From NCBI RefSeq assembly GCF_000423225.1, contig NZ_KE383991.1, forward strand, positions 1,126,217-1,190,216: a stretch of 64,000 nucleotides of DNA. The letters are read 5' to 3'. The first letter of the stretch is position 1. Each line of letters starts with the position of its first letter. This document shows, piece after piece, positions 1 to 64,000 of the stretch. This DNA is from Kaistia adipata DSM 17808 (lineage in GTDB: Bacteria > Pseudomonadota > Alphaproteobacteria > Rhizobiales > Kaistiaceae). The position numbers were made by a program, and so were the translations under genes. Under the pieces are notes generated by a model, which had not been told where the DNA came from, ran no database searches, and saw only the letters and a program-made list of their open reading frames with translations.

Positions 1-137
1 TCGATGCGCGCGGAAAGGCCGGCCAGTTCCTGCTCGACATCCTCGATCACGCGCACGATCACGTTTTCGACCGATGCCAGCCGCTCGACATCGCTGCGGA
101 CATCGCGCTGCTTGGAGCGGAAACGAGGAAACAGCAC
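1..137 (-). CDS. Hypothetical protein, N-terminal fragment (runs off the window)
   Basis: The reverse strand encodes about 45 residues beginning MLFPRFRSKQRD from a GTG at 137-135. A GGGAGAG ribosome-binding site lies about 7 bases upstream. The visible part is charged and leucine/valine-rich (DVERLASVENVIVRVIEDVE), which would suit a helical or coiled-coil segment. I do not recognise a family and the rest of the gene is outside the window. It is divergent from the fuconate dehydratase gene. Confidence 0.5.
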   Translation of the reverse strand, partial: MLFPRFRSKQRDVRSDVERLASVENVIVRVIEDVEQELAGLSARI

Positions 138-388
138 GTCAGGTCTCTCCCGGTGGATTGATCAACCGCTCGGCCAGCCGCCGAATCGCCACATTTGGAT
201 AATGCCGCATCACTTTCTGCTGGGCGATAGCCAAACAGCCCGCATCGCCTGGTTGTACAAGGCGGCGCGCCGTTGCCGAGGCACGGGGGCTGGGGTATTC
301 GAGGGCTGGACGCACACCACGGCGCCCCCCACCGTGACGTCCGGCCCGGCCCCTCGGGGACGGGACTGACAGACGAAAGCTAGGACAT

Positions 389-1666
389 ATGACCCGCATC
401 ACTGGACTCCGCGTCTTCGATCTCCGCTTCCCGACCTCGCAATCGCTTGACGGTTCGGACGCGATGAATCCCGATCCGGACTATTCCGCCGCCTATGTCA
501 TCCTCGACACCGACAATCCCGAGCTCGCCGGCCATGGCCTGACCTTCACCATCGGCCGCGGCAACGAGATCTGCTGCGCCGCGATCAAGGCGCTCGACCA
601 TCTCGTCATCGGCCTCGAGCTCGACTGGATCAAGGAAGATCCCGGCCGCTTCTGGCGCCACATCACCGGCGACAGCCAGCTGCGCTGGATCGGCCCCGAC
701 AAGGGCGCTATCCATCTCGCCACCGGCGCCGTGGTCAACGCCGCCTGGGACCTCTGGGCCAAGGAAGCGAAGAAGCCGGTCTGGCAGCTCGTCGCCGAGA
801 TGACGCCGGAAGAGATCGTCAAGATCATCGACTTCCGCTACCTGACCGACGGCCTCACCCCGGGCGAGGCGCTGGCGATCCTGAAGCAGGCCGAGATCGG
901 CAAGGCCGAGCGCATCGCCAAGCTCAAGGCAGAGGGCTATCCCTGCTACACCACCTCGGCCGGCTGGCTCGGCTACAGCGACGAGAAGCTGCGCCGGCTC
1001 TGCGAGGAGGCCGTCGACCAGGGCTTCAACCACATCAAGATGAAGGTCGGCCGCGATCTCGAGGACGACATCCGCCGCCTGAAGGCGGCCCGCGAGGTCA
1101 TGGGTCCCGACCGCTTCCTGATGATCGACGCCAATCAGGTCTGGGAAGTCGACGCGGCGATCGACTGGGTCAAGCAACTCGCCTTCGCCAAGCCCTACTT
1201 CATCGAGGAGCCGACCAGCCCCGACGACGTCGAGGGCCACCGCAAGATCCGCGAGGGCGTCGCGCCGATCAAGGTCGCGACCGGCGAGATGTGCCAGAAC
1301 CGCATCATGTTCAAGCAGTTCATCATGCGCAACGCGATCGACATCGTGCAGATCGACGCCTGTCGCATCGGCGGCCTGAACGAGGTCCTCGCGGTGCTGC
1401 TGATGGCCGCCAAGTACGGCAAGCCGGTCTGGCCGCATGCCGGCGGCGTCGGCCTCTGCGAATATGTGCAGCACCTCTCGATGATCGACTATCTCGTCGT
1501 CTCCGGCACCAAGGACGGCCGCGTGATCGAGTATGTCGACCACCTGCACGAGCACTTCATCGAGCCCTGCGACATCCAGAACGCGGCCTACATGCCGCCG
1601 AAGCTGCCGGGCTTCTCGATCGAGATGAAGCCGGAGTCGATTGCCGCGCACACCTTCGCCGGATAA
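389..1666 (+). CDS. fucD: L-fuconate dehydratase (enolase superfamily)
   Basis: This 425-residue protein has the size and sequence of L-fuconate dehydratases, which remove water from L-fuconate to give 2-keto-3-deoxy-L-fuconate in cytoplasmic L-fucose oxidation. The N-terminal capping domain carries the family segment GRGNEICCAAIKALDHLV. The barrel shows HIKMKVG (catalytic lysine pair), MIDANQVW, FIEEPTS and ATGEM (the three Mg ligands) and VWPHAGGVG (histidine base region). The ATG at 389 follows AGGA by 3 bases. No other fucose genes are adjacent, so the rest of the pathway must be elsewhere. The specific substrate assignment is by family resemblance. Confidence 0.9.
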   Translation: MTRITGLRVFDLRFPTSQSLDGSDAMNPDPDYSAAYVILDTDNPELAGHGLTFTIGRGNEICCAAIKALDHLVIGLELDWIKEDPGRFWRHITGDSQLRWIGPDKGAIHLATGAVVNAAWDLWAKEAKKPVWQLVAEMTPEEIVKIIDFRYLTDGLTPGEALAILKQAEIGKAERIAKLKAEGYPCYTTSAGWLGYSDEKLRRLCEEAVDQGFNHIKMKVGRDLEDDIRRLKAAREVMGPDRFLMIDANQVWEVDAAIDWVKQLAFAKPYFIEEPTSPDDVEGHRKIREGVAPIKVATGEMCQNRIMFKQFIMRNAIDIVQIDACRIGGLNEVLAVLLMAAKYGKPVWPHAGGVGLCEYVQHLSMIDYLVVSGTKDGRVIEYVDHLHEHFIEPCDIQNAAYMPPKLPGFSIEMKPESIAAHTFAG

Positions 1667-1673
1667 ATCATGG

Positions 1674-1698
1674 AGGGAGAGGCCGCTGGCCTCTCCCT
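1674..1698 (+). terminator. Hairpin after fuconate dehydratase
   Basis: A perfect 11-base inverted repeat, AGGGAGAGGCC and GGCCTCTCCCT separated by GCT, lies 8 bases after the fucD stop. There is no T-run after it, so it may be a stability hairpin or weak terminator rather than a classical intrinsic terminator. Confidence 0.5.
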
Positions 1699-1766
1699 GA
1701 AGCCCGCACGCTGGCGTTGCGCCGGCGCTCTTGGCCGCTTCGGGACGAAGCGACCAGGACAATGCG

Positions 1767-2867
1767 ATGCGTCGGATTTTCCTTGCACTCGCGAGCCTCG
1801 TGCTCCTCCTCGGTGACCGGCCGGCCCATGCCCAGGAGCCGAGCTCCGCGCAGACCTCCCCGCCCGCCGCCAAACGCGAGCTGGTGATCGGCACCAAGCA
1901 GGCGCCACCCTTCGCCATCAAGGATGCCAACGGCACCTGGACCGGCATCAGCATCGATCTCTGGCAGCGCATCGCCGAGAAGGAGGGCCTCCCCTACCGC
2001 CTGGTCGAGGAACCGACCGTCGACGCGCTGATCGACGGCACCGCCACCGGGCGCTATGACGCCGCCGTCGCCGCCCTGACCATCACCGGTCCGCGCGCGG
2101 AAGTCATCGATTTCAGCCAGCCCTTCTACCGCACCGGCCTCGGCATCGCTGTGTCGCTGACCGGGGCGTCGCGCTGGATGCTCATCGTCAACACCATCCT
2201 GTCGTTCGGCTTCCTGCAGGCGGTCGGCGCCCTGATCGGCCTCGCCCTCCTCGTCGGCGTCCTCATCTGGATCTTCGAGCGGCGGCGCAACGAGCATTTT
2301 GGTGGCGGCGCGCGCGGCATCGGCGCCTCGATCTGGTGGTCGGCCGAAGCGATGACGCAGGCAAGCACGGGCTTCCACGCGCCGATCACGCTGGCGGGCC
2401 GCACGCTCGCCGTGCTCTGGATGGCCGTCTCGATCATCGCCATCGCCGTGTTCACGGCCGGCGTCACCTCGGCCCTGACGACCAGGACGCTGCAGGGCCT
2501 GGTCAACTCACCGGACGATCTGGCGTCGGTCCGGGTCGGCGCGGTCGTCGATTCCTCGACCATCGACTACCTGGTCCACCAGCGTATCAACTATCGAGGC
2601 TTCGCGACGCCCGACGCGGGACTCAAGGCGCTGAAGGCGGGCGAGATCGACGCCTTCGTCTATGACAAGCCGCTGCTCGCCTGGGTCGTGATGCAGAACT
2701 ATTCATCGTCCATCGAGGTGCTGGACATGGTCTTCGATCCGCAGAACTACGGCATCGCCCTGCCCCTCGGCAGCCCCCTGCGCAAGGAGATCGACGTCTC
2801 CCTGCTGGAAGCCGTGCAGAGCGACTGGTGGAAGCAGACCCTGTTCCGCTATCTCGGCGAGCGATGA
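1767..2867 (+). CDS. Ionotropic glutamate receptor-like protein: periplasmic binding domain split by an ion-channel-like insert
   Basis: The ATG at 1767 follows AGGA by 7 bases and gives 366 residues with a signal peptide ending near AHAQ (residue 23). Residues 37-130 form the first lobe of a family 3 amino-acid-binding domain (LVIGTKQAPPFA, FSQPFYRTGLGIAVS). Residues 147-171 are a membrane helix, residues 188-206 a re-entrant-loop-like stretch (IWWSAEAMTQASTGFHAP), and residues 213-236 a second membrane helix ending in FTAGVTSAL, which resembles the SYTANLAAF motif of glutamate receptors. The second binding lobe follows. This order matches GluR0-like prokaryotic receptors, but the potassium filter TVGYG is not conserved, so ion selectivity or channel activity is uncertain. 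Confidence 0.75.
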   Translation: MRRIFLALASLVLLLGDRPAHAQEPSSAQTSPPAAKRELVIGTKQAPPFAIKDANGTWTGISIDLWQRIAEKEGLPYRLVEEPTVDALIDGTATGRYDAAVAALTITGPRAEVIDFSQPFYRTGLGIAVSLTGASRWMLIVNTILSFGFLQAVGALIGLALLVGVLIWIFERRRNEHFGGGARGIGASIWWSAEAMTQASTGFHAPITLAGRTLAVLWMAVSIIAIAVFTAGVTSALTTRTLQGLVNSPDDLASVRVGAVVDSSTIDYLVHQRINYRGFATPDAGLKALKAGEIDAFVYDKPLLAWVVMQNYSSSIEVLDMVFDPQNYGIALPLGSPLRKEIDVSLLEAVQSDWWKQTLFRYLGER

Positions 2868-2905
2868 GACGCCCGTCGCCGTCCCGCCCCCGCATGCCCC
2901 CGAGG

Positions 2906-3088
2906 TCAGGCCTTGCTGCCGCCGACGTCCTCCAGCATGTGCTCGACGGCCATGATCGCGTTCTCCAGGTCGGAGATCTTCCGAAGCGCGCCATCCGTCG
3001 GCAGGCCGCCCGCATCGACAGCCTGGGTGATCAGCTTCTGCTGCGCCTCGACCAGTCGGGCGCGGAGCGCCGTCAGCTTCTTGTTCAT
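2906..3088 (-). CDS. Small hypothetical helical protein
   Basis: About 60 residues starting MNKKLTALRARLVEAQQKL and ending EDVGGSKA. An AAGGG lies 8 bases before the chosen ATG at 3088; in-frame ATGs at 3094 and 3112 are possible alternatives. The protein is predicted to be mainly helical with alternating charge, and has no signal peptide or membrane segment. I do not recognise its function. It is convergent with the glutamate-receptor-like gene. Confidence 0.55.
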   Translation of the reverse strand: MNKKLTALRARLVEAQQKLITQAVDAGGLPTDGALRKISDLENAIMAVEHMLEDVGGSKA

Positions 3089-3293
3089 CGGCATGACCCT
3101 TGATTTCTCCATCGCTTTTACATGTCCGTCATGAGGCACCCGCACGAAAATCCGTCAATCACTGCTGCATTGCAACCAGCAACATCCTGTGGATGAGGCA
3201 GGATGGCCAACGCAGGCCCAGACGCGGCGCTTGACCGAATCTCGCCTGGAGCAGAGTCTTCCGGTTGGTTCATCTCGACAGGGCGGTCGAATT

Positions 3294-3509
3294 ATGTCGC
3301 GACGAATTTTCCTGACGACGGCGCTCGACCGTTTGGTCGATGAAGGTCAGATCTCCCGCCGCTCCAACGCGCATCGCATCATCAAGCTCGTGATCGAGAA
3401 CGGCGTCACCGTGCTCGATGACGATCAGCGCACCCTCTACGACAACGAACTCATTCCGAAGATCGAGGACGTCCAGATCCTTCGCGGCGCGACCGCGCGA
3501 TCGGCCTGA
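3294..3509 (+). CDS. Small hypothetical protein
   Basis: This 71-residue protein begins MSRRIFLTTALDRLVDEG; the in-frame extension upstream has composition unlike protein, so I start at 3294. It is soluble, mixed helix and strand (HRIIKLVIENGVTVLDDDQ), with no recognisable domain. It is transcribed alone and converges on the lectin-like gene. Function unknown. Confidence 0.5.
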   Translation: MSRRIFLTTALDRLVDEGQISRRSNAHRIIKLVIENGVTVLDDDQRTLYDNELIPKIEDVQILRGATARSA

Positions 3510-3520
3510 CGACAAGACAG

Positions 3521-3548
3521 GAAAAGACGCCGGCAGGCGACCCTGCCG
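3521..3548 (-). terminator. Probable intrinsic terminator of the lectin-like gene
   Basis: On the minus strand, CGGCAGG and CCTGCCG pair around a 4-base loop (3531-3548) and are followed by GCGTCTTTTC. It sits 16 bases past the stop codon of the gene at 3564-4229. Confidence 0.45.
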
Positions 3549-3563
3549 ACGCCGCGACGACGC

Positions 3564-4229
3564 TTACTTGGCCGCGAAGCAATAGATCAGGCCGGCGCCG
3601 CCCGTCCCCTGCAGCGCGGTCTGCGAACAGCCGCCGCGCGACAGGTGGGACGAATTCCACGATTTCGCCGCGTCGGACTCGTCGAGCCCCTTCCGGTCGT
3701 GATGGCCGACCATCGCCGCGCCTTCCTCGCCGCTCTTCGTCCAGTTGCCGCAGGTCTTGTCGTCGCCCGCCGGGAAGGCCGTGCCGTCCGGCTGGCTGCC
3801 GGTCAGGATGTCGTGTGTGTTCGGCTTGTCGCCGCGACCGTTGACCATGGCGCCCGTCTCGGTCAGGGCGGTCTCCTTGGTCAGATGGTTGCCGGCGCTG
3901 TGCAGTTCCGCCACGTCCTTGGCGACGACGACGCCCTTGGCGTTCTGCCACGGCCCTGGGCCGATGCGGTCGCGCGCATTGACGGCGGCGACGCCGCCCG
4001 CCTCCTGCGTCGAGAGATAGGCCCGCCAGGTCTTGCCGCCGGCGCCGGCCTTCTCGGCCAGCGTCAGGCACAGCTTGTCGGCGCCCTCCAGCCCGCCGAG
4101 ATCGGCGCCCTTGCCCGGCCCGGCGCTGGCGACGAAGAAGGTCATGGCACTTTCCTGGGCGCTCGCGGCGCCCCCGAGGCTCATCAACACGACCGACACG
4201 GCAAACGCTGTCGCTCCCACGATCCTCAT
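3564..4229 (-). CDS. Secreted lectin-like (endostatin-fold) protein
   Basis: The ATG at 4229 follows GGGAGAG by 7 bases and opens a 221-residue protein with a clear signal peptide (MRIVGATAFAVSVVLMSLGG, cleaved near ASAQE). The mature part resembles bacterial proteins with a C-type-lectin/endostatin-like fold: TFFVASAGPGKGADLGGLEG, KTWRAYLST, DRIGPGPW, HDILTGSQPDG, TCGNWTK and a C-terminal SRGGCSQTALQG with paired cysteines. It is probably periplasmic or extracellular. The ligand cannot be inferred from the sequence, and the gene appears monocistronic. Confidence 0.7.
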   Translation of the reverse strand: MRIVGATAFAVSVVLMSLGGAASAQESAMTFFVASAGPGKGADLGGLEGADKLCLTLAEKAGAGGKTWRAYLSTQEAGGVAAVNARDRIGPGPWQNAKGVVVAKDVAELHSAGNHLTKETALTETGAMVNGRGDKPNTHDILTGSQPDGTAFPAGDDKTCGNWTKSGEEGAAMVGHHDRKGLDESDAAKSWNSSHLSRGGCSQTALQGTGGAGLIYCFAAK

Positions 4230-4335
4230 CGTCACTCTCCCTCTGGCCAACCCCACGGAACACAATTCTTTCGCGCAACGCGCCGGATGCATTCCCGTTC
4301 CGATATAGGCGCCCAAAGGTCGCCGGCGAGGTGTC

Positions 4336-6327
4336 TCAGCCCGCACCGTTGCCGGAGAACTCGATCGCGACGCGCTTCCGGCGCGTGTAGCGGTCGAACG
4401 ACAGAAGGTCGGCTCCCGCTGCGGCGTCGGCCGGCAAATCCCGGAAATTGATCCAGCACGCGGCCGCGCGCAGGTGACGGCTCAACCGCTCGGCGCGCCC
4501 GAGGTCGGGCGTGAACAGGAAGACGGTGCCAGCGCCCGCCGCCAAGTCGACCCGACGGAGCGCCTCCGCCTCGTCGGCGAAACCGGCCAGCAGGACGACG
4601 CCCGGACAGTCCGCCTCGAACCACGCCGTCCCGCCGGCGTCCTGCTCCAGGATCGTCGGCGCCAGGAACGCTCCAGACGGCAAGGCCGCCACGCGGCTGC
4701 CCCCCGCCAGCAGGCGAGCGCCGCCGGCAAGGGCCGCATCGACGGCGGCAAGGGCCACTTCCGGATGCTGCGCCGCCCCCATCGCGCCGTGCTCGGTACG
4801 CGCATCGAGCGGGTCGCCCGTCACCAGTCGCCCGGTCGCCGCCAGCAATCGTTCGACGAAGGCCGCCTTCGCGCCCTGCTGCACGAGCACCCGGCACGGC
4901 CCGCCAAACCGGGCTGCCCCGGCGCGGAACGCCACTTCGAGCGTCATCGCCACGGCGATGTCGGGATCGGCGCCGTCGAACACGACCAGCGTGGCGCCGC
5001 CCTCCCCGTTACAGCCTGCCGCCATCTGGTCGATGCCCGGATGCTCGGCCAGAGCACGGCCGAGCTCTTCCGCGCCATGCAGGTGATTGACGGCGCCGGC
5101 CGGCAGCCCGGCTCCCTCGAGGATGGCGGCGAGCCTTGCCAGCACGAGCGGCGCATCCCCTGACGACTGCAGGATCAGCGCATTGCCCGCCGCAAGCGCC
5201 GGCGCGGCCCGAAGCGCGGCGGCGTAGAGCGGCCGGGATCCCGCACCGAGCATCGCGACAATGCCGGCCGGCTCGCGCCGGATCGTTCCCAGTCGACCTA
5301 GGCCCAGTTCGAGCGCGTCGTCGGCACGCGGGACCTCCGCGAGCGCGGCACAACGGGCAAAGCAGTCCGCCGCGATGGCGACGTCGGCCAGCGTGTAGCG
5401 GATCGGCCGCCCCGTCTCGGCGGCTTCAAGATGCGCGATCGCCTGGTCCTGCGCGCGCAGTTGGTCCGCCACGCGACGGAGCACGCGGCCGCGCTCTGCG
5501 CCGTCCAGAGCGGCCCATGCGGCCTGTCCGCGCCGGGCGGCGGCGATTGCCGCCTCGAGATCGTCCGGCGTCGCCAGCTCGATCTCCGCCAGCACCTCTC
5601 CGGTCGCCGGATTGTTCGCCCGGATCCGTACGCGTCCGCCGCCGAGGACGGCGCGGCCGGCAATGTGCTGCCCGGAGACTTTGTCGCCGCCGTCCGGCCT
5701 GGCCCTGCCATCCTCAGGCGCCCGAGCCCGGATGACGGCCAGTTCGGCATCGACCAGCGCCGTGGCGATGGCGCGGGCGCCGGAGCCCTCCTGCTCGCCC
5801 TCGGCGACGAGGGTCGCGCGCAGCCAGAGACCATCGATGATGGACGCGATCGTCACCGCCAGATGTTCCGCGTCGCGCGCCGGCACCATCTGCCGCAAGG
5901 CGTGGCGCAGGTTCGACAGCATGCGCTTCTGGTAGACGTTCTGCACCCGGCGGAACCGGGCCGAATGGATCACCTGCCCCCAGAAGGCCAGCCAGACGCT
6001 CGCCGTGCGCCGGTCGAACTCCTCCGGCGCCAGGTTGGCGTCGATGACCGCCTGGACACGGGCGCGCGGCGAATGGGCCTCGACGAGCCGCTGCGAGACG
6101 AGCCGGCTGATGCGCCCCGCCATATGGCGCAAAGTCGCCTCGAGCAGGCCCTCCTTGTCGCCGAAATAATGCGCCACCAGGCCGGGCGACACGCCAGCGC
6201 GCCGGCCGATATCCATGAGCGTGCAGGCGGCGAAGCCGACATCGGCGAGCGATTCGATCGTCGCTTCGATCAGTTGGAGCCGACGCGCATCCTCGCCGTC
6301 CCCACGGACGGAGCCCGTCCCAGCCAT
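4336..6327 (-). CDS. BetI-type TetR repressor fused to a catalytically dead BetB-like aldehyde dehydrogenase domain
   Basis: One uninterrupted 663-residue frame begins at ATG 6327 (AAGGGGA 5 bases upstream). Residues 16-200 are a BetI-like TetR repressor (helix-turn-helix TLMDIGRRAGVSPGLVAHYF). Residues 230-655 align with betaine aldehyde dehydrogenase (NNPATGEVLAEIELATPDD, RAAPALAAGNALILQSSGD, DRYTRRKRVAIEF). The usual active site is gone: the WNYP asparagine region reads GSRP (363-366), the ELGGK glutamate aligns with Asn440, the GQVC cysteine region reads GAARF (470-474), and the GGYKQSG segment near residue 635 is deleted. It is divergent from choXWV across an intergenic region with two palindromes. 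I infer a choline/betaine-aldehyde-responsive repressor using the dead enzyme domain as a second sensor or a scaffold. Confidence 0.85.
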   Translation of the reverse strand: MAGTGSVRGDGEDARRLQLIEATIESLADVGFAACTLMDIGRRAGVSPGLVAHYFGDKEGLLEATLRHMAGRISRLVSQRLVEAHSPRARVQAVIDANLAPEEFDRRTASVWLAFWGQVIHSARFRRVQNVYQKRMLSNLRHALRQMVPARDAEHLAVTIASIIDGLWLRATLVAEGEQEGSGARAIATALVDAELAVIRARAPEDGRARPDGGDKVSGQHIAGRAVLGGGRVRIRANNPATGEVLAEIELATPDDLEAAIAAARRGQAAWAALDGAERGRVLRRVADQLRAQDQAIAHLEAAETGRPIRYTLADVAIAADCFARCAALAEVPRADDALELGLGRLGTIRREPAGIVAMLGAGSRPLYAAALRAAPALAAGNALILQSSGDAPLVLARLAAILEGAGLPAGAVNHLHGAEELGRALAEHPGIDQMAAGCNGEGGATLVVFDGADPDIAVAMTLEVAFRAGAARFGGPCRVLVQQGAKAAFVERLLAATGRLVTGDPLDARTEHGAMGAAQHPEVALAAVDAALAGGARLLAGGSRVAALPSGAFLAPTILEQDAGGTAWFEADCPGVVLLAGFADEAEALRRVDLAAGAGTVFLFTPDLGRAERLSRHLRAAACWINFRDLPADAAAGADLLSFDRYTRRKRVAIEFSGNGAG

Positions 6328-6370
6328 GAAATCCCCTTCCGCCTCAAGCCCGTCTCGTCATGTACCGCGA

Positions 6371-6386
6371 TTGAACGGTCGTTCAA
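6371..6386. promoter_or_regulatory. Palindromic operator 1, probable BetI-type site
   Basis: TTGAACGGTCGTTCAA is a perfect inverted repeat of 7-base arms around GT, 44 bases upstream of the start of the TetR/pseudo-dehydrogenase fusion. Its position and similarity to site 2 suggest repressor binding and autoregulation. Confidence 0.65.
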
Positions 6387-6479
6387 AGCCCGAGGCGTCT
6401 GCATCATTATCGCATCCCGCAGCCGTCTCATCCTGATCAATTCATCATAAAAATCGCATGTTTCGGCCATTCAAAAGCA

Positions 6480-6495
6480 TTGAACAGTCATTCAA
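6480..6495. promoter_or_regulatory. Palindromic operator 2, probable BetI-type site
   Basis: TTGAACAGTCATTCAA has the same TTGAA-N6-TTCAA layout as the site at 6371-6386, with centres 109 bases apart. It lies about 180 bases before the choX start and probably controls the choline transporter. It abuts a further small palindrome, ATTCAATTGAAT. Confidence 0.6.
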
Positions 6496-6676
6496 TTGAA
6501 TTCAGACAGCACTCATCGCCACTCCGGGGACATCGATAAAATCAAGTGCGATGGACACATCGCCACGGGGACTATCCTTCGACGAGCGTTTAGGACGCTT
6601 CATCGCCGCCATCCCTGCGCTATGCTTGCGCAATTCGACGATCGCCTGGCCACGCCGCCTTTTGGAGAAGTACAGA

Positions 6677-7627
6677 ATGCTCAGTTCGATGTTTGCGAAG
6701 TCCCTGGCGACTGCGACCTGCCTGCTCGCGCTGGCCGGGACAGCATCGGCGGCCGAGCCCGCCGCCTGCAAGACCGTTCGCTTCTCCGACGTCGGCTGGA
6801 CCGACATCTCGGCGACGACCGGCCTCACCTCGCGCATCCTGACCGGCCTCGGCTACGAGCCGAAGCTGCAGGTGCTGTCGGTGCCGGTCACCTACGCCTC
6901 GCTGAAGAACAAGGACATCGACGTCTTCCTCGGCAACTGGCTGCCCTCGATGGCCGCCGACCTGCAGCCCTACCAGGACGACGGCTCGGTCGAAGTGGTC
7001 GGCGTCAATCTCGAAGGCGCGAAATATACGCTCGCCGTGCCGAGCTATCTGTTCGACGAGGGCCTGAAGACCTTCGCCGACATCGCCAAGTTCAAGGACA
7101 AGCTCGACGGCAAACTCTACGGCATCGAGCCCGGCAATGACGGCAACCGGCTGATCCTCGACATGATCAAGGCCGACAAGTTCGGCCTCGGCTCGTTCGA
7201 GCTGGTCGAGTCGAGCGAGCAGGGCATGCTGGCCCAGGTCGATCGCGCCGGCCGCAAGAAGGACGCGATCGTCTTCCTCGGCTGGGCGCCGCACCCGATG
7301 AACGAGAAGTTCGCCATGCAGTATCTCGACGGCGGCGACGAGGTGTTCGGCCCCAATTTCGGTGGCGCGACGGTTTCGACCAGCGTTCGCAAGGGTTATC
7401 TCGAGGAGTGCCCGAATGTCGGCGCGCTGCTCAAGAACATGAAGTTCACCCTGCCGATCGAGGGCCAGGTGATGGCGAGCATCCTCGACGACGGCAAGGA
7501 GCCGGTCGCCGCTGCCGAGGCCTGGCTGAAGGCCAACCCCGACCAGGTCGACACCTGGCTCGCCGGCGTCACCACGATCGACGGCCAGCCGGGCGCTGCC
7601 GCCGTGAAGCAGAGCCTCGGCCTGTGA
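6677..7627 (+). CDS. choX: Choline ABC transporter, periplasmic choline-binding protein
   Basis: The ATG at 6677 has GGAG 9 bases upstream and starts a 316-residue protein with signal peptide MLSSMFAKSLATATCLLALA and cleavage near TASAAE. It belongs to the OpuAC/ChoX family of quaternary-amine-binding proteins. Aromatic box segments are visible: FSDVGWTDISATT, DVFLGNWLPSM and VFLGWAPHPMN. It should deliver choline to the ChoW/ChoV importer downstream. The in-frame extension to 6551 is rejected because it would bury the signal peptide. Confidence 0.9.
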   Translation: MLSSMFAKSLATATCLLALAGTASAAEPAACKTVRFSDVGWTDISATTGLTSRILTGLGYEPKLQVLSVPVTYASLKNKDIDVFLGNWLPSMAADLQPYQDDGSVEVVGVNLEGAKYTLAVPSYLFDEGLKTFADIAKFKDKLDGKLYGIEPGNDGNRLILDMIKADKFGLGSFELVESSEQGMLAQVDRAGRKKDAIVFLGWAPHPMNEKFAMQYLDGGDEVFGPNFGGATVSTSVRKGYLEECPNVGALLKNMKFTLPIEGQVMASILDDGKEPVAAAEAWLKANPDQVDTWLAGVTTIDGQPGAAAVKQSLGL

Positions 7628-7633
7628 TCCACA

Positions 7634-7657
7634 GGGGGCGGCGCCAGCCGCCGTCCC
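7634..7657 (+). other. Intercistronic hairpin choX-choW
   Basis: GGCGGC and GCCGCC pair around GCCA just after the choX stop, within the 116-base gap before choW. Such hairpins commonly protect the 3' end of a binding-protein message so that it accumulates above the membrane components. Confidence 0.35.
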
Positions 7658-7743
7658 ATCCGACGACGATCGGGGCGGCCTGCGTCGCCCCGGCGGCCCC
7701 GGTAGAGGGCCCATGGAGACAACCGCGATGACGGCCGCACGCC

Positions 7744-8595
7744 ATGTATGACTGGCTGACCGAGCACAAGATCCCGCTCGGACCCTGGATCAAGAGCTTC
7801 GTCGACTTCCTGAACCAGCACCTGCAGTGGCTGTTCGACGGAATCTCGCTCGTCCTCGGCACGCTCATCGAGGGGCTGACCGGCCTTCTGCTTGCCACGC
7901 CGCCGCTGCTCCTGACCGCGCTGTTCGCCGCCCTCGCCTACTTCCTGCACCGATCGGTCAAGCTGGCGGCCTTCACCTTCGTCGCCTTCCTGGTCGTCAT
8001 CAATCTCGGCTACTGGCAGCCGACCATCGAGACGCTGTCGCTGGTGATCTGGGCGACGCTGGTCTGCGTCGCGGTCGGCGTGCCGCTCGGCATCGCCGCG
8101 GCGCATCGGCCCTGGCTCTATGCCGGCATTCGGCCGATCCTCGACCTGATGCAGACCATCCCGACCTTCGTCTACCTGATCCCGACCCTTGTGCTGTTCG
8201 GCCTCGGCGTCGTGCCGGGCCTGATCTCGACCGTCATCTTCGCGCTGCCCGCGCCGATCCGCCTGACCCATCTCGGCATCACCTCGGTGCCGACGCAGCT
8301 GCGCGAGGCGGGCGAGGCCTTCGGCGCGACGAAGCGGCAGCTGCTCTACAAAGTGGAGCTGCCGCATGCGATGCCGACCATCATGGCCGGCATCACCCAG
8401 TGCATCATGCTGTCGCTGTCGATGGTGGTGATCGCGGCGCTGGTCGGCGCCGACGGGCTGGGCAAGCCGGTCGTCCGGGCGCTGAACTCGGTCAATATCG
8501 GCATGGGCTTCGAGGCCGGCGCGGCAATCGTGCTGCTCGCCATCGTGCTCGACCGGGTGTGCAAGCGCCCCGAACGCAAGGCCGGAGGACGCTGA
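7744..8595 (+). CDS. choW: Choline ABC transporter permease
   Basis: This 283-residue inner-membrane protein has about six to seven hydrophobic segments and the ProW/OpuAB signature. The cytoplasmic coupling loop reads REAGEAFGATKRQLLYKVELP. The N-terminal segment (YDWLTEHKIPLGPWIKSFVDFL) is typical of ChoW. It forms the channel through which choline from ChoX is imported, powered by ChoV, whose start lies 2 bases after its stop codon. Confidence 0.9.
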   Translation: MYDWLTEHKIPLGPWIKSFVDFLNQHLQWLFDGISLVLGTLIEGLTGLLLATPPLLLTALFAALAYFLHRSVKLAAFTFVAFLVVINLGYWQPTIETLSLVIWATLVCVAVGVPLGIAAAHRPWLYAGIRPILDLMQTIPTFVYLIPTLVLFGLGVVPGLISTVIFALPAPIRLTHLGITSVPTQLREAGEAFGATKRQLLYKVELPHAMPTIMAGITQCIMLSLSMVVIAALVGADGLGKPVVRALNSVNIGMGFEAGAAIVLLAIVLDRVCKRPERKAGGR

Positions 8596-8597
8596 GC

Positions 8598-9776
8598 ATG
8601 GTCGCCATCCAGTTCGACAAGGTCGACATCGTCTTCGGCGAGCGCCGCAAGCAGGCGCTCGCGCTGCTCGACCAGGGCAAGACCCGCGACGAGATCCTGG
8701 CCGAGACCGGCGCGGTGATCGGCGCCGCCGGCATCGATCTCGCCGTCGAGCGCGGTGAGATCTGCGTGCTGATGGGCCTTTCGGGCTCCGGCAAGTCGAC
8801 GGTGCTGCGCGCCGTCAACGGCCTCAACCCGGTCGCCCGTGGCGGCGTTTCGGTCCGCCACGATGGCGCGCCGGTCGAGGTCACGGACTGCGACGCCGAC
8901 CGATTGCGCGAAATCCGGATGCGTACGGTCTCGATGGTGTTCCAGCAGTTCGGCCTGCTGCCCTGGCGCACGGTGCGCGAGAATGTCGGCTTCGGGCTCG
9001 AGATCCGCGGCATGAAGGCGGCCGAGCGCAGGCGCATCGTCGACGAGAAGCTCGCCATGGTCGGGCTGGCGCAATGGGCCGACAAGCATGCGCACGAGCT
9101 TTCCGGCGGCATGCAGCAGCGCGTCGGGCTGGCGCGGGCGTTCGCGACCGACGCCGACATCCTGCTGATGGACGAGCCGTTCTCGGCGCTCGATCCCCTG
9201 ATCCGCGACAAGATGCAGGACGAGCTCCTGGAGCTGCAGCGGCGGATCCAGAAGACCATCCTCTTCGTCAGCCACGATCTCGACGAGGCGATGAAGATCG
9301 GCAACAAGATCGCCATCATGGAGGCCGGCCGCATCGTCCAGTGCGGTACGGCGGAAGACATCCTGCTCCGCCCGGCGACGCCCTATGTGGCGGAATTCGT
9401 CAAGCACACCAATCCCTTGAACGTGCTGCGCGGCCATTCCGTGATGACGCCCGCCTGTTCGGTCCGGCGCGACGACGGCACGGTGCTGCTCGATCGCGAC
9501 GGGCTGGTGCGCATGCGCGTCGACGCCGGCGACCGCCCGGTCGGCGTCGAAGTGAACGGCCGCGAGGGCAGCCTCGGCCGCGTCAACGGCAATGCCGGCG
9601 CCTTCGACACGCCCTGCGATATCATCGTGGCCCCGGTCGAGCTGAAGCTCGCCACCACGATCGCACTGAAGCGGAAGACCGACCATCCGATCATCTTCGT
9701 CGATGCGGAGGGCAAGCTGGCCGGCCTCTGCGGCGACGACGAGATCTATGGCAGCCTGCTCCGTCGCAGCGCCTAA
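8598..9776 (+). CDS. choV: Choline ABC transporter ATP-binding protein
   Basis: A GGAGG site about 9 bases before ATG 8598 sets the start, giving 392 residues. The ATPase core shows Walker A GLSGSGKST, signature LSGGMQQRVGLARA and Walker B ILLMDEPFSALDP, followed by VSHDLDEAMKIG. The N-terminal extension (KQALALLDQGKTRDEILAETG) is typical of ProV/OpuAA-type quaternary-amine importers. The C-terminal 110 residues resemble a regulatory CBS-like region. It completes the choXWV operon and converges on the M24 peptidase gene 3 bases away. Confidence 0.9.
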   Translation: MVAIQFDKVDIVFGERRKQALALLDQGKTRDEILAETGAVIGAAGIDLAVERGEICVLMGLSGSGKSTVLRAVNGLNPVARGGVSVRHDGAPVEVTDCDADRLREIRMRTVSMVFQQFGLLPWRTVRENVGFGLEIRGMKAAERRRIVDEKLAMVGLAQWADKHAHELSGGMQQRVGLARAFATDADILLMDEPFSALDPLIRDKMQDELLELQRRIQKTILFVSHDLDEAMKIGNKIAIMEAGRIVQCGTAEDILLRPATPYVAEFVKHTNPLNVLRGHSVMTPACSVRRDDGTVLLDRDGLVRMRVDAGDRPVGVEVNGREGSLGRVNGNAGAFDTPCDIIVAPVELKLATTIALKRKTDHPIIFVDAEGKLAGLCGDDEIYGSLLRRSA

Positions 9777-9779
9777 GCC

Positions 9780-10958
9780 CTAGATCAACCTGACGATTTC
9801 GTCCTGGATCGGCGTCATCACGCTGGGTCCGGCGACGGGATCAAGGAAGACGTTGATCTCCAGCCGGACGCCGAATTCGGGCAGGTAGATCGCCGGCTCG
9901 ATGGAAAAACCGGTGCGCGGCAGGATGCGGCGAGTGTCGTGCGTCTCGAGATTGTCGAGGTTGACGCCGAGCCCGTGCAGCCACTTGCCAGGCCCCATGC
10001 TGTGGCCGGTGCGATGGTGGAAATTCTCGCCATAGCCGGCCACCGAAATGATGCCACGGGCAACGTCGTCGACCTGCCAGCCCTCCAGCACCACGCCCGA
10101 TTGCCAAGCCTTTTCAATTGCTTCGAGCGCACCGTCGCGGGCGCGGCGGACGATGTCGAACACGGATTGCAGCTTCGGCGGCACAACGGCACCGGCATAG
10201 GCGCCCCAGGCGATGTCGGAATAGACGTTGCGCTCGCCCGGATAGCGCGCCCAGAAATCGATCAACAGCCAGTCGCCGGCGCCGATCGGGGCGGATCCCT
10301 CCGGCTGGGGCTCGTAGGAGACGATGCCGGAATGGTGGTTCACCTGCACGACCGGCGCTCCCTCCGTCTCCAGGCCGAGGCGCTCGAACTCGGAAAAGAT
10401 GAAGCGCTGCAGCGCGTATTCCGTTAGCGGTTCGTTAACCCTGATGGCCGTTTTCACGCGCTCGAAGGCGGCGTCCTTGATGCCGGCAACGACGACGCAG
10501 GCGCGCTTGTGGGATTGAATCGCAAAATCGTCCCAGGCGGCGGCCGAGACCTGGAACAGGTCGGCCGAGGTGATGATGGCGTGGCCCCAGCTCCGGATCA
10601 GTTCGACCGTGCCGGCATCGGCGAAGGCGACGGCAGGGACGCCGCCCTCTTCCGAATATTCCATCGCCAGCCTCCGTGCCGGCCCGAGCAGTTCCCGAAG
10701 CATCGCCCGCATCTCGACCCAACCGCGATAGATCCGCTTCTCGAGGTCGACATCGTGGAAGAAGAACTGGTCCACGGTGTGGATCAGGAGCACTGGCACG
10801 CCGTCCCGCGGCACGACCAGGAAGGCGCGCCGGGTCGGCTGCCGGACGACGCCGAGGATGTGCCAGAGCAGCGGATTGCTGCCGCGATAGTCGACCAGCA
10901 GCCAGGCGTCGATGCCCTCTTCCTGCATGAAGCGCTGGGCGGTGTCGAGATCGAACAT
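9780..10958 (-). CDS. M24-family metallopeptidase (Xaa-Pro dipeptidase-like)
   Basis: Starting at MFDLDTAQRF (10958; an in-frame ATG at 10973 adds five residues) the protein has 392 residues. It has the creatinase/prolidase N-terminal domain followed by a pita-bread catalytic domain. Metal ligands are visible in order: aspartates in LIDFWARYPG and YSDIAWG, histidine in HHRTGHSMG, and glutamates in FSIEPAIY and RLEINVFL. No signal peptide, so cytoplasmic. It is the last gene of a minus-strand group with a monooxygenase, an aminotransferase and a PotABCD-like importer, so its substrate may be an imported proline peptide or a related C-N compound. Confidence 0.8.
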   Translation of the reverse strand: MFDLDTAQRFMQEEGIDAWLLVDYRGSNPLLWHILGVVRQPTRRAFLVVPRDGVPVLLIHTVDQFFFHDVDLEKRIYRGWVEMRAMLRELLGPARRLAMEYSEEGGVPAVAFADAGTVELIRSWGHAIITSADLFQVSAAAWDDFAIQSHKRACVVVAGIKDAAFERVKTAIRVNEPLTEYALQRFIFSEFERLGLETEGAPVVQVNHHSGIVSYEPQPEGSAPIGAGDWLLIDFWARYPGERNVYSDIAWGAYAGAVVPPKLQSVFDIVRRARDGALEAIEKAWQSGVVLEGWQVDDVARGIISVAGYGENFHHRTGHSMGPGKWLHGLGVNLDNLETHDTRRILPRTGFSIEPAIYLPEFGVRLEINVFLDPVAGPSVMTPIQDEIVRLI

Positions 10959-10988
10959 CGGCTGACTTTCCATAGACGGATGGGCTCT

Positions 10989-11110
10989 TCACCTCTCCCA
11001 TAGGGAGAGGTCGACGCACAACGTGCGGCGGATGAGGGGATCAACCTTGTACGATGAGGTCACAACCCCTCACCCGGCCCTGCGGGCCGACCTCTCCCCA
11101 TGGGAGAGGT
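10989..11110. repeat. Intergenic palindromic repeat, family A copy 1
   Basis: The outer arms CACCTCTCCC and GGGAGAGGT enclose a GGTGAGGG/CCCTCACCC-type core and short GC-rich hairpins. It fills the gap between the M24 peptidase and monooxygenase genes. Four further copies occur in the window. Confidence 0.75.
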
Positions 11111-11121
11111 AACGAAGCCCC

Positions 11122-12492
11122 CTACCCCCGCCGGTACTTCCGGCCGGGGTGGTCGTCGCGCAACTGCCTCTGCCCCGCGCCATAGAGGCTCTCGCGAAAC
11201 GTTGAGCCCGCATAGGCCGGGCGCATCAGGCCGCGCCGGCGCAATTCCGGCACGACGTATTTCACCGTGTCGGCGAAGGTGCCGGGGCGGATCGCGTAGG
11301 TGATGTTGAAGCCGTCGAGATCGGCGATTTCGACCCAGCGCTGCATCTCGTCAGCGATGGTCGCGCCGGAGCCGACGAATTTCGGGCCCATGCCGCCGAC
11401 GCCCATGTAGTGGGCGATGTCGCGCAGGGTCCAGACGACGTCCGGATCGGCCCCGGCGAAGAGGTGACGGGTGAAATGCGCCGCGTTCGGGTTGATGTCG
11501 GTCAGCGGCCGGTCGGGATCGAGCTTCGAGACGTCGAGGCCGAGCGGCCCGGCGAACTGCACCATCGCGCCCTCGTAGTCGGCGTAGGAGAGCAGTTCGG
11601 CATATTTCTCGTCCGCCTCGCCGTCCGTCGCGCCAGCGACGATGGTGGTGACGGCGAAGATCTTGAGGCTGAGAGGATCCCGCCCCTGCGCCGCCGCGCT
11701 GGCGCGGATGTTGGCGACAACCGGCGCGATCACCTCCGGCCGCGTGCCGTGCACGAACACGCCCTCGGCATGGGTGGCGGCGAAGCTCTGGCCGCGCGCC
11801 GAAGAACCCGCCTGGAACAGCACCGGGGTGCGCTGCGGCGACGGCTCGGCGATGAAGGCGTCGGGCACGTCGAAATAGCGGCCGTGATGCGCGATCGGAT
11901 GCACCCTGGCCGGATCGACATAGATGCCCTTCGCCTTGTCAATGACGACGGCGTCGTCCTCCCAGGAGCCTTCCCAGAGCTTGTAGAGCACCTCCATGAA
12001 CTCGTCGCCGCGATCATAGCGCTCGTCATGCGAGAGCTGTTCGCCACGGCCGAGATTGCGGGCGGCGCTGTCGAGATAGGAAGTGACGATGTTCCAGCCG
12101 ACGCGGCCATTGCTCGCATGATCGAGGCTCGTCATCTTGCGGGCGAAGGCATAGGGCTGCTCGTAGGTCAGCGACACCGTCGCCGCGAAGCCGAGATGTT
12201 TCGTCACCGCCGCCATGGCCGGGATGATGGTGAGCGGATCGTTGATCGGCACCTGAATCGCATTGCGCAGCGCCGCGTCCGGCTTGCCCTCATAGACGTC
12301 GAGCATGCCCAGCACGTCCGCGAGGAAGATCGAGTCGAACCCCGCTTCCTCCAGCATCACCGCGAGCTCGGTCCAGTAGGAGAGATCCTTGTAGCGGTGC
12401 GACTGGTCTTCCGGATGACGCCAGAGGCCGGCGGAAATGTTGACCGGCGAGCAGTTCTCGAAGGCGTTCAGATGGATGGTGCGGGCGGTCAT
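11122..12492 (-). CDS. FMN-dependent monooxygenase, NtaA/SnaA/DszA family
   Basis: This 456-residue luciferase-like protein matches the two-component flavin monooxygenases that oxidise nitrilotriacetate, dibenzothiophene sulfone or related compounds. Visible landmarks are HLNAFENCSPVNISAGLWRH, FDSIFLADVLG, LDHASNGRVGWNIVTSYLD, LFQAGSSARGQSFAATHAEG and the C-terminal FNITYAIRPGTFADTV. A partner flavin reductase is not nearby. Clustering with an aminotransferase and a PotABCD-like importer suggests it attacks an imported organic nitrogen or sulfur compound; the substrate is unknown. Confidence 0.85.
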   Translation of the reverse strand: MTARTIHLNAFENCSPVNISAGLWRHPEDQSHRYKDLSYWTELAVMLEEAGFDSIFLADVLGMLDVYEGKPDAALRNAIQVPINDPLTIIPAMAAVTKHLGFAATVSLTYEQPYAFARKMTSLDHASNGRVGWNIVTSYLDSAARNLGRGEQLSHDERYDRGDEFMEVLYKLWEGSWEDDAVVIDKAKGIYVDPARVHPIAHHGRYFDVPDAFIAEPSPQRTPVLFQAGSSARGQSFAATHAEGVFVHGTRPEVIAPVVANIRASAAAQGRDPLSLKIFAVTTIVAGATDGEADEKYAELLSYADYEGAMVQFAGPLGLDVSKLDPDRPLTDINPNAAHFTRHLFAGADPDVVWTLRDIAHYMGVGGMGPKFVGSGATIADEMQRWVEIADLDGFNITYAIRPGTFADTVKYVVPELRRRGLMRPAYAGSTFRESLYGAGQRQLRDDHPGRKYRRG

Positions 12493-12549
12493 GGGGACAT
12501 CCGGACTGTTTGGAAGCGGGCGACGGGCATGATCTGACTTCTCACAACA

Positions 12550-12681
12550 CCATCCTCAACATGCTGAGGAGGCCCGAAGGGCCGTCTCGAAGCACGCAGG
12601 GCGATCGTGCCGATTGATACCTGCCCTCAGCTCGTGCGTCCTTCGAGACGGCTTGCTCCGCAAGCCTCCTCAGGATGTTGG
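12550..12681. repeat. Intergenic palindromic repeat, family C copy 1
   Basis: The left half CATCCTCAACATGCTGAGGA plus GGCCCGAAGGGCCGTCTCGA mirrors the right half CTTCGAGACGG ... CCTCCTCAGGATGTTGG. It fills the gap between the monooxygenase and aminotransferase genes. A second, interrupted copy is at 13911-14252. Confidence 0.7.
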
Positions 12682-12711
12682 GAGCCGTGGGCTGCATGAC
12701 TGCCATTGAAC

Positions 12712-13842
12712 CTATGTCGACCCCGCCGGTTCGGCATCGGCATAGGTCGTCGCCACCGCCTCGATCGCAGCGTCGAGGTCGACGGGCTGGCCCAGCGCTG
12801 CGAGCGCCTGGCCATAGGCGACGACATTGGCCAGCACCGGCCGGTAGGCGGCGCGGGCGGCGGTGTGGTTCAACCGGACCAGCAGCGCCTCGACGCCGCC
12901 GACGCCGGGGCTGATCGCGGTCCCCTCACCCGCGCTTGCCGCCGCGACCAGCGCGTCGACATCGATGCCGCTAGGCACCGGCACGGCGGTGACGAGCGCC
13001 GAGGCGGCCGCGTCATCCTCGATCCACAGCGCGACACCGAGCGCCCGCAGGCCGGCGCGGGTGGCGCGCATGGCGAGCTGGTGGCGCTCGATCACGGTTT
13101 CGACGCCCTCTTCCTCCGCCTCGATCCGGTCGAGCGCCGCATCGAGCGCCCAGAATTCCAACGGCGCCGGCGTGCCGGGCAGCGCATCGGCGCCGCGATC
13201 CAGCCAGTTCTCCTTGAGGTCGAGCAGCGACAGGGTCGAAAGCCGCAGGGCGGGCGCCTCGGCAATCCTGGCCCAGGCGGCCTCGCTGACCGAGATGGCG
13301 GAAAGGCCGGCCGGCCCGGCCAGCGCCTTCTGCGGGCCGATGATCGCGATGTCGATGCCGAGCGTCTGAACCTCGAACGGATGCGCGCCGATCGAAGCGA
13401 CGGCATCGACGACCAGCAGCGCGCCGCGCGCCTTGGCGGCTGCGGCGATCGCCGGCAGCGGGTTCAGGGATCCGTTCGCCGCCTCGCCATGCACCAGCAC
13501 GACGACATCGACCCGTTCCATGCCGTCGAGCGCCGCCTGGAACGCCGCCAGCTCGACCGGCTTCCCGAGCTCGGCCACGACATTTTCGACATCAGCGCCA
13601 CCCCGGCGCAGCCAGGTCGCGAAATACTCGCCATAGGGGCTGGTGACGACGTTGAGGACGCGAAGGCCCGGCTTGGCGAGGCTGGCCGCGACCGCCTCCA
13701 GCGCCACGACCGCCTCGGCCTGGACGAAGACGACATCGTCGAAGCTCCGCATCAGCGCGCCGATCCGGTCGGCGAGCACGGCATAGCCGACGCTGGGATA
13801 GGCGGGCGGATCGAGCAGGTCTTCGGCAGCGAACTCAGTCAT
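12712..13842 (-). CDS. Class V pyridoxal-phosphate aminotransferase (alanine/serine/ureidoglycine-glyoxylate type)
   Basis: The 376-residue protein has the fold-type I pattern of AGXT/PucG-like enzymes. Cofactor region: RVLNVVTSPYGEYFATW near the N-terminus, LVVDAVASIGAHPF (aspartate against the pyridine nitrogen) and the Schiff-base lysine in IIGPQKALAGPAGL. The C-terminal domain includes GEGTAISPGVGG and VRLNHTAA. Family members transfer an amino group to glyoxylate or pyruvate. The neighbouring monooxygenase could generate the amine or glyoxylate, but the true substrate cannot be read from the sequence. Confidence 0.8.
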   Translation of the reverse strand: MTEFAAEDLLDPPAYPSVGYAVLADRIGALMRSFDDVVFVQAEAVVALEAVAASLAKPGLRVLNVVTSPYGEYFATWLRRGGADVENVVAELGKPVELAAFQAALDGMERVDVVVLVHGEAANGSLNPLPAIAAAAKARGALLVVDAVASIGAHPFEVQTLGIDIAIIGPQKALAGPAGLSAISVSEAAWARIAEAPALRLSTLSLLDLKENWLDRGADALPGTPAPLEFWALDAALDRIEAEEEGVETVIERHQLAMRATRAGLRALGVALWIEDDAAASALVTAVPVPSGIDVDALVAAASAGEGTAISPGVGGVEALLVRLNHTAARAAYRPVLANVVAYGQALAALGQPVDLDAAIEAVATTYADAEPAGST

Positions 13843-14036
13843 CGATTATCGTCTCTTGCTGGAACCAGGTCCGGGGAACCTGGCTTTTCAAGCTTTGCTG
13901 GGAGAATACCGTCCTCAACATCCTGAGGAGGCCCGGAGGACCGTCTCGAAGGACGCAGGTGCTGGTGCGCGCTCAAGGGGAACTGGCAGACGCGTCGTGC
14001 GTCCTTCGAGACGGCTTTCTGCGAAAGCCTCCTCAG

Positions 14037-14239
14037 TGTCTGGCCCGTAATTGGACAAGGCCCGCCACGCCGCCTTCCCTTCACCTCTCCCTGAGGGAGA
14101 GGTCGGAGCGAAGCTCCGGGTGAGGGGATAGGGAACCATCCGGATAGGGCGTAACCCCTCACCCGCCGGCCTTCGGCCGTCGACCTCTCCCTCAGGGAGA
14201 GGTGAAAGAAGAGTGCCCCCTGCGTTGCGGGCCCAGACA
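14037..14239. mobile_element. 203-bp MITE-like element carrying a family A repeat
   Basis: The ends read TGTCTGGCCCG and, inverted, TGTCTGGGCCCG (one base gap). The flanks are identical 5-base CTCAG sequences at 14032-14036 and 14240-14244, and removing the element plus one CTCAG restores a family C repeat like that at 12550-12681. It contains no open frame for a transposase, so it would need an enzyme in trans. The interior holds the family A repeat at 14081-14204. Confidence 0.55.
14081..14204. repeat. Intergenic palindromic repeat, family A copy 2
   Basis: Arms TCACCTCTCCCTGAGGGAGA and its mirror at 14181-14204 enclose GGAGCGAAGCTCCGGGTGAG and CCTCACCCGCCGGCC. It lies inside the putative 203-bp insertion. 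Confidence 0.75.
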
Positions 14240-14286
14240 CTCAGGATGTCGGGGAATGGGGACTGCAATCTCTCCGCCTCCATCGT

Positions 14287-15135
14287 CTAGCCAGCCCCAG
14301 CCCGCCCTGGCTTCCGGCTCAGCTGGAAGCAGAGCGCGGCCAGCCCGAGCAGGGTCACCGTGAACAGGAAGACCACGGTCGCCGCCGCGTAGACGGAAGG
14401 CGCCGGGCCATATTGCAGGCTGCCATAGAGATAGACCGGCAGCGTGTTGACGGTCGGCGTGGTCAGGAACGCCGCGACGACGAGGTTGTCGAAGCAGAAG
14501 GCGTAGGACATCAGCCCGCCGGCGAGGATCGCCGGCAGGAGCTGCGGCAGGATGATGAACCAGAGCGTCTTCAGGCGCGTGCTGCCGAGATCGGCCGCGG
14601 CCTCCTCCAGCCTCGGATCGAGCGTCAGAGCGCGGGCCCGGACAATGAGCGCCGTGACGGCGATCGCCGCCGGCGTGATGCCGGCGATCAGCGTCGCGGC
14701 GCCGAGCGGCACGCCGGTGACGGCATAGAACAGCAGCAGCGACACGCCGATGACCACTTCCGGCACAATCAGCAGGATGTAGGTCAGCCCCGACAGCCAC
14801 CAGCGCACCCGGGCGCTGGGATGGCGCACCAGCGCGTAGCCGAGCGAGGTCCCCATGGCGAGCGCGATCAGCGCCGCCCAGAAGGCGACATAGAGGCTGG
14901 TCTGGACGGAGCGCCGCAGCGCCAGGTCGTTCCAGGCGGCCGGATACCAGTCGAGCGTCCAGCCGGTGAACTGCGCCGTCTGCTTGCCGACGATGCCGGC
15001 ATTGAACGAATAGAGGATCGAGACGGCGATCGGCGCGAACAGGAACAGGATCGCGAGCGCGAACCAGAGCGCCAGCCCGGCATCGGTGGCGCGGACGGCG
15101 CCCTGCCCCTTCGTGCTGACGGCGCGCGCGGTCAT
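14287..15135 (-). CDS. ABC transporter permease, PotC-like
   Basis: The ATG at 15135 overlaps the stop of the preceding permease as ATGA, giving 282 residues. Six membrane segments are apparent, beginning LWFALAILFLFAPIAVSILY, with the permease coupling motif EEAAADLGSTRLKTLWFIILP. It belongs to the spermidine/putrescine/opine class of importers (PotC/YdcV). With the adjacent PotB-like protein it forms the membrane channel. The transported compound is unknown; polyamine-like compounds are the family default. Confidence 0.85.
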   Translation of the reverse strand: MTARAVSTKGQGAVRATDAGLALWFALAILFLFAPIAVSILYSFNAGIVGKQTAQFTGWTLDWYPAAWNDLALRRSVQTSLYVAFWAALIALAMGTSLGYALVRHPSARVRWWLSGLTYILLIVPEVVIGVSLLLFYAVTGVPLGAATLIAGITPAAIAVTALIVRARALTLDPRLEEAAADLGSTRLKTLWFIILPQLLPAILAGGLMSYAFCFDNLVVAAFLTTPTVNTLPVYLYGSLQYGPAPSVYAAATVVFLFTVTLLGLAALCFQLSRKPGRAGAG

Positions 15136-16022
15136 GCCGGCACCGTGGCGAAGCCCTTGGTCAGGCGCGCCAGCGCCGCGACGAGGATGGCGACCGCGAT
15201 CAGCACCAGCACGGCCATGGCCGAGCCGAGCGCATAGTTCTGCGACTGCATGTATTGCGACTGGATCGCCTGCCCCATCAGCACGCCGCGGCTGCCGCCG
15301 AGCAGGCGCGGGATCACCATCTCGCCCAGCATCGGCACGGCGGTGAGCAGCACGGCGGTGGCGATGCCCGGCCGCGCGAGCGGCAGCGTCACCGCGTAGA
15401 AGGTTTGCCAACGACTGGCGCCGAGGTCGCGGCTCGCCTCCAGCAGCGCCGGCGGAATGCGGTCGAGCACGACGAAGAGCGGCACGATGGCAATCGGCAG
15501 GTAGGCATAGACCATGCCGATGAAGACCGCCGTCTTGGTATCGAGCAGGTCAAGCGGCCCGGAATGCAGATGAAGCGCGTTGAGCACGGTCTCCAAGACA
15601 CCGCCGCGCGCCAGGAGGATCTGCCAGGACATGACGCGGACGAGGAACGACGAGAAATAGGGAACGAGGATCAGCACCAGCGCCAGCGTGCGGAAGCGGC
15701 CGGCCTTGCGGGCGATGAAATAGGCGACCGGGAAGGCGACCGCGAGACAGAGCGCCGAGGCCGTCACCGCGAACTGCACCGTGCGCAGGAAGGTCGTCAG
15801 GTAGAAGCCGGAAAGCGCGGTCTGGTAGTTCTTCAGCGTGAAGCCGAGCTCGACCGCGCCGAACAGCGAGTTGCCGAAGGAATAGACGACGGTGAAGCAA
15901 AGCGGCGCCAGGAAGAACACCGCCAGCCAGAGCGTCGGGATCGCGGCGAAGCCATGATCGGCCCACCGCACCGGCGCGGCAAGCCGGGCGTTGGCGCGAT
16001 CAGGTTGCTTCACGAAGGTCAT
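15132..16022 (-). CDS. ABC transporter permease, PotB-like
   Basis: This 296-residue protein has six predicted membrane segments (FAAIPTLWLAVFFLAPLCFT first) and the coupling motif LEASRDLGASRWQTFYAVTLP. The sequence around the fourth loop (PRLLGGSRGVLMGQAIQSQY) is typical of PotB. It overlaps the PotC-like gene by 4 bases, and is separated from the binding-protein gene upstream by 289 bases that contain a family B repeat. Confidence 0.85.
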   Translation of the reverse strand: MTFVKQPDRANARLAAPVRWADHGFAAIPTLWLAVFFLAPLCFTVVYSFGNSLFGAVELGFTLKNYQTALSGFYLTTFLRTVQFAVTASALCLAVAFPVAYFIARKAGRFRTLALVLILVPYFSSFLVRVMSWQILLARGGVLETVLNALHLHSGPLDLLDTKTAVFIGMVYAYLPIAIVPLFVVLDRIPPALLEASRDLGASRWQTFYAVTLPLARPGIATAVLLTAVPMLGEMVIPRLLGGSRGVLMGQAIQSQYMQSQNYALGSAMAVLVLIAVAILVAALARLTKGFATVPA

Positions 16023-16096
16023 TGGTCCTCTGGATGCCAGCTCATCTCATCCTGCGCATCGTCCCTTGCACAACGCAGCTCGTGATCCTGCTCCGC

Positions 16097-16266
16097 CATC
16101 ATCCTGAGGTGCTTCGCGTGAGCGAAGCCTCGAAGGAGCGTCCAGCCAGATGCTCTCGTGTTCAGACACAGCGTAGAACTGCGATGAAATCCGTCCGCGA
16201 TCGGCATCAGGGCGTTCCCTGGACCCTCCTTCGAGGCCCGGCTTCGCCGGGCACCTCAGGATGATG
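16097..16266. repeat. Intergenic palindromic repeat, family B copy 1
   Basis: CATCATCCTGAGGTGCTTCG at the left pairs with CGGGCACCTCAGGATGATGG at the right; the interior has CGAAGCCTCGAAGGAGCGTC and its mirror CCTCCTTCGAGGCC. It lies inside the PotD-PotB gap of the operon. Two further copies are at 35107 and 42742. Confidence 0.75.
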
Positions 16267-16311
16267 GTCGAGATATGTGAAGGCGTTCCTTGGATAAAAC
16301 GCGCTCGCTCC

Positions 16312-17445
16312 TCAGCCGCCCGCCGCGGCCTGGATCTCGGTCTGCACCTCGAGATAGACGCCGATCGTCGCCGGATCGACGACGAAGGAGGTCAGCTTGT
16401 CGAAGTCGAGGTCCTTGCCGCCGAAGATCAGGTCGACGTTCTTGGTGTCGGCCGGGAGCTTGTCGCGCAGGCCGGCGAGCGCGGCCGGGAAGCCGATATA
16501 CTGCGTCTCCGAGATCTGCACCGCCGGCTCCAGCTGGTAGGCCAGGAAGTCGTAGACCTGGTCGAGGTTGGGCGCCTTGGCGGGAATGGCGTAGTTGTCG
16601 ACCCAGAGCTCGCTCATCGGGCCGGGTACGACGAATTTCAGCTTCGGATTGAGCGCGATCGCCGCGCGCGCCGTGCCCTGGTTGGTCTGGGCCAGCACGA
16701 TGGAGCCGTTGGCGAGCTGGTTCGGATCGAGGCCGGCGAAGGTCTTCACATGCTTGGCGAAGGCCTTGATCTCCTCGCCGGCGGCGCGGATCTCGGCCTC
16801 GGTCGCCTTGTTCCAGTCCTTGCCGTGGGTCCAGAGCGACATGCCGATGGTCTCCCAGCCGGAATCCGACAGGCGGACCTTGCCGCTGACGCCGGGCCTG
16901 GCGCCGGCGTCGAGGAAGTCCTGCCAGGTCTTGATCTCGCCGCCGACGGCTTCCGGATCGTAGACGACGCCGAGCACGCCCCAGTCCTTCGGGATCGAGT
17001 ACTTGTTGCCGGGGTCGTAGTCGCGATCAAGCAGCGACTGGTCGAGCGAGGCGAGGTTCAGGCGGCTGTGGTCGATCTCCTGCAGCAGGCCGCGATCGGC
17101 CATCTGCTTGATCCAGCTCGAGCTCGGAATGACGAGGTCGAAATCCGCGCCGGCCGGGCTGTTGAGCTTGGCGAACAGCGTCTCGTTCGAATCGTAGGAG
17201 GTGATGCTCGGCGTCACGCCCGACTTGCGGGCATATTCGGCGAGGCTCTCGTTGGAGAAATAGTTCGGCCAGCTGAACACGTTGAGCGCGCCGCCGCTGG
17301 CGGTCTCGTCGGCGAACGCCTGGCCGGGGAAGGCCGACGGCAGCGCCAGCGCGGCGGGCGCCGCGCCGATCAGGCCGAGCATGAAGCGCCGGCTCAGCCC
17401 CGCGCGCTGGGCGGATCCCGGAAGAAGAGGCAGACGACGGCTCAT
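16312..17445 (-). CDS. ABC transporter periplasmic binding protein, PotD-like
   Basis: From ATG 17445 (AAAGGAAA about 6 bases upstream; an in-frame GTG at 17460 is less likely) the protein has 377 residues. A Tat-like export signal is visible: SRRFMLGLIGAAPAALALPS. The mature part follows the PotD/PotF pattern (LNVFSWPNYFSNESL, FDLVIPSSSWIKQMADRGLL, YSIPKDWGVLGVVYDPEAV, FVVPGPMSELWVDNYAIPA). It should bind a polyamine-like ligand in the periplasm for the PotABC-like components. Confidence 0.85.
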   Translation of the reverse strand: MSRRLPLLPGSAQRAGLSRRFMLGLIGAAPAALALPSAFPGQAFADETASGGALNVFSWPNYFSNESLAEYARKSGVTPSITSYDSNETLFAKLNSPAGADFDLVIPSSSWIKQMADRGLLQEIDHSRLNLASLDQSLLDRDYDPGNKYSIPKDWGVLGVVYDPEAVGGEIKTWQDFLDAGARPGVSGKVRLSDSGWETIGMSLWTHGKDWNKATEAEIRAAGEEIKAFAKHVKTFAGLDPNQLANGSIVLAQTNQGTARAAIALNPKLKFVVPGPMSELWVDNYAIPAKAPNLDQVYDFLAYQLEPAVQISETQYIGFPAALAGLRDKLPADTKNVDLIFGGKDLDFDKLTSFVVDPATIGVYLEVQTEIQAAAGG

Positions 17446-17456
17446 GGCGTTTCCTT

Positions 17457-18575
17457 TCACGAGGACGAACGAAGGGGAAGCGGCTCGGTCCCGGCGCGAT
17501 AGGCGCGCGCGGAAGAGGCCGCGAAGGTCACGGTGATCGCGTCGCCGGCATGCAGGCCGGCGCCATCCTGGCCGTCGCCGCGCGGCTCGATCGATTCGAA
17601 CTCGACGCCGCCGGCGGTGACGGCGCGCAGCCGCAGCGAGGCCCCGAGCGCGACGACGTCGGCGATGCGCGCCGGGATGGCGTTGGGGCCGGCGGCGGCG
17701 GCGCGAGAAAAGCGGGTCTGCTCTGGGCGGACGACGACCAGCGCGGGATCGCCGGCCGCCAGGTCGGCCGCGACATGGCCGGCCAGGAGCGGGCCGAGGT
17801 CGGAGGTGAGCGCCTCGCCCTCGCCCAGCGTCGCGCGGATGCGGTTGGCGCTGCCCAGAAACAGCGCGACCCAGGCATCGACCGGCTGGTCGTAGAGCGT
17901 CGCCGGGTCGCCGATCTGGGCGAAGCGGCCGTCGCGCATCACGGCGAGGCGGTCGGCCATGCCGAACGCCTCCTCCTGGTCATGCGTGATGTAGATGAAG
18001 GTGGCGGCGAGCTCCGACTGGATGCGGCGGAGCTCGCGCTGCATCTCTTCACGCAGCTTCCGGTCCAGGGCGCCGAGCGGCTCGTCGAGCAGCAGCACGG
18101 CCGGCTCGTTGGCGAGCGCGCGGGCGAGCGCGACGCGCTGCTGCATGCCGCCCGACAGCTGGGCCGGCTTGCGGTCGGCGACGCCGGAGAGGCGGACGAG
18201 ATCGAGCAGTTCGCCCGCCCGACGGCGGCGTTCGGCGCGTCCCACGCCGCGCATGCGCGGGCCGTAGGCGACATTGTCGAGGACGGAGAGATGCGGGAAC
18301 AGCGCGTAGCTCTGGAACACGGTGTTGACGTCGCGCTGCTCGGGCGGCAGCGCCGTGACGTCGCGCCCGGCGATGAAGACCGAGCCCTCGTCGGGCGTCT
18401 CGAAGCCGCCGATGGTCCGCATCGCCGTCGTCTTGCCGCTGCCGCTCGGGCCGACGATCGCCAGGAACTCGCCGCGCGGCACGGCGAGCGACAGCCCGTC
18501 CAGCACCGTCTGCGCGCCGAAGCGCTTGACGACGCCCTTCAGGGCAACGGCGGTCTGGTCAGGGCTGATCGGCAT
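17457..18575 (-). CDS. ABC transporter ATP-binding protein, PotA-like
   Basis: This 372-residue ATPase carries Walker A VGPSGSGKTT, signature AQLSGGMQQRVALARAL, Walker B VLLLDEPLGALD and the switch histidine in YITHDQEEAFGMAD. The C-terminal ~130 residues form a TOBE domain (DPALVVVRPEQTRF). It is the first gene of the minus-strand operon ATPase, binding protein, two permeases, aminotransferase, monooxygenase, peptidase. The 161-base gap to gntK shows no obvious promoter. Confidence 0.88.
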   Translation of the reverse strand: MPISPDQTAVALKGVVKRFGAQTVLDGLSLAVPRGEFLAIVGPSGSGKTTAMRTIGGFETPDEGSVFIAGRDVTALPPEQRDVNTVFQSYALFPHLSVLDNVAYGPRMRGVGRAERRRRAGELLDLVRLSGVADRKPAQLSGGMQQRVALARALANEPAVLLLDEPLGALDRKLREEMQRELRRIQSELAATFIYITHDQEEAFGMADRLAVMRDGRFAQIGDPATLYDQPVDAWVALFLGSANRIRATLGEGEALTSDLGPLLAGHVAADLAAGDPALVVVRPEQTRFSRAAAAGPNAIPARIADVVALGASLRLRAVTAGGVEFESIEPRGDGQDGAGLHAGDAITVTFAASSARAYRAGTEPLPLRSSS

Positions 18576-18736
18576 GGCAGGCGACCGGGACGGACATTGC
18601 GGGCATGGCGGGCGGAGGCCGCGCCGGAAACGAACGGGCCTGCAACGAGTACGGTGGAGTGCGCGAAGAAGCGAGCGGCATTGTTCCGAAGTTTCGCGCC
18701 GGCGTGGTTTCCTGTTCTCCCGCGCCGTTGCCCTCG

Positions 18737-19273
18737 TCAGCGAGCGGCGAGTTCGGCGGCGGCGCGGCGCACGATCTCGACCACCGGGACATCAACGGCG
18801 ACGGGCAGCACATCAGCCTCGCCATTCGGCCGCTCCAGCGTTGCATATTGGCTTGTGAGCAGGCTCGGCGGCATGAAATGGCCCTTGCGGGCGCCGAGCC
18901 GCTCCTGCACCAGCACCTGCGGCGCGTCGAGGAAGACGAAGCGGATCGGCTGGCCGGCGGCGGCGCGGATGCGGTCGCGGTAGATCTTGCGGAGCGCCGA
19001 GCAGGCGACGACGATGCCGGCCGGATGGGCGGTGCGGTCGCCCAGCGTGGCGCCGATCTTGTCGAGCCAGGGCCAGCGGTCGTCGTCGACGAGCGGAATG
19101 CCGCTCGCCATCTTGGCCACGTTCTCGGGGCTGTGCAGGCCGTCACCGTCGACGAAATCGATGCCGAGCGCCGATGCGAGGCCCTCGCCGACGCTCGACT
19201 TGCCGGAGCCCGAGACACCCATCACCACCACGGCCAGCCGGCTCGCCCCGGCCTCACCCAATTCCGTCCCCAT
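18737..19273 (-). CDS. gntK: Gluconokinase
   Basis: The protein (178 residues from ATG 19273; an ATG at 19300 adds nine) phosphorylates gluconate to 6-phosphogluconate in the cytoplasm. Landmarks are the P-loop VMGVSGSGKSSVGE, the substrate region DFVDGDGLHSPENVAKMASG and PLVDDDRWPWLDKI, VACSALRKIYRDRIR and the lid KGHFMPPSLLTSQYATLE. Its length matches GntK enzymes. It follows the GH130 gene on the same strand and may be cotranscribed with the mannose-type group, although gluconate metabolism is not otherwise represented here. Confidence 0.9.
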   Translation of the reverse strand: MGTELGEAGASRLAVVVMGVSGSGKSSVGEGLASALGIDFVDGDGLHSPENVAKMASGIPLVDDDRWPWLDKIGATLGDRTAHPAGIVVACSALRKIYRDRIRAAAGQPIRFVFLDAPQVLVQERLGARKGHFMPPSLLTSQYATLERPNGEADVLPVAVDVPVVEIVRRAAAELAAR

Positions 19274-19369
19274 GAACCGCCGTCGCTCCCCCACTGGCAT
19301 TCCGATCGGCCAGCATTATCGCGGAGATATCGCCCGCGTCCACAGCATCGAGACCTCGAATGGCCGATA

Positions 19370-20701
19370 TCAGCCCTCCATCGAGCGCAGCAGCGCGTCG
19401 ATGCGCATGGTGGCGAAGCTGGAGGCGGTGTCGGACAGCGCATAGGGCAGGATGATGTGGTCGCCATGCCGCATCGCCCCGCAGGTATAGACGACGTTCG
19501 GCACGTAGCCCTCGCGCTCGGACGGCTCGGGGCGGACGATCGGCTCGCTGGAGCGGGCCAGGATCTTCGACGGATCCTTCTTGTCGAGCAGCGCCGCGCC
19601 GATCGAATATTTCCGCACCGGGCCGACGCCGTGCGTCAGGAGCAGCCAGCCCTCGTCGAGCTCGATCGGCGAGCCGCAATTGCCGATCTGGACGAACTCC
19701 CAGGGAAAGCGCGGCCGCATGAACGGCACGCCGCCGTCCCAGGCGTAGAGGTCGTCGGAATAGATCAGATAGAGGTTCTCATTGTCCTGCCGGCCGATCA
19801 TCGCGTAGCGCCCCTCGACCTTGCGCGGGAACAGCGCCATGCCCTTGTTGCGCGCGGCGCTGCCATAGAGCGGCGACATGCGAAAGCGGATGAAATCATC
19901 CGTCTGCAGCAGTTCCGAGCGGATCGCGCTGCCGCTATAGGCGGTGTAGGTCGCGTAGAAGGTACAGCGCCCCTCGTCCTCGAAGCGCACGAAGCGGGCA
20001 TCCTCGATGCCGTTCGACTGCGAGGCGGTGACCGGGAAGATCAGCCTTTCGCTGATGTCCTCCTCCTCGGGAAAGCTCAGATCCACGACCTCGCCATCCG
20101 GCACGGCGACGCGGTTGTCGACGCTCGGCACCGAGGCGAGCCGCACGGTCGGGTCGACGGTGATGCCGCCCTCGGCCGAGATCGCGCCGGAGCGGAAGTT
20201 CAGCGACGAGATGTGCCCCTCGCCCACCGCCCTCAGGCTCAGCACATAGCGGCACCCCCCTTCCGGCGCGCCCATCTGGTCGGGATGCAGCACGATGCTC
20301 GGATTGAACAGCGCCGAGGATTCGAAGGAATATTCGAGCAGGAAATAGGCGCCGATCAGCTGCCGCTGGATGCGGCTGAACGCCTGATGCGCCGCGAACG
20401 CGTCCTCCATCTCGTCGGCCCGGCGCTCGAAGGTCTTCAGGAGGTTGCGGTGGCGACCGTCGAAGTTCTCGAGCACGTCGATCAGCTGGCTGGCGGCCGC
20501 CTCGGCGTCGAGCGCGAGCACGCGGTCGACGATGTGGTTCGCCCGGGTCTTCTCGGTCGGGTGCAGGTCGCGCGGCTCGGTGGCCGGCTTGAACCGCCGC
20601 ACCACCACCCGCGACGGATCGGGCCGCAGGAACAGCGCCTGCCTGGCCAGGAATGACTGTTGAGACAAGATGTCCTCGACAGGTTGAATGGATCTCGGCA
20701 C
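19370..20701 (-). CDS. Glycoside hydrolase family 130 protein (mannoside phosphorylase or mannosidase type)
   Basis: This 443-residue five-bladed beta-propeller protein resembles GH130 enzymes, which phosphorolyse or hydrolyse beta-mannosides. Family-like segments include ALFNPSIVLHPDQ, SQSNGIEDARFVRFEDEGRC (GxEDxR region with the catalytic aspartate), KGMALFPRKVEGRYAMIGRQ, NCGSPIELDEGWLLLTHGVG and YVPNVVYTCGAMRHGDHIILPY. It has no signal peptide. Its stop-to-start spacing with the upstream GT4 gene is 5 bases, so the two are probably translated together. Phosphorylase versus hydrolase activity is not decided here. Confidence 0.8.
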   Translation of the reverse strand: MPRSIQPVEDILSQQSFLARQALFLRPDPSRVVVRRFKPATEPRDLHPTEKTRANHIVDRVLALDAEAAASQLIDVLENFDGRHRNLLKTFERRADEMEDAFAAHQAFSRIQRQLIGAYFLLEYSFESSALFNPSIVLHPDQMGAPEGGCRYVLSLRAVGEGHISSLNFRSGAISAEGGITVDPTVRLASVPSVDNRVAVPDGEVVDLSFPEEEDISERLIFPVTASQSNGIEDARFVRFEDEGRCTFYATYTAYSGSAIRSELLQTDDFIRFRMSPLYGSAARNKGMALFPRKVEGRYAMIGRQDNENLYLIYSDDLYAWDGGVPFMRPRFPWEFVQIGNCGSPIELDEGWLLLTHGVGPVRKYSIGAALLDKKDPSKILARSSEPIVRPEPSEREGYVPNVVYTCGAMRHGDHIILPYALSDTASSFATMRIDALLRSMEG

Positions 20702-20706
20702 GGCCC

Positions 20707-23001
20707 CTACGCGCGCACGGCCCTGAGCTCGCGGCGCAGCTGATCACCGCTGGCGCGGGCGAGCTCGCGCATCTCGGCAAGGCTGAGCAGATAGGACACC
20801 ACCGATTCACCTCCTCGGTTCTCGTTGGCCCGGTCGGGATGCAGCCCGTCGCGGCAGCTTCCCGTCTCGGGATCGACCAGGGAAATCCCGAGATCGTTGT
20901 CGCCCAGGAACCAGGCGAAGGCGCGTCTGGCCTCGCCAATCCAGCTGCGCCCGCCATCCACGCGCCAGGCGGCGAGGCAGGCCGAGATCGTCGCCGTCGC
21001 CTCCAGCGGCTGCTGGTCGAAGGCGAGCGGCGGCTGGCGCTGGTCGCCGAAGCTGGCGCTGCCGACCGGCCGGAAGCAGCCGGACGGCGCCGTCTGCACG
21101 GAGACGAGCCAGCGCAGCGCGTCGAGGCCTGCGGCGACATGGAACGAATGCCCGCTCGCCATGCCGGAGACGATCAGCGCCTCGGGCAGACGCGCATTGT
21201 CGTAGGCGAGCCCATCCTCGAACCAGACCCAGTCGGACGTCGCCGTCTTCGAGAAGATCGACATGAGCCGCTCCGCCAGGAGATCGCGATGACGCCTGGC
21301 GAGACGATCCCGTGGAAAGGCGGCGCAATAGGGAGCGAGCCCGAGAAGCGCGAAGGCCCAGGCCCGCGGCGAGCGGAACGTCTCGACGGCCGGCAGGGCG
21401 GCGATGAACAGCGACGCCGCCCAGCTGCGCCGCGACGAACTGGGATCGTTCACCGACGCCTCGCCCAGCGCCCAGAGCGTGCGGCCATGGCTGTCCTCGG
21501 AACCGCGCGCCTCGAGCCAGCGCCGGTCGAAGCTCATGAAGTTGCGGAACCTCAGGTTGTCCGGGTTCCAGGCGTGCTGGATGAAGGCGGCGAAGCGGGC
21601 CGTGAGCGCGTCCGGCAGGCGCTGCTCGCCGCTCTTCGCCAGCGCGCAGGCGACGAGGAGCGCCCGCGCATTGTCGTCGATGCAATAGCCGTGATGGCGA
21701 TCCGGCACCGAATGGACGGCATGCTGGAACAGGCCGGTGTCGTCGCACATGGCGTAGAGATGGGCGAGCTGCACGGCCGGCGGCGCGGCATGGGCGACCG
21801 GGCGCGGTTCCTCGCCACGCGGCCCGACCAGGGCGATCCGATCCTGCCGGCGCACCGCGTCGAAGACCGCCCGGTAGCGCGCCGCCGTGCTCGGCCATGT
21901 CATCGCGCGGCTGCTCGCATAGGCGCGCTTGCGCATGTCCGTGCGGCGCGGCTCGTCGGTCAGCAGGTCGCGGATCGCCGCGCCGGTCGCGGCGGCGTCG
22001 CCGAACGGCACCAGCACGCCGCGGCCATCCGCCAGAAGCTCGTTCGCATGCCAGTAGGGTGTCGACACGACCGCCTTCCCGAGCCCGAAACTGTATGCCA
22101 GCGTTCCCGAGGTCATCTGTGCCTCGTTGAGATAGGGCGTCACGTAGAGATCGCACATGGCGATGTAGTCGAGCAGCGTGTCGCGATCGACGAACTGGTC
22201 CTGGAAGACGACGTGGTCCTCGATGCCCAGGCTGGCGGCGCGCGCCTTCAACCCGTCGCGATAGGTCTCGCCCTGCTCGCGGACCAGGTTCGGATGCGTC
22301 GCGCCGAGCACGACATAGACGGCGTCGGGCTTCTCCTTCAGGATCTCCGGCATCGCGTCGATCATCACCTCGATGCCCTTGTTCGGCGAGAGCAGGCCGA
22401 AGGTGAGGATGACGGTGCGGCCGGCGAAGCCGAGCTTCTGCTTTACCGGCTCCGGATCGACGAAGTCGAAATCGGGAATGCCGTGCGGGATGACGTCGAT
22501 CTTGTCGGCCGGCACGCGATAGAGGGTGCGCAGCAATTCGCGCCCCTTCTCGGCCATGACGACGAGGCGGGCGGAAAGGTCGATGATGCGGTCGAGCACC
22601 CGGCGCTGCGCCTCCGTCGGCTTGGCCAGCACCGTATGCAGCGTCGTCACCACCGGCATGTCGAGCCGCGCCAGCAGCGCCAGGACATGGCTGCCCGCCT
22701 CGCCGCCGAAGATTCCGAACTCGTGCTGCAGCGATACGACCTCGAAGCCGGACCGGTTGAGGTGGTCGGCGGCGCGGACATAGGCGTCGAGCGAGGCATC
22801 GTCGATCTCGAAGGCGACGGCAGGCGGATAGTCGTAGCGGTGGCCCGGATCGGTCATGGCGACGACCGCTGTCTCGACAGCGCCGGTATCGGCGATCGCC
22901 TGCCGCAGATCCGTGGTGAAGGTGGCGATGCCGCAACGCCGCGGGAGGGAATTTCCGATGAAGGCGACCCGCAGCTTCGAGGTCCGGCGCTCCGTTGTCA
23001 T
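20707..23001 (-). CDS. GT4 glycosyltransferase fused to an alpha/alpha-barrel glycosidase-like domain
   Basis: The 764-residue protein has two parts. Residues 1-385 are a GT-B glycosyltransferase of family 4: FIGNSLPRRCGIATFTTDL, LQHEFGIFGG, ILTFGLLSPNKGIEVMIDA, and the nucleotide-sugar region YLNEAQMTSGTLAYSFGLGK. Residues 410-750 are helical, with repeats of the kind seen in (alpha/alpha)6 glycosidases (HGYCIDDNARALLVACALA, WFEDGLAYDNARLPEALIVS, ATATISACLAAW). The gene sits between manA and the GH130 gene. I infer cytoplasmic synthesis or remodelling of a mannose-containing oligosaccharide; the donor and acceptor are unknown. Confidence 0.8.
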   Translation of the reverse strand: MTTERRTSKLRVAFIGNSLPRRCGIATFTTDLRQAIADTGAVETAVVAMTDPGHRYDYPPAVAFEIDDASLDAYVRAADHLNRSGFEVVSLQHEFGIFGGEAGSHVLALLARLDMPVVTTLHTVLAKPTEAQRRVLDRIIDLSARLVVMAEKGRELLRTLYRVPADKIDVIPHGIPDFDFVDPEPVKQKLGFAGRTVILTFGLLSPNKGIEVMIDAMPEILKEKPDAVYVVLGATHPNLVREQGETYRDGLKARAASLGIEDHVVFQDQFVDRDTLLDYIAMCDLYVTPYLNEAQMTSGTLAYSFGLGKAVVSTPYWHANELLADGRGVLVPFGDAAATGAAIRDLLTDEPRRTDMRKRAYASSRAMTWPSTAARYRAVFDAVRRQDRIALVGPRGEEPRPVAHAAPPAVQLAHLYAMCDDTGLFQHAVHSVPDRHHGYCIDDNARALLVACALAKSGEQRLPDALTARFAAFIQHAWNPDNLRFRNFMSFDRRWLEARGSEDSHGRTLWALGEASVNDPSSSRRSWAASLFIAALPAVETFRSPRAWAFALLGLAPYCAAFPRDRLARRHRDLLAERLMSIFSKTATSDWVWFEDGLAYDNARLPEALIVSGMASGHSFHVAAGLDALRWLVSVQTAPSGCFRPVGSASFGDQRQPPLAFDQQPLEATATISACLAAWRVDGGRSWIGEARRAFAWFLGDNDLGISLVDPETGSCRDGLHPDRANENRGGESVVSYLLSLAEMRELARASGDQLRRELRAVRA

Positions 23002-23034
23002 GGGCTGGTCTCCGCGATCGAGGTGAGGCTTGTC

Positions 23035-23949
23035 CTAGTGATGATGGACCGAGGCGCCGAAACGGGAGCGCGGCCGGTCGAGATGGCTCTGGTCTGGGGT
23101 CTGGAACAGGTCGCGACAGGGCTCGGGACCGGGATAGGCGACGAGCGCCCTGAGGCCGCTGCTGCCGGAATGGATCGTGCAGCGCTCGCGGTCGAGGAAG
23201 GCCACCTCGCCGATCGCCACGCCGGTCGGGCCGACCGAGCCGTCGCCCGCCAGGCCGAGAATCCAGGTTTCCCGAGACGCATTCAGAATGCGGGTGGTGT
23301 CGGGACCGAGTTCGACGCGTTCCAGCACGAAATAGGGACTGGCGACGAGCAGGGTGCGCGCATCGCCGAGCTTGCGCGGCGCCGGCGGCGGCGGCGCGGG
23401 ACCGGCATCGGCGACCGCGACGCCCTCCTCGACATGCAGCTCGCGCGCGCGGCCATAGTCGAACAGGCGGAACGTCGTGTCGCTGCGCTGCTGGATCTCG
23501 GCCAGCACGAGGCCGGGGCCGATCGCGTGGATGGTGCCGGCCGGGATGAAGACGGCGTCGCCGGCATGGACGGCATGCCATTGCACCAGGCCGGCGATCG
23601 AGCCGTCCTCGATGGCGGCGCGCAGCTCCCGCGGCGCCAGCGCGCGCTTCAGCCCGGCGGCGACGGCGGCGTCGGGTTCGGCCGAGAGCACGTACCAGGC
23701 CTCGGTCTTGCCATGCGGCAGGCCCATCGCCTGGGCATGGGCATCGTCGGGATGAACCTGGATCGACAGCGGCGCCGAGGTGAACAGCAGCTTGAGCAGC
23801 AGTCGCGGCTCGGCGGCGTCGGACGTCGCCCGCTGGAACCAGAGCTCGCCGATCGGACCGGCATCGTCGTGAGCCGCGCTCCAGGGCGCGAGGTCGCGCC
23901 GGCCCCAGGGCTTTCGCACGGCGCGGACGCGGGCATGTTCGATTGCCAT
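23035..23949 (-). CDS. manA: Class I mannose-6-phosphate isomerase
   Basis: The ATG at 23949 follows AGGAG by 8 bases and gives 304 residues. The zinc-binding cupin shows SIQVHPDDAHAQ (Gln and His ligands), GKTEAWYVL (Glu ligand) and FIPAGTIHAIGPG (His ligand), plus LAEIQQRSDTTFRLFDY, typical of the short class I ManA proteins. It interconverts fructose-6-phosphate and mannose-6-phosphate in the cytoplasm, supplying mannose phosphate for the GT4 and GH130 proteins encoded just downstream. It is the first gene of that minus-strand group. Confidence 0.9.
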   Translation of the reverse strand: MAIEHARVRAVRKPWGRRDLAPWSAAHDDAGPIGELWFQRATSDAAEPRLLLKLLFTSAPLSIQVHPDDAHAQAMGLPHGKTEAWYVLSAEPDAAVAAGLKRALAPRELRAAIEDGSIAGLVQWHAVHAGDAVFIPAGTIHAIGPGLVLAEIQQRSDTTFRLFDYGRARELHVEEGVAVADAGPAPPPPAPRKLGDARTLLVASPYFVLERVELGPDTTRILNASRETWILGLAGDGSVGPTGVAIGEVAFLDRERCTIHSGSSGLRALVAYPGPEPCRDLFQTPDQSHLDRPRSRFGASVHHH

Positions 23950-24262
23950 CAGACCGCTCCTGGTTTTGTTTTCAGACAGTCCGTCGTGCCGTGCAGCGCG
24001 GGCGGAGCCGGCTTCGGCGCGGCCGAGGACAGGGACTAAACGTCGGTCGCCCCGCTCCGTTCCCAAGAAAGGCCGGCTTCGGCCCGCGCGGCGGCAGAAA
24101 GGCGTGGCGCGTCAAGGCGTAACGGGCGAAAGAGCAACCGCAGCGCGCAGCCGGTGCCCCCGAAAAATTGAATGACAGCGCCGTCATTGCCGACTTGACA
24201 GCGGTCGGGCGCGCCTGTTTAACAAACTGGTCTGCTGGTCCGATCAGTCCAATAGTGGTGCC
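23950..24262. other. Divergent regulatory region between manA and the GntR gene
   Basis: This 313-base gap contains the probable promoter and operator of the GntR gene at its right end. The left 240 bases, which must hold the manA promoter, show no motif I can name. Confidence 0.5.
24195..24246 (+). promoter_or_regulatory. Sigma-70-like promoter with FadR-family operator upstream of the GntR gene
   Basis: TTGACA (24195-24200) and TTTAAC (24218-24223) are separated by 17 bases, a near-consensus housekeeping promoter. Directly downstream are two CTGGTC repeats (24227-24232 and 24235-24240), the second forming the imperfect inverted repeat TGGTCCGATCA (24236-24246), close to the TNGTNNNACNA consensus of FadR-type repressors. 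The start codon is at 24263. The layout suggests autoregulation. Confidence 0.6.
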
Positions 24263-25018
24263 ATGTCGTCGCCGACGAAAAACCTCGATCCCGCGCTGAT
24301 CGCCGAGCTCCCGAGCTTTCGGGAGGCGATCGTCAAGCGCCCGATCACATCGGTGATCAGCGACAAGATCGCGGCGCTGATCGCGTCCGGCATCCTGCAG
24401 GTCGGCGACGCGCTGCCGAGCGAGCGGCATCTCGCCGCCGCGCTCAATGTCAGCCGCGACGCGGTGCGCGGCGGCATCCAGATGCTGGCCGCCCGCGGCA
24501 TCCTCGAGATCTCGCACGGCGCCCGGACGAGGGTGCGCAGCAACGACGTCGGCCCCGTCGGGGTCGGTTTCGCCGCCGTCCGCGCCGTCAATTCCTACGA
24601 CATCGAATCCGTGCACGCGGCGCGCATGCTGATCGACCCGCAGGTCGTCGCCGACGCGGCGCGCAACATCGACGCCGCCGGCATCGCGCGGCTGGAAGCC
24701 CTGCTCGAAACCCAGACCGAGGCGCTCGACGACCCGGTCCAGTTCCTGATCTCCGACCGCGAGTTCCACGTCGCCCTCTACCAGGCGTCGGGCAATCCGC
24801 TGCTCGCCGACATCAGCACCGACCTCTACGCCTACATGATGGAGTACCGCCGCGAGGCGCTCACCGACCCGGGCGCGATCGCCACCAGCTACGCCGACCA
24901 CGTCGCCATCGTCGACGCGGTCCGCGCCCGCGATCCGGAGGCCGCGGCGGCCGCCTTCATCATGCATACGGGCCGCATCTACGCGACGACGCAACCCTTC
25001 CTGAAGGGGGGCGGCTGA
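24263..25018 (+). CDS. GntR-family transcriptional regulator, FadR subfamily
   Basis: This 251-residue protein has an N-terminal winged helix-turn-helix (residues 35-95: LIASGILQVGDALPSERHLA, ALNVSRDAVRGGIQMLAARG) and a helical FCD ligand-binding domain. The FCD metal ligands are in SDREFHVALYQ (Asp/His), YADHVAIVDAV (His) and AFIMHTGRIY (His). It sits immediately upstream of, and on the same strand as, the sugar ABC transporter and dehydrogenase genes, which it probably represses until a sugar acid is bound. Confidence 0.9.
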   Translation: MSSPTKNLDPALIAELPSFREAIVKRPITSVISDKIAALIASGILQVGDALPSERHLAAALNVSRDAVRGGIQMLAARGILEISHGARTRVRSNDVGPVGVGFAAVRAVNSYDIESVHAARMLIDPQVVADAARNIDAAGIARLEALLETQTEALDDPVQFLISDREFHVALYQASGNPLLADISTDLYAYMMEYRREALTDPGAIATSYADHVAIVDAVRARDPEAAAAAFIMHTGRIYATTQPFLKGGG

Positions 25019-25113
25019 CCGTTCGGCGCGCGGGAACGGGGGTTCTGAACGCGCGCCGGCACTTGGAATGACTGCAACGCAGCCGCATCGGCTGATCCAC
25101 TGGGAGGAACTCT

Positions 25114-26097
25114 ATGGAACGTCGTTCATTTCTGAAGCTCGCCGCCGGCACGACGCTGCTCGCCGGAACCGGCCTCGCCGGCCTCTCGGCCGCCGCGGCC
25201 GCCGGCAAGGAGATCGTCTACCTGACGCCGGGTCTCGACCTGCCGTTCTGGCGCTACCTGTCGAAGGGCATCGAAGCCACCGTCAAGGCGAAGGGCTTCA
25301 ACTTCCAGGCCCTCGACAGCCACAACAGCGCCGAGACGCAGCTGCGCAACGCGCAGGACTCGATCGCCCGCGGCGTCGCCGGCATCGTCATCTCGCCGAC
25401 CGATTCCTCGACCGCGCCGAGCGTGCTGGCGCTGGCCCAGAAGGCCAACATCCCCGTCGTCATCGGCGACATCGGCACCAATAGCGGCGACTACGCCTCC
25501 TTCATCATCTCAGACAACTACGAGGGCGCGCACGACGTCGGCGTGGCGCTCGCCGAGGCGCTGAAGGCGAAGGGCTGGGAAGGCGGCTCGGTCGGCATCG
25601 TCGCCATCTCGCAGGCGCGCAAGAACGGCCAGGCCCGCACCAAGGGCTTCCTCGACGGCCTGAAGAAGGGCGGCTTCACCGGCAAGGAAGCCGGCCTGCA
25701 GCAGATGCAGAGCTACACCGCCGACGAGACCTTCAAGTTCACCCAGGACATGCTGACCGCCAATCCGGACATGCGCGGCCTGTTCATCCAGACCGACCAG
25801 CCGGCGATCGGCGCGCTGCGCGCGATCAAGGCGGCGCGCCGCGACGGCGAAGTCCTCGTCGCCGCCTTCGACGGCATTCCGGAATTCGTCGACCTGCTGA
25901 AGTCGGGCGAACTCGTCGTCTCCGGCATGCAGCAGCCCTACCTGATGGGCGTGAAGTCGGGCGAGGCGCTGCTCGAGGTGCTCGACGGCAAGACGCCGGC
26001 GAAGGAAATCACGGTTCCGATCGTCGCCATCACCAGCACGAACATCGAGCAGGAACTGCCGACGATCCGCCAGACCGTCTTCGCCAACGAAGTCTGA
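25114..26097 (+). CDS. Sugar ABC transporter periplasmic binding protein, RbsB-like
   Basis: The 327-residue protein follows a GGGAGGA ribosome-binding site and starts with a signal (MERRSFLKLAAGTTLLAGTG) whose ERRSFLK is a Tat-type motif. The mature part is a two-lobed Peripla_BP_4 domain: EIVYLTPGLDLPFWRYLSKG, NAQDSIARGVAGIVISPTDS, VAAFDGIPEFVDLLKSGELV. It binds the sugar substrate of the RbsA/RbsC-like components downstream. Neighbouring apionate and erythronate genes suggest a branched pentose or related sugar, by inference only. Confidence 0.88.
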   Translation: MERRSFLKLAAGTTLLAGTGLAGLSAAAAAGKEIVYLTPGLDLPFWRYLSKGIEATVKAKGFNFQALDSHNSAETQLRNAQDSIARGVAGIVISPTDSSTAPSVLALAQKANIPVVIGDIGTNSGDYASFIISDNYEGAHDVGVALAEALKAKGWEGGSVGIVAISQARKNGQARTKGFLDGLKKGGFTGKEAGLQQMQSYTADETFKFTQDMLTANPDMRGLFIQTDQPAIGALRAIKAARRDGEVLVAAFDGIPEFVDLLKSGELVVSGMQQPYLMGVKSGEALLEVLDGKTPAKEITVPIVAITSTNIEQELPTIRQTVFANEV

Positions 26098-26107
26098 TCC
26101 CGGCTCT

Positions 26108-26136
26108 GGCCGCGCGGCGCGACCCGCCGCGCGGCC
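26108..26136 (+). other. Strong intercistronic hairpin after the sugar-binding-protein gene
   Basis: A perfect 12-base inverted repeat, GGCCGCGCGGCG and CGCCGCGCGGCC with a 5-base loop, begins 10 bases after the stop codon. There is no T-run. It probably stabilises the binding-protein message or attenuates transcription into the ATPase gene. Confidence 0.55.
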
Positions 26137-26192
26137 CCCATGCCTTTCCACCTTCCGCGCGCCCCCGCGTGGCATGCCAGGAGCATGATCCG

Positions 26193-28124
26193 TTGCAGCC
26201 CATGACGGCCCCCCTTGCGGACAGGACTGCCTCCCTCGCGGAGACGGGCCACTCCCCCCTTCTCACCGCCCGGGACATCACCAAGACCTTCGACCGCACG
26301 CGGGCCCTGCAGGGTGCGAACTTCGAACTGCGCGAAGGCGAGGTGCACGGCCTGCTCGGCGCGAACGGCGCCGGCAAATCGACGCTCTCCAAGGTCATTT
26401 CCGGCCACTACACGCTCGATTCCGGCGAGCTGACCTATCGCGGCCAGGAGATCCGCCTGCGTTCGACGCGCGACGCGCTCCGCATCGGCATCGCCATCGT
26501 GATGCAGGAGACGAGCCTCGTCCCCGACCTGACGGTGCTCGAGAACATCTTCCTGCCCGAACTCGGCCGCCCCGGCCGGCTCGACTACGGCCAGTTGCGC
26601 AAGCGCGGCCAGGAAATCCTCAATGATCTCGGCCAGGGCGACAGCCTGCCCTTCGACTGGGAAGTGCGCCGCCTCTCCTCGGCCCAGAAGCAGCTGGTCG
26701 AGATCGCCAAGGCGCTCGGCGTGCGCGCCAAGCTTTTGATCTTCGACGAGCCGACCGCATCGCTCAGCCCCGGTGAGGCGGAGCGCCTGTTCGACATCAT
26801 GGCGCGGCTGCGCGACACCGGGCACGGCCTGGTCTTCGTCTCGCACCGCCTGGAAGAAGTCTTCGCCATCACCGACCGCGTCAGCGTCATGCGCGAGGGC
26901 CGCACGGTGATGAACGCGCACCCGACCGCGACACTGTCGCAGGCGGACCTGATCCGCGCCATGGTCGGCGCCGAGCTCGGCGCGATCTACGAACGCGGCG
27001 AGACGCATCACGTCGCCGAGCTCGACGCGCCGGTGGCGCTCGAGGTGCGCAACCTCGCCTCGGCGCCGGCCGTGCGCGACGTCTCCTTCACCGTCCGCAA
27101 GGGCGAGATCCTCGGCCTCGGCGGCCTCGTCGGCGCCGGCCGCTCGGAGACGGTCGAGGCCATCTTCGGCCTGAGGCCGCGCAGCGGCGGCACCGTGACG
27201 CTCGCCGGCAAGCCGCTCAAGGGCGACCGCCCGCAGACGGCGATCCGCGCCGGCCTCGGCTTCGTCGCCGAAGACCGCCGCACGCAGAACATCGTCCCCG
27301 ACCTGTCGGTGAAGGAGAACCTGCTCCTCGCCCATCTCGGCGCCCATCGCGGCTTCTTCTGCAGCTACGGCCAGCGCGAGAAGAAGATGAAGGAGCTGCT
27401 CGCCAAGCTCGGTATGCCCGAGGACCGGGTGGCGGACAGTTCGATGCTGAACTTCTCCGGCGGCATGCAGCAGAAGATCATCATCGCCCGCTGGCTGCTG
27501 CTGGAGCCCTCGGTGCTGATCCTCGACGAGCCGACCAAGGGCGTCGACATCGGCACCCGCGCCTCGATCTACGCCATGCTGCGCGACATCGCCGCCGAGG
27601 GCGTCGCCCTCGTCGTCGTCTCGTCCGACTTCGAGGAACTGCTCGGCCTGTCCGACCGCGTCGTGGTGATCAGCGATGGCCGCACCATCGCCGACCTGCC
27701 GAGCGCCATGCTCGACGAGGAGAGCCTGACGCTGCTCGCCGCGCCGCGCACCTCGATGGTGCGCAACACCGAGATGCTGAACGACCTCGCCCGCGAGCAT
27801 GGCGGCTCCGGCTTCTGGGCGCTGATCGAGGGCGAAAGGCTGATCTGCCTGAACGCCGTCGTCAGCAATCCGGCGCTCGATCCCGGCTTCAAGGCCGGCC
27901 AGGCGCGCGAACTCGGCGCCACGCGGATCCCCGAGGCACTGCGCCGGCGCGAGCCGATCTTTGTGCCCGAGGCCGACCGCGCCCGCACCACGCTGGTGGT
28001 GCCGATGACGAGCCCGCGCGGCCACGACCTCGGCTGGGTCGGCCTGTCGCTGCCGGCCGACCGGCCGCTGCCGGCGCCCGACACGATCAAATCCCGCATC
28101 GACACCATGGCGGCAACGCTGTGA
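26193..28124 (+). CDS. Sugar ABC transporter ATP-binding protein, RbsA-like, with C-terminal extension
   Basis: Two fused ATPase domains are present. The first has Walker A GANGAGKST, signature LSSAQKQLVEIAKAL and Walker B LLIFDEPTASLSP; the second has the degenerate GLVGAGRSE, FSGGMQQKIIIARWL and LILDEPTKGVDIG. I favour the TTG at 26193, which has AGGAG 9 bases upstream; ATG 26202 and GTG 26169 are alternatives. Typical RbsA proteins end near 500 residues, but this one continues for about 110 more (GSGFWALIEGERLICLNAVV to the end), an extra alpha/beta domain of unknown role. It powers the importer formed with the adjacent permease. Confidence 0.88.
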   Translation: MQPMTAPLADRTASLAETGHSPLLTARDITKTFDRTRALQGANFELREGEVHGLLGANGAGKSTLSKVISGHYTLDSGELTYRGQEIRLRSTRDALRIGIAIVMQETSLVPDLTVLENIFLPELGRPGRLDYGQLRKRGQEILNDLGQGDSLPFDWEVRRLSSAQKQLVEIAKALGVRAKLLIFDEPTASLSPGEAERLFDIMARLRDTGHGLVFVSHRLEEVFAITDRVSVMREGRTVMNAHPTATLSQADLIRAMVGAELGAIYERGETHHVAELDAPVALEVRNLASAPAVRDVSFTVRKGEILGLGGLVGAGRSETVEAIFGLRPRSGGTVTLAGKPLKGDRPQTAIRAGLGFVAEDRRTQNIVPDLSVKENLLLAHLGAHRGFFCSYGQREKKMKELLAKLGMPEDRVADSSMLNFSGGMQQKIIIARWLLLEPSVLILDEPTKGVDIGTRASIYAMLRDIAAEGVALVVVSSDFEELLGLSDRVVVISDGRTIADLPSAMLDEESLTLLAAPRTSMVRNTEMLNDLAREHGGSGFWALIEGERLICLNAVVSNPALDPGFKAGQARELGATRIPEALRRREPIFVPEADRARTTLVVPMTSPRGHDLGWVGLSLPADRPLPAPDTIKSRIDTMAATL

Positions 28125-28141
28125 CCAAGGAACTCTCGCCC

Positions 28142-29122
28142 ATGGCCAACTCCGAAGCCCTCGACCGGCGCATCCCCGCCTCGCCGCTCAAGCAGTTCGC
28201 GCAGCGCCTCGAAGTCCGCATGCTGCTGCTTGCCCTGCTGATCGCGGTCTGCCTCTCCTTCCTGTCGCCCTTCTTCCTGACCAAGTCCAACATCTTCAAT
28301 CTTCTGGACCAGTCGGTGGTGATCGGCATCGTCGCGGTCGGCATGACCTTCGTCATCCTGACCGGCGGCATCGACCTGTCCGTCGGCTCGGTCGCGGGGC
28401 TCACCGGCATCATCCTCGGCCTGTCGCTGCAGCATGTGCCGATCGTGCCGGCGATCGGCATCGCGGTCGTCGCCGGCGGCTTCATCGGCCTGATCTCGGG
28501 CACGCTGATCACCGTGTTCGGGCTGGCGCCCTTCGTGGTGACGCTCGGCGTCATGGCGATCGGCCGCAGCCTCGCCTACATCTTCTCCGGCCAGACGGCG
28601 ATCTCCAACATCCCGATGGGCATGCAGGACATCGTCTACACCAACGTGCTCGGCATCCCGTCCAACGTGCTGTTTCTGATCGTGCTCTATCTCGCCGCCT
28701 GGGCCTACCTGACCTATACCAAGGGCGGCCGCACCGTCTATGCCGTCGGCTCCAACAAGGAAGCCGCCCGCGCCGCCGGCCTCAACACCACCTTCTATTC
28801 GATCCTGCCCTATGTGCTGTCCGGCGCCTTCGCGGCGGTCGCCATCACCTTCTCGATCAGCCAGTTGCTCTCGGCCGACCCGCTGATGGGCAACGGGATG
28901 GAATTGGACGCGATCGCCGCCGTCGTCATCGGCGGCGCCAGCCTTTTCGGCGGCCGCGGCTCGATGTTCGGCACGCTGATCGGCGTCTTCATCATGGTGA
29001 TGATCCGCAACGGGCTGAACCTGATGGGCGTCTCGCCCTTCTGGCAGGGCACGGCGATCGGCACCGTCATCATCCTGGCGCTGCTGGTCGAGCGCCTGGT
29101 CAGCGCGAGGATCAGCCGATGA
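28142..29122 (+). CDS. Sugar ABC transporter permease, RbsC-like
   Basis: About 326 residues from ATG 28142 (AAGGA 10 bases upstream; a GTG at 28121 overlapping the previous stop is possible). It has eight or more hydrophobic segments and the family motifs VGMTFVILTGGIDLSVGSV, FVVTLGVMAIGRSLAYI, GSNKEAARAAGLNT and AAVVIGGASLFGGRGSMFG. It forms the inner-membrane channel for the sugar and overlaps the next gene by 4 bases. Confidence 0.9.
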   Translation: MANSEALDRRIPASPLKQFAQRLEVRMLLLALLIAVCLSFLSPFFLTKSNIFNLLDQSVVIGIVAVGMTFVILTGGIDLSVGSVAGLTGIILGLSLQHVPIVPAIGIAVVAGGFIGLISGTLITVFGLAPFVVTLGVMAIGRSLAYIFSGQTAISNIPMGMQDIVYTNVLGIPSNVLFLIVLYLAAWAYLTYTKGGRTVYAVGSNKEAARAAGLNTTFYSILPYVLSGAFAAVAITFSISQLLSADPLMGNGMELDAIAAVVIGGASLFGGRGSMFGTLIGVFIMVMIRNGLNLMGVSPFWQGTAIGTVIILALLVERLVSARISR

Positions 29123-31056
29123 GCAATGCTCCCTCCCTCGCCATCCGCCTGTTCGGCACCGAAGAGCCCGTCACGCCGCTGCGCATCCTGAAGGCGGGGG
29201 CGCTGACCGCCGAGCTCGACACCGGCAATCTCCGGCATATCCGCTATGCCGGCGTCGAGGTCATCCGCGCCGTCTCCTTCATCGTCCGCGACAAAAACTG
29301 GGGCACCTACAACCCCGCGATCGAAAACCTCGTCGTCGACGAGCGCGCCGACGGGTTCACCGTCACCTATGACGCGATCGCGCTCGACGGCACGCAGGCC
29401 TTCCGCTACGCGGCCCGCATCGAAGGCTCGGCGGACGGCAGCCTCGACTTCTCGGCCGAGGGCTATGCCGAGACGCCGTTCCTGACCAACCGCACCGGCT
29501 TCGTCGTGCTGCATCCGATCGCCGGCGTTTCCGGCCGCCCGGTGACGATCGAGCATGTCGACGGCACGATCGTCGAAAGCCGCTTCCCGGAAATCATCGA
29601 TCCCGTCCAGCCGATGATGAACCTGCGCGCCCTCACCCACGAGGCGTCGCCGGGGCTCAGGGTCACCTGCCGGATGGAGGGCGACACCTACGAGATGGAG
29701 GACCAGCGCAACTGGACCGACGCCTCGTACAAGACCTATGTCCGCCCGCTCGCCCTGCCCTGGCCCTACACGCTTCAGAAGGACGAGCACATCCAGCAGG
29801 CGGTGCGCGTCACGATCGAGGGATCGCTCGCGGAACAGGGCGACGGCGCCGGCGCCGGCACGATCGCGCTCGGCGAGCGCATCGGCACCGTGCCGCCGCT
29901 CGGCCTCGGCCTCGATCCCTCGGAAATCGTCGAGACGATCGCCGAGGCCGAGACGCTCTCCCGCGTCGGCGCCCGGGTGCTGGTCGGCTACTACGATCCG
30001 TCGCTCGGCCATGACGCCGCGACGCTTATCGGCATCGTCGAGGCGGCCCGCGCGATCGGCGCCGAGCCCTGGCTCGAGGCCGTGGTCCAGTCGGTGGACG
30101 GTTTCGAGGCCGAGATCGCCACGCTCGGCTGGACCGTCGCCGACATGGGGTCGCCCTTCCCCACCGTGCTGCTCTCGCCGCTGCCGGACCTCAAATGCAC
30201 GCTGCCCGGCAGCGTCTGGCCGCCGGCGCCGCCGCCGCGCGCCCTCTTCGAGGCGGCGCGAAAGGCCTTCCCGAGGGCCCGGATCGGCGGCGGCATGTTC
30301 AGCCTGTTCACCGAGATGAACCGCAAGCGGCCGCCGGTCGACCTCCTCGACCTCGTCTCGTTCACGACGACGGCCATGCTGCATGCCGGCGACGACCACT
30401 CGATCACCGAGGGGCTGGAGACGCTGCCGGCGATCGCCCTCAGCGCTTCGGCCATCGCCGGCGACAAGCCCTATGCCGTCGGCCCGAGCGCCATCGGCAT
30501 GCGCATGAACCCCTATGGCGAGGCGCCGCTGAAGAACCCCGGCAACATCCGCCAGGCGATGAACTTCAACGACCCGCGCCATCGCGGCCTGCTCGGCGCC
30601 GCCTGGGCGCTCGGCTTCTTCGCCCGCTTCGCGGCGGGCGGCGCGACGACGATCACGCTCGGCGGCACCACCGGCGCCTTCGGCCTCGTCTCCGTCCGGC
30701 ACGACTGGCCGCAGCCCTATTTCGACGAGGCCGGCGGCGTCTTTCCGATGTTCCATGTGCTGCGCGGCATGGCACGGCTCGCCGGCAAGCCGCTGCGCGC
30801 CGTCACGGCGCCTGACACGATCGAGGCGATCGCCGCCGAGACCGGGGATGGCGTCGAACTCTGGCTTGCCAACCGCACGGGCACGGAACAGTCTGTTGTC
30901 CTGCCCGGCGCGCCGCGCAGCCTCTTCCTGCTCGACGCCGACAGCTTCGTCGCGGCGGCGGGGGATCGCGACGCGCTCGACCACCTGAACCAGCCCTTCA
31001 GCGGGACCACGCTCACGCTCGCCCCCTACGCCGTGGCCCGTCTCATCCTCTCCTGA
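29119..31056 (+). CDS. apnL: D-apionate lactonase-like protein
   Basis: This 645-residue protein matches what I know of D-apionate lactonases (ApnL) of the D-apiose pathway: a beta-rich N-terminal domain (TAELDTGNLRHIRYAGVEVI, VSFIVRDKNWGTYNP), the conserved block CRMEGDTYEMEDQRNWTDAS followed by YKTYVRPLALPWPYTL, a central TIM-barrel-like region and a small C-terminal domain. The enzyme hydrolyses D-apionolactone to D-apionate. It overlaps the transporter permease by 4 bases, so it is certainly in that operon. Other apiose enzymes such as the oxidoisomerase are not next to it, so the true substrate may be a related lactone. Confidence 0.75.
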   Translation: MSNAPSLAIRLFGTEEPVTPLRILKAGALTAELDTGNLRHIRYAGVEVIRAVSFIVRDKNWGTYNPAIENLVVDERADGFTVTYDAIALDGTQAFRYAARIEGSADGSLDFSAEGYAETPFLTNRTGFVVLHPIAGVSGRPVTIEHVDGTIVESRFPEIIDPVQPMMNLRALTHEASPGLRVTCRMEGDTYEMEDQRNWTDASYKTYVRPLALPWPYTLQKDEHIQQAVRVTIEGSLAEQGDGAGAGTIALGERIGTVPPLGLGLDPSEIVETIAEAETLSRVGARVLVGYYDPSLGHDAATLIGIVEAARAIGAEPWLEAVVQSVDGFEAEIATLGWTVADMGSPFPTVLLSPLPDLKCTLPGSVWPPAPPPRALFEAARKAFPRARIGGGMFSLFTEMNRKRPPVDLLDLVSFTTTAMLHAGDDHSITEGLETLPAIALSASAIAGDKPYAVGPSAIGMRMNPYGEAPLKNPGNIRQAMNFNDPRHRGLLGAAWALGFFARFAAGGATTITLGGTTGAFGLVSVRHDWPQPYFDEAGGVFPMFHVLRGMARLAGKPLRAVTAPDTIEAIAAETGDGVELWLANRTGTEQSVVLPGAPRSLFLLDADSFVAAAGDRDALDHLNQPFSGTTLTLAPYAVARLILS

Positions 31057-31079
31057 TTGTCCTGTCGAGGTTTTTCCCA

Positions 31080-32069
31080 ATGCATATCCTCATCATCGGC
31101 GCGGCCGGCATGGTCGGTCGCAAGCTCACCGACCGGCTCGTCGCCGACGGCCATCTCGGCGGCAAGGAGGTCAGCCGGCTGACGCTCGCCGATGTCGTCG
31201 CCCCCGCCGCGCCGCAGGGCTTTGGCGGCCCGGTCGAGACGCTGACGATCGACCTCTCGGCGCCCGAATCCGCCGCGACGATGATCGCCGGCCGCCCCGA
31301 CGTGATCTTCCACCTCGCGGCGATCGTCTCCGGCGAGGCCGAGGCCGATTTCGACAAGGGCTACCGCATCAACCTCGACGGCACGCGCTACCTGTTCGAC
31401 GCGATCCGGCTCGAGAACGGCAGGTCGGGCTACAAGCCGCGCGTCGTCTTCACCTCGTCGATCGCCGTGTTCGGCGCTCCCTTCCCCGAGAAGATCGGCG
31501 ACGAGTTCTTCACCACGCCGCTCACCAGCTACGGCACGCAGAAGGCGATCGGCGAACTGCTGCTCGCCGACTATTCGCGCCGCGGCTTCTTCGACGGCAT
31601 CGGCATCCGCCTGCCGACGATCTGCATCCGTCCCGGCAAGCCGAACAAGGCCGCCTCGGGCTTCTTCTCCAACATCCTGCGCGAGCCGCTGGTCGGCATC
31701 GAGGCCGTGCTGCCGGTCTCGCCGGACGTGCGCCACTGGTTTGCAAGCCCGCGCGCCGCGGTCGGCTTCCTGATGCATGCCGGCACCATCGACCTCGACA
31801 AGGTCGGCCCGCGCCGCACGCTGAACATGCCGGGCCTGTCGGCCACCGTCGGCGAGGAGATCGAGGCGCTGCGCCGCGTCGCGGGTGACGCCGCCGTCAA
31901 GCTGATCCGCCACGAGAAGGACGAGACCATCGACCGGATCGTCGCCGGCTGGGCGCGCGATTTCGACACCAAGCGCGCCGAGGGCCTCGGCTTCCAGGCC
32001 GAGACCTCGTTCGACCAGATCATCCGCGCCCATGTCGAGGACGAGCTCGGCGGCAAGATCGGCGGCTGA
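31080..32069 (+). CDS. denD: NAD-dependent D-erythronate dehydrogenase-like SDR
   Basis: A 329-residue extended short-chain dehydrogenase/epimerase. The cofactor motif is IIGAAGMVGRKL; downstream are FHLAAIVSGEAEADFDKGYR, FTSSIAVFGAPFP (catalytic serine region) and SYGTQKAIGELLL (Tyr and Lys of YxxxK). The sequence strongly resembles DenD, which oxidises D-erythronate at C2. It lies 23 bases after the lactonase gene. The partner kinase and isomerase of the erythronate route are not in the window. Confidence 0.8.
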   Translation: MHILIIGAAGMVGRKLTDRLVADGHLGGKEVSRLTLADVVAPAAPQGFGGPVETLTIDLSAPESAATMIAGRPDVIFHLAAIVSGEAEADFDKGYRINLDGTRYLFDAIRLENGRSGYKPRVVFTSSIAVFGAPFPEKIGDEFFTTPLTSYGTQKAIGELLLADYSRRGFFDGIGIRLPTICIRPGKPNKAASGFFSNILREPLVGIEAVLPVSPDVRHWFASPRAAVGFLMHAGTIDLDKVGPRRTLNMPGLSATVGEEIEALRRVAGDAAVKLIRHEKDETIDRIVAGWARDFDTKRAEGLGFQAETSFDQIIRAHVEDELGGKIGG

Positions 32070-32088
32070 GTTTCAAAGGAGCCTTTCT

Positions 32089-32213
32089 TCACCTCTCCCT
32101 GAGGGAGAGGTCGGAGCGAAGCTCCGGGTGAGGGTTTAGGGAACTCTCCGGACAGACCGTAAACCCTCACCCGCCGGCCCTTGGCCGTCGACCTCCCCCT
32201 CAGGGGGAGGTGA
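32089..32213. repeat. Intergenic palindromic repeat, family A copy 3
   Basis: CACCTCTCCCTGAGGGAGAG at the left and CCTCCCCCTCAGGGGGAGGT at the right flank GGGTGAGGG and CCCTCACCC. It interrupts the operon between the erythronate dehydrogenase and the next dehydrogenase gene. Confidence 0.75.
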
Positions 32214-32281
32214 GAAACGAGCCTCCAGCGAGATCACGCCTCGCATCAGACGGATCCAACACGAAACCGGAAACAGCTCCG

Positions 32282-33049
32282 ATGGCGACCGACTTCTTCT
32301 CCCTCTCCGGCCGCGTCGCCGCGGTGACCGGCGGCGGTTCCGGCATCGGCCTCGCCGGCGCGCAGGCGCTGGCGAAGGCCGGCGCCCGCGTCGTCCTGCT
32401 CGACCGCAACCCGGTCGCGGCGGATGTGCTCGCAACGCTCGGCACGACGGCGGAGCATTTTTCCGTCGTCGCCGACGTCGCCGACGAGGCGAGCCTGGAA
32501 GCCGCCTTCCGGGCGGTCATCGACCGCGCCGGCGGGATCGACATCCTCGTCAACAGCGCCGGCACGGCGATCCGCCGTCCGGCCGTCGAGCTCTCCGTCG
32601 CCGACTGGGACACGGTGGTGAACGTCAACATGACGGGCACCTTCCTCGCCGCCCGCATCGCGGCGCGCCACATGATCGCGGCCGGCACCAGGGGCGCGAT
32701 CGTCAACGTGTCGTCGATCATGGGGTTTTCCGGCGGCGGGCTCTACCCGAACATCTCCTACCAGACGACCAAGGGCGCGATCGTCAACATGACGCGCGCG
32801 CTCGCGGTCGAATGGGCGCCGAACGGCATCCGCGTCAACGCCGTGGCGCCGACCTATGTCCGCACGCCCTTCATCGCCGGCCTGATGGCCGATCCCGAGC
32901 TGATCGCCCGGATCGAGGCGATGACGCCGCTGCGCCGCCTCGCCGATCCCGAGGAGGTAGCTAGCGCGATCCTCTTCCTGGCCAGCCCCGGCGCCGCGAT
33001 GGTCACGGGCCACACGCTGCCGGTCGACGGCGGCTTCCTCGCGCAATAA
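32282..33049 (+). CDS. Short-chain dehydrogenase/reductase, classical type
   Basis: The 255-residue protein has the classical Rossmann motif [19 protein letters not shown] after strand 4, the catalytic serine in [12 protein letters not shown] and the YxxxK pair in [11 protein letters not shown]. The C-terminus [10 protein letters not shown] is typical. It resembles sugar-alcohol or gluconate-type dehydrogenases and probably oxidises or reduces a C2/C3 hydroxyl of the sugar acid handled by this operon. Exact substrate unknown. Confidence 0.85.
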
Positions 33050-33074
33050 CGAACAGATCCCGGAAGGAAACTCC

Positions 33075-33824
33075 ATGTCCAACAACGGCAAGATCGCGCT
33101 CGTCACCGGCGCCGGCACCGGCATCGGCCGGGCCGTCGCGCTGGCGCTCGCCGCCGCCGGCTACCAGCTCGTCGTCACCGGCCGCCGCGCCGAACCGCTC
33201 GAGGAAGTAGTCAAGGAGGCCGGCAACGGCGCCATCGCCATCCCCGCCGACATCACCGACGAAGCCTCGGTCGCCGCCCTCTTCGGCGAGATCAAGAACC
33301 GCTTCGGCCGCCTCGACGTGCTGTTCAACAATGCCGGCGTCAACGCGCCGCCGGTCAACATCGAGGACCTTGACGTCGCCAAGTGGAAGGCCGTCATCGA
33401 CACCAACGTCACTGGCGTCTTCCTCTGCACCCAGGCCGCCTTCCGCATCATGAAGGACCAGAAGCCGATGGGCGGCCGCATCATCAACAACGGCTCGATC
33501 TCGTCGGTGATGCCGCGCCCGAACTCGGCGCCCTACACCGCTTCCAAGCACGCCGTGCTCGGCCTGACCCGCTCGACCGCGCTCGACGGCCGCAAGTACG
33601 ACATCGCCTGCGGCCAGATCGACATCGGCAACACCGAGACGCCGATGGCGGCGAAGATGAAGAGTGGCGTGCTGCAGCCGGATCTCTCGATCAAGGTCGA
33701 ACCGACCTTCGACGTCGAGCATGTCGCCAACGCGGTCGTGCACATGGCCGGCCTGCCGCTCGACACCAACATCCTGCAGATGACGATCATGGCAACCAAG
33801 ATGCCGCTCGTCGGCCGCGGCTGA
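33075..33824 (+). CDS. Short-chain dehydrogenase/reductase, classical type
   Basis: A 249-residue SDR, 25 bases after the previous one and preceded by GGAAGGAAA. Motifs: [24 protein letters not shown], catalytic serine in [16 protein letters not shown] and YTASK. The variant C-terminus ends [18 protein letters not shown] instead of the usual VDGG. It is distinct enough from its neighbour (32282-33049) to act on another step of the same pathway. Substrate unknown. Confidence 0.85.
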
Positions 33825-33850
33825 GGCTAAGCCCGCCCGCAATACGACGG

Positions 33851-33870
33851 TCCCGGCTTAGTGGCCGGGA
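33851..33870. terminator. Hairpin between convergent genes
   Basis: TCCCGGC and GCCGGGA pair around TTAGTG in the 58-base gap where the SDR and FAD oxidoreductase genes meet tail to tail. No T-run, so it may be a weak bidirectional terminator. Confidence 0.35.
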
Positions 33871-33882
33871 TCGTCCCGAGCC

Positions 33883-34986
33883 CTACCGCAACGCCAGTTC
33901 GGCGACGTGGTCGGCGAGCGCCAGCGAGGCGGTGAGGCCGGGGGATTCGATGCCGAAGAGGTTGATCAGGCCGGCGACGCCGTGCACGGCCTGGCCCTGG
34001 ACGACGAAATCCTGTCCGGGCGCGCCCTTCGGCACGATCTTCGGGCGGATGCCGGCATAGCCGGGCTGCAGGCGCCCGGCGTCGATCTCCGGCCAGTAGC
34101 GCTTCACCGCCTCGACGAAGAGCGGCAGCCGCGCCGTGTCGACCTCGTAGTCGATCGCGTCGATCCATTCGACGTCAGGGCCGAAGCGCGCCTGGCCGCC
34201 CATGTCGAGGGTGAGATGCGTGCCGAGCCCGCCCGGCACCGGCACGGGATAGATCAGCCGCGAGAACGGCGACCGTCCCGACAGGGTGAAGTAGTTGCCC
34301 TTGGCGTAGTAGGCGGTCGGCACGTGCGCCGGATCGAGCCCGGCGATCGTGCCGGCGACGGCCGGCGCGAACAGGCCGGCGGAATTGACCAGCAGGCGCG
34401 TGCGCAAGTGCATCGGCTCGGCGCCGCCGATCGACAGCACCAAGCCGTCGCCATCCGGCGTCGCGCCCGCGAGCGGGCTGGAAAACACCACCATGCCGCC
34501 TGCGGCCTCGAGGTCGCCCTGCAGCGCCAGCATGTAGGCGTGGCTGTCGATGATGCCGGTCGAGGGCGACAGCAGCGCGCCGGCGCAGCGGAGCGCCGGC
34601 TCCAGCGCCACCGCCTCGGCCTCCGACAACTCGACGAGATCGCCGACGCCGTTCGCCGCGGCCCGCGCGATGATCGCGCCGAGCTTCTCCCGCTCGGCCG
34701 TGTCGGCGGCGACGATCAGCTTGCCACAGCGGCTGTGCGGCACGCCGCGCTCGGCGCAGTATTCGTAGAGCGCCTGCTTGCCGGCGACGCAGAAGCGCGC
34801 CATCAGGCTGCCGGCCGGGTAGTAGATGCCGGCGTGGATGACCTCGCTGTTGCGCGAGGAGGTCTGCGTGCCGATCGCGTCCTCGGCCTCGATCACCAGC
34901 ACTTCGCGGCCGCGATTGGCGAGCGCCCGCGCCACGGCGAGACCCACGACCCCCGCGCCGACGATGACGCACTCGATTTCATCCAT
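33883..34986 (-). CDS. FAD-dependent oxidoreductase, L-2-hydroxyglutarate oxidase-like
   Basis: From ATG 34986 the protein has 367 residues. The dinucleotide-binding motif [20 protein letters not shown] is at the N-terminus, followed by the DAO-family signature [20 protein letters not shown] characteristic of LhgO-like proteins. Further landmarks are [39 protein letters not shown] and [10 protein letters not shown]. Family members oxidise L-2-hydroxyglutarate or related 2-hydroxy acids. It is separated from ureG by a repeat, so a functional link to urease is unlikely. Confidence 0.75.
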
Positions 34987-35106
34987 GTGGGCACTCACTT
35001 CCACGGAACCGCATCAGCGCGCGCCGCCGGAATCGGGGCGCAAGCCGGTCTATAGAGCAAGACCCGTTTGCGTGAAAACCAGCCCGCCGCCCTCCCCCCG
35101 CACAAC

Positions 35107-35244
35107 CATCATCCTGAGGTGCCCGGCGCAGCCGGGCCTCGAAGGAGGGTTCAGGAGGCTCCCTGCCGCGAACCGGCAGGGAGTTTATGAGCGCCGTTGG
35201 CCCCTCCTTCGAGGCTTCGCTTCGCGAAGCACCTCAGGATGAAG
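35107..35244. repeat. Intergenic palindromic repeat, family B copy 2
   Basis: CATCATCCTGAGGTGCCCGG and GGGCCTCGAAGGAGGGTTC at the left mirror CCTCCTTCGAGGCTTCGC and GAAGCACCTCAGGATGAAGG at the right. It includes an internal hairpin CTCCCTGCCG...CGGCAGGGAG. Located between ureG and the FAD oxidoreductase gene. Confidence 0.75.
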
Positions 35245-35261
35245 GTTGAGCCAGGCTTCGC

Positions 35262-35897
35262 CTATGCCCGCTTGCGCGCGTCGACCCGGAGGCCGCCATG
35301 CTCGACGATGTAGTCGATGACGGCGTCGAGCCCCTTGCCGCGCGAAAGGTCGGTGAAGCCGAACGGCCGGGCGCCGCGCATCCGCGCCGCGTCCTTCTCC
35401 ATCACGTCGAGATCGACGTTCACGTAGGGCGCGAGATCGCTCTTGTTGATGACGAGGAAGTCGGAGCGGGTGATGCCCGGGCCGCCCTTGCGCGGGATTT
35501 CCTCGCCCTGGCAGACCGAGATCACATAGATCGTCAGGTCGGCGAGATCGGGCGAGAAGGTCGCGGCCAGATTGTCGCCGCCGGATTCGATGAAGACGAT
35601 GTCGAGATCCGGAATGCGGCGGCGCAGTTCCGCGATCGCCTGCAGGTTGATCGAGGCATCCTCGCGGATCGCCGTGTGCGGGCAGCCGCCCGTCTCGACG
35701 CCCATGATGCGGTCCTCGGACAGCGCCTGCCGGCGCACGAGGATCATCGCGTCCTCCTGGGTGTAGATGTCGTTGGTGACGACGCCGACCGAGAATTCCT
35801 CGCGCAGTGCCTTGCAGAGCTTTTCCGTCAGCGTCGTCTTGCCGGAACCGACGGGTCCGCCGATGCCGACGCGCAGGGGGCCATTCTTCGATGTCAT
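35262..35897 (-). CDS. ureG: Urease accessory GTPase UreG
   Basis: A 211-residue GTPase with P-loop [17 protein letters not shown], the nickel-binding CPH in [36 protein letters not shown] and the guanine-specificity motif [10 protein letters not shown]. UreG couples GTP hydrolysis to delivery of nickel into apo-urease with UreD and UreF. It is downstream of ureE on the minus strand with a 60-base gap, divergent from the structural genes. Confidence 0.97.
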
Positions 35898-35957
35898 GGG
35901 CGGATGCCTCGCTTCGCTGTCTGTTCGGCTGTTTGTTCGGCGACCGGACCGGCGGTC

Positions 35958-36539
35958 CTAGTCGTGGCGATGACCGCCGTGACCGTGCCCATGATGATGA
36001 TGGTCATGGTCGTGGTGGTCGCCGTGATCGTGATGATGATCATGGCCATGGTGATGATCGTGATCATGGTGGTCGTGGCCATGCGCAGGGCCGCCATGGC
36101 CGGAATAGGCGCCGCGCACCGGATTGAACTGGGCGACGATGTCCTTGACCCGCGCGCCCAGCCCTTCGAGCATTGCCTTGATGACGTGATCGCGCAGGAT
36201 GAGAATGCGGGTCGGCTCGATCGCCGCCGCGAGATGGCGGTTGCCGATATGCCAGGCGAGTTCGGAGAGGTGCACCGGATCGCGCCCGAGCACCTCGTAA
36301 AGCGGCTCGTAGGCGGCGGCGACGACGATCTCGCCGCCCGCCTCGATCACCAGCCGGTCATCCGCCTCGAGCACGACCGGCTCGGCGAGGTCGACGAGAA
36401 CCTTGCGGCCATCGACGAGCTCCACGGTGCGGCGGCGCAGGTGCCGTTCGTCATGCGGCAGCACGGCGCGGCCGAGCGGCTGCCCCTGGTCGTCGCCCTC
36501 GAATTCCGATGCGCGCCTGACGGCGACTGCCCTCAACAT
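35958..36539 (-). CDS. ureE: Urease nickel-metallochaperone UreE with histidine-rich tail
   Basis: Starting at [15 protein letters not shown] (ATG 36539), UreE is 193 residues. The N-terminal peptide-binding domain is followed by the metal-binding domain with [11 protein letters not shown] and the conserved nickel histidine region. The last ~48 residues are mostly histidine, aspartate and glycine ([20 protein letters not shown] and similar), a nickel reservoir seen in some UreE proteins. It hands nickel to UreG. It is divergent from ureD. Confidence 0.95.
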
Positions 36540-36744
36540 TCCGTTTCCCCGCTCTGACGATGCTTCGGCCGAAGCCGCGTCCACTATAGCAGCGCCCCGT
36601 CCGACCGCGCGAACGAAGCTCGCCGCAATCTGCTCATTTCGGAGGCGGAAGAAAAGCGCCGCCGCGCAAATCGGGACGAGATGGCAAGCTCCGGGATGGT
36701 GCGCCCAGACGATGACAATTTAGGCCCACGCTACGGAATTTTGG

Positions 36745-36761
36745 GATTGTCGCGAGCAATC
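36745..36761. promoter_or_regulatory. Imperfect palindrome in the ureE-ureD divergent region
   Basis: GATTG-TCGCGAG-CAATC is an inverted repeat about 70 bases before the ureD start. It is a candidate regulator site for the urease operon; the cognate factor is unknown. Confidence 0.3.
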
Positions 36762-36833
36762 GAGCGTGTGATAGGCTGAACTCACAACCGCCCTGCCACC
36801 GGCCAATTGGCCCTTCGGTCCGGAGCCCAAGAC

Positions 36834-37730
36834 GTGAAGCCGCTGCTGATCGCCGATGCCGCCATGCCCGACGCGACGGTGATTTCGCGCGCGCATTATG
36901 ACGCATCGCCCAGCCGCTGGCTGGCCGAGCTCGAGCTCTGGTTCGCGCCCGCCGCCGGCAAGACGCGGCTGATGCGCCGCCGCCATCTCGGTCCGCTCGT
37001 CGTGCAGAAGCCCTTCCATCCCGAAAAGGACGGCACCTGCCACATCTACCTGCTGCATCCGCCGGGCGGTGTCGCGGGTGGTGACGAGCTCGACCTCAGC
37101 TTCCACGTCGCGCCCGCCTCGCGCGCGCTGCTGACGACGCCGGGCGCCACCAAGTTCTATCGCGCCGAGCATGGCCTGAGCACGCAGCGCACAACGATCG
37201 ACGTCGCCGAGGGCTCGGTCTGCGAATACCTGCCGCAGGAGACGATCCTGTTCGACGGCGCCAATGCCGCGGTCGACACGCGGGTCAGCCTTGCCGGCGA
37301 CGCGACCTATGTCGGCTGGGACTTCTTCTGCCTCGGGCGCCCGGCCGCCGACGAACGCTTCGAGAACGGCCGCCTCCGGCAGCGGATCGAGATCACGCGC
37401 GACGGAAGGCCGATCTGGTTCGAGGCCATGCAGCTTCCCGGCGGCGCGCCCGTGATGGCGGCGACGCACGCGCTCGCCGGGCAGCCGACCTTCGGCACAC
37501 TGGTCTATGCCGGACCGCTTGCCGAGGACGCGGCCGCGCGCGTCCGCGCCGCGATCGGCGAGGATGGCGACGGCGTCTTCTCCGTCAGCCAGCTCGAGCA
37601 CGTCGTCGTCTGCCGATATCTCGGCCCGCGCGTTTCCGCCGGAAAGGCGCTCTTCGCCAGGGCCTGGGGCGCGCTTCGGATTTCATGCCAGGGCAAGGCG
37701 GCCAGTCCGCCGCGCATCTGGGCCACGTAA
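36834..37730 (+). CDS. ureD: Urease accessory protein UreD
   Basis: I choose the GTG at 36834, which has GGAG 8 bases upstream, giving about 298 residues; the open frame extends to a TTG at 36807, and the ATG at 36864 is another option. Landmarks of UreD/UreH are [53 protein letters not shown] and [13 protein letters not shown]. It serves as the scaffold of the UreD-UreF-UreG urease maturation complex. It starts the plus-strand order ureD-ureA-ureB-ureC-urea transporter. Confidence 0.95.
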
Positions 37731-37753
37731 CACCGATCCAAAGGGGGACCGCG

Positions 37754-38056
37754 ATGGAACTTCTGCCACGCGAGAAAGACAAGCTTCTGCTCTTCACCGC
37801 AGCCTTGCTGGCCGAGCGCCGCCTGGCCCGCGGCGTCAAGCTCAACTACCCCGAAGTCATCGCCTATATCTCGGCGGCCATCCTCGAAGGCGCGCGCGAC
37901 GGCAGGACCGTCGCCGACCTGATGTCCTACGGCGCCACGCTGCTCACGCGGGACCAGGTCATGGATGGCGTGCCGGAGATGATCCACGACATCCAGGTCG
38001 AAGCCACCTTCCCCGACGGGACCAAGCTGGTCACCGTCCACAACCCGATTCCGTAG
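37754..38056 (+). CDS. ureA: Urease gamma subunit
   Basis: This 100-residue protein begins [19 protein letters not shown] after an AAGGGGGA ribosome-binding site and ends TVHNPIP, matching UreA in length and sequence ([34 protein letters not shown]). It forms the (ABC)3 cytoplasmic urease with UreB and UreC. Nine bases separate it from ureB. Confidence 0.98.
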
Positions 38057-38065
38057 GGGCGTGTC

Positions 38066-38377
38066 ATGATTCCAGGCGAATTCATCCTCGAGGACGGCAA
38101 CATCGAGCTCAATGTCGACCGCGAGAAGCGGTCCATCGATGTCGCCAATTCCGGCGACCGCCCGATCCAGGTCGGCTCGCACTACCATTTCTACGAGACC
38201 AACACGGCCCTTCACTTCGATCGCGACAAGGCCAGGGGCTTCCGCCTGAACATTCCGGCCGGCACCGCCGTCCGCTTCGAGCCGGGCCAGGCGCGCACCG
38301 TCGAGCTGGTGGCGCTGGCAGGCGACCGCACCGTCTATGGCTTCAACGCCAAGGTCATGGGAAAGCTGGAGAGCTGA
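38066..38377 (+). CDS. ureB: Urease beta subunit
   Basis: The 103-residue protein starts [16 protein letters not shown] and contains the UreB hallmark [20 protein letters not shown] and [21 protein letters not shown]. Unlike some enterobacterial or Helicobacter genes it is not fused to ureA. ureC begins 1 base after its stop codon. Confidence 0.98.
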
Positions 38378-38378
38378 G

Positions 38379-40082
38379 ATGGCGAGCATCACGCGTGAAA
38401 ACTACGCCTCCCTCTACGGCCCGACCAAGGGCGACAGGGTCCGGCTGGCCGATACCGACCTGATCATCGAGATCGAGGAAGACCGCACCGTCTATGGCGA
38501 CGAAGTCACCTTCGGCGGCGGCAAGGTCATCCGCGACGGCATGGGCCAGAGCCAGCGCAACGCCGCCGAGGTCGCCGATCTCGTGATCACCAACGTGATC
38601 ATCCTCGACCACTGGGGCATCATCAAAGCCGATGTCGGCGTCAAGGACGGCCGGATTTCCGGCATCGGCAAGTCGGGCAACCCCGACATCCAGCCGGGCG
38701 TCGACATCATCATCGGCCCGGGCACCGACGTCATCGCCGGCGAGGGCAAGATCCTCACCGCCGGCGGCATCGACACGCATATCCACTTCATCGCGCCGCA
38801 GCAGGCCGAGGAAGCGCTGACCAGCGGCACCACGACATTGGTCGGCGGCGGCACCGGCCCCTCGGTCGGCACGCTCGCCACCACCGTGACGCCCGGCCCC
38901 TGGTACATCCACCGCATGCTGGAGGCGACCGAGGCGCTGCCGATCAATGTCGGCCTGCTCGGCAAGGGCAACGCTTCGCTGCCCGAGCCGCTGCGCGAAC
39001 AGATCCGCGCCGGCGTCATCGGCCTGAAGCTGCACGAGGACTGGGGCACCACGCCTGCGGCGATCGACAACTGCCTCTCCGTCGCCGACGAGATGGACGT
39101 CCAGGTCGCGCTGCACTCGGACACGCTGAACGAGAGCGGCTTCGTCGCCGACACCTTCGCCGCGATGAAGGGCCGCGCCATCCACTCCTTCCACACGGAA
39201 GGCGCGGGCGGCGGCCACGCCCCCGACATCATCACCGCGGCCGGCCAGGAGAACATCCTGCCGTCCTCGACCAATCCGACGCGGCCCTACACGATCAACA
39301 CCATCGACGAGCATCTCGACATGCTGATGGTGTGCCATCACCTGAGCCCGCAGATCCCCGAGGACGTCGCCTTCGCGGAATCCCGCATCCGCAAGGAGAC
39401 GATCGCGGCCGAGGACATCCTGCACGATCTCGGCGCCTTCTCGATGATGTCGTCGGACTCGCAGGCCATGGGCCGCATCGGCGAGACGACGCTGCGCTGC
39501 TGGCAGACCGCGCACAAGATGAAGGTGCAGCGCGGGCCGCTGCCGGAAGACAGCGACCGCAACGACAATTTCCGCTGCAAGCGCTATGTCGCCAAGTACA
39601 CGATCAACCCGGCCATCACGCACGGCTTCGCGCATGAGATCGGTTCGATCGAAGTCGGCAAGCGCGCCGACCTCGTGCTCTGGAAGACGTCGTTCTTCGG
39701 CGTGAAGCCGTCGCTCGTCCTGCTCGGCGGCATGATCGCCACGGCGCCGATGGGCGACCCGAACGCCTCGATCTCGACGCCGCAGCCGGTGCACTACCGG
39801 CCGATGTACGGCGTGCTCGGCCGCGCCCGCGGCAAGACCGGCGTCACCTTCGTGTCGCAGGCGGCCCTCGACGACAATATTGGCGAGAAGCTGTCGCTGC
39901 AGAAGCAGCTGGTCGCGGTCAAGGGCACGCGCGGCGTGCGCAAGAAGGACATGATCCACAACACGCTGACGCCGAAGATCGAGGTCGACCCGCAGAACTA
40001 CCAGGTGCGGATCGACGGCGAGCTGATCACCTGCGAGCCGGCGGAAAGCCTGCCGATGGCGCAGCGCTACTTCCTGTTCTGA
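38379..40082 (+). CDS. ureC: Urease alpha (catalytic) subunit
   Basis: From ATG 38379 (GGAGAG upstream) the protein has 567 residues, normal for UreC. The nickel-binding and catalytic residues are visible: [14 protein letters not shown] (HxH), the carbamylated lysine in [46 protein letters not shown] and [12 protein letters not shown] (nickel aspartate). It hydrolyses urea to ammonia and carbamate. A terminator follows, separating it from the urea transporter. Confidence 0.99.
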
Positions 40083-40105
40083 CGGGATCCGCCGCGACCA
40101 ACACG

Positions 40106-40145
40106 AACCCCACCGGGCCGGACACGTCTGGTGGGGTTTTTCTTT
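40106..40145 (+). terminator. Intrinsic terminator after ureC
   Basis: AACCCCACC (40106-40114) pairs with GGTGGGGTT (40130-40138), followed by TTTTTCTTT. This is a classic rho-independent terminator 24 bases after the ureC stop. Confidence 0.85.
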
Positions 40146-40170
40146 CGGGGGGCCAGGTGAAACGGGCTTC

Positions 40171-40295
40171 TCACCTCTCCCTGAGGGAGAGGTCGACGGC
40201 CGCAGGCCGGCGGGTGAGGGTTTACGGCCTCACCGGAGAATTCCCTAAACCCTCACCCGGCTCTTCGAGCCGACCTCTCCCTCAGGGAGAGGTGA
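40171..40295. repeat. Intergenic palindromic repeat, family A copy 4
   Basis: TCACCTCTCCCTGAGGGAGA with GGTCGACGGCCG at the left, and CCTCACCCGGCTC ... CCTCTCCCTCAGGGAGAGGT at the right. It lies between the ureC terminator and the urea transporter start. Confidence 0.75.
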
Positions 40296-40337
40296 AGAAC
40301 CAGGCAGATTGATCTTGCTCCAGGGGGAGAGAGAGAC

Positions 40338-41390
40338 GTGACCCAGACAGATTTTCCGTTCCAGGACCGGTTTCGCGACCATCCGACGCTCGGCTTCGTC
40401 GACTGGTCGCTGCGCGGCGTCGGCCAGGTGGTGTTCCAGAACAACCCGCTCACCGGGCTGATCATCCTGCTGGCGCTCTATTTCAACTCGACCGTCTACG
40501 GCACGATCTGCATCCTCGGCGTCGTCGTGGCGACGGCGACGGCGATGCTGCTCAAGGCCGACAAGGGGCTGATCCGCGACGGCCTGTTCGGCTTCAACGG
40601 CGCGCTGGTCGGCCTGTCGCTCGTCGCCTTCACCAGCGCCGACTTCCGCACCGGCGCCGTCCCCTCCGCCGCCATGACGGTCTACATCATCTTCGCCGCC
40701 GCGATGACGACCATCGTGTTCTCGTCGCTGGCGACGCTGCTCGGCCCACACAAGGTGGCGGCGCTCACCGCGCCTTTCGTGCTGACCGGCTGGCTGTTCC
40801 TGTTCGCGGTGCTGAAATTCGCCAATATCGAGGCCGGGCCGCTCGCGAAGCCCGTCTCGCCCGACCAGTACGACGCGGCGATCGCCTATGCGCTGCCCAC
40901 CTGGTACATGGGCATCGGCAACGGCATCGGGCAGATCTTCTTCCAGGACAACTGGATCAGCGGCTACCTGATCGTCGTCGGCATCGCCGTCAATTCGCGC
41001 ATCTCGGCCGGCATGGCGCTGATCGGCGCGGCCGGCGCGGCGCTGGTCGCGGTGATCTTCGGCGGCCCGGAAGGCGCGATCCGCGACGGACTGTTCGGCT
41101 ATAACGCCGCGCTGACGGCGATCGCGCTCGGCGGCTTCTTCCTCGTCCTGACCTGGCGCAGCTTCCTCTACACGCTGTTCGGCATCGTCGTGACCACCTG
41201 GCTCTGGGCCTCGATCGCCATCTTCCTGAAGCCGATCGGCATGCCGGTGCTGACCTCGACCTTCGTGCTCGTCACCTGGCTGATGCTGATCGGCCAATAC
41301 GGCTTCAAGGCGCTCGTTCCGGTGCCGCCGGCCGAGGCGACGACGCCGGAGGACAACCGCGCCCGGTACCTGGCGGGTGGCGGCGAGTAG
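40338..41390 (+). CDS. Urea transporter (SLC14/UT family)
   Basis: This 350-residue integral membrane protein shows the two-fold repeat of urea channels: GLIRDGLFGFNGALVGLSLV in the first half and GAIRDGLFGYNAALTAIALG in the second. The N-terminus FVDWSLRGVGQVVFQNNPLTG is also typical. It allows urea into the cell for urease. The GGGGGAGAGAGA just upstream is a strong ribosome-binding site. A terminator and repeat separate it from ureC, so it probably has its own promoter or depends on readthrough. Confidence 0.9.
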   Translation: MTQTDFPFQDRFRDHPTLGFVDWSLRGVGQVVFQNNPLTGLIILLALYFNSTVYGTICILGVVVATATAMLLKADKGLIRDGLFGFNGALVGLSLVAFTSADFRTGAVPSAAMTVYIIFAAAMTTIVFSSLATLLGPHKVAALTAPFVLTGWLFLFAVLKFANIEAGPLAKPVSPDQYDAAIAYALPTWYMGIGNGIGQIFFQDNWISGYLIVVGIAVNSRISAGMALIGAAGAALVAVIFGGPEGAIRDGLFGYNAALTAIALGGFFLVLTWRSFLYTLFGIVVTTWLWASIAIFLKPIGMPVLTSTFVLVTWLMLIGQYGFKALVPVPPAEATTPEDNRARYLAGGGE

Positions 41391-41500
41391 CCGCCCCGCC
41401 ACGCGGCCGGGCGCCGGGCAGACCGAATGATTGTTGCGGATTGCGCAGCACAACCGTAAGCATCGAGAGGGTTGATTCGACGCAGCGACAGGGGAGCCCC

Positions 41501-42514
41501 ATGACCGGATCATTCGTTCTTTCGCGCCGCGGACTTCTACTCGGCACCGCCACCCTGCTCGCGACGCCGGGCCATGGCCCCGTCTTCGCCGACACGGTCG
41601 AGACGGTCGCGGCGATGAAGCCGGGCGAATTCACCTGGCACCCGGATCGCTCGCCTTCCGGCCCCGTCGCCGTCGTCGTCTCGCTGCCCGACCAGCGCGT
41701 CTATGTCTACCGCAACGGCATCCGCATCGGCGTCTCCACCTGCTCGACCGGCAAGCCCGGCCACGAGACGCCGACCGGCGTGTTCACGATCCTGCAGAAG
41801 GACAAGAACCACCATTCGTCGACCTATAACGATGCGCCGATGCCGAACATGAACCGGCTGACCTGGTCGGGCATCGCGCTGCATGCCGGCAAGCTGCCGG
41901 GCTTTCCGGCCTCGCATGGCTGCGTCCGCCTGCCGATGGCGTTCTCGGCGGACCTGTTCGGCATCACCCATGTCGGCACGCCTGTGATCATCGCCGATAC
42001 GACCACCTTCCCGCCGAACGTCGTGCATCCCGGCATGGTGCTCTCGGAAACGGCCGAGCAGGATTTCGACCACGCGGTGGCGAACCTGAAAGACAAGAAG
42101 ATCCCGACCTCGGCCGAGCATCCTTACCAGCCGCCGGCGACGGCGATCATGGTGTCGAGCGCCGACAAGAAGATCGTCGTGCTCGACGATGGCGAGGTGG
42201 TCGCCGAAGGGCCGGTGACGCTCGTGGATCCCTCGAAGCCGCTCGGCAGCCACGTCTTCATCCTGTCGCACCTCAACACCGACCAGGGCGCGCTGCACTG
42301 GCAGCCGATCGGCTTCAGCACCGATCCGAGCCAGGCGGCGATGAACGCCGACCAGGCGACGCTGACCCGCATCCGCGCCGACCGTGCCGTCAACGATGCG
42401 ATCCGGAGCCGGATGAAGCCCGGCATCGTGCTGGTGACGGTCGACCTGCCGCTCTCGGCCGACAGCCGCTCGGGCAAGGACTTCGTCATCATGAACGACC
42501 AGCACACGGTCTGA
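41501..42514 (+). CDS. L,D-transpeptidase family protein (YkuD domain), Tat-like signal
   Basis: From ATG 41501 (GGGGAG upstream) the protein has 337 residues. The N-terminus VLSRRGLLLGTATLL is a twin-arginine-type export signal. The catalytic domain (about residues 55-165) starts VAVVVSLPDQRVYVYRNGIR and has the YkuD active site GIALHAGKLPGFPASHGCVR with His and Cys. The C-terminal half (VSSADKKIVVLDDGEVVAEG and onward) looks like a second, degenerate YkuD-like module. It would cross-link peptidoglycan or attach proteins to it in the periplasm. It is bracketed by the urea transporter and repeats, without clear functional link to urease. Confidence 0.85.
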   Translation: MTGSFVLSRRGLLLGTATLLATPGHGPVFADTVETVAAMKPGEFTWHPDRSPSGPVAVVVSLPDQRVYVYRNGIRIGVSTCSTGKPGHETPTGVFTILQKDKNHHSSTYNDAPMPNMNRLTWSGIALHAGKLPGFPASHGCVRLPMAFSADLFGITHVGTPVIIADTTTFPPNVVHPGMVLSETAEQDFDHAVANLKDKKIPTSAEHPYQPPATAIMVSSADKKIVVLDDGEVVAEGPVTLVDPSKPLGSHVFILSHLNTDQGALHWQPIGFSTDPSQAAMNADQATLTRIRADRAVNDAIRSRMKPGIVLVTVDLPLSADSRSGKDFVIMNDQHTV

Positions 42515-42554
42515 GACGGTTTCAGGCCAGGCTCCGACTGCCACGCGGAGGCTC

Positions 42555-42661
42555 CGTCATCCCCGCGAAGGCGGGGATCCATGCATCCGCGGCATCGGGA
42601 GGTTCGCGCGACGAGCAACCCGGCTGAAATGGATCCCGGCTCGGAGGCCGGGATGACGGCG
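42555..42661. repeat. Intergenic palindromic repeat, family D
   Basis: CCGTCATCCCCGCGAAGGCG at the left pairs with GGCCGGGATGACGGCG at the right, with internal GGGATCCATG / ATGGATCCC. This kind of GTCATCCCCGC repeat is common between genes in many Proteobacteria. Only one copy is in the window. Confidence 0.65.
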
Positions 42662-42741
42662 AGCGTGTGGCTCGCGGCGGAGTGTCGTCGGCGGAAGGTC
42701 GCCTGCGGCGGAGGGGGCGGTTCGCCGCCCCAAACCTCGGC

Positions 42742-42880
42742 CATCATCCTGAGGTGCCCGGTGAAGCCGGGCCTCGAAGGAGGGTCCAGGGATCGCCCGC
42801 AAGCGGATTAGCTTTGGCCTACGACCCGACGTGCCTCGCTGGATCCTCCTTCGAGGCTTCGCTGAAGCACCTCAGGATGA
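42742..42880. repeat. Intergenic palindromic repeat, family B copy 3
   Basis: CATCATCCTGAGGTGCCCGG and GGGCCTCGAAGGAGGGTCCA mirror GGATCCTCCTTCGAGGCTTC and GAAGCACCTCAGGATGAG. With the family D repeat it accounts for most of the 399-base gap between the L,D-transpeptidase and ureF genes. Confidence 0.75.
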
Positions 42881-42913
42881 GGGCGGAGCGGTTCCGACCG
42901 GACGCCCCCGCCC

Positions 42914-43591
42914 CTACGACCGGAACAGCCGCGAATACTGCGTCTCGTGCCAGGCGCTGGCCATCGCCATCGCGACCGAGACGTTGCCGATTTCGTCGTC
43001 GTCGAGCGTCCGCGCCGTCGCGACGCCGCGCTCGATGACCGGCGTCGCCGCGATCAGGATGCGCTGGCCGGCCGTGTGGCCGAGGCGGACGAGCCGCATC
43101 GCCGCCGCCACCTGGCCCTCGACAATGGTCCACATCAGGCCCTTCAGCGCCGCGGCGGGCGCGACCTGCCAGTGATGCGCGGCGATGGCGAAGGCGGCGG
43201 GATAGGTGAGCTGCTCACCCCGCAAGCGGAGCGCGCCGGGCACGTCGAGATCGGCGAGCAGCGTCAAGAGCGCCTCGCCCATGCGGCGGTCTTCCAGCTG
43301 CAATTCGCGGCTCTCGCGGCCGGCGGCGAGCCAGGCGTCGAGGCGCAGGAATTCGTCATGATCCGACGCGGCCAATGCCGCCATCATCCGCCAGAACAGC
43401 GCACCGTCGAGCCGGGCGAAGCTTTCCTCCAGCGTGCCGAGGATCCAGTCTTGCGCGGATGCCTCGTCCGTGACCCAGCCGGCCTCGGCGGCGTATTCAA
43501 GCCCGCGCGAATAGGAGAAGGCGCCGACCGGCAGGCTCGGGCTGACCAGCCGCAACAGGTGAAGCGGAATGGCGTCTTGGTGATCCGTCAT
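42914..43591 (-). CDS. ureF: Urease accessory protein UreF
   Basis: 225 residues from ATG 43591. Landmarks: LLRLVSPSLPVGAFSYSRGLEY, SRELQLEDRRMGEALL, AFAIAAHHWQVAPAAALKG and the C-terminal ATPVIERGVATART. UreF binds UreD and UreG and gates nickel delivery. Its start codon lies 2 bases after the stop of the double Mrp subunit gene, so it is probably translated by coupling from that operon, away from ureDABC and ureEG. Confidence 0.95.
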   Translation of the reverse strand: MTDHQDAIPLHLLRLVSPSLPVGAFSYSRGLEYAAEAGWVTDEASAQDWILGTLEESFARLDGALFWRMMAALAASDHDEFLRLDAWLAAGRESRELQLEDRRMGEALLTLLADLDVPGALRLRGEQLTYPAAFAIAAHHWQVAPAAALKGLMWTIVEGQVAAAMRLVRLGHTAGQRILIAATPVIERGVATARTLDDDEIGNVSVAMAMASAWHETQYSRLFRS

Positions 43592-43593
43592 CG

Positions 43594-46500
43594 TCAACCT
43601 CCGATCCAGAACCCAGCCGGTCCCAGGCTCGCGGCATAGAGCGCGAGGAAATAGATGAGAACATAGAGCGCGTAGGTCTGGCCGTTGCCGGTATAGAGCT
43701 GCCGGACGGTCGCGGCCGTCGCCAGCGTGAAGCCGGTGACGCCGTTCCAGAACTCGGTCGCGACCGGCGGCAGCATGCGCTCGATCACCGAGCGATAGTA
43801 GCCGTAGAAGCGCGCGAGATTGCCCGTCCTGCGGCCGGCGCCGCTCCGGTAGACGAGCCAGGCGATGACGCCGAGGATCGCCGCCACCGCCACGGCGCCG
43901 ATCATCCACGGCGTCGGGTTCCAGGTGCCATAGATCGTGTAGAGCGACATGCCCTCCCAGACGAGCGTCGCCGCGAACTGCGGATCGATCGCCGCCGAGA
44001 CGGGGTCCATCAGGAGCTTCGGATAGAGCGACAGCACCAGGATGCCGATGACGAGCAGGGCCTGCGGCACGATCAGCGCGAGCGGCACCTCGCGGATATC
44101 CGCCTGCCCGGCCGGACGCGGCCCGAAGAACAGGCCGGCGACGAGGCGGATCATGTAGAGGAAGCCGAGGAAGGTGGCGACGAGACCCACCACCGCCAGC
44201 CAGATCCAGCCCTTCTCCGTCATCGCCGACAGAAGCAGCCACTTGCCGCCAAAACCCATCAGCGGCGGCAGGCCGGACATCGACAGAATGGCGATGGCGA
44301 CCAGGCCGAAGGTGACGGGCATGGCGCGGGCGAGCCCGCCCGTGCCGGCGAAGTCGCGCGTGCCGGTGCGCAAGATGATGCCGGCGACGGCGAGGAACAG
44401 GATGCCCTTCACCATCAGATGGTTGGCGACGAGATAGAGCGCCGTCACCCAGCCGAGATGGCTCATCAGCGCGATCGCGGTGACGATGTAGCCGAGCTGG
44501 CTCATGCTCGAATAAGCGAGCAGGCGCTTGAAGTCGGTCTGGCGCAGCGCCAGCAGCGCGCCGGCGATCGTCGTCAGCATGCCGACCCAGGCCATGCCAT
44601 GCGCGATCTCGATCGAGACCTCCGAGCGGATAGCGAGATAGGTGCCGATCAGGAGACCGAACATCGCCACCTTGCTGACGACAGCGGAGAGCATGGCGGT
44701 GAAGTCGTCGTCGGCTTCCGCATAAGCGCCCGGCAGCCAGACATGCACGCCGACCGCGCCGGCCTTGATCAGGAAGCCGATGGCGAGCAGCACGAAGGCG
44801 ATCGTCGCGTCCGGCCCGCTGGTGACCAGCGCCGTCAGGCTGGTGGTGCCGGAGAGCGCGGCGATGCCGGCGAAGCCCGCGAGCAGGAAGAAGGCCGAGA
44901 CCAGCGAGAACAGCAGGAATGTCAGGACATGCGGCCCCGCGCCCCTGCCCTTGGCGATCAGGAAGCAGGAAGCGAGCGTGATGATTTCCCAGTGGTAGAA
45001 GAATTCGAGGCTGGTCGCGGAGCGAAGCAGCGCCGGTATCGAGATCAGCAGCACCGCCAGCATCGGGTAGTAGCCGGGGCGGCGGTCGTCACGATAGAGG
45101 CCGCCGGCGGCGATCACGACGCTCCCGGCGAGCAGCAGCGCGGCGAAGAGCCAGGCGATCCCCTCCGCGCTTTCGGCGAGCCAGCCGCCGACGAGCGCGA
45201 CCGCGATCAGCATCAGCACGGCCTTGAGCCGGCCGGGCAGCCGGTCGAACGCGTAGAGGATGACGCCGACCACGAGCGGCGCGAACAGCCAGAGCGCGCC
45301 GGCGCCGGAAACGCGTGCCGCCACATAACCCGCACCGACGAGGAGCAGCGCGACGCCATAGACCGGCAGCAGCGCGACCAGATCCGGCCCGGCGCCTGCC
45401 CGCGCCTCGGCGGGGCGGAGCGCGCGGACGAACCAGTTGAACATGTAGGCCGCCTCGAGCAGCGAGCCCGCGAGGATCAGCGCCACCCAGGGCAGCCGGC
45501 CGAGGCTCGTCAGCTGCATCACCAGCTCCCACTTGGCCCAGAAGCCGGGGAAAGGCGGCAGGCCGGCGATCGCCACCATGAAGAGCGCGAGCAGGCCGAG
45601 CAGCAGCGGCCGCCCCGACAGGCTGGTGCGCGCGTCGACATCGTCCTGCTTCAGCACGCCGGCAAGCCAGAACAGCCCTGCCTTGGCGAGCAGGTGGTTG
45701 ATGAACAGCCCGCCGACGACGAGCGGGATCGAGGCGGTCGCGCCGATCTCGGTCAGGAGCGCCAGCGCCAGCGCCATCAGGCCCATCTGGCTGATCGAGG
45801 AATAGCCGAGCAGGCGCTGCACCTTGGTCTGCTTCAACCCGACCAGGTTGGAGAACAGGAAGGTGATGCCGCCCGAAACCGCGATCAGGCCTAGCTGGCC
45901 CTCGAACAGCGGCAGCAGCTTCCAGAGCGCGAAGAACACGCCGGCCGAGACGCCGACCGACACCATCGAGGCGACGCCGCTCGGCGCCGTCTCGTAGACG
46001 TCGAGCCCCCAGCCATTGGCCGGGAACGGCTTCAATTCGAGGATCAGGCAGGCGAGCACCATCAGGAGCGCCGTGGCGCCGATCGGGCCAGTGATGTGCT
46101 CACGCTCGGCGATCAGCGTGTCGATGTTGAGCGTGCCGGTGACGTAGTAGAGCAGCACCGTGCCGAGCAGGAAGAAGGTCGAGGCGATCACCGTCGCCAT
46201 GATGAACTTGAAGGCCGCGCCGATCGCCGCCGGCGTCCGCTCGAGCGCCAAGAGGCCATAGGTGGCGATCGAGACGATCTCGAGGAAGACGAAGAGATTG
46301 AAGAGATCCCGCGTCATCACCATGCCGTCTATGCCCATCACCAGGATGAGATAGAGGAGCAGCGCGCCGTAATTGCCCTTGAGGCGATCCCAGAGATGCA
46401 GCGCCCCCAGGAGCGAGACGAGGCCGACCGAAAAGGCAAAGAAGCCTTCCTGCAGGCCGAAGCGCAGGTTGATCGAGAGCGGCGGCGCGAAGCCAGCCGT

Positions 46501-46695
46501 CAGCACCTCGATCGGCGTGCCGGACTGGTACACCTCGAAAAGCGAGACGCCGCTGACAGCGACGATGCCGGCGAGGGCCAGCCAGAAGCCGGCATGCAGC
46601 CACGGCTTGCCGAGCCTATAGAGCAGCGGGATGACGAAGCCGCCGCCGAGCCCGAGCAGGAAGATGTTCAGCGGGTGGAACAGGGACGCTACCAT
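43594..46695 (-). CDS. Double MrpD/ND-type proton-conducting membrane subunit (fused pair)
   Basis: This 1033-residue protein contains two complete antiporter-like subunits of the complex I/Mrp family, each about 450 residues. The first half keeps Glu139 (LFVFLEIVS), Lys222 (ELKPFPANGWGLD) and Lys338 (NHLLAKAGLF); the second keeps Glu570 (YHWEIITLAS), Lys644 (LIKAGAVGVHVWLPGAYAE) and Lys763 (NHLMVKGILFL). Both carry the GYSSISQMG / AYSSMSQLG motif. A region of extra helices (about 440-560) joins them. It overlaps the MrpC gene by 7 bases. Normal Mrp systems encode MrpA and MrpD separately; here both proton channels appear in one chain. Confidence 0.85.
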   Translation of the reverse strand: MVASLFHPLNIFLLGLGGGFVIPLLYRLGKPWLHAGFWLALAGIVAVSGVSLFEVYQSGTPIEVLTAGFAPPLSINLRFGLQEGFFAFSVGLVSLLGALHLWDRLKGNYGALLLYLILVMGIDGMVMTRDLFNLFVFLEIVSIATYGLLALERTPAAIGAAFKFIMATVIASTFFLLGTVLLYYVTGTLNIDTLIAEREHITGPIGATALLMVLACLILELKPFPANGWGLDVYETAPSGVASMVSVGVSAGVFFALWKLLPLFEGQLGLIAVSGGITFLFSNLVGLKQTKVQRLLGYSSISQMGLMALALALLTEIGATASIPLVVGGLFINHLLAKAGLFWLAGVLKQDDVDARTSLSGRPLLLGLLALFMVAIAGLPPFPGFWAKWELVMQLTSLGRLPWVALILAGSLLEAAYMFNWFVRALRPAEARAGAGPDLVALLPVYGVALLLVGAGYVAARVSGAGALWLFAPLVVGVILYAFDRLPGRLKAVLMLIAVALVGGWLAESAEGIAWLFAALLLAGSVVIAAGGLYRDDRRPGYYPMLAVLLISIPALLRSATSLEFFYHWEIITLASCFLIAKGRGAGPHVLTFLLFSLVSAFFLLAGFAGIAALSGTTSLTALVTSGPDATIAFVLLAIGFLIKAGAVGVHVWLPGAYAEADDDFTAMLSAVVSKVAMFGLLIGTYLAIRSEVSIEIAHGMAWVGMLTTIAGALLALRQTDFKRLLAYSSMSQLGYIVTAIALMSHLGWVTALYLVANHLMVKGILFLAVAGIILRTGTRDFAGTGGLARAMPVTFGLVAIAILSMSGLPPLMGFGGKWLLLSAMTEKGWIWLAVVGLVATFLGFLYMIRLVAGLFFGPRPAGQADIREVPLALIVPQALLVIGILVLSLYPKLLMDPVSAAIDPQFAATLVWEGMSLYTIYGTWNPTPWMIGAVAVAAILGVIAWLVYRSGAGRRTGNLARFYGYYRSVIERMLPPVATEFWNGVTGFTLATAATVRQLYTGNGQTYALYVLIYFLALYAASLGPAGFWIGG

Positions 46696-47060
46696 TTCGA
46701 CTCCGTGAACGCGTCGATCGAGAGCGTCTTCTTGGCGGCATAGAGGCGGATGGCGAAGCCGAGCATGACGGCCGTCACCGCGAAGCCGATGACGATCGCC
46801 GTCACGACCAGCGCCGAGGGGATCGGGTCGATGGCGCGGCTCGCCGCCTCCGCCGTTGTGAGCGCGCGGTCGATGATCGGCGCGGTGCCGGCGGTGATGT
46901 AGCCCGTCGCGACCATCACCAGCCGCAGGCCGGTATCGAACACGGTGAAGCAGATGATGATCCGCATGATGTTGCGGTGGGTCAGCATGCCCCAGAGCCC
47001 GATCAGCGCAAGCAGGAAGCCCGTGACCAGAAGGATGGTGGAAACCGGAAGGCCCGTCAT
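46689..47060 (-). CDS. mrpC: MrpC-like (NuoK-like) antiporter subunit
   Basis: A 123-residue protein with three membrane segments and the NuoK-like core LTHRNIMRIIICFTVFDTGL and PIPSALVVTAIVIGFAVTAVML. MrpC is an obligatory membrane component of the Mrp Na+(K+)/H+ antiporter. It lies 8 bases downstream of the MrpB-type gene. Confidence 0.88.
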   Translation of the reverse strand: MTGLPVSTILLVTGFLLALIGLWGMLTHRNIMRIIICFTVFDTGLRLVMVATGYITAGTAPIIDRALTTAEAASRAIDPIPSALVVTAIVIGFAVTAVMLGFAIRLYAAKKTLSIDAFTESKW

Positions 47061-47068
47061 TGCCCCTC

Positions 47069-47932
47069 TCAGCTCCTGAACCGGTCGATGATGACGGAGA
47101 GCTCGGCGCCGACCTTGATGCCGAGCAGGGCCGAGATCAGCGGGATCGCGCCGGCGCTGACGAAGGCGCCGAGCTCGCCCCTGGGCAGGAAGCGCGGATC
47201 GAGGAATCCGGCCGCGAAGATCAGGCCGACGATGCCGAGCGAGACGTAGAGCACGCCGGCGAAGGATTCGATCACGCTCAAGAGCGCCACGTTGAGGCGC
47301 GAACCCGGCCGGGCCAGCAGCATCAGCATGGCGCCGGAGGCGACGATGGCGCCGCCCTGGAAGCCGCCGCCGGCCGAGAGATGGCCATTGACGATGACAT
47401 AGGCGCCGAAGGTGAAGATCAGCGGCAAGAGCACGTCTGTGCCGGTGCGCACGATCTCGCTCGGCTCGCCGGCCTGTGCCTCGGCCGAGTCGGCCTCCGA
47501 CGCGGCGGCGCCGGCCAACGCCGTGCCGGCCGATGCAGGGGTCGCCGACGCGGCGCGGTTCGCCGCCACCGACGCGGCCCGCGCGGCGGCGGCCTTGGCG
47601 GCGGGCGTGTTGGCCGCCGCGCGCCGCGCGCCGGTCGCCTTCGCCGCCAGGGTCGGGGCGTTCGTCGACTTCGTCTCGTCCTTCTTGAGCAGAAGGCCGA
47701 TGCTCGCCGCCACCATGAACAGCACCGCGACCTCGCCGAGCGTGTCGAAGCCGCGATAGGTGATCAGGATGCCGGTGATGATGTTGGGCGTGCCGAGGTC
47801 GCGCGGCGCCTCGATGACGTATTGAGTCGCGAGCGGGCGGAGCGCCGAGAGTTCGACATAGGAGCCGATCAGGCGGGCAAAGATCAGGCCGAACAGGACC
47901 ACGACGAGCGCGACGACGATGTGGCGCATCAT
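47069..47932 (-). CDS. mrpB: MbhE-MrpB fusion subunit with alanine-rich linker
   Basis: This 287-residue protein is longer than normal MrpB (about 140). Residues 1-84 resemble the MbhE-like segment normally at the MrpA C-terminus (APRDLGTPNIITGILITYRG, FDTLGEVAVLFMVA). Residues 85-160 are a linker very rich in alanine. Residues 163-285 are a MnhB domain (TGTDVLLPLIFTFGAYVIVN, LSAGGGFQGGAIVASG). It overlaps the MrpG gene by 4 bases. Confidence 0.82.
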   Translation of the reverse strand: MMRHIVVALVVVLFGLIFARLIGSYVELSALRPLATQYVIEAPRDLGTPNIITGILITYRGFDTLGEVAVLFMVAASIGLLLKKDETKSTNAPTLAAKATGARRAAANTPAAKAAAARAASVAANRAASATPASAGTALAGAAASEADSAEAQAGEPSEIVRTGTDVLLPLIFTFGAYVIVNGHLSAGGGFQGGAIVASGAMLMLLARPGSRLNVALLSVIESFAGVLYVSLGIVGLIFAAGFLDPRFLPRGELGAFVSAGAIPLISALLGIKVGAELSVIIDRFRS

Positions 47933-48300
47933 GACCGCTTCCTCCCGGGCTTGCGAGGCTTGGGCGGCGCGCCCTCGTCGCCGGCCTCGTCCTCGGCCAG
48001 CGCGTCGACCATGGTGGTTCCGGTCATCGGCGTGCGGATGCGGTAGGCCGCGCGCGACAGCGCATGCGACGAGACCGGGTTGGTCATCAGCACGAAATAG
48101 ATCACCAGGATCAGCTTGAAGATCCAGCCCGGGTGATAGAAGGCGAGCCCGGTCAGCACGAGCATGTTGCCGAGTGTCGTCGCCTTGGTGCCGGCCTGGA
48201 TGCGGGTATAGGCGTCGGGCATGCGCAGCAGCCCGAGCCCGGCCGAGAACAGGAAGACGGCGCCGGCGAGGATGAAGAGACTGCCGATCAGCTCGATCAT
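47929..48300 (-). CDS. mrpG: MrpG antiporter subunit
   Basis: A 123-residue MnhG/PhaG-type protein with three membrane segments and the family signature GLGLLRMPDAYTRIQAGTKATT. The C-terminal 30 residues are a charged cytoplasmic tail (EDEAGDEGAPPKPRKPGRKR). It overlaps its neighbours on both sides by 4 bases. Confidence 0.88.
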   Translation of the reverse strand: MIELIGSLFILAGAVFLFSAGLGLLRMPDAYTRIQAGTKATTLGNMLVLTGLAFYHPGWIFKLILVIYFVLMTNPVSSHALSRAAYRIRTPMTGTTMVDALAEDEAGDEGAPPKPRKPGRKRS

Positions 48301-48611
48301 GCGCCGCCCCTCGCCTTGCCGGCCGAGACCCGCCTGCCGCCGGTTGCCTTCGGCTCAGGCTTCTCGGCCTCGTCCTTGCCGTTGCCGGTCTTGCGGATGG
48401 CGTAGAGGAAGATGAAAGTCGCGAGCCCCGATCCGATCGCCGCCTCGGCCATCGCCACGTCGGGGGCGGCGAGCAGCAGGAACGACACCGCCGCGAACAG
48501 GCTGGCGAGACCGGCGGCGACCATCGCCGCCAGCAGGTTCTTGAGGCAGACGGCGAGGACGCCGGCGGCGAGGATGCTGGCGCAGACCAGCAGGAGCAGG
48601 AACTCGAGCAC
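48297..48611 (-). CDS. DUF4040 / MbhD-like antiporter subunit
   Basis: This 104-residue protein carries the MbhD-type core LKNLLAAMVAAGLASLFAAV and APDVAMAEAAIGSGLATFIF, which in standard Mrp systems is part of the MrpA C-terminus. Here it is a separate gene, as in archaeal membrane-bound hydrogenase (Mbh) modules. It ends with a basic cytoplasmic tail. Confidence 0.85.
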   Translation of the reverse strand: MLEFLLLLVCASILAAGVLAVCLKNLLAAMVAAGLASLFAAVSFLLLAAPDVAMAEAAIGSGLATFIFLYAIRKTGNGKDEAEKPEPKATGGRRVSAGKARGGA

Positions 48612-48613
48612 GG

Positions 48614-48874
48614 CTAGAGCCCCTTTTCCAGGAAACGCGCGATCGCCAGCACGGCCAGGAAGCTGAGCAGGCCGTAAACCAGCGCCACGTCGAGATAGGC
48701 GAAGCGGCCGGAGACATGCGCGTAGAGCGCGATCAGCGACAGCGAGATGACGGTCAACGCGTCGATCGCGACGATGCGGTCGACCAGCGTCCGGCCGAGG
48801 ATGAGGCGGATCACGGCGAACAGGATCGCGAAGAAGATCAGGACCGCGGCGATCTGGATGATGATCTCAGCCAA
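48614..48874 (-). CDS. mrpF: MrpF antiporter subunit
   Basis: An 86-residue, three-helix protein with the MnhF/PhaF signature RLILGRTLVDRIVAIDALTV and ALVYGLLSFLAVLAIARFLE. It overlaps mrpE by 8 bases and is followed 2 bases later by the MbhD-like gene. Confidence 0.9.
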   Translation of the reverse strand: MAEIIIQIAAVLIFFAILFAVIRLILGRTLVDRIVAIDALTVISLSLIALYAHVSGRFAYLDVALVYGLLSFLAVLAIARFLEKGL

Positions 48875-49385
48875 AAACCTTCTCCAGGTGATCCTCGAAG
48901 GGGCCGGCCATCGCCGCGCTCGCGACCTCAGTATCGGTCGACTGGACGTCGAGCCAGTGGATGTAGAGGAGTTCGTCCTTCACATCGAGGACGAGCGAGC
49001 CCGGTGTCAGCGCGATCGTGTTGGCGAGCGCCAGCCGGCCGATCGGCGACTTGAGCTTCGTCCGCACCCGGACGACGCCCGGCTTGATGTCGATGCGCGG
49101 CGAATAGACGATCTTCATCATCGCCACATTCGCCTTCACCAGTTCGACCAGGAACGTCCCGGTATAGGCGAGGAAATGATAGAAGCCGGAGGGCGTCCAG
49201 CGGATCCGCCGCCAGGCGTCGCTCGACGTCGTGAAGGCGTAGGCGAGCGCGAAGGTGAGCACAGCGCCGAGCAGCGCCACCTCGACGGCGAGCGTCGAAT
49301 TGGCGGCCATCCAGACGACGAACAGCACGACCCAAAGGCTCAGCAGCCCCTGCGGCGCGACGGCCTTCCGACGTTTCGTATCCAA
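48867..49385 (-). CDS. mrpE: MrpE antiporter subunit
   Basis: A 172-residue MnhE/PhaE-type protein with two N-terminal membrane helices, the LVELVKANVAMMKIVYSP segment and a cytoplasmic domain with LANTIALTPGSLVLDVKDEL and YIHWLDVQSTD. It is the first gene of the Mrp operon and is divergent from nikR, 130 bases away. Confidence 0.9.
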   Translation of the reverse strand: MDTKRRKAVAPQGLLSLWVVLFVVWMAANSTLAVEVALLGAVLTFALAYAFTTSSDAWRRIRWTPSGFYHFLAYTGTFLVELVKANVAMMKIVYSPRIDIKPGVVRVRTKLKSPIGRLALANTIALTPGSLVLDVKDELLYIHWLDVQSTDTEVASAAMAGPFEDHLEKVFG

Positions 49386-49456
49386 GATTTCCGCCCCCGA
49401 CGACTGGTCAAAACTCTAGATTGCGGTGCCGCTCAAATCAACCGACGACCCACGCG

Positions 49457-49499
49457 GCAGGCGATTTCCCGCCTGCTTTATGATAACAGTCGCAATCAT
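49457..49499. promoter_or_regulatory. Inverted repeats in the mrpE-nikR shared regulatory region
   Basis: Two adjacent inverted repeats occur. GCAGGCG (49457-49463) pairs with CGCCTGC (49470-49476). ATGAT (49480-49484) pairs with ATCAT (49495-49499) and overlaps the -10-like TATGAT (49479-49484) facing nikR. The half-sites are reminiscent of, but shorter and closer than, the E. coli NikR operator (GTATGA-N16-TCATAC). I infer a site that could serve autoregulation and control of the divergent mrp-ureF operon. Confidence 0.4.
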
Positions 49500-49515
49500 T
49501 TAGGGAGGGCCGGCC

Positions 49516-50043
49516 ATGCAGCGCGTGACGATGACGATCGACGATGACCTGCTTGAGGAGATCGATGCGCTGAGCCAGCGCAAGGGATACCAGAGCCGGT
49601 CGGAGGCGCTGCGCGACATCGTCCGCTCCGAGCTGTCGCGCGCCAGCGCCGTGGCGGCGGCCGTGCCCGGCGACGACGAGATCTGCCACGCCACGCTGAC
49701 CTATGTCTACAATCACGAGACCCGCGCGCTGGCGAGCCGGCTGACCACCAATCATCACCATCATTCCGACATGTCGATCTCGACGACCCACGTGCATCTC
49801 GACCACGACAACTGCCTCGAGGTCTCGATCCTGCGCGGCCCGGTTCGCAAGCTGCAGGCTTTCGCCGACAGCGTCATCAGCCAGCGCGGCGTCCGCCATG
49901 GCGCGCTGCACATCATGCCGCCCGAGCCCGCCGCGCCGGCCCGGCCGCATACACACCGGCACCACGACCATGATCACGACGGCCATCCTGATCCGGACCA
50001 CGGCCATCACCACCATCATGACGACGAGCCGCACGGACACTGA
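49516..50043 (+). CDS. nikR: Nickel-responsive transcriptional regulator NikR with histidine-rich C-terminal extension
   Basis: A 175-residue protein after a GGGAGGG ribosome-binding site. Residues 1-45 are the ribbon-helix-helix DNA-binding domain (MQRVTMTIDDDLLEEIDALS, GYQSRSEALRDIVRSEL). Residues 55-133 are the ACT-like nickel-sensing domain with high-affinity ligands near His81, His92, His94 and Cys100 (THVHLDHDNCLEV) and the FADSVISQRGVRHGALHI end. The last ~30 residues contain about 15 histidines, absent from E. coli NikR. It should repress nickel uptake when nickel is abundant, and sits among urease accessory genes. It ends 6 bases from the convergent DUF1576 gene. Confidence 0.95.
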   Translation: MQRVTMTIDDDLLEEIDALSQRKGYQSRSEALRDIVRSELSRASAVAAAVPGDDEICHATLTYVYNHETRALASRLTTNHHHHSDMSISTTHVHLDHDNCLEVSILRGPVRKLQAFADSVISQRGVRHGALHIMPPEPAAPARPHTHRHHDHDHDGHPDPDHGHHHHHDDEPHGH

Positions 50044-50049
50044 GCCGGC

Positions 50050-51348
50050 TCACAGCTTCTCCTCCGGGTGGTCGGCCTTGCGCCACTGGATCGCCGTGAT
50101 CACCGGCGCCAGCACCGAGGCGACGATGCCGGCGGCAAAGCCGTTGTTGTAGAGGTTGAGCCCGCCATGCAGCACGCCGACGGATTGGGCGGCGGAGGAA
50201 TGCACGAAGCCGGCGACGATGCCCCAGTGCCAGCCGAAACGGCCGGCGATCGGCGCCAGCGTGGTGCCAAACAGGGCGGCGAGCACGATCGACGGATCGG
50301 CCGCGCCCCACGGCTTCGCCAGCGAACCGAGGAACACGCCGGCCATGATCGGCACGACGTTCTTGGGATGCTTGCCGTAGGCGGCGAAGCCGACGATTGT
50401 GAAGATCGCGCCGATGACCGGGCCGTTCAGATCGCCGCCGACCAGGAGCACATAGATCATCCCGATCGCGCCCGTGAGGCCCATGTTCACCAGCGTCGGG
50501 CCGATGCCGACCTTCTCGATGAAATCGGACGGCGCCTGTCCCGTCAGCGCCACGATATCCTTCATCTTGCCGAGCGCGGCGCGATCGAGCCACAGGCCGC
50601 CGACGATCAGCCCGAGGAAAAGCACAGTCAGGAACGAGCCGAGCAGGAGATTGTTGCCGGTCGTCCAGATGAAGACGGGGTCCGGCACGAAGCCGTAGGA
50701 CTTGTAGATCGCGACGACCAGCGTGCCGACGATGCCGGCGGTGAAGCCCATGTTGTAGAGGCTGAAGCCCATATGGGCCTTGAACAGCTGCGCCGCCGCG
50801 GCCGGCAGCATGAAGCCCATCAGCAGGCCCGTCAGCAGGCCGAGTGGCAGGCCGGCGACGAAGGGCAAGGTCGTCGAGAACAGGATTTCCGAAAAGACCG
50901 GCGCCAGCGCGCAGCCGAAGAAGGCCGTGTTGATATGCGCCGAGAACGGCTCCTGCTTGTAGACGGCGTAGAGATAGACGCCGGCGACGATCGGCCAGAT
51001 GTTCAGGAGGTTCTTGCCGAACAGGCCGAAGCCGAGCACCAGCATCAGGCAGGCGATCGCGCCGCCGCCGATCTTGGTGCCGGCGGCGCGATAGATCGCT
51101 GATGTCACCAGCGTCAGGAGCCCGGCATTGACGAAGGCGGCGCCCATGCCGCCGACGCCGATATAGTCGGTGATCAGCGTGTCGCGGGCGAGCAGGATCT
51201 TGACGAGGCCGGGACCGATCTCGCCGAGCGGCTGGACGAACAGGCCGAAGACGATGAAGGCGGTAGCGACGGCGGCGACGAGCCAAAGCAGGCCATCATT
51301 CGACAGTTCCGGCGCGGCGTCTTTCCCTGTCGCAATCCCAGCCTTCAT
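50050..51348 (-). CDS. DUF1576 integral membrane protein with internal duplication
   Basis: From MKAGIATGKDAAPELSN (ATG 51348) the protein has 432 residues and about ten hydrophobic segments. Two homologous halves are visible: GFGLFGKNLLNIWPIVAGVY (residues 106-125) against GFAAYGKHPKNVVPIMAGVF (320-339), and FSLYNMGFTAGIVGTLV against LNLYNNGFAAGIVASVL. Such inverted or tandem halves are usual in channels and transporters, including urea transporters. It matches the DUF1576 family, whose function I do not know. Its position beside nikR and urease genes suggests transport of nickel, urea or a related solute, by inference only. Confidence 0.7.
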   Translation of the reverse strand: MKAGIATGKDAAPELSNDGLLWLVAAVATAFIVFGLFVQPLGEIGPGLVKILLARDTLITDYIGVGGMGAAFVNAGLLTLVTSAIYRAAGTKIGGGAIACLMLVLGFGLFGKNLLNIWPIVAGVYLYAVYKQEPFSAHINTAFFGCALAPVFSEILFSTTLPFVAGLPLGLLTGLLMGFMLPAAAAQLFKAHMGFSLYNMGFTAGIVGTLVVAIYKSYGFVPDPVFIWTTGNNLLLGSFLTVLFLGLIVGGLWLDRAALGKMKDIVALTGQAPSDFIEKVGIGPTLVNMGLTGAIGMIYVLLVGGDLNGPVIGAIFTIVGFAAYGKHPKNVVPIMAGVFLGSLAKPWGAADPSIVLAALFGTTLAPIAGRFGWHWGIVAGFVHSSAAQSVGVLHGGLNLYNNGFAAGIVASVLAPVITAIQWRKADHPEEKL

Positions 51349-51739
51349 GAAGCCCCCGTCCCACGATCCCGCCATGGCAACGCGGCGGCCAGCGGCTGGC
51401 CGATAGCATGACCGAAACGCCGCGAAAATGGAAACCTGCCCAGGGGGACGAAACTGGGACACTGCGCATAGCGCGGAGACGGGGGATCATCGCGAGGGCG
51501 CCGTCCGGACGACCGACGCGTCCGACCCGACCGCCGCCGGCCGGACACCACCGTCCAGGACGCCGTGAAGGCCCGACCACGCCCCTCCGTCCGCGCCGGC
51601 AAGACGCCACGCAGCGCCACCGCGCCGCCGGAGCGCGCCGCACGGAACAATGCGGCGACCGATACGTTGACCGGTTGCGAAGCGCGGTCCTGTCGGGGAT
51701 GGTGCGGATTCTGGGGGTATGGGTGCGGGGCAAGTTCCG
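51349..51739. other. Intergenic region without recognised features
   Basis: These 391 bases separate the divergent DUF1576 and response-regulator genes. Open frames here have arginine/proline-rich composition typical of non-coding GC-rich DNA. Both promoters must lie in it, but I see no clear motif. Confidence 0.5.
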
Positions 51740-52111
51740 ATGCATGACAAGAACGCTTCCCCTGTCGTTCTCATCGTGGAGGACGAGGGGCTCGTCCGGA
51801 TGGCGACATCCGACGATCTGATCGACGCCGGTTTTTCGGTGCTGGAGGCCGCCGACGCGGACGAAGCGATCCGGCTGCTGGAAACGCATCCGGAAATCGT
51901 CATCCTGCTCACCGACATCGACCTGCCGGGCTCGATGGACGGTATCCGGCTGGCCCATGCCGTGCGCGAACGCTGGCCGCCCGTGAAGCTGGTCCTGGTT
52001 TCCGGCCACCAATCGCCCGCCGCCGGCGCCCTGCCGTCGGACAGCGCCTTCTTCGCCAAGCCCTACGACATCGCGACGGTTTCCCAGGCCTTGTGGCAGA
52101 TGAGCGCCTGA
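51740..52111 (+). CDS. Single-domain response regulator (receiver only)
   Basis: About 123 residues from ATG 51740 (GGGG 9 bases upstream; ATG 51719 is also possible). It is a lone receiver domain: VVLIVEDEGLVRMATSDDL (acidic pair), LTDIDLPGSMDGIRLAHAVR (phosphoacceptor Asp), VSGHQ and FFAKPYDI (conserved Lys). There is no output domain. It resembles stand-alone regulators common in Hyphomicrobiales. The partner kinase is not in the window. Confidence 0.88.
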   Translation: MHDKNASPVVLIVEDEGLVRMATSDDLIDAGFSVLEAADADEAIRLLETHPEIVILLTDIDLPGSMDGIRLAHAVRERWPPVKLVLVSGHQSPAAGALPSDSAFFAKPYDIATVSQALWQMSA

Positions 52112-52225
52112 CCTTGGAGCGTCTGACCGGCCGGGTTCGAAAAATCGCGCGGCCGGCCGGGCTGGAGACCAACCCCACCGACCGCGCTGCCTCCCCCGGG
52201 GATTGCGCTTCGCCGAGATCACCGC

Positions 52226-52621
52226 CTACTCGGCATATTTGAACTCGGCCGCCGCGTTCAGCATGTCCTTGCTGGCGCCCTTCAGGATCGTCTTGCCCTT
52301 CTGGGTCGTGTCGAGATCGAGATAGGAGACGGCGACGAGCTTGGAGCCGATGCCGAGGAAGCCACCGACCGAGAGGATGGCGAACGGCACCTGCTGATCG
52401 GCCGTCAGGATCAGGTCGTCCACCGTGCCGATCGTCTCGCCATGTTCGTTCTCGACCGTCGAGCCGATGATCTTCGAGGCGCGCCAGCCGATGGCGATCG
52501 TGGCCGGATCGACCTTGACGACGCCGACGGTTTCCTGCGGCGCCGGCTGGGCGTCCTGCGCCAGCGCCGGGCCCGCCAGCAGAGCGGCGGCCACGGCAAG
52601 GGCGGGAAAATGTCTGTTCAT
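52226..52621 (-). CDS. Secreted PRC-barrel domain protein
   Basis: A 131-residue protein with signal peptide MNRHFPALAVAAALLAGPAL and cleavage near LAQDAQ. The mature part is a PRC-barrel: WRASKIIGSTVENEHGETIG, TVDDLILTADQQVPFAILSV, KLVAVSYLDLD. These periplasmic proteins are frequent in Hyphomicrobiales and often linked to stress or envelope functions, but the ligand is unknown. It is convergent with the response-regulator gene. Confidence 0.85.
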   Translation of the reverse strand: MNRHFPALAVAAALLAGPALAQDAQPAPQETVGVVKVDPATIAIGWRASKIIGSTVENEHGETIGTVDDLILTADQQVPFAILSVGGFLGIGSKLVAVSYLDLDTTQKGKTILKGASKDMLNAAAEFKYAE

Positions 52622-52826
52622 GTCGAGTTCCTTCCTGATTGCCCCTGGACAATGCCGGCGCGCCGCCGGGGCTCCACGACATCGGCCCGGACATCGGCTG
52701 CAAGATTTGGCTAACGCCAGATATCGCGCCATGGAGAAACGAAATCGCGCGCGACTTCGCCGCGGAATCATGGAACCAGAAGAAGACGCCTCCGTTCTCC
52801 ATCGCACTCTCGAACAGGAGTCCTTC

Positions 52827-52904
52827 ATGGGACGCGGCATTTTGCTATGGCTTCTAGGGGTTCCGATCCCCATCATCATTCTGCTCATCATTTTCTTCCG
52901 GTGA
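52827..52904 (+). CDS. 25-residue single-pass membrane microprotein
   Basis: The frame MGRGILLWLLGVPIPIIILL plus IIFFR is preceded by AGGAG with a 6-base spacer, an excellent ribosome-binding site. It is almost entirely a hydrophobic helix with a proline-containing hinge and charged ends. I recognise it only as the type of very small membrane peptide widespread in proteobacteria. Function unknown. It is divergent from the PRC-barrel gene. Confidence 0.65.
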   Translation: MGRGILLWLLGVPIPIIILLIIFFR

Positions 52905-52913
52905 GGACTGGCG

Positions 52914-52988
52914 ATGGCGATCATAGAAGTCGAATCTAACTATGTCGGGCCGAGCCGGGACGACGAGACAGCAGCGCTCCGATCCTGA
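52914..52988 (+). CDS. Possible 24-residue small protein
   Basis: The ATG at 52914 follows GAGG by 7 bases and lies 9 bases after the membrane microprotein. It encodes MAIIEVESNYVGPSRDDETA and four further residues. Spacing suggests translational coupling, but so short a frame may be chance. Confidence 0.25.
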   Translation: MAIIEVESNYVGPSRDDETAALRS

Positions 52989-53328
52989 TCCGAACCGGAG
53001 GGCTGCCGTCGCCACGCGGCTCGTGGCGGCGGCTGTCCCCGGTGGCCGCCGGCGAGGCCAACCTTCCGCCTCGGCGGGCTTCAGGAACGGATAGGCCGCC
53101 TTACCATCCGCAAGGGCAAATCATTTCCTCCCCGCCCGGAATAGAGCAATCGCGCCGTTGCCCAGTCCGGCCGAACCCCTAGACTGTGTCAGGATCGGGT
53201 GGGTCAATCGCATTGACGAACAGTCATTTTAAATCCATGTTTGAATTCGGTTCGAACCTACCTGCAGGCTTGGATGGACCGCGCGACCGGACAAGCACCG
53301 CCGCGGCGTCTTTCGGAGAGACATCAGA
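52989..53328. other. Regulatory gap upstream of the hydroxyproline-type genes
   Basis: No gene is seen in these 340 bases. Near the right end is an AT-richer stretch, TTGACGAACAGTCATTTTAA (53213-53232), and a perfect 10-base palindrome GGTTCGAACC (53249-53258), which are candidates for promoter and operator. Confidence 0.4.
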
Positions 53329-54264
53329 ATGAGCAAAATGCGAATTGAAGGGTCGTTCGTCGCCCTGATCACCCCGTTCAACGCCGACGGCACCATCGAC
53401 TACAAGGCGTTCGAGGATCTCCTGAAATTCCAGGAAGACAACGGCACCGCGGCCGTGCTGATCCTGGGCTCGACCGGCGAGATCTCGATGCTCAGCATGG
53501 ACGAGCGCCGCGAGATCATCGCCAAGACCGCCAAGATGAAGACCGGCGGCATGAAGCTCTTCTATGGCTGCACCGGCGGCGACACCCGCGCCTCGATCGA
53601 CCTGGTCCGCTATGCCAAGGCCGAGGGCGCCGACGGCGCCATCCTGGCCGCCCCGCCCTATATCTGCGCCTCCGAGGACGACATCGAGCAGTATTTCCTC
53701 GATATCGCCGAGGCGGTCGAGCTGCCGATGGGCATCTACAACAACCCGCCGCGCGTGAAGACCGATCTCGGCCACGAGGCGCTGCTGCGGCTGTTCAAGC
53801 ATCCGAACTTCGTGGTGCACAAGGAATCGACCGGCCGCGTCGGCCAGGTCGGCCAGGTCATCGCCGGCAATCCGGACGTCGCCATCATGTGCTGCGACTC
53901 GCCCAATCTCGGCCTCGTCGTGCCGACCATGGCGCTCGGCGGCCATGGCACCGCCAACATGACCGGCAATCTGGCGCCGGCCGAGATGGCGGCGCTGTCG
54001 AAGCCTTGGACAGCCGACACCGACGGCTTCGCCTTCCGCGAGAACTACCTCAACCTGCTGCCGCTGCTGCACTACACCTATTCGGCGATCAACCCGGTCG
54101 CGGTGAAGTCGCTGATGAAGGCCGTCGGCCTTCCGGCCGGCGACCTGCGCCGCCCGCTGACCGGCCTCAAGGGCCCGGCGCTCGAGAAGGGCGTCGAGAT
54201 CATGCGCAAGCTCGGCCTGCTCGAGCAGTACGGCCTCAGCGCGACGAAGATCGCCGCCGAGTAA
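53329..54264 (+). CDS. Dihydrodipicolinate synthase family protein, probable 1-pyrroline-4-hydroxy-2-carboxylate deaminase
   Basis: A 311-residue class I aldolase-like protein with LITPFNADGTIDYKAFEDLL, LGSTGEISMLSMDER, GIYNNPPRVKTD (Tyr) and the Schiff-base lysine in VVHKESTGRVGQ. The fold covers lyases and deaminases on 2-oxo acids. The next three genes look like the subunits of a D-hydroxyproline dehydrogenase, which makes the pyrroline substrate, so deaminase (releasing ammonia and 2-oxoglutarate semialdehyde) is the most economical reading. The exact activity is inferred from context. Confidence 0.75.
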   Translation: MSKMRIEGSFVALITPFNADGTIDYKAFEDLLKFQEDNGTAAVLILGSTGEISMLSMDERREIIAKTAKMKTGGMKLFYGCTGGDTRASIDLVRYAKAEGADGAILAAPPYICASEDDIEQYFLDIAEAVELPMGIYNNPPRVKTDLGHEALLRLFKHPNFVVHKESTGRVGQVGQVIAGNPDVAIMCCDSPNLGLVVPTMALGGHGTANMTGNLAPAEMAALSKPWTADTDGFAFRENYLNLLPLLHYTYSAINPVAVKSLMKAVGLPAGDLRRPLTGLKGPALEKGVEIMRKLGLLEQYGLSATKIAAE

Positions 54265-54285
54265 CTCCCCTCCTCCCTGAGGCTC

Positions 54286-54320
54286 GGGGCGGTGACGCAG
54301 GTCGCCGCCCCTCTTTTTTG
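54286..54320 (+). terminator. Intrinsic terminator after the DapA-like gene
   Basis: GGGGCGGTGAC (54286-54296) pairs with GTCGCCGCCCC (54301-54311, one G-T wobble), followed by TCTTTTTTG. Confidence 0.85.
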
Positions 54321-54379
54321 GCGCGACGGCCGCTTTGCGTCTCGACATCGTCCGCGAATGCGGGCATCAATTTCTTGTT

Positions 54380-54395
54380 TCAAATGAACGTTTGA
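54380..54395. promoter_or_regulatory. Imperfect palindrome upstream of the dehydrogenase operon
   Basis: TCAAATGAACGTTTGA is symmetric at 12 of 16 positions and lies 74 bases before the first dehydrogenase gene, after the terminator. It is a candidate operator for an unknown regulator. Confidence 0.4.
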
Positions 54396-54468
54396 TCAAG
54401 GAACGACGGTCGGTCGTGTTCGCGGCGTCGGGATACAGAACGGGTCGGTTCGTCCTGGAGGATGCCGC

Positions 54469-55575
54469 ATGAGCGCGCCGGCGATCGTCATCGGTGGCGG
54501 CATCGTCGGCCTGTCGCTCGCGGTGGGCATGGCCGAAGCGGGCCTGGCCGTCATCGTGCTCGACGGCGACGACGCCGAGCCCCGCGCCTCTTACGGCAAT
54601 GCCGGCCTGATCTGGGTGCAGGGCAAGGGCCTCAACCACCCGCCCTATGCGCACTGGACCCGCCGTTCGGCGGCGCTCTGGCCGGATTTCGCGGCCGACC
54701 TTCTCGCTTCGACCGGCGTCGACGTCGAATATGACCGGCGCGGCGGATTCAATCTCTGCCTGTCCGATGCGGAGCTCGCGGCGCGCGCCGCCATGGTCGA
54801 GCAGTCGGCCGCCCGCCCCGGCATGCCCGACGACGTCGCGATCGTCGATCCCGCCTTCATCCGCGAGCGGCTGCCGGACGTGGGGCCCGACGTGATCGGC
54901 GCCAGCTGGTGCCCGACCGACGGCCACGTCAATCCGCTCTTCCTGTCGCAGGCGCTCTCGATCCGCGCCCGCGCCCTCGGCGTCGAGATCCGGCGCGGCG
55001 AGAAGGCCGAGGCGATTGCCATGACCGGCTCGCAGCTGACCGTGCGGACGGCGAGCGACCTCTACCGCGCCGCCCGCGTCGTCGTCGCCGCCGGCCTCGC
55101 CACCGAGCGCATCGCGGCGACCGCCGGCATGACCGTGAAACTGAAGCCGGTGCGCGGCCAGATCGTCGTCACCGAGCGGCTGCCGCCGCGCATCGCGCAT
55201 CCGACGCCGACCACGCGCCAGGCGCGCGCCGGCAGCATCATGTTCGGCAACAGCCACGAAGACGGCGTCACGGCGCCGGGCACGACATTGCCGATCCTCG
55301 CCGGCCACGCCCAGCGCGCCATCCGGGAATTCCCGTTCCTTGCCGAGACGCGCGTGCTCAGGAGCTGGGGCGCCATCCGCGTCATGCCGACCGACGGCAT
55401 GCCGATCTACGCCCGTTCGGAGACCTGCCCCGGCGCCTATGCCGTCGCCTGCCATTCCGGCATCACGCTCGCGGCCGCGCATGCCCGTCTCGTCGGACCG
55501 GCGATCGCGGCGGACGGCCTGCCGGACGATGTCGCCACCCTGTCCTCCAGGCGCTTCGATGCTGCGTACGCTTGA
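54469..55575 (+). CDS. FAD-dependent D-amino-acid oxidoreductase, probable D-hydroxyproline dehydrogenase beta subunit
   Basis: This 368-residue DAO-family protein has the FAD motif VIGGGIVGLSLAVGMAEAGL, the segment RASYGNAGLIWVQGKG, VNPLFLSQALSIRARALGVE, and the C-terminal PTDGMPIYARSET and CHSGITLAAAHARL. The sequence and the adjacent 2Fe-2S and second FAD subunits match the heterotrimeric D-hydroxyproline dehydrogenase described in pseudomonads (HcnABC-like). It overlaps the 2Fe-2S gene by 17 bases. Confidence 0.78.
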   Translation: MSAPAIVIGGGIVGLSLAVGMAEAGLAVIVLDGDDAEPRASYGNAGLIWVQGKGLNHPPYAHWTRRSAALWPDFAADLLASTGVDVEYDRRGGFNLCLSDAELAARAAMVEQSAARPGMPDDVAIVDPAFIRERLPDVGPDVIGASWCPTDGHVNPLFLSQALSIRARALGVEIRRGEKAEAIAMTGSQLTVRTASDLYRAARVVVAAGLATERIAATAGMTVKLKPVRGQIVVTERLPPRIAHPTPTTRQARAGSIMFGNSHEDGVTAPGTTLPILAGHAQRAIREFPFLAETRVLRSWGAIRVMPTDGMPIYARSETCPGAYAVACHSGITLAAAHARLVGPAIAADGLPDDVATLSSRRFDAAYA

Positions 55576-55834
55576 TCCCGACCAGCCCGTCGTCACCATC
55601 ACGGTCGATGGCGCCCCCGTCGGAGCCTTCGCCGGCGAAACGGTCGCCGCCTGCCTGATGCGGCACGGCCTGGTACCCACCCGCGTGACGCCAAGCGGCC
55701 GTCCGCGCGCGCCCTATTGCCTGATGGGCGCCTGTTTCGAATGCACCGTCGAGCTCGACGGGCGGACCCATGTGCAGGCCTGCCTGACGCCGGTCCGCGA
55801 TGGAATGGTGATATGCCGCAACCTGCCAGAATAG
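55559..55834 (+). CDS. 2Fe-2S subunit, probable D-hydroxyproline dehydrogenase gamma subunit
   Basis: From ATG 55559 the protein has 91 residues and is a SoxA/HcnA-type ferredoxin-like subunit: VTITVDGAPVGAFAGETVAA, then the cluster ligands in YCLMGACFECTVELDG and HVQACLTPVRDGM (CxxxxCxxC and a distal Cys). It passes electrons between the two flavoprotein subunits. It overlaps both neighbours. Confidence 0.85.
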   Translation: MLRTLDPDQPVVTITVDGAPVGAFAGETVAACLMRHGLVPTRVTPSGRPRAPYCLMGACFECTVELDGRTHVQACLTPVRDGMVICRNLPE

Positions 55835-57213
55835 AGCCCGCCGCCGACCTCGTGGTGATCGGCGCCGGACCGGCCGGCATGGCGGCCGCCGTCGAGGCGC
55901 GCCGGCACGGCCTCGCGGTAACGGTGCTGGACGACCAGCCGGCGGCCGGCGGCCAGATCCTGCGCGGCATCGCGCGCCGTCACCACATCCGCTACGAGCC
56001 CTGGGGCCAGCCGCTCGCCGACGCCTTCGCCACCAGCGGCGCGCGACACGTCGCCGGCGCCGCCGTCTGGGCGCGCGACGGCGACGCGATCCTCTTCGGC
56101 CAGGAAGGCCGCACCTGCCGCATCCGTGCCAGGGCGACACTCGTCGCCACCGGCTCGATGGAGCGCCCCGTCGTCGTCCCCGGCAACACGCTGCCGGGCG
56201 TCGTCACGGTCGGCGCGCTGCAATCGTTCCTGAAGGGCAGCGGCGCAGTTCCCGACGGCCCGTTCGTACTCGCCGGTTGCGGACCGCTGCTCCTGCTGAC
56301 CGCGCTGCAGCTCGCCACGGCCGGCGCGCCGCCCACGGCGATCGTCGACACGATGCCGCGCGGCCGCTGGCGCGCGGCGATGGCCGGCGCTGCCGGCCTG
56401 CTCGGCGATATGCCGCTGGCGCTGAAGGGCATCAGCCTGATCGCCCGCGTCCGGCTCGCCGGCATCCCCGTGCACCGCCACGCGACCGAACTGCGCGTCC
56501 TCGGCACGGACCGCGCCGAGGGCCTCGCCTTCCGCGCCGATGGCGAGAACCGGACGATCGCGGCCGGGCTCGTCGCGCTGCATGACGGCGTCGTGCCGCA
56601 TGACCAGCTGGCCGTCTCGCTCGGCTGCGAAAGCCGTTTCGATCCGGCGCTCGGGAGCTATCGCATGGTGACCGACGCCGACGGGCGGTCGAGCCTGCCG
56701 GATGTCTGGATCGCCGGCGACGGCGCAGCGATCGCCGGCGGCTATCTGGCGACGCTCTCCGGCAGCCTGGCGGCGCTGGACGTCGCACGGAGCGCCGGCA
56801 GGATCGACGCCGCCGAGCATGCCCGCCTCGCGACGCCGCTTGCCGCCGAGCGGCGGCGGCGCCTCCGGGCGCGCGCCTTCGTCGACGCGCTCTACGCGCC
56901 GACGCTTTCGGCCGCCGCAGCGCCGGACGCGGCGCTGCTCTGCCGCTGCGAGGAAGTTACCGTTGGCCAGGCCCGCGCCGCCATCGCGGCCGGCGCGCGC
57001 GGCACGCGGCAATTGAAGGCGGCGACGCGTTGCGGCATGGGCCCGTGCCAGGGCCGCCAATGCACGCTCTCGGTGGTGAACCTGCTCGCCCGCGAGCTCG
57101 GCGACGGCGCCGACCTCGTCCGCCCGAGCCTGCGCACGCCCGGCCGCCCGGTCACGGTCGCCGAACTCGCCGCCAGCCACGAAGGCCACGGCCACACCGG
57201 CTCGGACGCTTAA
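55813..57213 (+). CDS. NAD(P)/FAD-dependent oxidoreductase, probable D-hydroxyproline dehydrogenase alpha subunit
   Basis: 466 residues from ATG 55813, overlapping the gamma subunit by 22 bases. The FAD motif is VVIGAGPAGMAAAVEARRHG; a second nucleotide-binding segment is VLAGCGPLLLLTALQLATAG. After residue 370 is a BFD-like 2Fe-2S region, LLCRCEEVTVGQARAAIAAG and RCGMGPCQGRQC with four cysteines. The histidine-containing tail follows. Together the four genes from 53329 appear to convert D-hydroxyproline to a 2-oxoglutarate precursor. Confidence 0.8.
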   Translation: MPQPARIEPAADLVVIGAGPAGMAAAVEARRHGLAVTVLDDQPAAGGQILRGIARRHHIRYEPWGQPLADAFATSGARHVAGAAVWARDGDAILFGQEGRTCRIRARATLVATGSMERPVVVPGNTLPGVVTVGALQSFLKGSGAVPDGPFVLAGCGPLLLLTALQLATAGAPPTAIVDTMPRGRWRAAMAGAAGLLGDMPLALKGISLIARVRLAGIPVHRHATELRVLGTDRAEGLAFRADGENRTIAAGLVALHDGVVPHDQLAVSLGCESRFDPALGSYRMVTDADGRSSLPDVWIAGDGAAIAGGYLATLSGSLAALDVARSAGRIDAAEHARLATPLAAERRRRLRARAFVDALYAPTLSAAAAPDAALLCRCEEVTVGQARAAIAAGARGTRQLKAATRCGMGPCQGRQCTLSVVNLLARELGDGADLVRPSLRTPGRPVTVAELAASHEGHGHTGSDA

Positions 57214-57222
57214 GCGGTTGCC

Positions 57223-57348
57223 CTCACCTCTCCCTCAGGGAGAGGTCGACGGCCAAAGGCCGGCGGGTGAGGGTTTACGGCCTCACCGGATGGTTCCCTA
57301 AACCCTCACCCGGAGCTTCGCTCCGACCTCTCCCTCAGGGAGAGGTAA
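57223..57348. repeat. Intergenic palindromic repeat, family A copy 5
   Basis: CTCACCTCTCCCTCAGGGAG with GGTCGACGGCC at the left, and CCTCACCCGGAGC ... CCTCTCCCTCAGGGAGAGGT at the right. It fills the gap between the convergent dehydrogenase and molybdoenzyme genes. Confidence 0.75.
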
Positions 57349-57366
57349 AGGCGAGGCACGCGTCGC

Positions 57367-59694
57367 TCACGCCGCCGCATCAATCGCCGGCTGCGCCAGA
57401 ACGGTGACGGGCGACGCGGCCGCCTCGTGGCGGACAACCTCGACCAGGCAGGTCTGGGCGCTCGGGCCCTGGCCGAGGCGCGACGTGCCGATGTCCTTGG
57501 TCAGCGCGTTCGGATTGCCGTGGTTCTCGATCAGGCCGCCCTTGCCGTCCGGGATCGGATCGAAGGTGGCGCCGGTCGGCAGGCAGACGACGCCCGGCAT
57601 GATCTTGTCCGAGACGCGGAGGCCCGCCAGCGAGACGCCTCGATCGTTGAAGACACGGACGATGTCGCCATCGGCGAGGCCGCGCGCGGCTGCGTCGGCC
57701 GGGTTCATGATCAGCCCGGCCCGCTCGCGCACCTTGTTGCGCCGGCTATGGCCGCTCGCGTCCATCTGGCCATGCAGCTTGTCTTCCGGCTGATTGGAAA
57801 TCATGTGCAGCGGATAGCGCGCCGCGAGTTCGGAACCGAGCCATTCCGACGGCGCGCGCCAGACCGGCAGGCCGGGGCATTCGTCATAGCCGAAGCCGGC
57901 GACCGTCTCGGAATAGATCTCGACCTTGCCGGACGGCGTGCCGAGCGGATGGGCTGCCGGATCCTCGCGGAAATCGCGGTAGAGCGTATGGGTGCCCACG
58001 GGGTCGGGAATGCGGACATGGCCCGCCTCCCAGAAGGTGTCGAAATCGGGCGGGTTGAAGCCGCGCTCCGCCATGGCCGCGCTGAAGCGGCCATAGATCA
58101 CGCGCAGCCACTCCGCCTCGCTGCGGTTCTCGTGGAACGCCGCGCCGGCGCCCATGCGATCCGCCAGCGCGCCAAAGATCTCGAAATCGCCGCGCGCCTC
58201 GCCGACCGGCTCGATCGCCTTGTGCATGGCGAAGAGATAGGGATCGCGCGAGGAGCCGCCGATATCGTTGCGCTCGAGCGGGGTCGTCGCCGGCAGCACG
58301 ATGTCGGCATGGCGGGCGGTCGCGGTCCACCACGGCTCATGCACGATGATGGTGTCCGGACGCTGGAACGCTTCGCGCAGGCGGAACAGGTCCTGGTGAT
58401 GGTGGAACGGGTTGCCGCCGGCCCAGTAGACCAGCTTGATGTCGGGATAGGGGAAGACACGGCCGTCGAACTCGCAGGGCTCGCCCGGCATCAGGAGCAG
58501 ATCGGCGATGCGGGCGACCGGGATCTTCAGTTCGCCCGGCACCTTGGGCACCGCGAGGCCGGCGATCGGCAGCTCGTAGAGCGGGTTGCCCATGCCGTTC
58601 ATCGAGCCGTAGCCGAAGGCGACGCCGCCGCCCGGTAGGCCGATCTGGCCGAGCATCGCGGCGAGCGCCACGAGGCCCCAATAGGGCTGCTCGCCATGCT
58701 CGGCACGCTGCAGCGACCACGCCGCCGTCAGCATGACGCGGCGGTCGAACAGGCTCTCGGCGAAGGCCGTGATCGCCTCGACGGAGAGGCCGGTGATATC
58801 AGACGCCCAGGCCGGATCCTTGACGACGCCGTCGTCGGCGCCCTGGAGATAGGCGAGGAAGCGGTCGAAGCCGACGCAGTAGCGGTCGACGAAATCCATG
58901 TCCGTCTTGCCGCGCGCATGCACGAGCCAGGCGGTGGCGAGGATCAGCGCCATGTCGGTGCCGGGGCGGATCTGGATCCATTCGGCGTCGAGCACGTCGG
59001 CCGTGTCGGAGCGGAGCGGCGAGACGTTGACGAAGCTGACGCCGCTCGCCGCGGCCTGCTTCATCCATTCACCATAGGGATGGAGGCCGGCGCCGCCGGA
59101 CTGGATCTGCCAGTTCTTGCCGGCGATGCCGCCGATGGCGACGAACCGCTCGCAATTCTCGAGGATCGCCGGCCAGTCGGTGACGGGACCGGCCACCGCC
59201 GCCATGTCGCCCAGCACATGCGGCAAGAGCCGCATCGCCGCGCCATAGCTGTAATTGGTGACCTGGCCGGTGCAGCCGCCGATCGACGCCAGGAAGCGAT
59301 GGATCAGGGTCCGGGCATGATGCAGGCGGCCGGCGCTCGACCAGCCATAGGAGCCGCCGAAGATCGAGGGATTGCCGTGCTCGCGGCGCACGCGCTCCAG
59401 CTCGCGCTGCACATGGCCAAGCGCCTCGTCCCAGGAAACCTCGACGAAGGTGTCGTCGCCCCGGCCGTGCCCCGGATGCGGCAGTCCGCGCCCGACCGTC
59501 TCGAGCCAGCCGCGCCGGATCGACGGCTTGCGGATGCGGTTCTCGGCATAGACCATTTCCGGCCATGCCTCGATCAGCGGGCTCGGCTGCGGATCCTCGG
59601 CGAAGGGCGAGACGCCGACGAGCCGGCCGTCCTCGACATGGGCGGTGAACGCGCCCCAGTGGGCCAGGGACTGGAATGCGCGACGGGTTGTCAT
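57367..59694 (-). CDS. Molybdopterin-dependent S/N-oxide reductase, BisC/TorA/DorA family, cytoplasmic type
   Basis: From ATG 59694 the protein has 775 residues and no Tat signal, so it resembles cytoplasmic BisC more than periplasmic TorA. Landmarks: GGSYGWSSAGRLHHARTLIH, GGCTGQVTNYSYGAAMRLLP (molybdenum-ligand serine region), WIQIRPGTDMALILATAWLV, KLVYWAGGNPFHHHQDLFRL and MISNQPEDKLHGQMDASGHS. Family members reduce methionine or biotin sulfoxide, DMSO or TMAO. It follows the Dpp-type importer genes, and may act on the imported compound. Confidence 0.88.
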   Translation of the reverse strand: MTTRRAFQSLAHWGAFTAHVEDGRLVGVSPFAEDPQPSPLIEAWPEMVYAENRIRKPSIRRGWLETVGRGLPHPGHGRGDDTFVEVSWDEALGHVQRELERVRREHGNPSIFGGSYGWSSAGRLHHARTLIHRFLASIGGCTGQVTNYSYGAAMRLLPHVLGDMAAVAGPVTDWPAILENCERFVAIGGIAGKNWQIQSGGAGLHPYGEWMKQAAASGVSFVNVSPLRSDTADVLDAEWIQIRPGTDMALILATAWLVHARGKTDMDFVDRYCVGFDRFLAYLQGADDGVVKDPAWASDITGLSVEAITAFAESLFDRRVMLTAAWSLQRAEHGEQPYWGLVALAAMLGQIGLPGGGVAFGYGSMNGMGNPLYELPIAGLAVPKVPGELKIPVARIADLLLMPGEPCEFDGRVFPYPDIKLVYWAGGNPFHHHQDLFRLREAFQRPDTIIVHEPWWTATARHADIVLPATTPLERNDIGGSSRDPYLFAMHKAIEPVGEARGDFEIFGALADRMGAGAAFHENRSEAEWLRVIYGRFSAAMAERGFNPPDFDTFWEAGHVRIPDPVGTHTLYRDFREDPAAHPLGTPSGKVEIYSETVAGFGYDECPGLPVWRAPSEWLGSELAARYPLHMISNQPEDKLHGQMDASGHSRRNKVRERAGLIMNPADAAARGLADGDIVRVFNDRGVSLAGLRVSDKIMPGVVCLPTGATFDPIPDGKGGLIENHGNPNALTKDIGTSRLGQGPSAQTCLVEVVRHEAAASPVTVLAQPAIDAAA

Positions 59695-59720
59695 GGCTTC
59701 ACCTTTCCACGGATCGGTCT

Positions 59721-60704
59721 TCAGGCCGCGCCCGACATCGCCTGCGGCGCCCATTCCGACGCGCGATGGCAGGCGACGCGGTGGCCGTTGCCGAAATCCT
59801 CAAGCGAGGGAACATCGCGGGAGCAGCGATCGATGGCAAGAGGGCATCGTGTCCGGAAACGACAGCCGCTCGGCGGATTGAGCGGATTGGGCAATTCGCT
59901 GGCGAGCTTCACCACCGGCCCCGTCGCCGCGACCCGTTCGGCGTCGCCCGCCGTCTGCATCAGCGCGCGCGTATAGGGATGCAGCGGCAGCGACCAGATG
60001 CCCTCGGCCGGCCCGATCTCGACGATGACGCCGAGATACATGACGGCGATCCGGTGCGACACGTACCGAACCACCTCGAGGTCGTGCGAGATGAACAGGA
60101 AGGTCAGGTCCTGCTCGCGCTGCAGGTCGAGCAGCAGGTTCAGAACCTGCGCCTGCACCGAGACGTCGAGCGCCGAGACGGGCTCGTCGCAGATGATGAT
60201 CTTCGGCTCGAGCGCGATGGCGCGGGCAATGCCGACGCGCTGGCGCTGGCCGCCGGAAAGCTGGTGCGGCAGCCGGTCGTGCATGGCAAGCGGGATGCCG
60301 ACGCGCTCAAGCAGTTCCTTCGCGCGGGCCCGGCGCTCGGCCTTGCTGCCGAGGCGGTGGACCGAGAGCGGCTCCTCGACCAGCTCGCGCACGCTCGAAC
60401 GCGGGTTGAGCGAGCCATAGGGATCCTGGAACACCATCTGGATCTGCCGCGCCTGTGCGCCGCGCCGGCGGGTGTCGGTCGGCTGGCCGTCGATGCGGAT
60501 CGAACCGGATTTCGGCGTGTTCAGCCCGACGATGGCGCGCGCCAGCGAGGACTTGCCGCAGCCGGATTCGCCGACCAGCCCGAGCGTCTCGCCGGCGGCG
60601 AGATCGAGGCTGACGCCGGCCACCGCATGGACGATGCCGCCGCGGCTGCGGTGCTCGACGACCATGTCGTCGATGGCGAGACGTTTTGCTGTCCGCTCGG
60701 TCAT
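59721..60704 (-). CDS. Oligopeptide-class ABC transporter ATP-binding protein, DppF-like
   Basis: This 327-residue ATPase has Walker A GLVGESGCGKSSLARAI, signature LSGGQRQRVGIARAI, Walker B IICDEPVSALDV, LFISHDLEVVRYVS and the C-terminal oligo_HPY region with cysteines (SGCRFRTRCPLAIDRCS). It overlaps the partner ATPase gene by 4 bases and powers import with DppD-like and the two permeases. Confidence 0.88.
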   Translation of the reverse strand: MTERTAKRLAIDDMVVEHRSRGGIVHAVAGVSLDLAAGETLGLVGESGCGKSSLARAIVGLNTPKSGSIRIDGQPTDTRRRGAQARQIQMVFQDPYGSLNPRSSVRELVEEPLSVHRLGSKAERRARAKELLERVGIPLAMHDRLPHQLSGGQRQRVGIARAIALEPKIIICDEPVSALDVSVQAQVLNLLLDLQREQDLTFLFISHDLEVVRYVSHRIAVMYLGVIVEIGPAEGIWSLPLHPYTRALMQTAGDAERVAATGPVVKLASELPNPLNPPSGCRFRTRCPLAIDRCSRDVPSLEDFGNGHRVACHRASEWAPQAMSGAA

Positions 60705-61714
60705 GCGACGCGCTCCTGGAGCGGATGGAAGCAGGCGAACGCCCTGCCCTCGTCATTGTCGGGCACGAGCGGCGGCACCTGAGCCCGGCAATCGGCCTCG
60801 GCCCGGGCGCAGCGCGGTTCGAAGGCGCAGCCCGACGGCCGCGCCGCCGGCACCGGCACCGTGCCGTTGATCTCGCGCAGGCGATGGCCGTCGACGGCGA
60901 AGCTGCCATGCGGCCGCGCCTGGATCAGCCCCTCGGTATAGGGGTGGCGCGGCGTCGCGAACACCTCGTCGACCGTGCCGGTCTCGACGATGCGGCCGGA
61001 ATACATGACGGCGACACGATGCGCGACCGTGCGCACGACATGCAGATCATGCGTGATGAACAGCATGCCGAGGCCGAGATCGCGCTGCAGCTCCATCAGG
61101 AGATCGATGATCTGGCCCGAGATCGTCACGTCGAGCGCCGTCGTCGGCTCGTCGGCGAGGATCAGCTTCGGCCGCCCGGCGAGCGCCATGGCGATCATGA
61201 CGCGCTGGCGCATGCCGCCCGAGAGCCGGTGCGGATATTCCGCGAGCCGCGTCGCGGCGGCGGGAATGCGCACCATCTCGAGCAGTTCCAGTGCACGGCG
61301 GCGGGCGTCCGCCTTCGAGATCGGCTCGTGCAGGCGGATTGCCTCGACCAGCTGCCGCTCGACCGTCAGCACAGGGTTCAGCGACGACAGCGGGTCCTGG
61401 AAGATCATCGCCATCACCGAGCCGCGGATGGCGCGGATCTCGTTGTCGGAGGGCGCGGTCAGGTCGCGGCCGTCGAGCGTGATCCGCTTCGCGGCGACGC
61501 CGAGCGTCTTCGGCAGCAGCCGCATCAGAGCCAGCGCCGTCAGCGACTTGCCGGCGCCGCTCTCGCCGACCAGCGCCAGCGTCTCGCCGGGCGCGACGGA
61601 GAAGCTGACATCGTCGACGGCCGCCACGTCGGGACGCTTCTTCTCCTTCAGGAGGATCGAGAGCCCCTCGACATCGAGCAGCGGCGCGGGGGAAGCGGAG
61701 ATCATCGACGCCAT
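60701..61714 (-). CDS. Oligopeptide-class ABC transporter ATP-binding protein, DppD-like
   Basis: A 337-residue ATPase with Walker A LVGESGAGKSLTALALM, signature LSGGMRQRVMIAMAL, Walker B ILADEPTTALDVTI, FITHDLHVVRTVAH and a C-terminal oligo_HPY motif with the cysteines of SGCAFEPRCARAEADC. It starts 3 bases past the end of the permease gene (61718-62542). Confidence 0.88.
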   Translation of the reverse strand: MASMISASPAPLLDVEGLSILLKEKKRPDVAAVDDVSFSVAPGETLALVGESGAGKSLTALALMRLLPKTLGVAAKRITLDGRDLTAPSDNEIRAIRGSVMAMIFQDPLSSLNPVLTVERQLVEAIRLHEPISKADARRRALELLEMVRIPAAATRLAEYPHRLSGGMRQRVMIAMALAGRPKLILADEPTTALDVTISGQIIDLLMELQRDLGLGMLFITHDLHVVRTVAHRVAVMYSGRIVETGTVDEVFATPRHPYTEGLIQARPHGSFAVDGHRLREINGTVPVPAARPSGCAFEPRCARAEADCRAQVPPLVPDNDEGRAFACFHPLQERVA

Positions 61715-61717
61715 GCC

Positions 61718-62542
61718 CTATCGCTTCCGGAAGTGAGGATTGAGGGCATCGTTGATCGCATCACCGAGCAGGTTCAGCGCCAATACGGTGAGGATCACGA
61801 ACAGCCCCGGCAACACCGCGATGAACCAGGTGCTGCGGATCGAGGGGCGGCCGACATTGATCAGCGTGCCCCAGCTCATGACGTTCGGATCGCCGAGACC
61901 GAGGAAGGACAGGCCCGCCTCGGTGATGATCGCGGTGGCGACGAGCACGGCGGCCACGACGATCACCGGCGACAGGCTGTTCGGCAGCACCTGGGTCAGG
62001 ATGATGCGCGGCGTCGACATGCCGATGATCTTGCAGGACTGCACATATTCCGTCTCGCGCACGCGCAGCACTTCGGCGCGGGTCAGGCGCGCCACCGGCG
62101 GCCAGGACACCATGGCGATGGCGATGACGATGTTCTGCACCGAGGGCGACAGGATCGAGACCAGCACGATGGCGAACAGGAAGCCCGGAATGGTCTGGAA
62201 CGCGTCGGTAATGCGCATCAGCACCGCATCGAAGCCGCGGCCGAAATAGCCGGCGACCGCGCCGACGGTGATGCCGATCGCGAGCGCGCAGACGGTGGCG
62301 ACGAAGCCGACGAGGAGCGAGACTCGGGCGCCGTAGAAGATCGCCGCCAGAATATCGCGGCCGAGCGAATCCGTGCCGAACAGCAGCCCCGGCCGCTGGC
62401 CCGGCCACATATAGGGCCGCGCCACCAGCGCCCAGGGCCCCTTCGGGAAGACATAGCCGGCCGACAGCGCCATGCCGACGATGACCAGCAGGAGCAGCAG
62501 GCCGATCAGGCCGGAGGGAGAAAGCAGGATGCGGCGGAGCAT
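61718..62542 (-). CDS. Oligopeptide-class ABC transporter permease, DppC-like
   Basis: The 274-residue protein has a short N-terminal segment and five or six membrane helices, with FGTDSLGRDILAAIFYGARV and the coupling region VLRVRETEYVQSCKIIGMST, typical of DppC/NikC. The C-terminus LNLLGDAINDALNPHFRKR is the usual end of this family. Confidence 0.9.
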   Translation of the reverse strand: MLRRILLSPSGLIGLLLLLVIVGMALSAGYVFPKGPWALVARPYMWPGQRPGLLFGTDSLGRDILAAIFYGARVSLLVGFVATVCALAIGITVGAVAGYFGRGFDAVLMRITDAFQTIPGFLFAIVLVSILSPSVQNIVIAIAMVSWPPVARLTRAEVLRVRETEYVQSCKIIGMSTPRIILTQVLPNSLSPVIVVAAVLVATAIITEAGLSFLGLGDPNVMSWGTLINVGRPSIRSTWFIAVLPGLFVILTVLALNLLGDAINDALNPHFRKR

Positions 62543-62557
62543 GGTCGATCCTTGCGC

Positions 62558-63541
62558 TCAGCGACTGACTTCGACGCGCGGATCGAGCAGCGTGTAGACG
62601 AAATCGATGATCAGGTTGACGAGGATGATCACGAACGAGCAGACCAGCAGCACGCCGAGGATCAGCGGGTAGTCGCGCTCGAACACGGCGTCATAGGCGA
62701 GACGTCCGACGCCCGGCAGGCTGAAGATGGTCTCCGTCAGCACCGCGCCGCCGAACAGTTCGGCGATCTGCAGGCCGACCATGGTGACGACAGGCAGCAG
62801 CGCGTTGCGCAGCGCATGGCCGATGATGACGTGGGTGGTGCCGAGGCCCTTGGCATAGGCGGTCCGGATATAGTCCTGGCTCAGCACCTGCAGCATCGAG
62901 GCGCGGGCGAGGCGGGCATAGATCGCGATGTAGAAGAGCGACAGCGACAGCACCGGCAAGACCATGTGCTTGGCGACATTGGCGACGAGCTGCAGCGTCG
63001 TCATGTCGACGCCGGGCGTGAACAGGCCGCCAACGGGCAGGAGCTTCAACTTGACGCTAAAGACGATGACGAGGCCGAGGCCGGTCATGAAGACGGGCGT
63101 GGCGTAGAAGACCAGCACGACCATCGAGATGATGACGTCGATCGGCCGGTGCACGTGGCGCGCGGCGATGACGCCGGCCATGGTGCCGAGGAAGACGGCG
63201 ACGATGACGGAGCAGACGACCAGCAGGATCGTCGCCGGCAGGCGCTGCAGGATCAGCGACAGCACATCGGTCTGGTTGCGGTAGGAATAGCCGAGATCGC
63301 CCTGCAGAACCCCGGTGACATAGTGGAAGAGCTGCACCAGCATCGGCTGGTCGAGGCCGTAGCGGGCCCTAAGGATCGCCATCAGCTCGGCATCCATGTC
63401 GCCGCGCTGGCCGCCGAGAATGTCGACCATGTCGCCGGGCACCAGGTGCAGCAGCATGAAGCTGCCGACGATGACGATCGCGATCACCACCAGCGACTGC
63501 AACAGTCGCCACCCGAGATAGCGCAGCACGTGCCTGTTCAA
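62558..63541 (-). CDS. Oligopeptide-class ABC transporter permease, DppB-like
   Basis: A 327-residue protein with six helices, beginning LGWRLLQSLVVIAIVIVGSF, the family segment RYGLDQPMLVQLFHYVTGVL, and the coupling motif SQDYIRTAYAKGLGTTHVII. The end is DFVYTLLDPRVEVS as in DppB/NikB/GsiC. The adjacent DppC-like gene is 15 bases away. Substrates of this class include peptides, nickel and opines. Confidence 0.9.
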   Translation of the reverse strand: MNRHVLRYLGWRLLQSLVVIAIVIVGSFMLLHLVPGDMVDILGGQRGDMDAELMAILRARYGLDQPMLVQLFHYVTGVLQGDLGYSYRNQTDVLSLILQRLPATILLVVCSVIVAVFLGTMAGVIAARHVHRPIDVIISMVVLVFYATPVFMTGLGLVIVFSVKLKLLPVGGLFTPGVDMTTLQLVANVAKHMVLPVLSLSLFYIAIYARLARASMLQVLSQDYIRTAYAKGLGTTHVIIGHALRNALLPVVTMVGLQIAELFGGAVLTETIFSLPGVGRLAYDAVFERDYPLILGVLLVCSFVIILVNLIIDFVYTLLDPRVEVSR

Positions 63542-63576
63542 TGCGGGGCTTCCCTCACGGTGGCAAGACGGAACGA

Positions 63577-63599
63577 CCGGCCGCGTCGTCCGCGGCCGG
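63577..63599 (-). other. Intercistronic hairpin between the binding-protein and DppB-like genes
   Basis: CCGGCCGCG and CGCGGCCGG form a perfect 9-base stem around TCGTC, just after the binding-protein stop codon on the minus strand. It probably stabilises the upstream message. Confidence 0.5.
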
Positions 63600-63613
63600 C
63601 CGGAGATGCAGCC

Positions 63614-64000
63614 TTACTCGGCCGGCGTCAGATAGACGTTGGCGAAGTTGCTATAGGTGCCGTTCGCGTCGATCGTATGGTTCTTCAGGCGCTTGCTGGC
63701 GATCGTCACGCTCTCCACCGCGACCAGCGGGAAGACCGGCAGGTCCTCCATGGCGAGCTTCTGGAAGTCGTGATACTCGGCCTTGCGCTTGGCGACGTCC
63801 ATTTCCGACGCGGCGGTCTCGAGCAGCTTGTCCATCGCCGGGTTCACATAGTGCGAGCCGTTGGAGAAGCCCACGCCCGGCTTGAAGCTCTGCGACCAGA
63901 AGGTGCGCTGCGTGCCGATGGTCGGATCCGAGCCGCCCGTCAGGAGGTTGACGGTGAACTGGAAGTCGCGGTCGGTGTAGACGCGCTTGACGAAGCCGGC
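63614..64000 (-). CDS. Oligopeptide-class ABC transporter binding protein, C-terminal fragment (runs off the window)
   Basis: The last 128 residues of a family 5 extracellular solute-binding protein. The fragment reads AGFVKRVYTDRDFQFTVNLL at its start, then SDPTIGTQRTFWSQSF, NPAMDKLLETAASEMDVAKR and MEDLPVFPLVAVESVTIASK, all typical of the C-terminal lobe. It is the first visible gene of the operon binding protein, DppB, DppC, DppD, DppF, molybdoenzyme. Confidence 0.88.
   Translation of the reverse strand, partial: AGFVKRVYTDRDFQFTVNLLTGGSDPTIGTQRTFWSQSFKPGVGFSNGSHYVNPAMDKLLETAASEMDVAKRKAEYHDFQKLAMEDLPVFPLVAVESVTIASKRLKNHTIDANGTYSNFANVYLTPAE

Follow-up and report, generated by a model that had tools for sequence, protein, structure and literature searches.

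Two described systems come close to the locus reported here. According to passages of PMC12442346, BetI2 of Ruegeria pomeroyi is a BetI-type, choline-responsive regulator encoded in a divergon, and its homologues are more often found clustered with transporters of choline, ChoXWV among them. The other system is trifunctional proline utilization A (PutA), for which passages of PMC5293562 describe an autogenous repressor joined to an oxidizing enzyme with an aldehyde dehydrogenase (ALDH)-type (P5CDH) domain. By title and abstract, we found no paper describing a BetI/TetR-ALDH fusion in the open-licence PubMed Central literature; in passages of PMC7824335 the word “fused” is used of other genes. 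Here we describe such a fusion, with a dead enzyme half, from Kaistia adipata DSM 17808. The window (the whole stretch analyzed) comprises 64,000 nucleotides, and the gene and its lost active-site parts are located in it as follows.

4336 to 6327, minus strand: fusion gene, BetI repressor plus dead BetB-type domain, 663 codons (frame, domain, and profile matches)
5740 to 6273, minus strand: BetI part, TetR_N (residues 19–64) and TetR_C_6 (residues 87–196) (Pfam)
4408 to 5670, minus strand: aldehyde dehydrogenase-derived part, about residues 220–640 (Pfam, sequence, and fold matches)
5236 to 5238, minus strand: Ser364 in the catalytic Asn column, GAWNYP to GAGSRP (alignment)
4999 to 5019, minus strand: residues 437–443, site of a 23-column deletion in which the NAD glycine motif, a helix, and the catalytic Glu are gone (alignment, models)
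4906 to 4908, minus strand: Phe474 in the catalytic Cys column, GEVCSNG to GAARF (alignment)
4405 to 4440, minus strand: approximate site of the deleted FGGxKxSG loop (alignment)

As originally predicted, one uninterrupted frame joins a BetI repressor to a domain derived from the aldehyde dehydrogenase BetB. It runs from 6327 to 4336 on the minus strand (the prediction had given no strand), and the plus strand across the same interval is interrupted by stops. Pfam finds TetR_N, TetR_C_6 (BetI), and Aldedh (as two stretches) only; the RHH and PRODH domains of PutA are absent. The helix-turn-helix stretch has the same residues as the intact K. defluvii fusion at 47 of 48 positions, and the ALDH-derived part agrees with the corresponding domain of that fusion at 178 of 441 aligned residues. 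With the BetI model TIGR03384 the protein scores 194.6 bits (cut-off 201.3), a cut-off exceeded by the related fusions L167 and L168 (209.3 and 206.5 bits), and with the BetI model NF001978 it scores 188.9 bits, over the cut-off of 118. The second half is best matched by models of betaine aldehyde dehydrogenase (BADH), yet the scores are far below cut-off (TIGR01804, BADH, 240.2 bits vs. 668.6; NF009725, BetB, 252.8 bits vs. 593).

Active-site columns were read from an alignment of the window protein with catalytically intact fusions. The proposed loss of catalytic residues held for Asn and Cys, whose columns contain Ser364 (in GSRP) and Phe474 (in GAARF), but not for a substitution of Glu by Asn440. 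The Glu column and the glycine motif LTGEVGTGK fall inside the 23-column gap, and Asn440 is better read as the edge of the deletion; even a by-eye alignment that pairs the next GG directly leaves Glu442 one position off the catalytic Glu. The region described as GGYKQSG is indeed deleted, the FGGxKxSG loop having lost 10 columns. Lys of the FKPAE motif is replaced by Gln, and the Trp next to the catalytic Asn is replaced in the window and lost in all four dead Kaistia-type fusions. The glycine motif and Glu segment are deleted in all four of these and in the dead Methylobacterium-type sequences inspected. Judged by Asn, Glu, Cys, the NAD motif, and the FGG loop, the domain is dead, and the predicted decay of the enzyme is therefore upheld.

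The structural model of the window protein has a mean pLDDT of 81.2 and is poor at residues 438–442, 472–475, and 622–663 (these last 42 residues have predicted pLDDT below 50). The model of an intact relative (mean pLDDT 78.2) includes a helix (442–453) and a strand (458–463) that are missing from the window model between strands 434–436 and 445–449. All 50 Foldseek matches listed are ALDH-fold enzymes, the best (6bjp) with a target TM of 0.76 and 34% identity, and the C-terminal part of the window protein is predicted to have the ALDH fold. The second half shares no defining feature with BetB except this fold.

The fusion gene and choXWV are divergent across a short intergenic region that holds two palindromes:

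6371 to 6386, no strand: operator-like palindrome TTGAACGGTCGTTCAA (pattern search)
6480 to 6495, no strand: operator-like palindrome TTGAACAGTCATTCAA (pattern search)
6551 to 7627, plus strand: choX, choline ABC transporter substrate-binding protein (TIGR03414, 474 bits, cut-off 379.05; the start is that of the listed open reading frame, the family match begins at residue 67, and the true start may be later)
7744 to 8595, plus strand: choW, choline ABC transporter permease (named by synteny with locus L052)
8598 to 9776, plus strand: choV, choline ABC transporter ATP-binding protein (named by synteny with L052; start set at an in-frame Met)

Directly downstream of the fusion, 3564–4346 (minus strand) encodes a 260-amino-acid protein with a DUF1554 match below cut-off. 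Elsewhere in the window, 1731–2867 (plus strand) encodes an SBP_bac_3 solute-binding protein with Lig_chan over cut-off, resembling an ionotropic-receptor-like bacterial channel. The window is GC-rich, and long open reading frames often lie antisense to real genes (e.g., 380–1972 on the minus strand opposite 389–1666).

The two 16-base palindromes mentioned in the original prediction thus lie beside the fusion and the choline genes, and nowhere else in the 4.84-Mb assembly does the 16-base pattern occur exactly. With up to two mismatches the pattern has 19 matches in the whole assembly (control 7), and the 18-base form has three in the window at this tolerance vs. 0.01 expected. When up to three mismatches were allowed in 38 intergenic regions, 33 had at least one site and 30 at least two; shuffled versions of the regions gave 0.77 and 0.00, respectively. 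No sites were found at this tolerance in the L175, L054, L166, L185, and L186 regions. A scan of 6300–6700 for sigma-70-type promoters found nothing. DNA looping between the operators by way of an ALDH tetramer was considered and is not favored: the spacing is 109–111 in Kaistia and about 90–234 elsewhere, with no common helical phase across groups, and two loci without any remnant (L162 and L163, see below) retain both operators.

An intact fusion, searched against 397 genomes of the order, gave, among the matches listed, at least 17 full-length, stop-free fusions. Loss of a stop codon, as put forward in the original prediction, may have made the fusion. The same query found at least five genomes with betI and betB in one frame and a single stop between them, but their BetI shares no more than about 37% identity with fused BetI, so these are no direct ancestor of the fusion. 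Six more fusions (three listed at full length and three from fetched loci) came from another survey, in which the Methylobacterium nodulans protein was the query. This search for TetR-ALDH architectures, a check suggested along with the original prediction, thus places BetI-BetB fusions in at least 23 of the 397 genomes. Further fusions occur in Aureimonas, Caulobacteraceae, and Gammaproteobacteria assemblies and on Methylobacterium and Komagataeibacter plasmids. The genus of the window also includes Kaistia granuli, K. terrae, and K. defluvii. Public annotation gives one half only (e.g., BetI for L052, 677 amino acids, and BetB for L053, about 677). The plasmid-encoded proteins WP_015934072.1 (M. 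nodulans, dead, named BetI) and WP_254058047.1 (Komagataeibacter saccharivorans, intact, named BetB) have the same two-domain plan, and the fusion is noted in neither record. A record titled Arthrobacter (L050, QDFQ01000005.1) carries a proteobacterial-looking intact fusion with betA and is perhaps mislabelled.

From 41 extracted rows, 36 were counted as fused loci, including the near-duplicates L045 and L046 as well as L169, which is cut at a contig end and has a frame starting inside BetI. Left out were L054 (Indioceanicola), which matches along the whole query yet as two frames split by a stop, the unfused L185 and L186, and L162 and L163. Catalytic Asn, Glu, and Cys are all kept in 24 of the 36. 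The 12 dead loci are four of Kaistia type (the window and related fusions with differing deletions in three other Kaistia genomes) and eight of Methylobacterium type. Gene order follows this division: betA lies directly downstream of 23 of the 24 intact fusions and of none of the dead ones. The exception is K. terrae (L172), with no betA within about 4.8 kb, and this fusion is a possible intermediate before domain death. The choXWV genes are adjacent to and divergent from 19 of the 24 intact fusions and adjoin three of the four dead Kaistia-type loci (the contig ends at the fourth). In seven of the eight dead Methylobacterium-type loci, choXWV is divergent from the fusion, and a second, intact betB and betA come after choXWV; in the eighth, L166, choXWV is missing at that place. 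L162 and L163, from the Methylobacterium-type genus, have the same gene order and both operators, with BetI alone (243 and 234 amino acids), and seem to have lost the remnant altogether.

The original prediction held that fusion and decay together produced this design. The comparison did not support this: most fused loci (24 of 36) are intact, and within the Kaistia type the dead fusions are closely related to intact ones, which places the fusion before the decay. In the BetI tree, the dead Kaistia trio forms one clade (SH-aLRT/UFBoot 93.8/87), placed weakly beside K. terrae (75.5/77), and the Methylobacterium-type group is separated from the rest at 100/100; in the choXWV tree, the separation of this Kaistia trio has 100/100 support. 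Because the two dead types sit on separate branches of the repressor tree, the enzyme half of an older, intact fusion would have died at least twice, provided that a dead domain does not revive. A tree from the ALDH part only joins the dead sequences together, but this grouping is ascribed to their long branches (in amino acid terms, 1.03 for the window and 0.34–0.59 for other dead sequences vs. 0.01–0.06 for intact Kaistia), and the tree was set aside as a guide to ancestry. The glycine motif is missing from all four Kaistia-type remnants, and three of them have Ser in place of Asn. This points to a death before the four lineages split and, thus, to most divergence of the remnant having come after death.

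Across 14 Kaistia genomes, BADH (TIGR01804) is over cut-off in three, exactly those with intact fusions, and betA (TIGR01810) in two of these three; in K. terrae (G012) no betA is over cut-off anywhere in the genome. Among the matches listed, the fusion is absent from seven of the 14. The dead-fusion genomes (G000, G003, G007, and G011) have neither BADH nor betA over the curated cut-off, although it should be noted that G007 is fragmented and 92% complete. Their best matches reach at most 480 bits for BADH (vs. 668.6) and 639 bits for betA (vs. 732.1); through such BetA- and BetB-like proteins (up to 638 and 480 bits, respectively, in the genome of the window) choline may still be oxidized in a different way. 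ChoX (TIGR03414) is over cut-off in six genomes, all six with complete fusions and not the fragmented G007. Imported choline may still be of use, perhaps for phosphatidylcholine: all 14 genomes have a phosphatidylcholine-synthase-like gene (NF045884, 221–246 bits), under the cut-off of 350 in every case, and a PF01066 search revealed no phosphatidylcholine synthase.

With a probability of roughly 60%, we interpret the window protein as an autonomous BetI-type, choline-responsive repressor of choXWV, in which the former BetB half is kept as a scaffold rather than as an enzyme or sensor. The ancestor would have been a two-function BetI-BetB fusion, PutA-like in plan, encoded with betA and divergent from choXWV, and the C-terminal half would descend from a working betaine aldehyde dehydrogenase. 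The Kaistia lineage would then have lost betA and BetB function, with deletion of the glycine motif, Glu segment, and FGG loop and drift of the remaining active-site residues, while choline import persisted. The repressor, presumably with choline as its ligand, would set choline uptake by acting on the pair of TTGAAC-type operators in the region that separates its gene from choXWV, and most likely it also represses its own gene. Having been built around the remnant, it would have to retain it, most likely for folding or assembly.

It is rather unlikely that the remnant is instead a pure relic, with BetI working alone and the rest being neutral baggage yet to be lost. Evidence on both sides comes from omega, obtained with purpose-written pairwise NG86 and MG94-F3x4 codon-model fits. 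The MG94-F3x4 values for the dead Kaistia-type domain are 0.271 (four sequences), 0.270 (other topology), and 0.229 (three sequences), and two dead Methylobacterium-type trios give 0.151 and 0.152, vs. 0.045 (Kaistia) and 0.089 (across genera) for the intact domain. For BetI they are 0.119 in dead Kaistia, 0.076 and 0.085 in intact fusions, and 0.035 and 0.036 in the Methylobacterium type. As expected of a relic, the Kaistia-type remnant therefore changes faster than its BetI (0.27 vs. 0.12). However, omega = 1 is rejected in every MG94-F3x4 fit, with likelihood ratios of 186–246 in the three dead groups, for which omega is far below 1. NG86 values for dead Kaistia pairs are higher than those of the codon model (0.39–0.58), and close pairs in which both members are dead give 0.21–0.32 with bootstrap limits below 0.46; intact values are 0.05–0.07 within Kaistia and 0.15–0.27 between genera. 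The dead domain evolves faster than the intact one, yet it is constrained, and constraint combined with loss of all active-site parts fits a scaffold role. Deletions (nine in the window remnant) speak for a relic, as do L162 and L163, which keep BetI and the operators and so indicate that the remnant can be dispensable. In the other direction, the four Kaistia-type lineages retain the frame to near the original end despite three to nine indels each. Stop-codon retention was set aside as proof of selection, given that 30–54 of 400 neutral simulations at 0.38 substitutions per site were still stop-free at such base composition. The window remnant has diverged further than the other three, and its last 42 residues are poorly predicted, so it may be decaying here.

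The suggestion in the original prediction that the dead fold senses NAD or betaine aldehyde fared poorly, and we consider a second sensor of betaine aldehyde, betaine, or a nucleotide improbable. An enzyme fold under purifying selection is a plausible pocket, and passages of PMC5293562 describe PutA (RHH plus ALDH-type domains) as sensing substrate and cofactors. Nevertheless, the glycine motif and Glu segment are deleted in all four dead Kaistia-type fusions and in the dead Methylobacterium-type sequences inspected, Asn, Cys, and Lys are replaced in the window, the Trp beside the Asn is lost in the four dead Kaistia-type fusions, and the dead Kaistia-type genomes are without an over-cut-off BetA to make the aldehyde. 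An assembly artefact, or two genes misread as one, is very improbable. The original prediction had itself raised this concern, in case homologues proved to be separate intact genes and the fusion a sequencing error unique to this assembly. We found no evidence for it; the frame is without a stop, three other Kaistia genomes have related dead fusions whose deletions differ, and the architecture is conserved across species and recurs in many independent assemblies, complete plasmid records included.

In sequence and fold, the C-terminal part best matches BetB structures (6bjp, 6wsa, 8u9b), from which it differs in being without Asn, Glu, Cys, the NAD motif, and the FGG loop and in scoring 240 bits vs. 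668.6. As for BetI2, passages of PMC12442346 report a flank common to the R. pomeroyi boxes, AAACTTGAAC; the TTGAAC half-site of the window operators is found within it. Those boxes overlap, whereas the window sites are 109 bases apart, and the passages mention no fused domain, unlike that of the window protein. More tentatively, we suggest a recurrent route from enzyme to regulator: whenever the pathway disappears or another takes its place, the enzyme half of an undescribed family of two-function BetI-BetB proteins dies, and selection then retains it in the choline repressor as a new sensor or as a module for assembly. If so, close relatives show the stages before and after enzyme death (an intact fusion, loss of betA, deletion of the active site, and loss of the domain), and the reason dead enzyme domains persist in regulators becomes directly testable. 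A warning also follows, namely that BetI-BetB proteins get annotated by a single half. By analogy with PutA as described in passages of PMC5293562, intact BetI-BetB fusions would work similarly without being PutAs: PutA has an RHH rather than a TetR/BetI domain, has a PRODH domain, and is catalytically active, and the architectures are not homologous. The window protein differs further in that its enzyme half appears dead, although the catalytic residues are kept in 24 related fusions. On this reading, the BetI-BetB family would be a TetR-based counterpart of PutA, and its repressor-enzyme fusions, built on TetR, would join the small number of metabolic enzymes known to regulate themselves.
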